The translations under genes and the position numbers were made by a program. Below the pieces are notes generated by a model. The model did not search any database. It saw only the letters and a program-made list of their open reading frames with translations, and had not been told where the DNA came from. A stretch of 38,340 nucleotides of DNA from Calothrix sp. C42_A2020_038. Lineage in GTDB: Bacteria > Cyanobacteriota > Cyanobacteriia > Cyanobacteriales > Nostocaceae. Numbering within the stretch: position 1 is the first letter of the stretch; every line of letters begins with the position of its first letter. Below, one piece after another: positions 1 through 38,340 of this stretch. The DNA lies in NCBI GenBank assembly GCA_015272395.1, contig JACYLQ010000039.1, forward strand, positions 1 to 38,340, written 5' to 3'.

Positions 1-54
1 TAGAGCGCCTGCTTTGCAAGCAGGATGTCAGCGGTTCGAGTCCGCTAACCTCCA
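1..54 (+). tRNA. tRNA-Ala(UGC), 5' end outside the window
   Basis: This is the 3' two thirds of a tRNA. The anticodon stem CCTGC/GCAGG (8-12 and 20-24) encloses loop TTTGCAA with anticodon TGC at 15-17. The T arm AGCGG-TTCGAGT-CCGCT is at 30-46. The acceptor 3' strand AACCTCC is at 47-53 with discriminator A at 54; CCA is not encoded. No 23S rRNA follows, since a protein gene starts at 138, so this copy is probably not the one in the rRNA operon spacer. The D arm and 5' acceptor strand lie left of the window. Confidence 0.95.
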
Positions 55-137
55 TAAGGTCAGCACAATTTAAGGCGTGATACGTATCTTTACCAAACAT
101 AGCTAAACTAGTAGCAACGTAACTAGGGAAAACTGCT

Positions 138-1004
138 ATGGTAAATCCAGCGGACAGAGGGTTTATAGAACCCCATCAACGCAAAACGGCTTCTAAGTTA
201 GAAGTACTAAACTGCGTTTCCGGAGAAAATTTTAAGGTTGAAATTCTTGGTTACAAAACCTTATCGGGAGTGAATAACCCAGAAATAGCGCAAGCTATCT
301 ATTATGCAAACCAAGTAGGAATGCAGCTTAAACAAGTTAAAATTACTCTCCTAGGTGGAGACGCACAAATTGAAGCAGGTGCCTTACAGTATTTACACGG
401 AAACATTCAAATTGAGAATAAAGCTGGTGGAGTTGCTGGGTTTACAAAAGGTGTGATCAACAGACTTCTTACCAATGAGTCAATCTTTATTCCTCGTTAT
501 CGAGGTAATGGGACTATCTACCTTGAACCATCGTTCAGTCATTTTATGGTTTACTATCTCAACAATGAAGAGATTATTGCTGACAAAGGTTTATTCTACT
601 GTGGTGAAGGCGCCCTTGATATTGGCGCCGCAATGCAAAAGAATGTTTCCTCAGCACTTTTAGGTGGTGAGGGTTTTTTCCAAACTCGAATTCGCGGTAC
701 AGGAATATGTGTATTTGAATTACCTGTTCCTGCTGACGAAGTGCATTGCGTTCACCTGAATAATGAAACACTTCGAGTCGATGGTAACTTTGCTCTCATG
801 AGAACTGGCAAGATTGAGTTTACAGTTGAGAAATCTACAAAAAGTATTTTGGGTACTTTAACAAGCGGTGAAGGATTACTGCAAACTTTTCGAGGAATAG
901 GTAAAGTCTGGTTGGCACCAACTCAAGGTGTTTACCAACAAATGCATTTCAGTGGTATTGACAGTTTAACTCAGGCGCCGAAGTCCTCAAATACTTATAC
1001 ATAA
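138..1004 (+). CDS. AIM24 family protein (TIGR00266-like)
   Basis: The 288-residue protein is rich in short beta strands with repeated glycine turns such as LLGGDAQIEAGALQYLHGN, ALLGGEGFFQTRIRGTG and TSGEGLLQTFRGIGKVWL. These are typical of the AIM24 / tryptophan-RNA-binding-attenuator-like fold. The later half (about residues 150-270) carries the two G-E-G-(F/L)-(F/L)-Q-T strands that mark the family. There is no signal peptide or membrane segment. Bacterial members have no firmly established biochemical role; the mitochondrial namesake affects inner-membrane organisation. The start is the ATG at 138, with AGGG about 12 bases upstream. The gene stands alone between tRNA-Ala and a broken ATPase gene. 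Confidence 0.85.
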   Translation: MVNPADRGFIEPHQRKTASKLEVLNCVSGENFKVEILGYKTLSGVNNPEIAQAIYYANQVGMQLKQVKITLLGGDAQIEAGALQYLHGNIQIENKAGGVAGFTKGVINRLLTNESIFIPRYRGNGTIYLEPSFSHFMVYYLNNEEIIADKGLFYCGEGALDIGAAMQKNVSSALLGGEGFFQTRIRGTGICVFELPVPADEVHCVHLNNETLRVDGNFALMRTGKIEFTVEKSTKSILGTLTSGEGLLQTFRGIGKVWLAPTQGVYQQMHFSGIDSLTQAPKSSNTYT

Positions 1005-1279
1005 CTTTACCAAGTACTTTAACTATATAGTCAGATTTGAGCTTTTAAATGGCAATAGTAGCATTAAAAACTTTTTGTAAAGTGAAAAGAACAAGTTCTC
1101 GGAGATATTCTTCAAGAGCTTGTTTGGGAAATATCTGCCAGTTTGATATTCAGGGTGATTATCCTTACTCGTACCACAAGATATAATACTTCTAAGATTA
1201 ATTCGATAAGCATGTTATAGTTAAATCAAGTATTTGTGATTTTTTCACAAATTTAGCGAGTAAAGCACAGCTAATTGTC

Positions 1280-2052
1280 ATGCTTATAGAGTTTAGTGTC
1301 GGCAACTACAGATCATTTAAGGAAAAAGCCACTTTTAGTATGGTGGCAGCTAATATAGTAGCAAAAGATAAGAAGCTTGATGATAACAATGTTTTTGCTG
1401 TGGACAATAACTTAAAGCTACTAAAAAGTGCTGCAATATACGGAGCTAACGCTAGTGGAAAAAGTAATCTTGCTAAAGCTTTAAGTTTCATGAAGTGGTT
1501 CATGATTAATTCGTCTAAAGAAACTCAAAGTACTGAAGAAATAAACGTAGAGCGTTTTAGACTTAGCACAGAAACTGAAAATGAACCTTCCTTTTTTGAA
1601 ATTGTTTTTTTGATGGAAGGTAAAAGTTATAGATGATGTTTGATCTACAACGACATGAATCTGAGGGAACACAAAAAATCTTTGCATTAGCAGGCCCTCT
1701 TGTAGATATACTGAAGAACGGTAAAGTGATTATCATTGATGAACTTGATGCAAGACTTCACCCTTTAATTAGCCTTGCTATTGTCAAGTTGTTTAACTCT
1801 ACTGAAACAAACCCAAAAAGCGCTCAACTCATATTTATGACTCATGATACAAATTTACTTAGTAATAAGTTGTTTCGTAGAGATCAAATATGGTTTGCCG
1901 AAAAAAATCGGTATGGTGCAACACATTTATACTCTTTATCTGAATATAAAGTACGTAACGATGCCTCGTTCGAGAATGATTACATCAAAGGTCGATATGG
2001 CGCAATTCCGTACATCATCAATCTAAATTCTTTAGCTGATTCTCATGTCTAG
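1280..2052 (+). pseudogene. AAA family ATPase (RloA-like), internally deleted and frameshifted
   Basis: Two pieces of one ATPase lie in different frames. The first (1280-1636) begins MLIEFSVGNYRSFKEK, the usual N-terminus of RecF/OLD-like AAA_21 ATPases, and has a Walker A G-A-N-A-S-G-K-S at its residues 55-62. It stops after MEGKSYR. The second (1633-2052) resumes at a late point of the fold. It has the ABC-signature-like ESEGTQ, Walker B KVIIIDELD and the switch region MTHDTNLLS, and runs on to the usual C-terminus. Family members are about 400 residues; the two pieces total about 255, so roughly 150 central residues are missing as well as the frame being lost. RloA-type ATPases are often followed by rloB in defence or restriction loci, but no rloB is present here; mtnX follows at once. 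I infer a decayed defence gene. A functional two-piece protein is unlikely because the lid region is gone. Confidence 0.82.
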
Positions 2053-2076
2053 AAAAAATACTTAGTATAAATACAA

Positions 2077-2712
2077 GTGAAACCTATTGTTTTTTGTGAC
2101 TTTGACGGAACAATTACGGCAAAAGAGACTTTTGTTGCTGTACTTAGGGAATTTGCACCTGAACTGGCAGCGGAGTTAATACCACAAATGTACGCTCTCA
2201 AGTTAACATTACGCGATGGTGTACGCCGCATATTAGAATCAATTCCGTCATCATCCTTGCCAGAGATTATTGAATTTACTCGACGCCAACCGATGCGTGC
2301 AGGACTTTCAGAGTTATTAGATTTTTTAGAGTCACAGGATGTCCCGTTCGTGGTTGTCTCAGGTGGGTTACGTTCAATGGTAGAAGTAGTACTGAACTCA
2401 TTGGTACAACGCATTCACGCAATTCATGCCATTGATGTAGATACAAGCAGTTCACATTTTCGTGTACTATCACCATATGAAGGTGAAACTGAGTTAGTAG
2501 ATAAAGTTAAAGTTATGGATTTATATGACACAGCAGATGTCAAAATTGCAATTGGTGATTCTGTCACTGATTTAAATATGGCTGTTTCGGCACCTGTTGT
2601 ATTTGCGCGCGACCGTTTAGCTCAGTATCTTGACGAACGAAATAAACCTTATATTGCTTGGAATGATTTTTTTGATATTCGCACAGCTTTAATACAATTG
2701 TGGAATGCTTGA
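2077..2712 (+). CDS. mtnX: 2-hydroxy-3-keto-5-methylthiopentenyl-1-phosphate phosphatase MtnX
   Basis: This is a HAD-superfamily phosphatase of 211 residues. Motif I is FCDFDGT with nucleophile D8 and acid/base D10. Motif II is VVVSGG, and motif IV is the GDSVTDLNMA segment near residues 165-175. MtnX dephosphorylates HK-MTPenyl-1-P in the methionine salvage pathway, yielding the acireductone used by MtnD. The start is a GTG at 2077. The gene is followed after 15 bases by mtnB, which acts upstream in the same pathway, and this pairing is strong support. It begins only 24 bases after the broken ATPase gene. The dioxygenase gene mtnD is not in this window. Confidence 0.9.
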   Translation: MKPIVFCDFDGTITAKETFVAVLREFAPELAAELIPQMYALKLTLRDGVRRILESIPSSSLPEIIEFTRRQPMRAGLSELLDFLESQDVPFVVVSGGLRSMVEVVLNSLVQRIHAIHAIDVDTSSSHFRVLSPYEGETELVDKVKVMDLYDTADVKIAIGDSVTDLNMAVSAPVVFARDRLAQYLDERNKPYIAWNDFFDIRTALIQLWNA

Positions 2713-2727
2713 TTGTAAATATTTAAA

Positions 2728-3381
2728 ATGAGTCAACAAGAATTACTGGAAAATCTTAGTATAGACTACGACCCACGCCCAGAACTAATCAGCGCTGCTA
2801 CCTATTTCTATACACAAGGTTGGATGCTTGGTACTGCAGGAAATCTTTCGGCAAAAATGTCTGATGGTAGCTTCTGGATTACCGCTAGCGGCAAGTCAAA
2901 AGGTAAACTACGTTATGAAGATTTTGTCCGTGTTTATCCTGATGGAAGCTTCCAGCAAGCGGCGCCACTCGAACCACCAAATAAACCATCGGCAGAAACT
3001 TCTATTCATCAAGCAATATACGAACTTTTTCCTGATGTACAAGCTTGTTATCACGTTCATTCAGTCGATGCAAATTTAGTATCTAACTTTGTTGAGGGTG
3101 ATGAGTTACCATTGCCGTCTTTGGAAATGCTCAAGGGGTTGGGTGTTTGGGAAGAAAACCCTCAATGTAATATACCTTTGTTTGATAATCATCTGCATGT
3201 GCCTCAAATTGCCGAAGATATTAAAACTCGTTCTCAACAACTCACAAGAATACCCGCTTTACTAATTCGCAATCATGGTGTTACAGTTTGGGCAAACTCC
3301 CTCGAAACCGCACGTAACTATATTGAAATAACAGAGTATGTATTTCGCTATATAGTTGCTGCTAAAAAAGCAGGTGTTTGA
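2728..3381 (+). CDS. mtnB: Methylthioribulose-1-phosphate dehydratase MtnB
   Basis: This class II aldolase-fold protein of 217 residues has the family zinc ligands visible as H109-V-H111 and H173 (in RNHGV). The catalytic glutamate is in PSAE (E90). MtnB dehydrates methylthioribulose-1-phosphate in cytoplasmic methionine salvage. The motifs GTAGNLSAK and ITASGKSKG near the N-terminus and HLHVP near residue 157 are characteristic. Its length is normal. It is transcribed with mtnX, 15 bases upstream. A repeat cassette follows rather than the rest of the pathway. Confidence 0.93.
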   Translation: MSQQELLENLSIDYDPRPELISAATYFYTQGWMLGTAGNLSAKMSDGSFWITASGKSKGKLRYEDFVRVYPDGSFQQAAPLEPPNKPSAETSIHQAIYELFPDVQACYHVHSVDANLVSNFVEGDELPLPSLEMLKGLGVWEENPQCNIPLFDNHLHVPQIAEDIKTRSQQLTRIPALLIRNHGVTVWANSLETARNYIEITEYVFRYIVAAKKAGV

Positions 3382-3464
3382 CCCCACCCCCTGCTCTCCC
3401 TTAGAGGATGGAAAAGTCTAAAAACATACATCAACCTCCTGTGGTAAATCTCTATTTTCTTGTT

Positions 3465-3534
3465 CCCCTTCCCGCATCTGGGAAGGGGTTAGGGGTTAGG
3501 TTCTTAACATTGATACTTTTCAAACAACCTCTTA
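3465..3534. repeat. Intergenic repeat cassette: hairpin, heptamer and 26-bp dispersed element
   Basis: Three parts lie side by side. A perfect 9-bp hairpin CCCCTTCCC / GGGAAGGGG (3465-3473 and 3480-3488) is followed by two telomere-like GGGGTTA heptamers. Then comes a 26-bp element (3509-3534) that recurs exactly, in the same orientation, at 30980-31005. The cassette sits between mtnB and a small monooxygenase gene and is non-coding; a longer reading frame across it is accidental. Confidence 0.75.
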
Positions 3535-3602
3535 TAAGCGGAGAGGAGAGAGAGTCTGATCCAGAATATTTTCTTGCATTCGTTCTGTATTTCACTTTTG
3601 AT

Positions 3603-3893
3603 ATGAACCTTCGTGTCGTTGCTCGTGTTATTACGCTACCTGGAAAGGAAAATCAATTTAAAGCTTTGGCATTACCTCTTGTTGAAGCGACAAGGTTGGA
3701 AACTGGATGCATTAAGTATGAACTTTTGCAAAACCAAGATGACCCAACGGATTTTACCTTTGTTGAAGAGTGGGCGAGTCACGCTAGCTTCAATTCACAT
3801 TTACAAGCACCCCATTTCTTGGAAGCTGCTGGAAAACTAGATGGAATAGTCGCGGCGCCACCGGATATTCGTCGTTATCTGATAATCGCTTAA
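3603..3893 (+). CDS. Antibiotic biosynthesis monooxygenase (ABM) domain protein
   Basis: This 96-residue protein matches the ABM ferredoxin-like fold: VVARVITLPGKENQFKALALPLVEATRLETGC, then the family-typical Y-E-L-L-Q-N-Q-D-D-P-T-D-F-T-F-V-E-E-W and HFLEAAGKL. Such small dimeric proteins include cofactor-free quinone-forming monooxygenases and the LsrG/YgiN group; the substrate cannot be read from sequence. I place the start at the ATG at 3603, because the upstream in-frame extension back to 3408 is translated from the repeat cassette and shows no family similarity. It is a monocistronic gene with a possible terminator hairpin at 3938-3965. Confidence 0.85.
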   Translation: MNLRVVARVITLPGKENQFKALALPLVEATRLETGCIKYELLQNQDDPTDFTFVEEWASHASFNSHLQAPHFLEAAGKLDGIVAAPPDIRRYLIIA

Positions 3894-4274
3894 TTTGGCA
3901 CGGAACATTTATAACCAAATATTAAGTAAGATAAGATGAGCAACCTTGTTGTCACAAGATTGCTCAAGACTTTCAGTATATAGTTTGGCTTTAGGTGATT
4001 CGCAATATATTTATTTTATAGAATATAAATATTTGAATAAGCTTCAGTACAAATACTAGAAAATTAATTTAGCAAATCACTTTTACCGTAAATATACGCG
4101 GTAAGGGTGTGGTTAAGCTGTAAATTCACGTGAGTTCGATAAACCTTTCACCCACTGGGATAGAGGTTTAGCAGAGGGGTTTTGTAAAAGTTGTCGCGAC
4201 TCTAGGTAATAACCGAATCCGGGCTTTACGTGCTATCGTGGAAAAACGTAGACCAATCATGAACTTTACTAAAG
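3894..4274. other. Intergenic region between convergent genes with terminator-like hairpin
   Basis: No gene is recognised in this 381-bp gap. A stem at 3938-3965 pairs GAGCAA with TTGCTC and CTTGT with ACAAG, with one internal mismatch. It is a candidate terminator for the ABM gene, although no clear T-run follows. The remainder shows nothing I can name. Confidence 0.45.
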
Positions 4275-5867
4275 TCAATTCTGAACAGTCCACCATGCTA
4301 GTGCATAGGGTTGCTTTGAGTCATTAAGTTGTTCTTTGAAATGAACGCGAATTTTATATTTACCCGCAGTCGGAACTGGGCAAAAAATATGTTCAACGCT
4401 GTCAACTTCGCTAACAGAGGAACACACAAACGAAGAATTAGAAGCATTATCGTTGTCTGGGACTAAATATAAATCAAGATTATTTAAACCGAGGTCAACA
4501 AATGTTTCTCCCTCATCGTACATCTGATTATTATTTTTATCTTCGAGTTCCACTAATCTATTCCAGCTTAAAGTTAGAGAAACAAAACTACCTGCTTTAA
4601 GCGGCTTTGCCAATGGGTAATCTACAAAATTATTCACTTTGATGGTATTGTAATCCCAACCTAAAGCAGGGACAAGTTGGTTCGGTTGCCACTGTCCGGC
4701 GCCAAATAGCTGTAGAGCGCGCGATGCATTCATATGTCCGGTACCCATTTGAGCGTGAAGCGATATTTTTGGGTCTCTATAGGCATCAGAAGCAAGCCAG
4801 TCTAGGTTTTGTTTATCAATAATTGTTCGAGTCATTCCTAACCTTAAACCATCGCCGTTATCTTTAATTTTTTCAGCAGAGTTGAGTAAAATTGCTTTCA
4901 TAACTTCGTGACGACGCGAAGCAATAGTCCAACCAGGACGTTTAGAGCGCAACTGCCTATCACCAAACTCTTGTAGTAAAGCTACAGTTCCGGTTACATG
5001 AGGCGCCGCAAAACTTGTTCCTGTGATTTTGTTAATCTTACCATCAGGGTTTAACATCCGAATATTACTACCAGGAGCAAGAATCGCAACCGAACGACGA
5101 ACTCCAATATTAATTTCTTTACCAGCTAATCTAGCTGCTATACCTTCATTTGCCGCAGCTAAGTTAGAAACATCTACTTTTGTAAAAACATCACCACGAC
5201 GCGAGGAAAAGGCAACATTCATAGCATTGTAGTTGTCGGTGGGAATGGGAATACCACCTTTACCTTGATTCCCAGCTATTATATAAAGTGTGTTATGAAC
5301 TCGACTTGACCAGTCAACACACATTGTTAATAAAGCGTTGCCATCAAGAATTGGTTCTGGACGAGGGTCGCGGTTGAGCGGTTCACCAAAACTAAAATTA
5401 ATTGCACGTATATCACCGCCATTTTGTGAAGCTATGTGCTGCGCTGACATACATTCTTCAGGTTGACCTTGACTTTTTGTTGAACCAACAGCTGATGAGT
5501 AAAGTCTGGCATTTGGTGCAACCCCAGGAAAAGCTTTATCAGAACTTATCATCACACCTGCAACATTATGGGCGTGCGGGTCAATACCACTATTAGACTT
5601 TGCAGGAGCGTTTCTTGAGAATACAGCAACAGGCGACAAAGCTCGATTACTCGAAACTGCTTTGTCAACTCCAAATTTTCCTGGGCGCCCAATTTCCACC
5701 TGCCCAATCGCGATTTTCCTCCCAGTTAAATTGTAAGGAGCTTTGTGCAATCTCAGAGCATCAATTCCAAAACTGTCTATCGAACTACTGAATTTAATCG
5801 CCAGAACTGGTGTACTTAAAAAAATTGCACTCAATCCCCAAAATATCCAGGTTTGCTTTTTCGCCAT
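4275..5867 (-). CDS. Secreted subtilisin-like (S8) serine peptidase
   Basis: This 530-residue protein has a Sec signal peptide (residues 1-23, cleavage after VLA). A subtilase domain (about 45-390) is followed by a C-terminal beta-rich region (about 400-530). The catalytic serine is S285 in GTSFAAPHVTG. The catalytic His aligns to H98 in H-A-H-N-V-A-G, a variant of H-G-T-H-V-A-G. The oxyanion Asn is N200 in IIAGNQG. At the place of the usual catalytic Asp (I-D-T-G) the protein reads Q-V-E58-I-G, so glutamate appears to replace aspartate. It probably acts in the periplasm or outside the cell, and its substrates are unknown. The start is the ATG at 5867 with AGGAA about 8 bases upstream. It is divergent from rpe. 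Confidence 0.9.
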   Translation of the reverse strand: MAKKQTWIFWGLSAIFLSTPVLAIKFSSSIDSFGIDALRLHKAPYNLTGRKIAIGQVEIGRPGKFGVDKAVSSNRALSPVAVFSRNAPAKSNSGIDPHAHNVAGVMISSDKAFPGVAPNARLYSSAVGSTKSQGQPEECMSAQHIASQNGGDIRAINFSFGEPLNRDPRPEPILDGNALLTMCVDWSSRVHNTLYIIAGNQGKGGIPIPTDNYNAMNVAFSSRRGDVFTKVDVSNLAAANEGIAARLAGKEINIGVRRSVAILAPGSNIRMLNPDGKINKITGTSFAAPHVTGTVALLQEFGDRQLRSKRPGWTIASRRHEVMKAILLNSAEKIKDNGDGLRLGMTRTIIDKQNLDWLASDAYRDPKISLHAQMGTGHMNASRALQLFGAGQWQPNQLVPALGWDYNTIKVNNFVDYPLAKPLKAGSFVSLTLSWNRLVELEDKNNNQMYDEGETFVDLGLNNLDLYLVPDNDNASNSSFVCSSVSEVDSVEHIFCPVPTAGKYKIRVHFKEQLNDSKQPYALAWWTVQN

Positions 5868-6003
5868 TGTTCAAGTTCCTATTTTTTAATTACCCTTTTT
5901 GCATTGACCTTTCCCCGTGTAGGATGAAATTAAATGATGGAGCCGTTGCTCACATTTTGTTACAATGCATACAGAATTTTAAAGCCACTATTACCCCTTA
6001 GCC

Positions 6004-6711
6004 ATGACGCAAACACCATCTCCAAAGCCAATTGTAATTGCTCCGTCTATATTATCAGCAGATTTTAGCCGTTTAGGTGAAGAAGTTCGTGCCGTTGATG
6101 AGGCAGGGGCGGATTGGATTCATGTTGATGTAATGGATGGACGTTTTGTTCCGAACATAACCATTGGTCCACTGATAGTTGAAGCAATTCGTCCTGTAAC
6201 CAAAAAACCGCTTGATGTCCACCTAATGATTGTGGAACCAGAAAAATACGTAGGAGATTTTGCTAAAGCTGGCGCCGACCACATTACGGTGCATTGTGAG
6301 CATAATGCTTCTCCACACTTACATCGTACTCTTGGTTTGATTAAAGAGCATGGCAAAAAAGCTGGTGTTGTTCTCAATCCTTCAACTCCTTTAAGTTTGA
6401 TTGAGTACGTGCTTGAGATTGTTGATTTAGTCTTAATTATGAGCGTTAACCCCGGTTTTGGTGGTCAAAGCTTTATTCCTGAGATGGTGCCTAAAATTCG
6501 TAAGTTGCGTCAAATGTGTGACGAGCGGGGTTTAGACCCTTGGATCGAAGTAGATGGTGGTTTAAAAGCTAATAATACTTGGCAGGTTTTAGAAGCAGGC
6601 GCCAATGCAATTGTTGCAGGTTCTGCTGTGTATAATGCCCCTGATTATGCCCAAGCTATCGAAGCCATTCGTAACAGCAAGCGTCCAAGTCACGAATTGG
6701 CAAAGGTCTAA
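6004..6711 (+). CDS. rpe: Ribulose-phosphate 3-epimerase
   Basis: This 235-residue TIM barrel interconverts ribulose-5-phosphate and xylulose-5-phosphate in the Calvin cycle and the pentose phosphate pathway. Active-site residues are visible: S15 in [10 protein letters not shown]40 and D42 in IHVDVMDG, H73 in DVHLM, the [10 protein letters not shown] phosphate loop, and D184 in EVDGGL. The length and order are those of cyanobacterial Rpe. The start ATG at 6004 is the first of the conserved region and lies 136 bases from the divergent peptidase gene. GC content and codon use match the neighbours. Confidence 0.97.
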
Positions 6712-6732
6712 CAAGAGAGCTTTGTTCTATTG

Positions 6733-6752
6733 TTCAGGCAGGGATGCCTGAA
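6733..6752. repeat. Small inverted repeat downstream of rpe
   Basis: TTCAGGCA and TGCCTGAA form a perfect 8-bp stem around GGGA, 21 bases after the rpe stop. No T-run follows. A similar GGCA-AxxA-TGCC core is found at 30922-30935, so it may be a dispersed intergenic element as well as an mRNA 3' end. Confidence 0.45.
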
Positions 6753-6860
6753 TCACAAGATATTATTCATACCACTAAAACTCATGACACGCAAGTCTTA
6801 GAGAATCTACCTCTCTTCAGAGGGTAGAGTATCGAAAGTCATCGGTATATCAAAAGTTTG

Positions 6861-6883
6861 GGCTGCTAAAAGCAGCCTATTTT
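6861..6883 (+). terminator. Rho-independent-type terminator candidate
   Basis: GGCTGC (6861-6866) and GCAGCC (6872-6877) form a perfect stem around TAAAA, followed by TATTTT. It lies 150 bases after rpe and would end its transcript. It could also serve an unannotated small transcript in this gap. Confidence 0.6.
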
Positions 6884-7141
6884 CATAATTCCTAAATATA
6901 TTTATTTATTTTTTGTTAAAGGTTATTATAAGTATCAGTGTTCTTGCGTAAAGTGAACAGTACATATTAGGAGCAAATGAGCTAAGATTGCCGACAACTA
7001 AGACCGCGCATTAGCAATCTGAATCCCTCAGCTAGTTAATATAAATCAATTTAAATAATACAAATGGTGTTGAGATTACGACATTATCAAGCAAATTTAA
7101 TTTTAATCAATACAGATATTGTTAAGTTTTAGGTACCAAAA

Positions 7142-7921
7142 ATGAAGGCAAATGCTCCAACTATATTAGCGTCTGATTTTGACGGTGTTATTTGTGACGG
7201 TATGGTCGAATACTTTGAGGTAGCTTGGCGAACTTACTGTCAGATTTGGACTCCCAGTCAACAAATACCATCCGATGAATTTGCCGCCAGATTTTATAGT
7301 CTCAGACCTGTGATAGAAACTGGTTGGGAAATGCCTGTTTTGATTAAAGCAATAGTAGAAAATATTTCTGAAGAAAAGATTTTAAAAGACTGGACAAATA
7401 TTACTAAAATAATTTTGGCAGACCATAACCTCGAGTCTGCGAAAGTTGCCAATAAGCTGGATACATTGCGTGATGAATGGATTGAAAATGATTTACAAGA
7501 TTGGATGAGCTTGCATCGATTTTATCCAGGAGTTGCCGACAAAATTAGAAATATAATTGCAAATGGCATAAAAATATATATAGTCACAACAAAAGAAGGC
7601 CGGTTTGCTCACCAACTATTGCAAAAAGAAGGAATCGATTTACCGCGCGAAGTTATATTTGGAAAAGAAGTCAAGCGTCCGAAATACGAAATTTTGAGAG
7701 AGTTAAAAGCAAGTACAATAAACGCAAATATTTGGTTTATCGAAGACCGTCTCAAGACTTTGCAGTTAGTTCAGCAACAAAGCGATTTAAATGATGTTAC
7801 TCTCTTTCTTGCTGATTGGGGTTACAATACTCCATCCGAACGAGTAATTGCTCATAACGATGCGCGTATTCATTTATTATCGCTGGCACAATACGTACAG
7901 GATTTTTCAAAGTGGGTTTAA
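7142..7921 (+). CDS. HAD superfamily hydrolase
   Basis: This 259-residue protein has HAD motif I as SDFDGVICDG (D12, D14), motif II at IVTTKEGRF (around T149-T150), the lysine region GKEVKRPKYE, and motif IV as FIEDRLKT (E201, D202). A helical cap (about residues 25-125) lies between motifs I and II. It is a phosphatase or phosphoglycolate-phosphatase-like enzyme of unknown substrate, widespread in cyanobacteria. The start ATG at 7142 is 19 residues before the end of motif I. It is followed by a heptamer repeat and, after 82 bases, the NurA-like gene, with which it may be co-transcribed. Confidence 0.85.
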   Translation: MKANAPTILASDFDGVICDGMVEYFEVAWRTYCQIWTPSQQIPSDEFAARFYSLRPVIETGWEMPVLIKAIVENISEEKILKDWTNITKIILADHNLESAKVANKLDTLRDEWIENDLQDWMSLHRFYPGVADKIRNIIANGIKIYIVTTKEGRFAHQLLQKEGIDLPREVIFGKEVKRPKYEILRELKASTINANIWFIEDRLKTLQLVQQQSDLNDVTLFLADWGYNTPSERVIAHNDARIHLLSLAQYVQDFSKWV

Positions 7922-7926
7922 TATAG

Positions 7927-7999
7927 TTAGGAGTTAATAGTAAGGAGTTATGAATTAAACTCCTAACTTCTAACTCCTAACTCCTAACTCCTAACTCTT
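7927..7999. repeat. Short tandemly repeated repetitive sequence (heptamer AACTCCT)
   Basis: Six head-to-tail heptamers lie at 7958-7999 (AACTCCT, one AACTTCT, three AACTCCT, one AACTCTT). They are preceded by inverted copies (GTTAGGAGTT at 7927-7936 and AAGGAGTT near 7942) that can fold against them. Heptameric STRRs of this kind are known in heterocystous cyanobacteria. This one fills almost the whole gap before the NurA-like gene and ends 5 bases before its start codon, so it occupies the ribosome-binding region. Confidence 0.85.
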
Positions 8000-8003
8000 A
8001 TTT

Positions 8004-9203
8004 ATGCTTGACTTAACAAAACTCGCGCGTCAAATTCAAGGTTTGAGTCAGCATCTAACACAAGAAGCTGCGGCAAGCCAAAAGCGTCTTGAGTTAGCTT
8101 CTAAACATTTAAGCGATGCGTATGGGCGCCAAGAGGAACTTGTTGCGAAGCAGGAAAAGTGGAAAGACCGTATTGTGTTTGCGAATGCAACTCCGATAGA
8201 ACCACTGAATACTCGTATTGACATTCCTGTTCCACCAAAGGTACATACAGTTATTGCAACAGATGGCTCACAAATAGCTCCTAATCACCACGAAATAGCT
8301 TATTGTTATCTTCTTAATATTGGGCGAGTTGTTTTGCACTATGGACAAAATAAGCACCCACTTCTCGATAGTTTACCTGAAGTTTTTTATCGTCCTGAAG
8401 ACTTGTATGCTTCGCGTCAATGGGGCATACGTACCGAGGAATGGATGAGTTACCGTCGTACCGCTTCGGAAGCTATGGTATTGGCAGAGTTAGCGTGTGG
8501 AATTGCTAAGACAGAAGCTCCGCTTTTAAATCCTAGAGTTCCAATTCTCGCGATGGTTGACGGCTCCCTGATTTATTGGTTTCTTGAACAGTTACCTCTT
8601 GAAGCGCGCGAACATATCTTGCCTCCGATCTTAGAAGCTTGGGGTCAAATGAAAGAAGCGCGCGCTCCTTTAATGGGTTATCTTAGTGCCTCGCGTAACG
8701 TTGAAGGAGTAAATTTTTTACGTTTACTAGCTTGTACTCATCCGGTTCCTGATTGTGTTAGTTTTTGCCCTAACCAAAACGATAAAGTTCCGTGTAAAGT
8801 TTTCGACCCATTGCGAGACAGTACTCTTTGGGCCACCCAACTCCAACCTGGACAGCGTGGGCCCCTATGGCGAAGTAATGCCCGTATCCTAGATTTGTAT
8901 CAAGACCAGCAAATTTATTTTTGTTACGTTCATGTTGGCACTGAGATTGCACGAATTGAAGTTCCAAGGTGGGTTGCGGAAGATACACAGCTATTTAATG
9001 AATCACTTGGCTTAATGCTAGCTCAAGTACAAAAAGGTTATGGTTACCCGGTAGCAATAGCAGAAGCACATAACCAAGCTGTTGTTAGAGGTGGTGATAA
9101 AGCACGCTTTTTCTCCGTTTTGGAACGGCAGATGATTAAAGCTGGATTGAAAAATGTTGGTACTTCCTACAAAGAAGCGCGCAAACGGGGAAGTATTGCT
9201 TAA
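8004..9203 (+). CDS. NurA-domain nuclease family protein
   Basis: This 399-residue protein has the NurA pattern: a metal-binding aspartate in A-T-D87-G-S-Q-I, a second in M-V-D186-G-S-L, and a C-terminal histidine in A-E-A-H356-N-Q-A-V-V. NurA proteins are RNase-H-like 5'-3' nucleases that in archaea work with the HerA helicase in DNA-end resection; cyanobacterial members are annotated only by similarity. An N-terminal helical region (1-55) precedes the domain. No HerA gene is in the window. The start ATG at 8004 follows the heptamer repeat directly and has no recognisable Shine-Dalgarno sequence. Confidence 0.85.
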   Translation: MLDLTKLARQIQGLSQHLTQEAAASQKRLELASKHLSDAYGRQEELVAKQEKWKDRIVFANATPIEPLNTRIDIPVPPKVHTVIATDGSQIAPNHHEIAYCYLLNIGRVVLHYGQNKHPLLDSLPEVFYRPEDLYASRQWGIRTEEWMSYRRTASEAMVLAELACGIAKTEAPLLNPRVPILAMVDGSLIYWFLEQLPLEAREHILPPILEAWGQMKEARAPLMGYLSASRNVEGVNFLRLLACTHPVPDCVSFCPNQNDKVPCKVFDPLRDSTLWATQLQPGQRGPLWRSNARILDLYQDQQIYFCYVHVGTEIARIEVPRWVAEDTQLFNESLGLMLAQVQKGYGYPVAIAEAHNQAVVRGGDKARFFSVLERQMIKAGLKNVGTSYKEARKRGSIA

Positions 9204-9546
9204 TCTAGTGGGGGAGCAACGGATACAACGGTGTAACGGATAAATAGTTTGTTATAAACAGGTCTGTGATGTAGAGAGGTTACATATAACGTCTCTACGA
9301 GGTTTTTATTACGGTTATGCTGCTGAACATGACATTAACTGTATAAACCAACTATCTGTTACAGTTATACACAAATATTTACGCAAAAATACAAATGTAC
9401 GAGTAGTTGACTTACCAATGGCGCCATTTTTAGGAATGAGTTATGTCAGTTAAATAGTCACGTATGAAGTGCAAGACTGAGCGGAAATAGCTATTTACTT
9501 AGAAAGCTTTTAAAATATACTCATCACTTGCGTTTAACAATAAGCC
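9204..9546. other. Gene-free 343-bp region with a GTAGAGA-type inverted repeat
   Basis: GTAGAGA (9271-9277) and TCTCTAC (9292-9298) form an inverted repeat belonging to a family seen again at 22568 and 29604. A GGCGCC lies at 9420. No promoter or gene is recognised in the remainder. Confidence 0.5.
9271..9298. repeat. GTAGAGA-family intergenic palindrome, copy 1
   Basis: Arms GTAGAGA and TCTCTAC are separated by 14 bases. It is the least perfect of three copies and lies 67 bases after the NurA-like gene. Confidence 0.6.
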
Positions 9547-10350
9547 ATGCAAGAAGATGAAAATATAAATATCGTGGGTACAGCAAAGTTTTTTGAGTTA
9601 GTTCACATTCGGACAAACACTGCATTTGAGTTGCCCGACAATCAAGATGTGATTCGCATTGGTAAACCAAATGATTTGATTGTACCAGAAGTGAATGTCT
9701 CTCACTTGCCGGATACAGATATAGTTTCGCGCCAACATGCGGAAATTCAATTTGATAACAACAACTATTATTTAGTTGATAATGGTAGCGTCAACGGTAC
9801 TTATCTAAATGATGAACTGTTAAAACCGAAACAACGCTATCTACTCAAATTGGGTGATAAAATTTCGTTGGGCAAAGAAAATAAAGTTTGTTTTGTGCTA
9901 CAGCATAAGCTACGTAGTCATTCTCCTAGTTTTTCATCGTCACAAACAGTGTTTCAACCAGAACTTGCCAACAAATTAGAACGAAGGAAACAGACCCAAG
10001 TTGATAAAGCTAGCAAACTGACTGGGTTAGGGTTAATGGTCGCATCAATTGTTATTTTCGCTGCCAATACCCAAGTCGGCTTCTTTGTTCGTATTCCAGG
10101 TATTTTACTATGTATTGCTGGCGCCGTCTTCCTACTTCAGCGTCGATTTAACCGCAACTTCGGGTGGATTTTAATTGCTCTTGGTATAGTTACAATCGCA
10201 TTCACAGGAAACTTTTTTGCTTCCGTCAACTTATTAGCAATAATTTGTGCCGCAGCTTTATTCGTTGCTGGCTATTTATTAATGACTACAGGTAAAGTGT
10301 TTGGTTATGGACTACATTCGCTGCCAAAGCCAAAATTTTTGAGAAAATAA
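9547..10350 (+). CDS. FHA domain membrane protein
   Basis: The protein has 267 residues. The N-terminal half is a forkhead-associated domain (about 17-118) with the phosphothreonine-binding signature R-I-G (37-39), S-R-Q-H (61-64) and N-G-S-V-N-G-T (79-85). The C-terminal half has four hydrophobic segments (about 158-175, 182-198, 206-224 and 227-246). The FHA domain should face the cytoplasm and bind a Thr-phosphorylated partner, implying a Ser/Thr kinase partner, none of which is encoded here. The start is the ATG at 9547. It lies 23 bases before the phytochrome gene and could be in the same transcript, but no functional link is known. Confidence 0.88.
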   Translation: MQEDENINIVGTAKFFELVHIRTNTAFELPDNQDVIRIGKPNDLIVPEVNVSHLPDTDIVSRQHAEIQFDNNNYYLVDNGSVNGTYLNDELLKPKQRYLLKLGDKISLGKENKVCFVLQHKLRSHSPSFSSSQTVFQPELANKLERRKQTQVDKASKLTGLGLMVASIVIFAANTQVGFFVRIPGILLCIAGAVFLLQRRFNRNFGWILIALGIVTIAFTGNFFASVNLLAIICAAALFVAGYLLMTTGKVFGYGLHSLPKPKFLRK

Positions 10351-10373
10351 CCTTGTTTGCGTAACCTTTACAC

Positions 10374-12626
10374 ATGAGTAGCACGGTGTCCCAATACAAC
10401 TCCACCAAATATAATCAAATCCATATACCTGGGTCAATTCAACCGCATGGAGTTTTAATCGCACTAAGTGCATCCCTGGAAATTCTGCAAATTAGTGATA
10501 ACGCTGAAGAATTTTTCAACCAAAAACCAGAAGACTTACTTAACCAACCCTTAACTTACTTATTCGGCGCCTCACAAACTCAAGCACTTCAAGAGATATT
10601 AGACACACAAGATGATTCTAATTTTCTCAAACTAACGCTTGAAACTGAAAGTGGCGAAAGATATTTTGATGTCAGTGTCCATAAAAGTGAATCAAGCATC
10701 ATTTTAGAACTCGAAGCAACATTATCAAAAACCGAAATGAGTTTTTTGAGCTTTCGTTCTTTAATGGGTGATGTAATATTGCAAATTCAAAGAACATCTA
10801 AGCTCAATGATTTTGTGGCTTTAGTGGTTGATAAAGTCAAAAGTATTACTGGGTTTGATAGAGTGTTGATGTATAAATTCGACGATAATGGTGCTGGTTC
10901 AGTAATAGCTGAAGCAAAATTAGAACAATTATCACCATACTTAGGATTACATTACCCAGCGAGTGATATCCCTGAGCCAGCAAGACAATTATATAGACGC
11001 TGCCTGTTACGCTATATTCCAAACTTGAACGCCCATCGTAGTCACCTAATCCCACGTAATAATCCATATACAGGGCAACCGCTTGATTTATCGAATGCGA
11101 TACTACGAAGTTTTCATGATTGCTGCGTTGAGTACCACCAAAATATGGGGGTAAGTGCGCTTCTAGTAATTTCACTTCTCCAAGACCAAAAACTTTGGGG
11201 GTTAATTACATGTCACCACTCTACCCCCAAATACTTAGTTTCAGAAATTAGAACAGCATGTGGATTTCTCGGACAAATTATTTCGTTGGAATTAGGCAAC
11301 AAACTTATAAACGAGCAACTTGATTATAAAAACAAGCTTCAATCGTCACAATCACAATTTATAGCTTCGATATCGAGTGCTGATAATTTGATTGAGGCGT
11401 TTGCTCACCCTGATCCTCGTTTGCTTGATATCGTCAGCGCCAATGGTTGTGCAGTTTGTTTAGATAATGAAATTACTTTAGTCGGCGCCACCCCCAATAT
11501 TGAAGAAGTTCGCAAACTAATCGAGTGGACTCAAAGTAACGTTGATGATGATTTATTCTCTACTGACTCACTTCCCAAAATTTATCCCAGCGCTCAAGCC
11601 TTTAAAGATACTGCTAGTGGCTTGCTAATATTACGAATATCTCGTATCCGTAATTATTACATTCTTTGGTTTCGTCCAGAAGTTCTACAAACTGTCAACT
11701 GGGCTGGCGCCCCTGACCCATATCTTGATTCACATCAATCAGAAGATACTATTTTAAACCTTTCTCCACGTAAATCGTTTGAGTTATGGCAAGAAATGGT
11801 GCGCTTTACTTCACCACCTTGGATGCAGTGCGAACTTGAAAGCGCTCTTAACCTCAGAAATGCCATAGTTGGAATTGTTCTTACTAAAACTGATGAACTA
11901 GCAAAAATTAATCTTGAACTTGAACGAAGCAACCAAGAACTTGATTCTTTTGCCTACGCAGCTTCCCATGATCTCAAGGAGCCATTACGAGGTATTCATA
12001 ATTACTCAAATATTCTGATCGAAGATTACGCTCATTTATTCGATCAAGAAGGATTTGAGTACTTAACTACCTTGGTAACATTAACTCAACGCATGGATAA
12101 GTTGATTGATGTCTTGCTAAGACTTTCTCAGTTGGGGCAAACCGAACTTAGAAAACAACCTACAGATTTAAATAATTTACTTAGTCAAGTTATTAAAGTG
12201 TTTCGCGCCAGTCGTCAAGGAGAAAATTTTGAAATTCGTATCCCTAAAACTCTTCCGATAATTGAGTGTGACCCGATTTTAATCAACGAACTATTTAGTA
12301 ACTTAATCAGTAACAGTTTGAAGTATAACGAGCAAGCCGAAAAGTTGCTCGAAATTGGCTACCTCGACATCAGCCAACAGACCAAGCAACAAAAAGATAT
12401 ACCTAAATCTGTGATACTTTACGTTCAAGATAACGGTATTGGTATCTACGATCATCACAAAGAAATTATCTTTCGTTTATTTAAGCGGCTTCATCCTAAA
12501 GAAAAGTATGGTGGTGGTACAGGTGCTGGATTAGCAATCGCTAAGAAAATTGTCGAGCGTCATGGTGGTAAAATCTGGGTAGAATCTACCTATGGTCAAG
12601 GCTCTACATTTTTTTTCATATTATAA
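10374..12626 (+). CDS. cphA: Phytochrome (CphA-type) sensor histidine kinase
   Basis: The domain order of this 750-residue protein is PAS (about 15-115), GAF (140-310), PHY (325-505), HisKA (520-590) and HATPase (635-750). In the GAF domain, the D198-I-P motif of the bilin pocket is present. C250 aligns with the bilin-attaching cysteine of Cph1 (Cys259), which predicts covalent phycocyanobilin binding. The PHY tongue has P465-R-K-S-F469. The kinase has H532 in ASHDLKEPLRG, the N box around N643-N647, G1 D-N-G-I-G (686-690) and G2 GGGTGAGL. The residue after C250 is C251, where other phytochromes have a conserved His. The gene is followed after 55 bases by its probable partner rcpA. A red/far-red photoreceptor role is inferred from the family. 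Confidence 0.95.
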   Translation: MSSTVSQYNSTKYNQIHIPGSIQPHGVLIALSASLEILQISDNAEEFFNQKPEDLLNQPLTYLFGASQTQALQEILDTQDDSNFLKLTLETESGERYFDVSVHKSESSIILELEATLSKTEMSFLSFRSLMGDVILQIQRTSKLNDFVALVVDKVKSITGFDRVLMYKFDDNGAGSVIAEAKLEQLSPYLGLHYPASDIPEPARQLYRRCLLRYIPNLNAHRSHLIPRNNPYTGQPLDLSNAILRSFHDCCVEYHQNMGVSALLVISLLQDQKLWGLITCHHSTPKYLVSEIRTACGFLGQIISLELGNKLINEQLDYKNKLQSSQSQFIASISSADNLIEAFAHPDPRLLDIVSANGCAVCLDNEITLVGATPNIEEVRKLIEWTQSNVDDDLFSTDSLPKIYPSAQAFKDTASGLLILRISRIRNYYILWFRPEVLQTVNWAGAPDPYLDSHQSEDTILNLSPRKSFELWQEMVRFTSPPWMQCELESALNLRNAIVGIVLTKTDELAKINLELERSNQELDSFAYAASHDLKEPLRGIHNYSNILIEDYAHLFDQEGFEYLTTLVTLTQRMDKLIDVLLRLSQLGQTELRKQPTDLNNLLSQVIKVFRASRQGENFEIRIPKTLPIIECDPILINELFSNLISNSLKYNEQAEKLLEIGYLDISQQTKQQKDIPKSVILYVQDNGIGIYDHHKEIIFRLFKRLHPKEKYGGGTGAGLAIAKKIVERHGGKIWVESTYGQGSTFFFIL

Positions 12627-12681
12627 AATTTAAATTACTATTTCTTAATTAGAAACATCACATATTATATTATTTAGATTT

Positions 12682-13143
12682 ATGAGAGATGTATTTAAAG
12701 AACCTTTGCTTGTTGTTGAAGATAGCAACGAAGATTTTAATATCTTAAAGCGTTTGATGCGGCGCCTCGAAGTTCAGAATCCGATTTACCGTTGTAGTGA
12801 TGGAGACGAGGTTTTAAGTTATCTCTACCATGAGGGTGTTTACGATAATCCCAATTTAGCACCTAGACCTTCAGTTATTCTTTTAGATTTGAATTTACCA
12901 GGTGTCGATGGACGTTATATTCTCGAACGACTCAAAAAAGATAAAACCTTGAAAGAAATTCCTATAGTTGTATTTACAACATCATCCAACCCTAAAGATA
13001 TCGAACTGTGCTACCAAAAAGGCGCCAACGGGTACCTAATTAAACCAATGAACTACCAAAAGCTTCAAAATATCATGCGTGCCTTTGTTAGTTATTGGTT
13101 GCAAGCAAATGTTACATCAGAACTAGGAATTATTGAATCATAA
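12682..13143 (+). CDS. rcpA: Phytochrome-associated response regulator (Rcp1/RcpA type)
   Basis: This is a stand-alone receiver domain of 153 residues. The acidic pocket is E13-D14, the phosphoacceptor is D69 in ILLDLNLPG, the conserved T/S switch is in VVFTTSS, and K121 is in LIKPMN. The insertion EVLSYLYHEGVYDNPNLAPRPS before the phosphoacceptor strand and the C-terminal helix ending in FVSYWLQAN are typical of the Rcp1 subfamily encoded next to cyanobacterial phytochromes. There is no output domain, so signalling must proceed through protein contacts. The start is the ATG at 12682. Confidence 0.93.
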   Translation: MRDVFKEPLLVVEDSNEDFNILKRLMRRLEVQNPIYRCSDGDEVLSYLYHEGVYDNPNLAPRPSVILLDLNLPGVDGRYILERLKKDKTLKEIPIVVFTTSSNPKDIELCYQKGANGYLIKPMNYQKLQNIMRAFVSYWLQANVTSELGIIES

Positions 13144-13459
13144 CTTTTAGTGGTCTGTGCGATTAACTCTGGGGTGTTGGCTGGCAACGGATGTAGGTTA
13201 TTGCTTACAGGCAAGGTCTAACTACTTAAAACTACCCACCAAAACTTATGACACAAGCCACTAGTATGTAATGTGCTTAGTTGGTATAATGCTTGTCTGT
13301 GTAGTTTTGTAACAAGTTATTCAGTATTTGCTATAGTTTTAATCAATATATTTAAATTTTATTTAGAATTTATTTAGATTTATATTTAATTACTATATGT
13401 AGTTAAAATACGGCAATCTATACAAAACAGGGGGAGATAAGTGTCTCCCTATTACTGCT
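13144..13459. other. 316-bp leader region of the hybrid kinase gene
   Basis: The region is AT-rich, with no gene. At 13432-13449 a hairpin GGGAGA / TCTCCC lies 10 bases before the ATG at 13460 and contains the only purine-rich Shine-Dalgarno-like stretch in its 5' arm. I see no clear promoter pair. Confidence 0.45.
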
Positions 13460-15106
13460 ATGACAGATAATAGGACGCTTCTAATCGTTGACGATTGTGC
13501 AGAAGACCGAAAAGTTTATCGTCGATATCTTTTGAGAGATCCCCACTTTCGTTATGAGATAGTGGAAGCAGATTCGGCAGAAACAGGATTGACACTATGG
13601 CAGCAGATGCAATTCGATGTTGTTCTGCTTGATTTTTGTCTTCCTGAAATGAGCGGCTTTGAGTTTTTTGATCAACTGATTGATAAAGAATTCAGCAAGT
13701 TACCTTGCGTGATTATGCTAACTGGTCATGGGGATGAAAAGCTGGCAGTACAAGCAATGAAGCTTGGAGTACATGATTATTTGGTTAAAAACAATTTGAA
13801 ATCTGATGTATTACAATTAACAGTACGAAATGCAATCAAACAATCGCATTTGCAAGCACAGTTGATTAAAACCCAAGAACAACAGCGCTTGATTGCAACA
13901 ACCGCGTTACGAATTCGTCAATCGCTTGACTTAGATCAAATTTTACAAACAGCAGTCACAGAATTACATCGCTTGCTCAAGTGTGGTGTTGCTGTATATC
14001 AATTTGCGATGGATTTTTCTAATGATGAAATTATGTCAATACAGTCGTATTCTACTCTACGCGATCAATTATTTGGGAGTTGTGAGCAGGTTGATACGAC
14101 TGGCACCCATAGTCGTTGGCAATGCCAGGGTTTAATTAGCAATATATATACAGCAGGTTTACAACAGCCGCATGATTTAGTACATACGTTTGAATCGAAA
14201 ACGGATTTAGTTATTCCAATAAGTTTAAATCATGAAGCCAAGTTGTGGGGTTTGTTGGTTGCTCATCATGGTTTAGAGGAAAGACTATGGCAGGTAGATG
14301 AAGTCAAGATTTTGAATGAAGTCTCGGTACAACTCGCGATTGCGATTCAACAAGCTGAACTGTTAGTTCAAACTCAGGCATCACTAGTTAAAGAAAAACA
14401 ACTTAATGAGTTTAAATCACAATTTATTGCTACAGTTTCTCATGAATATCGTACTCCTCTAGCTTCGATTTTGGCGGCAGCATCGACACTCAAGCAACAT
14501 AGCGACAAACTGGATATATTAAAGCAACAGCGTTTCTTGGAAATGATTGAGCAAAAAGCCAGACATATGTCAAAGCTTGTTGATGATATGTTATTGCTCA
14601 ACCAAATTCAACTTAATAAAACTACATTTAAACCAGTACCTTTAAACTTAATACATTTTTTTGACGATTTATTAGAACAGCAGCGTTTAGTGGTAGGTGA
14701 TACTCACGAGTTGATCTTGAAAGTGACTGGTAATTGTCGCTCGTTTTGGGGAGACAAAAATTTGTTACTGCAAATATTTACAAATTTGGTATCAAACGCC
14801 ATTAAATATTCTCCGGATGGTGGAAATATAACCATTCATCTGCTCGACAAAGAAGCAGAAATTATATTCCAGGTTATGGATGAAGGTATTGGCATCCCAA
14901 CTAAAGAGTTAGACAACTTATTTCAATCATTTAACCGCGCTAGTAATGTTGATACAATTCCTGGAACTGGTTTAGGACTTGTAATTGCCAAAGCTTGCGT
15001 CGAATTGCATGGTGGAAAAATTACTCTCGAAAGTTTGGTCGGAAAAGGTACTCTGGTTACTGTCAGTTTACCAAAATCTCGGAAGTTGGGTAATGGGCAC
15101 AATTGA
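13460..15106 (+). CDS. Hybrid receiver-GAF-histidine kinase
   Basis: The protein has 548 residues. The N-terminal receiver (1-125) has pocket D11-D12, phosphoacceptor D58 in VLLDFCLPEM and K110 in YLVKN. A GAF domain follows (about 145-300), with no bilin-type cysteine environment but with LWGLLVAHHG as in phytochrome-related GAF domains. The HisKA domain has H328 in ATVSHEYRTPLAS, the N box is at N446, G1 is D-E-G-I-G-I-P (474-480), and G2 is G-T-G-L-G-L. A receiver placed before the kinase suggests that the kinase is itself controlled by phosphotransfer. Its position after cphA-rcpA makes it a plausible downstream element of light signalling, but the 316-bp gap suggests a separate promoter. 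It converges with the NYN gene at 15158. Confidence 0.92.
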   Translation: MTDNRTLLIVDDCAEDRKVYRRYLLRDPHFRYEIVEADSAETGLTLWQQMQFDVVLLDFCLPEMSGFEFFDQLIDKEFSKLPCVIMLTGHGDEKLAVQAMKLGVHDYLVKNNLKSDVLQLTVRNAIKQSHLQAQLIKTQEQQRLIATTALRIRQSLDLDQILQTAVTELHRLLKCGVAVYQFAMDFSNDEIMSIQSYSTLRDQLFGSCEQVDTTGTHSRWQCQGLISNIYTAGLQQPHDLVHTFESKTDLVIPISLNHEAKLWGLLVAHHGLEERLWQVDEVKILNEVSVQLAIAIQQAELLVQTQASLVKEKQLNEFKSQFIATVSHEYRTPLASILAAASTLKQHSDKLDILKQQRFLEMIEQKARHMSKLVDDMLLLNQIQLNKTTFKPVPLNLIHFFDDLLEQQRLVVGDTHELILKVTGNCRSFWGDKNLLLQIFTNLVSNAIKYSPDGGNITIHLLDKEAEIIFQVMDEGIGIPTKELDNLFQSFNRASNVDTIPGTGLGLVIAKACVELHGGKITLESLVGKGTLVTVSLPKSRKLGNGHN

Positions 15107-15157
15107 TTAAAAACTGCTTTAGCTTCTTCAATTTCCCATTCCCGTTTATATTTTCTT

Positions 15158-15910
15158 TCACTTTTGAATTTCTTCTCGAAGTTGCTCTAAGTCAATATAG
15201 CTATCGGCCACATCAATTAGACTTTCACTTGTCATCGAACTTAAACTTACTATTTCTACTTGTACCCCTTGATATGCTACTGCATTAACTGCATATGCTA
15301 AATCGCCATCACCACTCAGTAAAATTAAAGTATCACAATATCTAGCCAATGTCAGCATATCCACTGTGATTTCTACATCCATATTGGCTTTTTTAGAACC
15401 ATCAGGAAGATAAACCAAATCTTTTGTAAATACTCTATAACCGTTACGACGCATCCATAATAGAAATCCTTGCTGCTTCTCATTGGTATTATCAACTGGT
15501 GTATAAAAATAAGCACGTAGTAATTGACGTTGTTTAACTAGACAACGCAGCAACTTTGTGTAATCAATTTCTAAGTTTAGGTGCATAGCTGCATAAAACA
15601 GATTTGCACCATCTATAAATATAGCCACCTTTTCTTCGCTTGCCGAAACTGCTGACCTTGTATTTGGACGCGTGCGTCTTCCCAAAGCTGGAAAATTTTC
15701 AGTGGTACTCAGTTCCATAATTCCGGGCATTATCGAACCTTCCATAGCCGATACTTCCCGGACGGTATTCAAGCCCGCATTTACATTATCTGTAATATCT
15801 GCATTATTTTCAATCTCCGAGTACTGGCTTTGCTTCTGTAAATTGGAATCTGCTGAATCTACTTTCAAAGTTAACTTTTTATTATTCCGAGGTTGTGGAA
15901 GCAACTGCAT
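15158..15910 (-). CDS. LabA-like NYN domain protein (DUF88)
   Basis: This 250-residue protein has an N-terminal disordered, Ser/Asn-rich stretch (1-90) followed by a NYN (PIN-like RNase) domain (about 94-240). The acidic metal site is visible as D100 in FIDGAN, D178 and D184 in NMDVEITVDM, and D201/D203 in SGDGD. In Synechococcus, LabA of this family acts in circadian output downstream of KaiC; other NYN proteins are ribonucleases. Assignment to LabA itself rather than a paralogue is uncertain. The gene is convergent with the hybrid kinase (51 bases between stops). A TCCGGA hexamer lies about 80 bases upstream of its start. Confidence 0.85.
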   Translation of the reverse strand: MQLLPQPRNNKKLTLKVDSADSNLQKQSQYSEIENNADITDNVNAGLNTVREVSAMEGSIMPGIMELSTTENFPALGRRTRPNTRSAVSASEEKVAIFIDGANLFYAAMHLNLEIDYTKLLRCLVKQRQLLRAYFYTPVDNTNEKQQGFLLWMRRNGYRVFTKDLVYLPDGSKKANMDVEITVDMLTLARYCDTLILLSGDGDLAYAVNAVAYQGVQVEIVSLSSMTSESLIDVADSYIDLEQLREEIQK

Positions 15911-15987
15911 AATTTTGATAACGCTCCTGAGCGTAATTTTTTTTACTAAGCAAACGGCAATTGGTGTAACTATAACAGTTCAGAGCA

Positions 15988-15993
15988 TCCGGA
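15988..15993 (-). promoter_or_regulatory. TCCGGA (DIF1-like) hexamer upstream of the NYN gene
   Basis: TCCGGA is the core of the DIF1 element found near position -35 of early heterocyst-differentiation promoters. Here the spacing to a -10 box is not convincing (TTACAC after 18 bases, or TATAGT after only 13), so the call is tentative. The hexamer is palindromic and its direction is set only by the nearest gene. Confidence 0.25.
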
Positions 15994-16382
15994 ACTGATT
16001 ATGTATCGCGGCGCCCAGAAAGCTGCTTTTAGTATTCTTGGAGCTACCACCTGATGTCAATTAACATAACTTGTTAATTTAAGATTTTCTTTATTTTTCA
16101 CCATCTTCTAGAAGTTTAGTAGCAATTCCACAAAAAAACATAAAAATTTTAATTACTTACTTAAATAAAAATACTGTTATTTTTTCTTTCTGCTCAAAAA
16201 AATCAAGTTAACAGCTTGATATTATCATGTTATAAGCATTGTTGCTACTCTCAGATCAAAAATCTTGCTTTTTAATATTTTTTTAAGATTGTCAGCAGTG
16301 CGAGCTTATATAGAATAACATCTATTTTTGGAAATATGCAAAGGACGCATTGTGTTTGGAAATACATAATACGTGCATACAG

Positions 16383-16412
16383 TTTGGTCTAGTAGCAAAC
16401 TACTAGACCAAA
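16383..16412. ncRNA. Perfect 13-bp hairpin in long intergenic region (possible RNA element)
   Basis: TTTGGTCTAGTAG (16383-16395) and CTACTAGACCAAA (16400-16412) are exact complements around a CAAA loop. No T-run follows on either strand, so it is not a standard terminator. It could be part of a small RNA, a protein-binding palindrome or the remnant of a mobile repeat. Confidence 0.35.
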
Positions 16413-16915
16413 TTGCGACTAAGTTATGCAATTCCGTTACCCCAGAAACAGAATAGCAGTCAACCTCAAAAGGTAGATAAGATTTTATGTATATTACTTC
16501 GGCTTGAAAGTTATGGTAGTTTCCCCCAAAAGGCATAAGCTATCTGAACAAGATATTCTTAGCTTTTTGGACTAGCTTGTCAGGTTTTAAAAGGTTAGCC
16601 CTAAAAAAATCTCAATAAATAAATTGTAGCGGTTTCGATGCAAGGAGTAGTTAACTTGGTTCGTGTTGTAATGAAGCTTGTATACTTGCGCTGCTGCCGT
16701 CGGTGCCCAAACTGACTAATGCTTATTGAAGACTTACAAATCACACACTACTCATTAGAAAAGTATCGAGCTATTGCGTAAGTATTTTGTGTCTTAAATC
16801 TTTCACTGATGCTTTGTAACTCAGGTTTAAAGTGTTAAAAATAACACACTTGTTTTCGACTGATTGCATTTTATATTACAACACGATACCAGTTCATAAG
16901 TACACATGATACACC

Positions 16916-17137
16916 TTAGACAGCAGGGGAATTACCAACAAAGTATTCCATCAAGTTTCGGCGTCCGCTACCACGATGTGGAATCGGTTGTTCTGGTTTC
17001 TTAGGCTTGCTTCCAGGCTTAGTTCTTGATGCCAAAATCAGATTCATATCAGACTTGAACTGCGAACTATTTTGGAACTCTAGAACTAGGGAACTTAAGA
17101 ATAATGTAGTAACCAAAAGTGAAATGACAGTACGCAT
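16916..17137 (-). CDS. patX: PatX-like heterocyst-inhibition peptide precursor
   Basis: This 73-residue protein has an N-terminal hydrophobic signal or anchor segment (MRTVISLLVTTLFLSSLVLEF). A basic linker (SRTKPGSKPKKPEQ) leads to the segment I-P-H-R-G-S-G-R-R, with R-G-S-G-R at residues 55-59 (DNA 16961-16975). RGSGR is the HetR-binding pentapeptide of PatS. PatX proteins are known to combine a signal peptide with an H-R-G-(S/T)-G-R-R motif near the C-terminus and to be widespread in filamentous cyanobacteria. The processed peptide is expected to move between cells and lower HetR activity, setting heterocyst spacing. The start is the ATG at 17137. A DIF1-type element stands upstream at the right distance. 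The 14 residues after the motif are not needed by the model. Confidence 0.9.
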   Translation of the reverse strand: MRTVISLLVTTLFLSSLVLEFQNSSQFKSDMNLILASRTKPGSKPKKPEQPIPHRGSGRRNLMEYFVGNSPAV

Positions 17138-17168
17138 AGCAGATGTTTATTTTAGAACTCTCCATCCA

Positions 17169-17199
17169 CTAGTACTGAGTTTGCTTTAGTGCATCCGGA
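17169..17199 (-). promoter_or_regulatory. DIF1-type promoter of patX
   Basis: On the minus strand TCCGGA (17199-17194) is followed after 19 bases by TACTAG (17174-17169), a fair -10 box. This would give a start near 17162 and a leader of about 25 bases. TCCGGA near -35 is the established mark of early heterocyst-differentiation promoters in Anabaena. Confidence 0.6.
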
Positions 17200-17242
17200 T
17201 GATTAATTAAAAAGTATTGTTTTTTACTTTAGATAAAAAAAC

Positions 17243-19021
17243 TTACTTTTCGATATGTTCGACAAGTAACCAGTTGCCTGCTGAATTATAACGACCCCAA
17301 AGCTTGATTAATTCCCCACTTGTAAGATTTTTGAGTATTGAGTCAACATGCGGGTGTAAAGTTACAAGCTGCCAAGTTTGTCCTTCGTATTGAGACGGTG
17401 TTGTGACTGTAAATATGTAATCTTGCTGACTACAAAGATGAAAAATTCCAGTCACATATTTATTATTACGTATCTTCACTGAATTTTCATGTATGTATAA
17501 ACACTGATTTTCTGCAATTGATGGGCAAACACCACTGATTGGATAAACTGTGGGATTGTCTATGTAATACTTTTGCCATTTTAGCCATTCAGGGTTGTCA
17601 AGAGTCAGATTGAAAAAAGGCACAATCGCATTGGGTAAATATAAATTTTCGATTAAGGAAATTTGTAAAGTTTTTACTTGTAAATACCGAGGATGAATAG
17701 AGTTTTCAATACATAAAGCTGCTGCCATACCTACGGCTTGACCAATGTTCATTGCAACAGGTTGAAGTCGAGTGGCGCCGTTTGCAATATGGGAGACTGA
17801 GATATTTTTTTCACAAGCGAAAAAACCATCAACATCAGCAGGAACCAAACAACGGTAAGGAATAGTAAAAGGTGTCCCTGTCCAACGTCCACCCCAACGA
17901 ATCGATTTAGGTTGTAAAGGAAACTCGATACCAGGATAATGATGGTCATTCGCATAGTTACCTATAGCAATAGCATCTTCATGTAAAGGTGCTGCATTTC
18001 CTCCATCTGAAGGTAATATATCTTGTTCGCATAGCGTTGTTAGACCTATTAAACGGCGACTCTCACGATAATAAGGATGTAGGGCAAAACTTGTAGAGAT
18101 GTTATTAAACAACTCTCTGGCAGGGAAGACATCTGGCGCCAAACCATAACGCTTCCCTAACTGTGATTGAATAAAGTGGGCGAAGTTTTGGCTGTGCCAG
18201 AAGCATTCTTGTAAAAATTCCTGTCGTTTTGGCTCTTGTTCAACTAGCCTTCCAACATTTTCACCCCAATCATTACCTTTGAGGGGCCAGTTGATCATAA
18301 ATCGATTTCCAGGTAAGCGTCCGTAGTTCATGAATTTCTCAGCACCATAATTATCCCAGGCGCCAATAAATAGTGATTCATCGTAATTTAGAGCTTTTGG
18401 TATTGCAGGAGCATCCGACCCAAAATCCTGCATCACTACGACCCAAGTCGGTGCTTGCACAGAATATTTTTGAGTGAGATAACTATATTCAACAGGGGCA
18501 CTTTTTTCACCAAATGTTGATTGAAGTTCCCAACCCCAGCGATAAGGTATTTCTCCTAAAGCTAATAAATCACCAAGTTCAGTACCATCGATTGTTATTT
18601 TGGCATGAACAGTAAATGAATCAAATCTTACACCTGTGATGCAATTACCTTGACGCAATACTTCCAAAGGTACATACCCAGAAATCCATTGTAAATTTGG
18701 TAATGCATTTACCCAATTGGCAAAGATTTGGGCACCGATACGGGGTTCATAACTAAAAAAACTAACCCAACTATTGTCTAACCCCTCAGATTGTTCAGCA
18801 TGTAACTCGTGTAAAAATTCACCCCACAAACCCGTTTGAAATGCTTTAAGTTCATTACCATCAGGCACCGTCACACCCGCACTAGTTAGCATTCCTCCTA
18901 ACCAGTCAAATTCACTTACTAAAATCACTTTGGCGCCACGTCTTGCCGCTTGAATTGCCGCTGCGGTTCCACCAGTTCCACCACCAACCACTAATACATC
19001 TGTATGATATTGATTATGCAT
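17243..19021 (-). CDS. FAD-dependent oxidoreductase (FAD_oxidored family)
   Basis: This 592-residue protein has an N-terminal Rossmann dinucleotide site VVGGGTGGTAAAIQAARRG (GxGxxG at 13-18) followed by LGGMLTSAGV, the usual start of the PF12831 FAD-dependent family. Other family marks are TIDGTELGDLLALG, the segment ESRRLIGL, and FFACEKNISVSHIANGATRLQPVAMNIGQAVGMAAAL near the FAD-closing end. The last 130 residues form a separate beta-rich tail. There is no signal peptide. The substrate is unknown. It lies 105 bases upstream of patX on the same strand, but patX has its own promoter element. Confidence 0.87.
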   Translation of the reverse strand: MHNQYHTDVLVVGGGTGGTAAAIQAARRGAKVILVSEFDWLGGMLTSAGVTVPDGNELKAFQTGLWGEFLHELHAEQSEGLDNSWVSFFSYEPRIGAQIFANWVNALPNLQWISGYVPLEVLRQGNCITGVRFDSFTVHAKITIDGTELGDLLALGEIPYRWGWELQSTFGEKSAPVEYSYLTQKYSVQAPTWVVVMQDFGSDAPAIPKALNYDESLFIGAWDNYGAEKFMNYGRLPGNRFMINWPLKGNDWGENVGRLVEQEPKRQEFLQECFWHSQNFAHFIQSQLGKRYGLAPDVFPARELFNNISTSFALHPYYRESRRLIGLTTLCEQDILPSDGGNAAPLHEDAIAIGNYANDHHYPGIEFPLQPKSIRWGGRWTGTPFTIPYRCLVPADVDGFFACEKNISVSHIANGATRLQPVAMNIGQAVGMAAALCIENSIHPRYLQVKTLQISLIENLYLPNAIVPFFNLTLDNPEWLKWQKYYIDNPTVYPISGVCPSIAENQCLYIHENSVKIRNNKYVTGIFHLCSQQDYIFTVTTPSQYEGQTWQLVTLHPHVDSILKNLTSGELIKLWGRYNSAGNWLLVEHIEK

Positions 19022-19234
19022 TTTGACTTATACCTAAATATTTGAGAATGTTGTAATTTTCAAAACTAACTGCTGTGAACCTAAGAGTTTTACGAATGGT
19101 TTAGGATTCTTGGAGTGCGGGACTGGGCACACAATCAACCTAAAATTCGTCTTTGTGAACGATATTACATCAGCATTTAGTAAAAGTGCTGGTATAAACA
19201 TTATCGATAAAGCTGTTATTGTACGAGGAGATAA

Positions 19235-19624
19235 ATGGTGAAAACAACTCTTATTAAAACACTGATTGCATCGGTTAGTTTTTTGACTCTCTTTTCCCCA
19301 CTGCGGGCTTCGGCACAACTTATACCTCAACCTTGGGTTTCCGTTGGTGGCAATGATGGTGATGTCACTTACTCAGTTGGCGCCCGTGCTTTGGATCTAG
19401 GCGCCGAGTTAGGCTTCGGACCAGATGGCGCTACAGGTGTCGATGTATTAAAATTTTTATCTCTACCTTATATTTCACCATATGTGGGATTAGGATACTA
19501 TTCCCAAGATAAGGGTGTTGCGGTTTCTGGTGGATTACAAATGCGTGCTACTAATAATGTTTTTGTAGGAGCAGGTTACAATTCTGTACGTGGTTTTAAT
19601 GGACAACTTGGAATCAGATTTTAA
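19235..19624 (+). CDS. Small secreted outer-membrane-like beta protein
   Basis: This 129-residue protein has a clear Sec signal peptide (1-27, cleavage after ASA, mature start QLIPQP). The mature part alternates short amphipathic strands and glycine turns (DVTYSVGARALDLGAELGFG, SPYVGLGYYSQDKGVAVSGGLQMR, NVFVGAGYNSVRGFNGQLGIRF) and ends in phenylalanine, as beta-barrel outer-membrane proteins do. Its length suits only a small or partial barrel. The start ATG at 19235 has GAGGAG 4 bases upstream. It stands alone and diverges from the FAD oxidoreductase. A hairpin at 19650-19685 probably ends its transcript. Confidence 0.75.
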   Translation: MVKTTLIKTLIASVSFLTLFSPLRASAQLIPQPWVSVGGNDGDVTYSVGARALDLGAELGFGPDGATGVDVLKFLSLPYISPYVGLGYYSQDKGVAVSGGLQMRATNNVFVGAGYNSVRGFNGQLGIRF

Positions 19625-20187
19625 TTAGTTTTGTTGTCTGCCATACTAAGAATCCTGATATTAGTCAAGCTCATTATCGGGATTCATTGTATATAATTTC
19701 AGTGGCAGTTTGTTTGGGAGTTATTGATTATACTTTTTCTGCGTAAAAATTAGGTGATAAAAATATTTTTCTAGGTAGTTTTTACAGTAAATTTACATAA
19801 AATCAACAAAAAATGATATGGAAGTGTCTAAGTCAGTATTTATAACTTCAATCAAGTAGCCTTAGATTCATTTCATTTCTGAAAAAATTAAGTAATCGTT
19901 ATTAGCTTGACTACTAGACTTTCTGATTAATAGTGGTAAAGTTTGTATGGTCATAGGACTAATTCCAAAAATTGACTATTTAGTCATGACACCAAACTTA
20001 TAGTTAGGAGCAGATTGCAAACATTTTTCAGCAAGATTCACGCTATCCTAAATATAAAGTGAAGTTAGTAGTAAAATCAATGTGTCTGGGTTTATTCCAG
20101 ATTCATAGCAGCAAGAAGTGAAGAGAAAACTAAAGCTTTAAAACAAAAAGTCACTATAACTGTGATGGGTTAAAATGGAAACTCCTT
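19625..20187. other. Gene-free 563-bp region upstream of the WD40 gene
   Basis: After the terminator-like hairpin the region is AT-rich with no recognised gene or repeat. The leader of the WD40 gene must lie here, but no good -35/-10 pair stands out. Confidence 0.4.
19650..19685 (+). terminator. Terminator-like hairpin after the small secreted protein
   Basis: GAATCCTGATA (19650-19660) pairs with TATCGGGATTC (19675-19685), 11 pairs with one G-U. It is followed by a weak AT tract and lies 26 bases after the stop codon. Confidence 0.5.
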
Positions 20188-22548
20188 ATGGAGCAAGGAT
20201 TAAGGGTACTAATTCAGCTTGTACTAGAATTCGCACCTGTTGTAGCAAATCTAGTACAAAAAAGAAACGAAGCAAGTGCGGCACTTGCGAAACTTCAACC
20301 ACCCCAAGAGGTTAAAGAGTTCCTTGAAGTTGTAAATAATTCAATTGTCCAAAGTAATGCATCGGAAATAGCTGGTGTTGAGTTTGAACGAGAAAAGACA
20401 ATGCAGCAGCAACTAGCTGTATACAACCGTCAAACTCAATTGCATATAGCTAAGTATGAACGGGAAACATCACTAAAGTTACCTGAAGTCAACCGAATTC
20501 TCGATAGTTGGCCCCTGCGGTTATACCCATCGCAAATTCTTGAGTCAAGCCCTAGTAATAACAGTAACGCGCGGACTCCACTGAAAATATTCGTTGCGCC
20601 GCCCAAGATTCTATTTGATAAGTTTGATAATCGTGAAGGGGACATATCGGATATTGAGCCGATGTTAGCAGAGGGTCTGCGTGATTTCCTTAATTGCTAT
20701 TACTCTTTACATAACCCAGTTCGTCCAACAGAATTTTTGGCAGGCGCCTGGTATAGTAAGAGGTTTCATAGCGAATCGAGTATAAAAGCTCTATTTGGCA
20801 TGTTGAAATCAGAGCCAATATTAATATTGGAATCGGAAACGGATGGAGATTATATTAACTTTCGTATTGGTTATTGGGGTTTAGGGCAAGACAACTATTA
20901 TTACAAGACCATTTCACGGTTATCTTATCGAGATATTGTTTATCAGTCAGCAAAAAACCGCGCGTTACAGTGGAAGCAAATTCGCGATGAGTTGATACTA
21001 CTTGGAGAAGACACAGACGAGATTAATCAAATGGGGGGTGATAATGTCTATAATTTAGAGCTTTTGGAACGCGAGGCAAAATGGAAAAATAAGGGTATCG
21101 ACACTAGTAAAATTGCTTTGAAATATCGAGTTAATCGCCAAGATTTTGAAAAGCTTTGTCAAGTACTTACCAACTGTCACTGTTTAGTTGCTAGCTGGAT
21201 AGCAGATGTATATCATCTGGTTCATCATGATGTATCGCCATTGCTTCCTGAACTATTACCTAGTTTGGTTGATAATGGCATCGATTTTCAATCAATTGGC
21301 GCCATTGCATCCGGATACAAACAAGTTTATCAGGCACTAGAAAGTGAACGACGCTATTGGGTTCCGGAATTAGCTTTACAGTTGGCCAACAGTTTATCAA
21401 GTTTGAATGACCCAACCTGGGCCAACGAACAGGTAGATTACTCTCTCAATACTTGGTTACAATTACGCCAATTATCATCACCTGTGTCGAATAGCAATCC
21501 TCTTAAGGTGATGTTAAATGCTGTAAAAATCGAAGACGAAGAATATATCAATAACTTGAAAGCTTACTTTGCTGCGGTAGGAGATATCCAAAATCTGAAA
21601 CTAGTCGAGGAAATACTAGATGTAATCAACGAATTGAAAACGCTACGTTCCTCTGAGTATGCATACCTTACCAATACTTTAACCGGACATTCAGAAAAAG
21701 TTACATCCGTGGTAATTAGTCCTGATGGTCAAAGAATTGTTAGTGGGTGTGCTGATAAAACAGTAAAAGTTTGGAACCTTCATACAGGCAAAGTCATTCG
21801 TACAATAACCGGACATTCGGGAGAAATATCTTCGGTAGCTGTTAGTCCTGATGGTAACTTTTTAGCAGTAGGGATAAGCGATACACCTCGTAGTAATGTT
21901 AAAGTTTGGCACCTTGAGACAGGTAAATTAATTCATACACTGCTTGGACATAATAAACCAGTCAATGTCGTCAGCATTAGTCCCGACGGTCAAATTCTTG
22001 CTAGCGGTAGTAATAAAATCAAAATTTGGAACCTACAAAAAGGTGACAGAGTTTGTACACTTTGGCATTCGTCTGCAGTTAATGCTACTGCCATAACTTC
22101 CGATGGTACAATTTTAGTTAGTGGCACCAGTGACAACAAAATCAAACTTTGGAATCCTCAAACGGGTGAACCATTGCGTACTTTTATTGGACATTCTGGT
22201 GAAGTCAAAGCTTTAGCACTTCACCCGAATGGGCAAATATTAGTCAGTGGTAGTACAGATAGTAGTATTAAAGTTTGGGACTTAAACTCTGGTAAAATAT
22301 TACATAATTTAATTGAGCATAGTAGTGAAGTTAAAGCTGTTGCTGTAAGTCATGATGGAAAATTAATTATTAGTGGCAGCAGTGATAAAACCATTAAAAT
22401 TTGGCATTTACCAACCGGGGAATTACTGCAAACTCTAACTGGGCATTCAGGTACAGTAAATTCTATCGCGATTACTCCTGATGACCGTTTTATCGTTAGT
22501 AGTAGTTCAGACAAAACAATCAAAGTTTGGCAGTTGACAAAAGGATAA
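20188..22548 (+). CDS. WD40 repeat protein with unrecognised N-terminal region
   Basis: In this 786-residue protein, residues from about 498 to the end form seven WD40 repeats (each begins GH or an equivalent and ends near VWN, IWH or VWD), enough for one closed propeller. The first 495 residues are not a kinase, NACHT or caspase domain that I recognise. They start with an amphipathic helix and likely coiled coil (about 1-95). A mixed alpha/beta region follows (about 130-280), with segments LKIFVAPPKILFDKF and AGAWYSKRFHSESSIKALFGML. A helical region extends from about 330 to 490. There is no signal peptide or transmembrane segment. The propeller is probably a binding platform; the N-terminal half would be the output or partner-binding part. 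The start ATG at 20188 has a weak ribosome site. Confidence 0.85.
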   Translation: MEQGLRVLIQLVLEFAPVVANLVQKRNEASAALAKLQPPQEVKEFLEVVNNSIVQSNASEIAGVEFEREKTMQQQLAVYNRQTQLHIAKYERETSLKLPEVNRILDSWPLRLYPSQILESSPSNNSNARTPLKIFVAPPKILFDKFDNREGDISDIEPMLAEGLRDFLNCYYSLHNPVRPTEFLAGAWYSKRFHSESSIKALFGMLKSEPILILESETDGDYINFRIGYWGLGQDNYYYKTISRLSYRDIVYQSAKNRALQWKQIRDELILLGEDTDEINQMGGDNVYNLELLEREAKWKNKGIDTSKIALKYRVNRQDFEKLCQVLTNCHCLVASWIADVYHLVHHDVSPLLPELLPSLVDNGIDFQSIGAIASGYKQVYQALESERRYWVPELALQLANSLSSLNDPTWANEQVDYSLNTWLQLRQLSSPVSNSNPLKVMLNAVKIEDEEYINNLKAYFAAVGDIQNLKLVEEILDVINELKTLRSSEYAYLTNTLTGHSEKVTSVVISPDGQRIVSGCADKTVKVWNLHTGKVIRTITGHSGEISSVAVSPDGNFLAVGISDTPRSNVKVWHLETGKLIHTLLGHNKPVNVVSISPDGQILASGSNKIKIWNLQKGDRVCTLWHSSAVNATAITSDGTILVSGTSDNKIKLWNPQTGEPLRTFIGHSGEVKALALHPNGQILVSGSTDSSIKVWDLNSGKILHNLIEHSSEVKAVAVSHDGKLIISGSSDKTIKIWHLPTGELLQTLTGHSGTVNSIAITPDDRFIVSSSSDKTIKVWQLTKG

Positions 22549-22567
22549 AGTTAGGAGACGCGCAATT

Positions 22568-22595
22568 GTAGAGACGTGATTAATCACGCCTCTAC
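22568..22595. repeat. GTAGAGAC-family intergenic palindrome, copy 2
   Basis: Arms GTAGAGACGTGATT and AATCACGCCTCTAC meet without a loop and differ at a single position. It lies between the convergent WD40 and htpX genes and may serve as a two-way transcript end. Confidence 0.8.
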
Positions 22596-22611
22596 AGTAC
22601 CAAACATACAT

Positions 22612-23472
22612 CTATCTAACAGGTGACTCTTGTTCGATTTTAAGTAACGCTTCGATACGTTTTTCGGTTGTGGGGTGAGTTCTGAACAAGTTAGCTAAAG
22701 ACTCACCAGAAAATGGGTTGATAATTAATAATGGTTCAAATGCAGGATTTAATGATTCCATAGGCATTTGTTTGGCTGTTGCTTCCAAACGTTGTAACGC
22801 CCTGGCAAGTGCGCGAGGGTTACCTGTAATACGTGCGGCACCAGCATCTGCCGAAAATTCGCGTGTCCGAGAAATTGCCATTTGGATGACAGTAGCACTT
22901 AAAGGCGCCAATATCATTGTTAATAGTACCCCGATAAAATTGCCGCCACGATTTTCATCATTACGGGAACCACCACCAAACCAAAAGAGGTTTTGTGCTA
23001 AGAAAGAAACGGCACCTGCAATTGTAGCAGCGACAGCTTGTGTGAGAGTGTCGCGGTTGGCAATGTGAGTCAGTTCGTGTGCGATAACAGCTTCGAGTTC
23101 ATCTTCAGGTAAGATGCTCATGATACCTTGAGTTACAGCAACTGCTGCATGTTCAGGGTCACGTCCTGTTGCAAAAGCGTTCGCTGTTGGACTGGGAACA
23201 ATGCAAACTCGTGGCATGGGTAAACCCGCGCGCTGGGATAATTTTTGCACCATTCGGTAAAGTCCAGGTGCCTGTGCTTCACTAACTTCTTGGGCGCCGT
23301 AAACAGCCAAAGCAATTCTATCTGACTGGTACCAAGAAAATAAGTTAGTAACTGCTGCCAAACCTAGACCTATAATTAAACCACCAGTTCCACCAATTAT
23401 GTAATAGCTAATTGCAATTAAAAGACCACTTAGAGCAGCAAGCAAAGTTAGTGTTTTGAATTGATTTCCCAT
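22612..23472 (-). CDS. htpX: Zinc metalloprotease HtpX (M48)
   Basis: This 286-residue integral membrane protease has the zinc site H132-E-L-T-H136 and third ligand E205 in SRTREFSADA. Hydrophobic segments lie at about 8-24 and 30-46, and two more after the HExxH motif (about 145-165 and 178-198). The family takes part in quality control of membrane proteins in the cytoplasmic or thylakoid membrane. I choose the ATG at 23472 (MGNQFKTLTLL), because it matches the conserved N-terminus and has AGGAG upstream. The 20 further in-frame residues to 23532 are not conserved-looking. It is convergent with the WD40 gene. Confidence 0.93.
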   Translation of the reverse strand: MGNQFKTLTLLAALSGLLIAISYYIIGGTGGLIIGLGLAAVTNLFSWYQSDRIALAVYGAQEVSEAQAPGLYRMVQKLSQRAGLPMPRVCIVPSPTANAFATGRDPEHAAVAVTQGIMSILPEDELEAVIAHELTHIANRDTLTQAVAATIAGAVSFLAQNLFWFGGGSRNDENRGGNFIGVLLTMILAPLSATVIQMAISRTREFSADAGAARITGNPRALARALQRLEATAKQMPMESLNPAFEPLLIINPFSGESLANLFRTHPTTEKRIEALLKIEQESPVR

Positions 23473-24042
23473 GTTTTTATATTCTCCTGAAGACTGCGAT
23501 ATTGTTTTCCCAAGCCTTTCAGCTAACAGCACAATTTCAGCCGCGCTTCTATTGTATCAAGTCAAACATTAATTTTTCAGGTAGAAATTACAGTCTGATT
23601 TAGTACGGTTTTCCGTCTTATCAATTCAAGATTATTTATTATGTAGATAAGAGTCATATTTAGTTAATACCTAGACAGGATATTATGACGAAGTTACCGA
23701 TATCAGATTTTAGAGCAATATAAATATGTCAAGTACAGCAGTTTGATTTTTATATATGTATCTCCCGCAACCTAAAAACTACTGTAATATCCCCTTAGAA
23801 ACGCTTCGTCCGAAAGCTATGTTCGTAGGGCTATTTTAATCGCGTTTCTACAATATTGGATTTTACGAATGATTTAAAAGTGCGATGTAAAGTAATTGCA
23901 CGAATTATAAATTGTGTAAACAGCACAATTGCTCTTCATAAATACCATATAAAAATCCACAGGAAAAGTAACAAAAAATCCATTTTTACTAAATTTTTGT
24001 ATTACTCTGAATAAGTCAACCAGCTTCAGTACATCCCAAAAC
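23473..24042. other. 570-bp intergenic region with a TAGAAACGC inverted repeat
   Basis: TAGAAACGC (23797-23805) and GCGTTTCTA (23842-23850) flank 36 bases and resemble a diverged, longer-looped member of the GTAGAGACGC palindrome family. The rest is AT-rich, with no gene recognised; promoters for htpX and the glycosyltransferase operon should lie here. Confidence 0.5.
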
Positions 24043-24747
24043 ATGCATAGTCAAGATAGCTACACGAGCAAAATATCTATTATTATTCCAGTTTTCAATG
24101 AAGAACAACATATATTAGCAACTATTATTACTACCCATAGCATTAATACTGAAGTCATCGTAGTCGATGCCAGTTCGCAGGATAATACTTGTGACATCGC
24201 AAATAAGGCGGGTGCAAAAGTTATTGCCTCCGACCCAGGACGTGCAGTACAAATGAATGCAGGCGCCGCAGTCGCAAATGGAGATATTTTACTATTTCTC
24301 CACGCAGATACTCAGTTACCACCTGGGTTTGATCATATGGTTCGTGAAACTCTCAATAAACCAGGAACTGTAGCAGGTGCATTTAAGTTGAACATAGATG
24401 CTGAACCTTGGGGCTTGCGGTTGGTAGAATGGGGTGTTTATATGCGCTCAAAACATCTTCAGCTTCCCTACGGAGACCAAGCAATTTTTATGAAAAGCGA
24501 GACTTTCCATCAATTAGGTGGTTTCCCAAATTTACCGATAATGGAAGATTTTGAATTAGTACAACGTTTAAAAACTCTTGGAAAAATTACAATTATTTCA
24601 ACACCTGTACTAACATCTGGGCGCCGATGGTTACTACATGGAATATTAAAAACTACTTTGATCAACCAAATAATGATAATAGGGTATTCTCTTGGTATTT
24701 CCCCTCAAAGATTAGCTAGCTTATATCGTCAGAGAAAGTTAAAATAA
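24043..24747 (+). CDS. TIGR04283 family glycosyltransferase (arsenosugar-type)
   Basis: This 234-residue GT-A fold enzyme (family 2) begins ISIIIPVFNEE. D42 lies in VVDASSQDNT, the nucleotide/metal site reads LLFLHADTQLP (H87-A-D89), and GGFPNLPIMEDFELVQRL holds the acceptor-site glutamate/aspartate. SDPGRAVQMNAGA is a hallmark of the TIGR04283 group, whose members are linked to arsenosugar synthesis or found near selenium/radical-SAM genes. No arsenic gene (arsM, arsS) is visible here, so the substrate is uncertain. It is the first gene of a three-gene run, 73 bases before the TVP38 gene. Confidence 0.88.
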   Translation: MHSQDSYTSKISIIIPVFNEEQHILATIITTHSINTEVIVVDASSQDNTCDIANKAGAKVIASDPGRAVQMNAGAAVANGDILLFLHADTQLPPGFDHMVRETLNKPGTVAGAFKLNIDAEPWGLRLVEWGVYMRSKHLQLPYGDQAIFMKSETFHQLGGFPNLPIMEDFELVQRLKTLGKITIISTPVLTSGRRWLLHGILKTTLINQIMIIGYSLGISPQRLASLYRQRKLK

Positions 24748-24820
24748 AAATTAATGCCTAGATTTCTGATTTCTTTAATAAAACCAGAAATCTTAAATAT
24801 CAATGATTTAGATTGACTAT

Positions 24821-25513
24821 ATGAACAAAAAGCTACTTGCTTTGATTGTCAAAATTATACTGTTATGTATATTTATTACTGTTGCAATTGTTACGGCTAA
24901 AGCATTGAATATTCAAAGTTTGTTGCAACAATCTTTAATTTGGGTTAGAAGCCTCGGAGTACTTGCGCCAATCGCTTTCATAATTATTTATAATTTAGCA
25001 ACAGTGTTATTTATACCTGGTTCCGTTTTAACTTTAGGTGGAGGTGTGCTATTTGGACTATTTTGGGGATCAATTTATGTATTTGTGGCAGCAACACTTG
25101 GAGCAACTATTGCTTTTTTAATTGGACGTTATTTATCTCGTGATTGGGTATCACGACAACTTGAAAAATATCCAAAATTTCAAGCTATTGATTCATCGGT
25201 TGCACGCGAAGGTTGGAAAATAGTTTTCTTGACTCGCTTGTCACCCTTATTCCCATTCAACTTATTAAACTATGCCTTTGGTGTCACGCAAGTTTCATTA
25301 AATGATTATGTTTTAGGTTCGCTGGGCATGATTCCAGGTACTATCATGTATGTGTATATTGGTTCACTGGCAGGAGATATTGCCATGATTGGTATGAACC
25401 AATCAACAAACCCGGCATTGCAGTGGACTGTTCGTATCATTGGTTTTATTGCTACCGTTGTCGTCACAATTTATGTCACCCGCATCGCACGTAAAGCATT
25501 AGAAAACACTTAA
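24821..25513 (+). CDS. TVP38/TMEM64 family membrane protein
   Basis: This 230-residue protein has about six hydrophobic segments and the conserved SNARE-associated/DedA-like core: LFIPGSVLTLGGGVLFGLFWGS, GATIAFLIGRYLSRDWV, and FLTRLSPLFPFNLLNYAFGVTQVSLNDYVLGSLGMIPGTIMYVYIGSLAG. The family is related to DedA flippases and transporters, but its substrate is unknown. The start is the ATG at 24821. It lies 14 bases before the flavoprotein gene, and this gene pair is common in cyanobacteria. Confidence 0.9.
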   Translation: MNKKLLALIVKIILLCIFITVAIVTAKALNIQSLLQQSLIWVRSLGVLAPIAFIIIYNLATVLFIPGSVLTLGGGVLFGLFWGSIYVFVAATLGATIAFLIGRYLSRDWVSRQLEKYPKFQAIDSSVAREGWKIVFLTRLSPLFPFNLLNYAFGVTQVSLNDYVLGSLGMIPGTIMYVYIGSLAGDIAMIGMNQSTNPALQWTVRIIGFIATVVVTIYVTRIARKALENT

Positions 25514-25527
25514 TAATTTATAATAAA

Positions 25528-27075
25528 ATGTCAAATTTTGAATATCAACCTCTCAACCTTCGTCCAATGGACGAATATAATCAAAGACTTGTTTCTTACA
25601 CACATCCACCCTACTGGGTAAACCCAAAACCTGCTGAATATTATGATTTGGTTGTTATCGGCGCCGGTACTGCTGGTTTGGTTGTAGCAGCAGGCGCCGC
25701 TGGGTTAGATGTCGGGTTAAAAGTGGCATTAATCGAAAAGCATCTCATGGGTGGGGATTGCTTGAACTATGGCTGTGTACCATCTAAATGCGTTATACGT
25801 TCCGGACGGGTAGTTGGAGAAATACTTCGTGCTAGGGATTTTGGTATTTTTACACCTCAATATATTGAAGTTGATTTTCCAGAAGTAATGGCGCGGATGC
25901 GACGTTTACGAGCTTCGATTAGTCATAATGATTCAGCAGAAAGATTTCAAAAGTTAGGTGTAGATGTTTTCTTAGGCAGCGCGCAGTTTGCTTCGAGTCA
26001 TACAGTTGAAGTAGCTGGTTTATCGCTTCGATTTAAAAAAGCTGTAATTGCCACTGGCGCCAAAGCCTCAAAACTAAAAATACCTGGTATCGAAGAAGCT
26101 GGATATTTAACAAACGAAACAGTATTTTCACTTACTCAACGACCAAAACGTTTTGCAGTGATTGGTGGTGGCCCAATCGGTTGCGAATTGGCACAGTCTT
26201 TTAGACGCTTGGGGTGTGATGTCACTTTATTCCATAACAACTCCCATATTCTTAACAAAGAAGATAAAGATGCTGCACAAGTCGTTCAAAGTGCTTTTCT
26301 TAAAGAAGGTATTCGTTTAGAACTCAACTGCCAAGTTGAACGAGTCGAAAAAACAAGCGATGGTAAACGAATTTATTTTAGTATTCATGGTGAGCGTAAT
26401 GTCATAACGGTTGACGAAATTTTAGCAGCAACTGGACGGGCGCCAAATCTGGAAGGATTAAACTTGGAAACTGTAGGTGTTGAATATGACTCGCATCGGG
26501 GTGTAATCGTTAACGATTTTTTACAAACTACTAACTCAAAAATATATGCCGCAGGAGATATCTGTATGGATTGGAAATTCACCCATGCGGCAGATGCGGC
26601 AGCGAGAATTGTGATTAAGAATGCTCTGTTTTCACCCTTTGGTTTATCAAAGCAGCGATTAAGCAGTTTAGTAATGCCTTGGGTAACATACACTGACCCA
26701 GAAGTTGCACATGTTGGAATTTATGAACATCAAGCTGATACGCGCGGTTATCGTGTCAATACTATTAAAATTCCCTTTACTACCGTAGACCGGGCTATTG
26801 CCGATGGGGAAGAAGAAGGTTTTGTTAAAATTCTTCACCGCCAAGGTTCTGACGAAATTCTTGGTGCTACAATCGTCGCGCGTCACGCAGGTGAAATGAT
26901 TTCGGAAGTCACAACAGCAATAGTGAACAAACTTGGTTTAAACAAACTTACTAGCGTTATTCACCCTTATCCAACTCAAGCTGAAGGAATTCGCAAAGCT
27001 GCTGACGCATACCGTCGAACCCTATTAACGCCCAAAACGAAGCGATTTTTAGGGCTTTTAACGAAATTTTCATAA
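25528..27075 (+). CDS. Mercuric-reductase-like pyridine nucleotide-disulfide oxidoreductase
   Basis: This 515-residue class I flavoprotein has an FAD site VVIGAGTAGLVVAAGAAG, the redox-active disulfide C78-L-N-Y-G-C83-V-P-S-K, an NAD(P)H site VIGGGPIGCELAQSFRRLG, second FAD contact IYAAGDI, and the C-terminal H-P-Y-P-T-Q-A-E with its catalytic His. It lacks the N-terminal HMA domain and the C-terminal vicinal Cys pair that true MerA uses to receive Hg(II), so mercury reduction is doubtful. A general disulfide or quinone reductase linked to the TVP38 membrane protein is more likely. An N-terminal extension of about 37 residues precedes the FAD site. Confidence 0.9.
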   Translation: MSNFEYQPLNLRPMDEYNQRLVSYTHPPYWVNPKPAEYYDLVVIGAGTAGLVVAAGAAGLDVGLKVALIEKHLMGGDCLNYGCVPSKCVIRSGRVVGEILRARDFGIFTPQYIEVDFPEVMARMRRLRASISHNDSAERFQKLGVDVFLGSAQFASSHTVEVAGLSLRFKKAVIATGAKASKLKIPGIEEAGYLTNETVFSLTQRPKRFAVIGGGPIGCELAQSFRRLGCDVTLFHNNSHILNKEDKDAAQVVQSAFLKEGIRLELNCQVERVEKTSDGKRIYFSIHGERNVITVDEILAATGRAPNLEGLNLETVGVEYDSHRGVIVNDFLQTTNSKIYAAGDICMDWKFTHAADAAARIVIKNALFSPFGLSKQRLSSLVMPWVTYTDPEVAHVGIYEHQADTRGYRVNTIKIPFTTVDRAIADGEEEGFVKILHRQGSDEILGATIVARHAGEMISEVTTAIVNKLGLNKLTSVIHPYPTQAEGIRKAADAYRRTLLTPKTKRFLGLLTKFS

Positions 27076-27205
27076 GGTACTGAACACTTAGAAAATCCTA
27101 ACCGTTCACCTCCTGGACTTCATTAAGTTATGTAAACTATATATTTCGATTTGTATCTAATTAAAAATTAAATGTAAACATTACACACTATAATGACCTT
27201 AATAA

Positions 27206-27222
27206 CTTAAGATTATCTTAAG
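27206..27222. promoter_or_regulatory. Palindromic operator candidate upstream of the 91-residue gene
   Basis: CTTAAGAT and ATCTTAAG form a perfect 8-bp palindrome around one T, ending 18 bases before the ATG at 27241. Its position suits a repressor site or an RNA hairpin in the leader. Confidence 0.4.
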
Positions 27223-27240
27223 ATTTACGGAAGCACTGCT

Positions 27241-27516
27241 ATGCTAAAAACCAAAACAAAAGCTGACGCAATGCGGGTGTATCCTATCAACTCTTCACTA
27301 CTGCGCCAGCTTTGGTCAGTTGTTGAGGAAACTCAAACTAATATCCTTCTGGGTTTTAGCGATACGGAACTCGTACAACAGCTACTCAGACAACTTCAAC
27401 TTAAAGGAATACTTAGTACCGAAGAAATTACTGCAGTAGGCGCCTATATAGATTCACGCTTACTTCTAATTCGTGATGTGGCGCACGCGCGCTCGGCCCA
27501 GAATCTTGCATGTTAA
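27241..27516 (+). CDS. Small hypothetical protein
   Basis: This 91-residue soluble protein is mostly helical, with no cysteine but the last residue. It reads like one small alpha-helical domain (SLLRQLWSVVEETQTNILLGFSDTELVQQLLRQL, then STEEITAVGAYIDSRLLLIRDVA). I do not recognise the family. GGAAG lies 7 bases before the ATG. The gene is framed by a leader palindrome and a strong terminator at 27605, which supports expression as a single unit. A small regulatory or adaptor protein would fit, but that is only inference. Confidence 0.65.
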   Translation: MLKTKTKADAMRVYPINSSLLRQLWSVVEETQTNILLGFSDTELVQQLLRQLQLKGILSTEEITAVGAYIDSRLLLIRDVAHARSAQNLAC

Positions 27517-27604
27517 CTTATTACCGGGTGCATTTTGATTCTTTGATAACATGTATTTTTTCATACATACAATATTTGATGTTATGAATCAAATATTAAA
27601 ATAC

Positions 27605-27640
27605 AGGGCACAACAATGTTGTGCCCTAATATATTTTAGT
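27605..27640 (+). terminator. Strong terminator-like hairpin
   Basis: AGGGCACAACA (27605-27615) and TGTTGTGCCCT (27617-27627) are exact complements, giving at least a 9-bp stem with a 5-base loop, followed by AATATATTTTAGTTTT. It lies 88 bases after the small hypothetical gene. Confidence 0.7.
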
Positions 27641-27779
27641 TTTGTAATTACGGTGAGACGATATTACTAACATTTTTATACCCAAACGTATACAGTGTTA
27701 CATGTAGGGTTCCAAAGTGTTGAATGAGGTGGCAGGATCTGAATTATATTTTTATTGCCACAAATAAAGCTTAACAAAA

Positions 27780-29531
27780 ATGATATCTGGAACACAAATA
27801 CTGCAATTTCACAGATTCTATCAAGGTATAACAACAATCTTTGTTAATAGACACCTTTCAACATTAAGCATTTTTAATTTCAAATTAAGAGTTAAAAATG
27901 TCTATTATCGTAGGTTACAAGCTGTACTAGCGATTGGACTGCTGTCTATTATCGCTGTGCTATTTTTGCTGCAAACACCAGCCATTGCTGTTGAATTACC
28001 AACCTCAAACCAAAAAAATAATCCGATTCAAATCGAAAATCTGAAACCAGGTACTTCTGACTGGCAACTGAGCAAACCAGCTAGGAACCATGAAATAGAA
28101 GGGTATGCGTCATTAACTAGTGTTAATCGTGGTGGTGAAATTAAGCTCTTTGTCAATACTAAAGACCCAGGTTATACAATCGAAATTTTCCGTATGGGTT
28201 GGTATGGTGGTAAAGGTGGGCGCCAAGTTGCGCCTGCAATATTTCGTGAAGCAGTCAGACAACCAGCACCAATTATAGACCAAGCAACAGGATTAATCGA
28301 ATGCGATTGGAAAGACCCATATGTATTAAACATACCCAATAATATTGATGACCCATCGCAATGGGCAAGTGGGTTTTATTTAGCAAAATTAACAGGTAGT
28401 CGAAGCGGTAAACAAAGCTATATTATTTTTGTTGTTCGTGACGAAGGGCGCCCATCCGATATCTTATTTCAATCGAGTGTCACAACCTATCAAGCTTATA
28501 ACAACTGGGGTGGCATGTCGCTTTATCGATGGAACAGCAAAGGTAAGCAAGCTATGAAAGTCTCCTTTAACCGTCCTTATGCACCAAGTCCTAATAGGGA
28601 AGCTGCATACGGGGTTGGTGCGGGGGAATTTCTAACGAATGTTCAGCCCAAACGCCGAACCTCTAATGCAGGTTGGGAATACAATATGGTACGTTGGCTA
28701 GAAAAAAATGGTTATGACGTTACTTACTCGACCAATATTGATACTCATGAAAATTACCTCGACCAACTCAGTGGTAAATCTGCGCTGCTATTACACAAGG
28801 CTTTTTTATCGGTAGGACACGATGAATATTGGACTTGGCAAATGCGACAGAATATAGAAGCGGCACGTGATGCAGGTGTCAGTTTAGGGTTTTTCTCAGC
28901 AAATACATGTTACTGGCAAATACGTTTTGAGCCAAGTCGTATCAGTCGTCAGATTAACCGTACAGTTGTCGGTTACAAAGAAGCTTTTGCATTAGACCCT
29001 TATATGCGCGATCGAAACTCTAATAATGATTATTTAGTTACAACTAGATGGCGCCAACAACCCATTAATCGCCCAGAGGATGCATTAATTGGAGTTATGT
29101 ACGATACATTCCAAGTAAATGCCGATATCCTGGTGCCCAACACCGCCCCAGAATGGTTTCTTGCCGATACTCAACTAAGTAGAACAGCAAAACAAGCATC
29201 CAGTTTACTAGCTTTTCTTTCGCCAAATCAAACTGAAATGCGACTAACAGGATTGTTAGGATATGAAGTTGATAAGATGTTTAAGTCGGCGCCACTAAAT
29301 ACCATACGTATAGCTCATTCCCCATATCGTCATGGCGGTAGAACTAAATATTCAGATATGACAATTTATACAGCAGACTCTGGAGCAATTGTATTTGCAA
29401 CAGGTACAATTCAATGGAGTTGGGGTTTAGACGATTTCAATGCTCCTCAACTACGTCCTGTGGTACTAAGCAAAGATGCACAAGCAATTACAAGAAATGT
29501 ATTGGAGAAGATGATTACAAAAACCGAATAA
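27780..29531 (+). CDS. N,N-dimethylformamidase beta-subunit-like secreted protein
   Basis: The protein has 583 residues. A membrane or signal segment at about 46-66 is followed by AIA (68-70), a likely signal peptidase site; the long basic N-terminus may mean a later start. The main domain matches the large C-terminal domain of DMFase beta: IEIFRMGWYGGKGGR, FQSSVTTYQAYNNWGGMSLY, LSVGHDEYWTWQMRQNIEAARDAGVSLGFFSANTCYWQ and GTIQWSWGLDD. In true DMFase an Fe site of two Tyr and one Glu is used. Y and E residues are present around HDEYW and YNNWGG, but I cannot assign the ligands by eye. Cyanobacterial homologues are uncharacterised. Confidence 0.82.
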   Translation: MISGTQILQFHRFYQGITTIFVNRHLSTLSIFNFKLRVKNVYYRRLQAVLAIGLLSIIAVLFLLQTPAIAVELPTSNQKNNPIQIENLKPGTSDWQLSKPARNHEIEGYASLTSVNRGGEIKLFVNTKDPGYTIEIFRMGWYGGKGGRQVAPAIFREAVRQPAPIIDQATGLIECDWKDPYVLNIPNNIDDPSQWASGFYLAKLTGSRSGKQSYIIFVVRDEGRPSDILFQSSVTTYQAYNNWGGMSLYRWNSKGKQAMKVSFNRPYAPSPNREAAYGVGAGEFLTNVQPKRRTSNAGWEYNMVRWLEKNGYDVTYSTNIDTHENYLDQLSGKSALLLHKAFLSVGHDEYWTWQMRQNIEAARDAGVSLGFFSANTCYWQIRFEPSRISRQINRTVVGYKEAFALDPYMRDRNSNNDYLVTTRWRQQPINRPEDALIGVMYDTFQVNADILVPNTAPEWFLADTQLSRTAKQASSLLAFLSPNQTEMRLTGLLGYEVDKMFKSAPLNTIRIAHSPYRHGGRTKYSDMTIYTADSGAIVFATGTIQWSWGLDDFNAPQLRPVVLSKDAQAITRNVLEKMITKTE

Positions 29532-29603
29532 GAACTGGAGATAATTATCAAACGCAGATTTTAATGTCTCAGATCAAGTAACAAGCGTATATTGCTGAAA
29601 CAC

Positions 29604-29636
29604 ATGTAGAGATACAATTCTATTGCGTCTCTACAT
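29604..29636. repeat. GTAGAGAC-family intergenic palindrome, copy 3
   Basis: ATGTAGAGA and TCTCTACAT flank a partly paired core (GATACAATTC / TATTGCGTCT), followed on the plus strand by TTTTT. It lies 73 bases after the DMFase-like gene and could act as its terminator. Confidence 0.7.
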
Positions 29637-29693
29637 TTTTATTAATATCGCGATTCAGCAATACTAATATTATTAAGACTAAAAATAAAAATT

Positions 29694-30068
29694 TTAGTTT
29701 TCTTTATCTACAGTAACAAGGTTGGATGCAGGATTATTCTTAACGCTAATTACACAAGATTTAATATGCGCTCTAATTGCTTGTTCATAAACCATTGTTT
29801 GATGTGTTCTTATCCCTATTGGTTGATATACCAAGTTAATTTCTGGAAATTCACCCCAATACATCAAAAATATGTCATTAGCAGGAGTTGTGATTTCATA
29901 ATTATTCTCTTGCTTCTTCTTTTTGAGTCTACAATTATTCAGTTGTAATTTTTGTCGAAATAGTTTTTCAAAGTCTGAAATGAGATTTGAACTGACTTTC
30001 ATAATTGTACACGTTAAAACGTGGTGTTTAGGAAAAGAATGTCTAGTGACATAATTTAAGTATATCAC
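29694..30068 (-). CDS. Hypothetical protein
   Basis: This is a reading frame of 124 residues from a GTG at 30068, or 102 residues from the ATG at 30002 (MKVSSNLISDFEKL), which looks the more natural start. Neither has a clear ribosome site. The protein is basic in the middle (RLKKKKQ) with a hydrophobic-aromatic core DIFLMYWGEFPEINLVYQPIGI. The family is not recognised. Codon use is more AT-rich than that of the neighbours. It could be a small orphan gene or a chance frame. Confidence 0.45.
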   Translation of the reverse strand: MIYLNYVTRHSFPKHHVLTCTIMKVSSNLISDFEKLFRQKLQLNNCRLKKKKQENNYEITTPANDIFLMYWGEFPEINLVYQPIGIRTHQTMVYEQAIRAHIKSCVISVKNNPASNLVTVDKEN

Positions 30069-30393
30069 CTCAATTACCGTATCATAAGTTAGCTAATAAG
30101 AACATTATTTTATCAAAGCCTTGCCACATAAGCTTTACATACTTTTTATTGAAAAAATATCTGAAAAATTTAGTATAGTAATTATACTTAGAAACTGACT
30201 GATTACATAACTTTATATAAAGATTGATGCGACTTTTCCCCAAAAGCTTTTCCCTGTGCCATAATTGAGAAATGAGAGTTAATTCGGTTAACAGCGTTTG
30301 TTTTTAGTATTGACAGTGTTTCTTGTTTTTGGTATTTACAAACTTTTATCTCCGAAATCTACATCTCTATACATTTATTAAGTTCGGAGACAA
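30069..30393. other. 325-bp region holding the rbp promoter
   Basis: The region is AT-rich and has no gene. Its right-hand end carries a good promoter pair at 30310-30338 and the leader of the RNA-binding protein gene. Confidence 0.5.
30310..30338 (+). promoter_or_regulatory. Promoter of the RNA-binding protein gene
   Basis: A perfect -35 box TTGACA (30310-30315) and TATTTA (30333-30338) are separated by 17 bases. Transcription would start near 30345, giving a leader of about 50 bases. Confidence 0.6.
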
Positions 30394-30396
30394 TTG

Positions 30397-30696
30397 ATGT
30401 CAGTATACGTAGGTAATCTTTCTTACGAAGTTACAGAAGATAGTTTAAATGCTGTGTTTGCAGAATACGGTTCTGTCAGACGAGTTCAGTTACCCACAGA
30501 CCGTGAAACAGGTCGTTTACGTGGCTTTGGTTTTGTGGAAATGGGTACAGATGCTGAAGAAGCAGCCGCAATTGATGCACTCGATGGTGCAGAGTGGATG
30601 GGACGTGATTTGAAAGTGAATAAGGCTAAACCTAGGGAAGAAAGAGGTTCATTCGGTGGCAATCGTGGAAATAACAGTTACCGCAACCGCTACTAA
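30397..30696 (+). CDS. RNA-binding protein, RRM type (Rbp)
   Basis: This 99-residue protein has a single RRM (about 1-78) with RNP2 as VYVGNL and RNP1 as RGFGFVEM, and a glycine/asparagine/arginine-rich tail (GSFGGNRGNNSYRNRY). It matches the cyanobacterial Rbp family; members with a glycine-rich tail are often cold-induced and some direct mRNAs to the thylakoid membrane. I choose the ATG at 30397; GGAGA is 6 bases upstream, while the TTG before it is in frame but unlikely to be used. A strong terminator follows at 30781. Confidence 0.93.
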   Translation: MSVYVGNLSYEVTEDSLNAVFAEYGSVRRVQLPTDRETGRLRGFGFVEMGTDAEEAAAIDALDGAEWMGRDLKVNKAKPREERGSFGGNRGNNSYRNRY

Positions 30697-31002
30697 GCTT
30701 TATTATGCTTGGGAAGGGAGTTGACTTTAATTCCTTGCAGTATTGCAATTAGTCTAACAAATTAATTTCATGTATGTAGTGGCTCAGGCAAGAATGCTTG
30801 AGCCTTTTTAATAAGGCAATAAGTTCTACAGAAAATTTTTAACGAACTATATTGTATTTTTTAATGCAAGTAGGTTAACAAATCAAGCTTTCATCTAAAC
30901 CTGTTGAACTGGGAGTAAGAACGGGCAAGGATGCCCATTCCAGAAGAGATAAATTATCTCAGTTAGGTTATTAGTTAAAATTGATACTTTTCAAACAACC
31001 TC
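30697..31002. other. 306-bp region between rbp and the dsbA-like gene
   Basis: It contains the rbp terminator (30781-30808), a small GGGCA / TGCCC hairpin (30923-30936 region) and the second copy of the 26-bp dispersed repeat at its right end. No gene is seen. Confidence 0.5.
30781..30808 (+). terminator. Rho-independent-type terminator of rbp
   Basis: GGCTCAGGCA (30781-30790) and TGCTTGAGCC (30795-30804) form a 10-pair stem with one G-U and an AGAA loop, followed by TTTTTA. Confidence 0.8.
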
Positions 31003-31005
31003 TTA
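30980..31005. repeat. 26-bp dispersed repeat, second copy, overlapping a gene end
   Basis: It is identical to 3509-3534 and in the same orientation. Its last three bases (TTA, 31003-31005) are the stop codon of the minus-strand DsbA-like gene. A GTTAGGTT-like stretch precedes both copies, so the element may be longer and degenerate on its left side. Confidence 0.8.
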
Positions 31006-31740
31006 GCTTTTAATTATCTTTTCAATTTCTGCTAGTTCTATTCCACCAGAATAAGTATCACTATTCAATACAAAAAATGGTGTTCCTGAAACTCCTAGTT
31101 GTGTTGCTAATAGAACATCTTTTCTAATGCTATTATTCGCAATGGCTCTATCTTGGGCAAACTTATCTAAATCTAAATTGAGATTTTTTGCAGTCTCTAT
31201 ATAAAATTGTTCACCTAATTTATCTTGATTTGTGAACAGCGCATCTTCATATTCCCAGAATTTACCTTGCTGTTGTGCTGCCCAAGCTGCTTGTGCTGCT
31301 GCTATTGCTTGAGGATGTGCATTTGGTAAAGGGAAATGTTTGTAAACTAATGTGAATTTATCTGGATATTTTGCCAGCAACTTTTTCAATGTCTTATGTG
31401 CTTCGGCACAGTAAGGACATTGAAAATCGGAAAATTCAACTAGTAAAATTTTGGATGCAGTGTTACCAGTAACAGGTGACTCAGCAATTACTTGTTGAGG
31501 ATTAGTTTTTAAGTTTTGTAAAAACGCTTGTCGTGTTTGCTGGAGTTTTGCCTGTTGTTCTTGTTGATATCTTTGTACCGATTCAATCAGTACTTCTGGG
31601 TGGTTGCGGATGATTTCTAGTACCTGCTCTTCTAAACGTGTCGCTGCTTGAACAGGTGGCGCCGATACAAGAAAAGCGAAGTAAATGAATACAAGTGCGA
31701 TGCGAATTACCCTAGTCAACATAGTATTAGTTCTAGTCAC
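31003..31740 (-). CDS. Exported DsbA-family thioredoxin-fold protein
   Basis: This protein of 245 residues runs from a GTG at 31740, or 239 from the ATG at 31722, which I find equally likely. A signal peptide ends at VQA (about residue 32). A helical region (35-90) precedes the DsbA domain with active site C108-P-Y-C111 in FSDFQCPYCAEAHKT. The cis-proline segment is VSGTPFFVLN, and KHFPLPNAHP is typical of DsbA/BdbD-like oxidoreductases. It should make or shuffle disulfides in the periplasm. It lies 22 bases downstream of a tetR gene on the same strand and is probably co-transcribed with it. Its stop codon lies inside a dispersed repeat. Confidence 0.9.
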   Translation of the reverse strand: MTRTNTMLTRVIRIALVFIYFAFLVSAPPVQAATRLEEQVLEIIRNHPEVLIESVQRYQQEQQAKLQQTRQAFLQNLKTNPQQVIAESPVTGNTASKILLVEFSDFQCPYCAEAHKTLKKLLAKYPDKFTLVYKHFPLPNAHPQAIAAAQAAWAAQQQGKFWEYEDALFTNQDKLGEQFYIETAKNLNLDLDKFAQDRAIANNSIRKDVLLATQLGVSGTPFFVLNSDTYSGGIELAEIEKIIKS

Positions 31741-31762
31741 AATTTTCTTAGTTTAAGCGCGG

Positions 31763-32371
31763 TTAGTTGTTTTTGCCCAAACCATGAAGAACTATTTCTA
31801 GAAGATGTTCGGCAAAATTCTCATTTATAGGTAAATGCCCAATTAATAATCTATAGTAAATCGAACCATAGAGAACATCTAAAGCGAGTTCAGGATTCAT
31901 CTTACTATCAAGCTCACCTAATTCCATGCCTTTCTCAATTACAGCTTTTGCAATTTCCCTTCTCGGAAGGATAAACCTGTCGCGAAAACTCTTCAAAGCA
32001 TCGCCATCGGCTTGACCTTCGGCAATAATTTCGGCGACAATTCGACCGTAATCACCTGCAAAAGCTTTTATTAACAGCCTAAGCTGTTCTTTGAGTGCAG
32101 AAACTGCAGATTCCGTTTCTGTAAACTCAATTTCTGGTGTAACATGAATCATAAATGCATCGACGATCACCGCAGCTTTACTTGACCACCAACGATAAAT
32201 CGTAGTTTTTCCTACTCCTGCTTCTCTTGCTATGGCTTCTATCGATAAATCCTTTACCTTCACATTTTGCAGTAACTTCCACGTTGTATTTAATATGGCA
32301 TCTTTTGACTGTTCCGAACGTGGTCTTCCCGCGCGCTTAATTGATTGAGTGTCATTCATAAAAATCATCAT
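31763..32371 (-). CDS. TetR/AcrR family transcriptional regulator
   Basis: This 202-residue protein has an N-terminal TetR helix-turn-helix: LSIEAIAREAGVGKTTIYRWWSSKAAVIVDAF (about 42-74). A C-terminal helical ligand/dimer domain follows, with VLYGSIYYRLLIGH, as in the TetR_C_11/C_33-like group. The start may be at residue 5 (MNDTQSIKRAGRPRS, 32359). It heads the tetR-dsbA pair and is divergent from a phosphotransferase gene. The palindrome at 32385-32405 is the natural candidate for its operator. Confidence 0.92.
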   Translation of the reverse strand: MMIFMNDTQSIKRAGRPRSEQSKDAILNTTWKLLQNVKVKDLSIEAIAREAGVGKTTIYRWWSSKAAVIVDAFMIHVTPEIEFTETESAVSALKEQLRLLIKAFAGDYGRIVAEIIAEGQADGDALKSFRDRFILPRREIAKAVIEKGMELGELDSKMNPELALDVLYGSIYYRLLIGHLPINENFAEHLLEIVLHGLGKNN

Positions 32372-32384
32372 GGTAGTTTAGAAA

Positions 32385-32405
32385 CCCTTGGTTTAAAACC
32401 AGGGG
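32385..32405. promoter_or_regulatory. Palindrome, candidate TetR operator
   Basis: CCCTTGGTTT (32385-32394) pairs with AAACCAGGGG (32396-32405) around a single A, 10 pairs with one T-G. It lies in the 106-bp divergent gap, 13 bases from the tetR start, the usual place for autoregulation by this family. Confidence 0.5.
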
Positions 32406-32477
32406 AGGGTCAACTCTGTTAGCTTATATTCTTTAATATGACTTTTATCTATATAATACGCTACGTATAGCTTTATT

Positions 32478-33152
32478 ATGCAATCATCAGAAATACTTTT
32501 AACAGGCGGCAAAACTAATCTCGGTAGCATTGTTCGCGTAGGTGACACAGTTCGGCGCCCAATTAATAGTAACAGTACTTTTGTCCATGAATTTCTACAG
32601 TATTTAGAAAGTATTAAATTTGACGCATCACCATATTTTCTAGGTATGGACGAACAAGGAAGAGAAGTAATTAGTTACATAGAAGGAGAGGTGCCATTGA
32701 ACTTAGGCTACTACTCAGATGAACAGTTAGTAGCAGCTGCAAAATTGATTCGACGATTTCATGATGTGACGGAAGGATGTAAATTAGCAGGTAGTGAAGA
32801 GATAGTATGCCATAACGATTTATCGCCATGTAACTTTGTATTTATAAACGATAAACCAACTTCGATTATCGATTTTGATATGGCGGCGCCGGGAACGCGA
32901 ATATTTGATTTAGCTTACGCAGCATGGTTATGGTTGGACATTGGTAACGAAGAAATTAGTGTAAATGACCAAAAACGTAGATTAATAGTATTTACGGAAG
33001 CTTACGGTATATATAATACAAATTTACTGATTGAAATTATGACCAAACGGCAGAGTATTTTGATCGAAGAAGGGCACAGGCACCAAAAACCATGTATGAC
33101 CAAATGGGCACAATCAGCCTTAGAATGGACAACAAGAAACTTACATCAGTAA
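32478..33152 (+). CDS. Aminoglycoside phosphotransferase (APH)-fold protein
   Basis: The protein has 224 residues. The catalytic loop reads C-H112-N-D114-L-S-P-C-N119 and the metal-binding motif is I-I-D-F-D134, the APH/choline-kinase pattern (H-x-D-x-x-x-x-N, then D-F-D). The N-terminal lobe is short and begins LLTGGKTNLGSIVRVGDTVRRP, as in other small APH-family proteins of bacteria. The phosphate acceptor cannot be told from sequence; antibiotic resistance is not implied. It is divergent from tetR, so it may share control with the tetR-dsbA pair. The start is the ATG at 32478. Confidence 0.85.
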   Translation: MQSSEILLTGGKTNLGSIVRVGDTVRRPINSNSTFVHEFLQYLESIKFDASPYFLGMDEQGREVISYIEGEVPLNLGYYSDEQLVAAAKLIRRFHDVTEGCKLAGSEEIVCHNDLSPCNFVFINDKPTSIIDFDMAAPGTRIFDLAYAAWLWLDIGNEEISVNDQKRRLIVFTEAYGIYNTNLLIEIMTKRQSILIEEGHRHQKPCMTKWAQSALEWTTRNLHQ

Positions 33153-33254
33153 ATGTAGGATTTTAAAAAGCTTAAGTAAATAATAATGATAGGTATAGAT
33201 AAAATTCAGGATATTAAAATTGTGTAAATACTTAACCTAGCAGTATTAATAAAG

Positions 33255-34373
33255 ATGAATGTATCAGCATCGAATACAGTTCTTCAAAAACGACGCTCTT
33301 TATGGAAATTAGCGCAGCAAGGTATAGTTGATGGCGGTCCTTCAACATGTCAATTTGCAATTACCAGTGCTTGTAATGCTAATTGTGGCTTTTGCAACTT
33401 TGCTGTAGATAAAATACAGAGCCAATCTAGGCATTTTGTCACTTTAGAGCAAGCAAAGCAAGCAGCATCCATACTTTATAACAACGGTGTGTATTTTTTG
33501 ATATACGTTGGTGGTGAACCAACGTTACATCCTGATTTGGATGAAATGATTGCCCATGCTTCTAGTATTGGTATGGCGCCAATACTAGTTACAAACGGTT
33601 CTTTATTGACAAGGGAAAGAAATGAGAAACTAGCCAATGCTGGTTTGCATAGCATAATTATTTCTATTGATGCAGCTGAAGTAAGTAAACATGAAGCTAA
33701 CCGAGGATTGCGAGGAGTATGTAATCGTATTCGTGAAGCCAATCATTATTTTCAAAGTCGTAACATTGGTAGCACAGCTTCGGTGACAATGAGTCGAATA
33801 ATTGAAGATTATCAAGAGTTGGCGCCTTTTCTGAAGTCTCTTGGTTTTGATAGCGTTACCTTCTCCTACCCTCTCACAACGTTAGCATCTTCTTATCTTG
33901 GCTACGCAGATTCCAATTTAGTAGATTACACAACAGAAGAACTACATCAGCGGTTTGAAGCAGTCAAAGCCCTTAAAAAAGAATTTCATGTAGTAAACCC
34001 TACTGCTTCAATTGAAGATATGCAGCGACATTTACGGAAAGAACCAGAAAAAATCGGCTGTCTAGGAGGTTGGAAACTTTTTTACCTGGACTGGAATTTG
34101 AACCTGTACAGATGTCATAACTGGGAAAAACCCATGTGTCACATTAGCGAATTTAATGGTTCACAAAGGGTACGTGATGGCTGTCAAGCTTGTATGATGG
34201 ACTGCTATCGTGACTCTAGTGTTATGCAACATATTGCAGTTTCGATCAGCGATGGTTTACAAGCGCTCAAAAAAGGTCAAATTATTGCAGCTTTTAAACA
34301 CTTGTTTCATAAAAACAACTTAGTTTCTCTTCAAGCAGTCTTAGAAGAAGCCACTTGGTTGCGACGCATTTAA
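33255..34373 (+). CDS. Radical SAM protein with C-terminal cysteine cluster
   Basis: This 372-residue protein has the SAM-binding iron-sulfur cluster motif C40-N-A-N-C44-G-F-C47 and a radical SAM core (about 30-250) with the VGGEPTLHPD glycine-rich motif and VTNGSLLT. The C-terminal part has six further cysteines: C269, C287, C295, C310, C313 and C317. This arrangement resembles a SPASM/twitch-like auxiliary cluster region. Such enzymes modify peptides, sugars or lipids; no precursor peptide is recognisable alongside. The start is the ATG at 33255, 102 bases after the phosphotransferase gene; the two could be co-transcribed. It converges on the NPF-repeat gene. Confidence 0.88.
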   Translation: MNVSASNTVLQKRRSLWKLAQQGIVDGGPSTCQFAITSACNANCGFCNFAVDKIQSQSRHFVTLEQAKQAASILYNNGVYFLIYVGGEPTLHPDLDEMIAHASSIGMAPILVTNGSLLTRERNEKLANAGLHSIIISIDAAEVSKHEANRGLRGVCNRIREANHYFQSRNIGSTASVTMSRIIEDYQELAPFLKSLGFDSVTFSYPLTTLASSYLGYADSNLVDYTTEELHQRFEAVKALKKEFHVVNPTASIEDMQRHLRKEPEKIGCLGGWKLFYLDWNLNLYRCHNWEKPMCHISEFNGSQRVRDGCQACMMDCYRDSSVMQHIAVSISDGLQALKKGQIIAAFKHLFHKNNLVSLQAVLEEATWLRRI

Positions 34374-34689
34374 TTTAAGTTTATTAGCTTCTTTGATATC
34401 ACATAGCAATAATCTGCTAAAATCCATCTTAAAAATGTACAAGATTATGATGGACTAAAAGTTAAATAAATTTTATACCAGTGTAGGTGTAGTTCTCCTC
34501 AACACTCTATCAATGCTGGCAAGATTTTATATTGGTAAATTATGTATGTTACAGGCTTTTTAACAATTTATTATGCGCGCAGGTCTGCCCGTTTGCATAT
34601 CGTACCCCAATAAACCCTAGGGTAGGGGGATCAAAATCTGTAGTAACAATGTAAGATTCCCGACTTCTTGAAGAAATCGGGAATCTTAA
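34374..34689. other. 316-bp region between convergent radical SAM and NPF-repeat genes
   Basis: It holds the strong inverted repeat 34652-34688 at its right end. The rest is AT-rich, with no gene or promoter recognised. Confidence 0.5.
34652..34688 (-). terminator. Terminator-like inverted repeat after the NPF-repeat gene
   Basis: TAAGATTCCCGA (34652-34663) and TCGGGAATCTTA (34677-34688) are exact complements and enclose a second pair TTCTT/AAGAA. It begins one base after the stop codon of the minus-strand gene. The sequence resembles a common cyanobacterial intergenic palindrome, so it may be a mobile repeat doing terminator duty. Confidence 0.65.
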
Positions 34690-36741
34690 CTAGACAGTTA
34701 CCAAAGATTCAAATGGGTTTTGCAGGGTATAGGCGCCTTTATTACGAATTAGTTTATTGTAAGTTTGCTTTTCTGATTCATCAAAGTCTTTCGTTAACCC
34801 GTAGAAAGCGGAACCAAGTTTTCTAACTGCTGTGTCAACCAAGTCATCAACAACACTCTTGATTTCTGCTCCCAGTGACAAGTTTTCAATTCTTTCGAGT
34901 AAACCGGAAACAGTAGTCAAACTATCGGGTGTATTATTTAAGACAACAGACCAATTGCCATTACCAATGACTATACTGTTGTTAGTAAATACCCAATTGC
35001 CATTACCAATAATTAGGTTGTTACTACCAAAATTGTAGTTACCGTTACCAAGCGTTGAGTTGTTACTGCCAATATTCCAGTTGCCATTACCAAAGGTTTG
35101 GTTGTCACTACTGTAATCTAAATTCCAGTTGCCATTACCAACTGTTTCATTGTTATTCGCAAAATTCCAGTTACCATTGCCAATGGTAGCGTTACCAGTA
35201 CTGCTATCCCAATTCCAGTTATTATTACCGATACTGGCATTGTTGTTGCCATAGTCTCTATTTGCATTACCAATAGTAGCATTGCCACTACCAAAATCTC
35301 TGTTGCCATAGCCTAGAGGTAATTCACCTTCAGGAGTTTGGAAGACATTGGAAGTACCTGTAAAAGGCAACAGTCCATCAAGTGCCCATCCCAAAAATTG
35401 GAAGAGTCTCTTATCAAGTTTCTTGATGGTACTTTCGTTATCATTGCTGGCAAATGGGTTTGTGCCAGCAAATGGATTATTCATACCTTCAAATGGATTA
35501 TTTTCACCAACAAAATTGGTAAATGATTCAACTGTAAGACCAAACGCCGTCATATCCGACCGGAAGAGTCTTAACAGTTGGGAAGGGGTTCTCAGAGGCG
35601 ATTCATTACCATTAATACCACCAAACAAGCTGTTTGTACCCATCCTTCTGAAACTTTCGCTTAAGTCCAATACAAAGTCTAAAGTTCCTGAAAGAGTATC
35701 TGTAACTGAACCACTAGAATTGCTATCGCTACCCGCGAATGGGTTGCCACCGCCTGCGAATGGGTTGCCACCACCTGCGAATGGGTTGCCGCCACCTGCG
35801 AATGGGTTGTCGCCACCTGCGAATGGGTTGCCACCACCTGCGAATGAATTATTGTTACTGTTATTAGTTTCTAAGTTGTTACTACCACTAGTAAATGAAT
35901 TATTGTTACTGTTATTAGTTTCTAAGTTGTTACTACCACTAGTAAATGAATTATTGTTACTGTTATTAGTTTCTAAGTTGTTACTACCACTAGTAAATGA
36001 ATTATTATTACTGTTATTAGTTTCTAAGTTGTTACTACCACTAGTAAATGAATTATTGTTACTGTTATTAGTTTCTAAGTTGTTACTACCACTAGTAAAT
36101 GAATTATTGTTACTGTTATTAGTTTCTAAGTTGTTACTACCACTAGTAAATGAATTATTGTTACTGTTATTAGTTTCTAAGTTATCACTACCAACAGTAA
36201 ATGGATTATTGTTATCGGCGCCAGTAAAAAGATTCCTACCATTAGCAAATAGGTTATTGCTAATGCCTTCCAATAAATTTGAAGCATCACCTGTAGGTAA
36301 AGGAAAATTTTCACCGTACTGTGACCTCAAAAAGTCTAAAGCTGGTAATTCAGGTAAGTTGCCTTCACCAAAAGGATTGTTGCCATTAGCGAATGGGTTT
36401 TCATTTGCGACTGAGCCAGTAACTCTATCACCTCCTTCGCTTTCATATTTATCATTAAGCCTATCAAAAATGATGCTAACAAAGTTTTCAAGAGCATTTC
36501 TGGCGCGTGAAGCAAACCTCTGTGGATTAGTTGCTGAAACTAATGATTGATTATTACCAACAATTATATTGCCACTAAGTACGCTACTTTCACGATTACT
36601 ACTACTACCAGATAACAAGCTATTGATTAGAGAATTGCTAATATCATTTCCCGATGCTTGAAGGTTGGCGCCAGTGAGTAAATTTGTAGCAAGTAGATTG
36701 CTGCTCTTATTCAATGATGTAGCTGATATATCTGTCATCAT
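34690..36741 (-). CDS. NPF-repeat low-complexity protein with GNGNW repeat region
   Basis: This 683-residue cysteine-free protein is very rich in N, G, S and F. The regions in order are: an N-terminal Ser/Asn/Leu-rich part with no Sec signal (1-110); scattered N-P-F-x-x-G units (111-180); a 17-residue tandem block (L-E-T-N-N-S-N-N-N-S-F-T-S-G-S-N-N, about 180-298); five N-P-F-A-G units (300-335); a more ordinary helical segment (340-470); a G-N-x-N-(W/R/Y) repeat region of about ten units (475-600); and a helical tail ending QNPFESLVTV. There are 12 NPF motifs in all. The start ATG at 36741 has AGGA about 11 bases upstream. I do not recognise the family. It looks like a structural or matrix protein; location and role are unknown. 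The neighbouring gene is its paralogue in style. Confidence 0.8.
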   Translation of the reverse strand: MMTDISATSLNKSSNLLATNLLTGANLQASGNDISNSLINSLLSGSSSNRESSVLSGNIIVGNNQSLVSATNPQRFASRARNALENFVSIIFDRLNDKYESEGGDRVTGSVANENPFANGNNPFGEGNLPELPALDFLRSQYGENFPLPTGDASNLLEGISNNLFANGRNLFTGADNNNPFTVGSDNLETNNSNNNSFTSGSNNLETNNSNNNSFTSGSNNLETNNSNNNSFTSGSNNLETNNSNNNSFTSGSNNLETNNSNNNSFTSGSNNLETNNSNNNSFTSGSNNLETNNSNNNSFAGGGNPFAGGDNPFAGGGNPFAGGGNPFAGGGNPFAGSDSNSSGSVTDTLSGTLDFVLDLSESFRRMGTNSLFGGINGNESPLRTPSQLLRLFRSDMTAFGLTVESFTNFVGENNPFEGMNNPFAGTNPFASNDNESTIKKLDKRLFQFLGWALDGLLPFTGTSNVFQTPEGELPLGYGNRDFGSGNATIGNANRDYGNNNASIGNNNWNWDSSTGNATIGNGNWNFANNNETVGNGNWNLDYSSDNQTFGNGNWNIGSNNSTLGNGNYNFGSNNLIIGNGNWVFTNNSIVIGNGNWSVVLNNTPDSLTTVSGLLERIENLSLGAEIKSVVDDLVDTAVRKLGSAFYGLTKDFDESEKQTYNKLIRNKGAYTLQNPFESLVTV
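35846..36202. repeat. 51-bp tandem repeat inside the NPF-repeat gene
   Basis: The unit beginning GAATTATTG recurs every 51 bases at 35846, 35897, 35948, 35999, 36050, 36101 and 36152. One unit differs by a base (GAATTATTA) and the last diverges towards its end. As 51 is a multiple of three, each unit adds 17 residues in frame. Near-identity at the DNA level points to recent expansion. Confidence 0.92.
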
Positions 36742-36802
36742 TACTAATATTCCTTTATTTTATAGGAAGTAAATCAAGCATGGAAAGCAAATTTTTGTGC
36801 AG

Positions 36803-36821
36803 GGTGGGCTGCGGGCCCACC
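36803..36821. terminator. GC-rich hairpin between the two NPF-repeat genes
   Basis: GGTGGGC (36803-36809) and GCCCACC (36815-36821) form a 7-bp stem with loop TGCGG in an otherwise AT-rich 136-bp gap. On the minus strand an AAAAATTT tract follows after a few bases. It may attenuate read-through from the upstream gene or be a dispersed hairpin. Confidence 0.4.
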
Positions 36822-36877
36822 GAACATTACTCAAAAGGATGTATTACGGTGATGAAAACGTCTTTCGCTATACCTTA

Positions 36878-38340
36878 TTATTGTGGTAATTGTGGAATGT
36901 TATCTAGGAAAGAAAAGTTTCCTCCTGGATTAACAGAAGTTAAAAAACTTCTAACTGCCTCAATTGTTGGCTCATCGTTATCGGGATTATCGTCAGTAAA
37001 CGGATTACCATTACTAAAGGCTTGAATAATATTACTCAAGCTTTGTATATTTGCCCCAATTCCGCTTTGAATGTTATTGGGTATTTGCACAGGTAACTCA
37101 GAGCCAGTGCTATCTGGCGAACCACCTGCGAACGGGTTGCTACCACCAGCGAATGGATTACCACCTACTGTAAAGGGATTGCCACCACCAGAGAATGGGT
37201 TGCCATCATTTGAAGAACCGTCATCACTCGAAGAGCTTCCACCACCTGCAAATGGATTACCCCCACCAGAGAACGGATTGCCGCCACCTGCAAACGGATT
37301 GCCACCACCAGAGAATGGGTTGCCACCACTTGACGAATCGTTATCACCCGAAGACCTTCTACCCCCAGAGAACGGATTACCGCCACCAGTAAATGGGTTG
37401 CCATCACTTGAAGAATCGTCATCACTCGAAAAGCTTCCACCACCAGCAAACGGATTACCACCGCCAGAGAATGGGTTGCCGCCACCAGTAAATGGATTAT
37501 CACTACTTGAAGAACCGTTATTCGTACTACTTGTTAATGAGCTAATTCGGTTGCCAATAGCATTACTTATCAAACTGGGTATTTGTAAGTAACTGCCACC
37601 ATTTTGTAGATAGCCTCTGATGTAGCTAGATAATTCACTACCGAATTGGTCGGCCGTATCGGTTCCGTTGTCTATGGCTGTGTTGTCGCTGAAAATTGAA
37701 CTCAGTGAATAGCTGTCATTTATATTAATAGGGCTATCTATGGGTGATTGCGAAGTTAGACTACCACCACCTGCAAATGGATTACTGCCTTGAGTAGGAT
37801 TATTGGCGCCACTGGATGAATCATTATTTAGTGGATTTCCTACATTTGCTAAAGGTCTCCACGGATTACCACTACCAGCAAAAGCTTGAAGAAATGGGTT
37901 GTCAGGAGCATTTGGGTTGCCTAAATTTTGAAAGGGACTACCCATTGAGGTGCTACCACCTCCACCTGGATTAGCACCACCTCCGGATGTATCACCATTT
38001 GCATTATCCCCATTCCCTGCGACACTTAAAAATGGGTTGTTTTCGCCTAAGCGAGAAAATACGCTAATTACACCACTGGCTGCATTACCACCAGACTGGT
38101 TACTGCCACCGCTACCAAAACCATCATCAGTTGAGTTACTATCACTAAAAGGGTTTTGACCTGGGATACCAACATTACCAAATATATCTTCTGGTCCATC
38201 TACGCCTGGTAAATCAAGCAAAGAACTGAAGGGACTTTGGCTTAAGTCTACATTACCTGCGTTGGCGCCAAATGAATTTCCACCACCGCTACTAGAGCCG
38301 CCACCGAAACCACCGCCAAATGGACTTCCGCCACCGCTAC
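36878..38340 (-). CDS. NPF-repeat low-complexity protein, N-terminus outside the window
   Basis: The minus-strand frame stays open from the stop at 36878 to the right edge, about 487 residues. No start codon is required inside the window: the TTG at 38221 is an internal leucine, and the frame continues upstream with GGGSPFGGGFGGG-type sequence. At least 18 N-P-F motifs occur, mostly as G-G-G-N-P-F-(A/S/T)-G in runs separated by S/D-rich spacers such as SSDDDSSSDG. A less repetitive helical segment (ELSSYIRGYLQNGGSYLQIPSLISNAIGNRISSL) interrupts them. There is no cysteine in the visible part. The C-terminus is acidic, then ends GGNFSFLDNIPQLPQ. Function is unknown; it is related in composition to the next gene, 136 bases downstream. 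Confidence 0.8.
   Translation of the reverse strand, partial: SGGGSPFGGGFGGGSSSGGGNSFGANAGNVDLSQSPFSSLLDLPGVDGPEDIFGNVGIPGQNPFSDSNSTDDGFGSGGSNQSGGNAASGVISVFSRLGENNPFLSVAGNGDNANGDTSGGGANPGGGGSTSMGSPFQNLGNPNAPDNPFLQAFAGSGNPWRPLANVGNPLNNDSSSGANNPTQGSNPFAGGGSLTSQSPIDSPININDSYSLSSIFSDNTAIDNGTDTADQFGSELSSYIRGYLQNGGSYLQIPSLISNAIGNRISSLTSSTNNGSSSSDNPFTGGGNPFSGGGNPFAGGGSFSSDDDSSSDGNPFTGGGNPFSGGRRSSGDNDSSSGGNPFSGGGNPFAGGGNPFSGGGNPFAGGGSSSSDDGSSNDGNPFSGGGNPFTVGGNPFAGGSNPFAGGSPDSTGSELPVQIPNNIQSGIGANIQSLSNIIQAFSNGNPFTDDNPDNDEPTIEAVRSFLTSVNPGGNFSFLDNIPQLPQ

What the first reader, a model, noticed from the sequence alone, without database searches (positions are those of the whole stretch)
16916..17199. PatX-type RGSGR peptide gene with a DIF1 promoter element
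The 73-residue frame has a signal segment, a basic linker and HRGSGRR near its C-terminus. A TCCGGA stands 19 bases before a -10-like box, about 57 bases upstream of the ATG. Either alone could be chance; together they identify a heterocyst-pattern gene that automatic annotation often misses. Here the mature motif has a 13-residue tail after RGSGRR, so a second processing step is implied.
Basis: partly seen in the sequence, partly recalled or inferred. Interest (0 to 1): 0.7.

Follow-up and report, generated by a model that had tools for sequence, protein, structure and literature searches.

The report
PatX heterocyst-inhibitor gene, a normal copy
The small gene is a real member of the known PatX family, whose exported peptide tells neighbouring cells of a cyanobacterial filament not to become nitrogen-fixing cells, and its promoter, position and C-terminal tail are those usual for the family.

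Summary
Window 16916-17137(-) encodes a 73-residue protein with a hydrophobic N-terminus, a proline/lysine linker, HRGSGRR and a 13-residue end; TCCGGA lies at 17194-17199, 19 bases before TACTAG. It is not chance. A scan of the 84,980-species genome collection for TCCGGA plus the conserved leader gave 111 places: 106 open into an RGSGR frame, 4 are cut by the locus end, 1 reads RGGGR. The 80 listed records are all cyanobacteria, and 77 of these 80 loci have the same FAD-oxidoreductase gene just upstream. hetR is in the genome. This is patX, a described HetR-inhibitor gene. The 'tail' is not peculiar to it: 14 residues after RGSGR is the commonest length (61 of 105 complete frames), so trimming it is a family-wide question. 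Of the two 'flanking' peptides published for PatP cleavage, one lies inside the MBP tag, so the C-terminal cut is not mapped by it. More unusual, but outside the window: this genus's PatS-like peptide carries two RGSGR motifs, and three other genomes encode 4-, 11- and 17-motif precursors.

The parts
16916..17137 (-). patX coding sequence, 73 aa
   Evidence: Translation; homologues; dN below dS in 6 of 6 pairs compared
17072..17137 (-). residues 1-22, hydrophobic export-signal-like N-terminus
   Evidence: Maximum 15-residue Kyte-Doolittle mean 2.34; 1.85-2.41 over 30 homologues. SignalP not available
16979..17029 (-). residues 37-53, basic proline/lysine linker (5 P, 4 K, 1 R of 17)
16961..16978 (-). 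residues 54-59, HRGSGR, the expected mature hexapeptide
   Evidence: RGSGR invariant in 30 of 30 aligned homologues
16919..16960 (-). residues 60-73, C-terminal tail RNLMEYFVGNSPAV
   Evidence: 14 residues after RGSGR; 22 of 30 and 61 of 105 complete frames have 14
17194..17199 (-). DIF1 motif TCCGGA
   Evidence: conserved position
17169..17174 (-). -10-like TACTAG, 19 bases after DIF1
   Evidence: TANNAG at this place in 26 of the 29 loci that have TCCGGA
17214..17227 (-).
   Evidence: 24 of 30 loci have one 27-30 nt upstream of DIF1, 96 of 111 have one 26-30 nt upstream. The consensus GTAN8TAC is recalled
17138..17162 (-). predicted 25-nt 5' leader (start at 17162 if DIF1 is centred at -35)
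   Evidence: Mean conservation 0.88 over the last 24 bases before the ATG; start site inferred, not measured
17243..19021 (-). upstream neighbour, FAD-dependent oxidoreductase (PF12831), same strand; conserved gene order, not part of the signal
   Evidence: 77 of 80 loci

Best explanation
This is the patX gene of a heterocyst-type cyanobacterium; its genus very probably holds Calothrix sp. PCC 7103 (identical PatX in a same-genus genome). On nitrogen limitation NtcA (box 17214-17227) and the HetR-HetZ circuit (DIF1, 17194-17199) switch it on in prospective heterocysts. The protein is exported by its N-terminal signal and cut outside the cytoplasm, probably by the peptidase PatP. HRGSGR is released, reaches neighbouring cells and blocks HetR binding to DNA. 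Shown here: sequence, homology, conserved promoter, conserved gene order, hetR in the genome. Inferred from published work on PCC 7120: induction, export, cutting and HetR inhibition. Unknown: how the C-terminal tail is removed.
For: hetR in the genome, E 2.8e-48, a 299-aa ORF. Homologues at E<0.01 in 31 of 60 genomes searched (own included), all among the 36 of the window's own family and none in the 24 of other families. RGSGR invariant in the 30 best loci. DIF1 at 62 or 63 nt from the ATG in 29 of 30. Pattern scan of the 84,980-species collection: 111 places, of which 106 open into an RGSGR frame, 4 are cut by the locus end and 1 reads RGGGR. NtcA-type box in 96 of 111. FAD gene upstream in 77 of 80. 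Purifying selection: dN 0.12-0.53 against dS 0.66-1.76 in 6 pairs. Published: DIF1 promoters of patS/patX depend on HetZ (PMC7377430, passages); PatX export, PatP, and PatX6 (HRGTGR)-HetR binding at 88 nM (PMC12756182, parts 1-4 of 8).
Against: No expression data. No SignalP run. The N-terminus lacks an obvious AXA cleavage site (read by eye). The -10 box TACTAG is a poor TATAAT. TCCGGA by itself is not rare here. No TCCGGA was found in the 3.2 kb held around the genome's own hetR, which include about 850 nt upstream of it, although in PCC 7120 hetR has one. HetZ and PatP were not searched for in this genome.
Confidence: 0.93

Rival explanations
1. It is patX by descent, but in this organism its main target is another HetR-controlled process (necridia, filament fragmentation, akinetes) rather than heterocyst spacing.
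For: PatX occurs in HetR-bearing filamentous cyanobacteria that form no heterocysts, and inactivation in PCC 7120 gives no visible change in nitrogen-depleted medium (PMC7761841, passages). A PatS-like peptide is also present in this genome and could carry the patterning.
Against: The NtcA-type box in front of DIF1 ties it to nitrogen status. Two strong Fer4_NifH (PF00142) matches exist in the genome, although that family also rings in 14 of 14 control genomes and so is weak evidence of nitrogenase.
Confidence: 0.15
2. The ORF and TCCGGA are a chance coincidence in an intergenic region.
For: TCCGGA occurs 8 times in the window, 3.61 expected; 75 places in the genome match the 14-base degenerate RG[ST]GR pattern, fewer than the 112 of the reversed-pattern control.
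Against: Fixed spacing, conserved protein, purifying selection and conserved neighbour in other genomes.
Confidence: 0.01
3. It is a non-functional relic of patX, with PatS alone active.
For: A two-motif PatS-like peptide exists in the same genome.
Against: Intact frame, invariant RGSGR, intact NtcA-type and DIF1 boxes, dN below dS in the 6 pairs compared.
Confidence: 0.03

Closest known systems
PatX (Elhai and Khudyakov 2018; Nostoc/Anabaena PCC 7120 PatX)
   Same: Small protein, hydrophobic N-terminus, RG(S/T)GR motif, DIF1 promoter, hetR in the genome
   Different: HRGSGR here, HRGTGR in PCC 7120. The PCC 7120 protein itself was not aligned here. I recall from the 2018 abstract (paper not held) that an apparent NtcA site precedes DIF1 in heterocyst formers, so that arrangement is probably already in print
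PatS
   Same: RGSGR peptide precursor with a DIF1 promoter
   Different: PatS is 13-17 aa with the motif C-terminal (PMC9284123 and PMC7761841, passages). This genome has a separate PatS-like frame with two motifs (G000:C14:21758-21847)
HetN
   Same: Carries RGSGR
   Different: HetN carries the motif internally and, as I recall, is a larger dehydrogenase-like protein; none of the 13 in-frame RG[ST]GR segments from 18 fetched stretches of this genome looks like one by eye. No HetN homology search was run

Membership tests
PatX | RG(S/T)GR motif near the C-terminus | tested here: met
   HRGSGRR at residues 54-60 of 73
PatX | Hydrophobic N-terminus / Sec-type signal | tested here: met
   Hydropathy 2.34, within the range of 30 homologues; cleavage and export not testable here
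PatX | DIF1 motif (TCCGGA) close upstream | tested here: met
   62 nt before the ATG
PatX | NtcA-type site before DIF1 in heterocyst formers (recalled from the 2018 abstract) | tested here: met
   GTAN8TAC at 17214-17227; binding not tested
PatX | Genome holds hetR | tested here: met
PatX | Same position next to the same gene in relatives (my own test, not a published criterion) | tested here: met
   FAD oxidoreductase upstream in 77 of 80 loci; 2 too short, 1 without
PatX | Induction on nitrogen step-down and suppression of heterocysts when overexpressed | not testable with these tools
   Needs experiment
PatS | Very short peptide (13-17 aa) ending in RGSGR | tested here: not met
   73 aa, hydrophobic N-terminus, 14 residues after the motif

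The most novel reading that the evidence does not exclude
The C-terminal tail is a functional propeptide: HRGSGR is released only when a second, still unmapped cut removes it, giving the inhibitor a two-lock maturation. In related lineages the inhibitor supply is raised by putting several RGSGR motifs on one chain (two in this genus's PatS-like peptide; four, eleven and seventeen in three other genomes), like repeat-type hormone precursors.
Probability: 0.25. Interest if true: 0.55.

Novelty: new member of a known kind. Interest (0 to 1): 0.22.

Why it matters
As a gene it adds one clean patX, with an intact NtcA-DIF1 promoter, to a known family. Its use is as a calibrated example: the DNA pattern TCCGGA-N43/44-ATARACATYTRYT-ATGMG, which contains no RGSGR codon, retrieved 111 places of which 106 open into an RGSGR frame. 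The comparison also shows that the end of PatX after RGSGR has a preferred length and that the published peptide offered for its removal does not map that cut, a concrete gap in the account of how the diffusible inhibitor is made.

Tried and rejected
Rfam scan of 15900-17300: no family at E<=0.1. The sigma-70 consensus scan of 16300-17300 does not list the patX promoter. Pfam gives no family for this protein at E<=0.001; the other family libraries were not tried. A search for peptides ending exactly in RG[ST]GR-stop found 5 pattern places in the genome, none coding it. That would have led to the wrong statement that PatS is absent, until the looser pattern and translation showed a two-motif PatS-like frame that ends in Ile-Ser. 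Of the 75 pattern places, one was patX; I picked by eye 21 whose codons could spell RG[ST]GR, fetched them in 18 stretches and set the other 53 aside as spelling other residues. In the order-wide search for multi-motif precursors 8 of 388 genomes matched at E<=0.01, but three of these (G027, G135, G339) show no RG[ST]GR frame at the match. A pattern for further RGSGR copies in two other genomes was badly written and uninformative. The region held around hetR has no TCCGGA, against the simple expectation from PCC 7120. Among the 106 pattern hits with the motif, L067 has RGSGR early in the chain and HRGEGRR at the usual place.

Full report
What is there. It has a hydrophobic start, a proline/lysine linker, HRGSGRR and a 13-residue end. 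TCCGGA is at 17194-17199, and 19 bases on stands TACTAG (17169-17174); 56 bases separate TCCGGA from the ATG.

Is it chance? TCCGGA alone could be: 8 in the window, 3.61 expected. The combination could not. I examined the 30 best loci (own locus included; weaker rows of that call got no locus and were not examined). RGSGR is present in all 30. TCCGGA begins 62 or 63 nt before the ATG in 29 of 30; the exception, L003, reads TCCGGG. In 26 of them, four near-identical ones dropped, TCCGGA is conserved at 0.99. The stretches around it score 0.57 (-200 to -150), 0.71 (-150 to -100), 0.81 (-100 to -64), 0.73 (-56 to -38), 0.82 (-38 to -24) and 0.88 (-24 to the ATG); third codon positions in the first 60 coding bases score 0.71. 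dN is below dS in 6 of 6 pairs.

A second test used no protein. I scanned the 84,980-species genome collection for TCCGGA followed by the conserved leader and start codon. It gave 111 places; titles were shown for 80, all cyanobacteria and mostly genera I recognise (recalled) as heterocyst formers. Of the 111, 106 open into a frame with RG[ST]GR, 4 run off the fetched stretch, and 1 (L064) reads RGGGR. One of the 106, L067, has its RGSGR early in the chain and HRGEGRR at the usual place. The pattern was written from the loci, so it is not independent of the leader sequence, but it contains no RGSGR codon. The 80 listed loci were also checked for gene order: a homologue of the window's FAD oxidoreductase (PF12831) ends just upstream on the same strand in 77, 2 are cut too short, and 1 (L081) lacks it.

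The NtcA-type box. GTAAAAAACAATAC at 17214-17227 fits GTAN8TAC (consensus recalled). A GTAN8TAC begins 27-30 nt upstream of DIF1 in 24 of 30 loci and 26-30 nt upstream in 96 of 111, against a background of 0.38 per kb per strand over 80 loci. Six of 30 and 15 of 111 lack it. I recall the abstract of Elhai and Khudyakov 2018 as describing such a site before DIF1 in heterocyst formers; that paper is not held. I therefore do not claim it as new.

The host. Two strong PF00142 matches exist, but this family also rings in all 14 control genomes and is weak evidence of nitrogenase. Two of the six other same-genus genomes (G004, G005) have PatX proteins identical to those in records named Calothrix sp. 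PCC 7103 and Calothrix sp. FI2-JRJ7. The single best PatX match, 59% identity, is in another genus of the same family (G025).

How it works. Published work on PCC 7120 shows that patX is induced early in prospective heterocysts and suppresses differentiation when overexpressed (PMC7761841, passages). DIF1 promoters of patS and patX depend on HetZ. PatX must be exported, PatP (Alr1666) matures it, and HRGTGR binds HetR at 88 nM and blocks DNA binding (PMC12756182, parts 1-4 of 8 read). I see nothing in this gene that departs from that scheme.

The tail. They are not: 14 residues after RGSGR is the commonest length, 22 of 30 and 61 of 105 complete frames, often with a pattern like R-x-L-M-E-Y and ending in V. 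Shorter tails (2-6 residues in 18 of 105) exist too, so the length is preferred rather than fixed. A cut after RGSGR is thus needed family-wide if the free hexapeptide is the signal. In PMC12756182 two non-tryptic peptides are said to flank HRGTGR; one of them, GPDIIFWAHDR, lies letter for letter inside E. coli maltose-binding protein, the C-terminal tag of that construct. That peptide therefore does not map the cut at the C-terminal end of PatX itself. The supplementary figures of that paper were not seen.

Outside the window. The same genome has a 30-residue PatS-like frame with two motifs, MIVLFDSERGSGRVKALISLEDDRGSGRIS (G000:C14:21758-21847). All 7 genomes of the genus among the 60 searched, own included, have a two-motif form. 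A TCCGG[ATG]-N19-TA element stands 154-156 nt before the first ATG in 6 of 7. At what looks by eye like the same locus, between a dihydroorotase-like and a sigma-factor-like frame, G025 has a four-motif version. Two genomes of another family have exported-looking chains with 11 and 17 motifs and a PatX-like start (G043, G130). G130 has hetR; in G043 none was found. Such precursors look rare: in an order-wide sample 8 of 388 genomes matched a four-motif query at E<=0.01, and three of those eight show no RG[ST]GR frame there. Six literature searches (among them RGSGR with tandem, repeats or copies) listed no paper whose title or shown start of abstract describes such precursors. The 2018 PatX paper could not be read, so I do not claim they are unreported.

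Verdict. The finding is right and ordinary: a well-formed patX, a new member of a known kind.

Noticed in passing
L040:1177-1266 (G000:C14:21758-21847, +), own genome outside the window: PatS-like 30-residue frame with two RGSGR motifs, present in 7 of 7 genomes of the genus among the 60 searched; a DIF1-like TCCGGT-N19-TAATAG lies 154 nt upstream.
   Followed up: partly
L190 / L207:7748-8764 (-) and L174 / L208:7004-7609 (+): Exported-looking proteins with 17 and 11 RGSGR motifs and a PatX-like N-terminus (MR[IV]YTSILLS); the second genome (G043) gave no HetR_C match.
   Followed up: partly
L173 / L209:8145-8330 (-): Four-motif PatS-like frame at what looks like the locus of the two-motif PatS of the window's genus.
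   Followed up: partly
L177 (G032): Two RGSGR motifs lie inside a long open frame that looks by eye like a pyruvate:ferredoxin oxidoreductase.
   Followed up: no
L026, L030, L086: 101-residue PatX versions (L086 is from Fischerella muscicola) with a repeated linker segment and a second, degenerate GGSRR motif after the intact RGSGR.
   Followed up: no
L064 and L067: PatX of Dendronalium phyllosphericum CENA369 reads RGGGR in place of RGSGR; in L067 the RGSGR sits early in the chain and HRGEGRR stands at the usual place.
   Followed up: no
window 16383-16412: Perfect hairpin (GGTCTAGTAG...CTACTAGACC) about 500 nt downstream of patX, without a clear T run; the 61-nt stretch holding it folds with z -3.99.
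   Followed up: partly
PMC12756182 (iScience 2025): The peptide GPDIIFWAHDR reported as flanking the PatX hexapeptide is inside the MBP fusion partner, so it does not map the C-terminal cut of PatX.
   Followed up: yes
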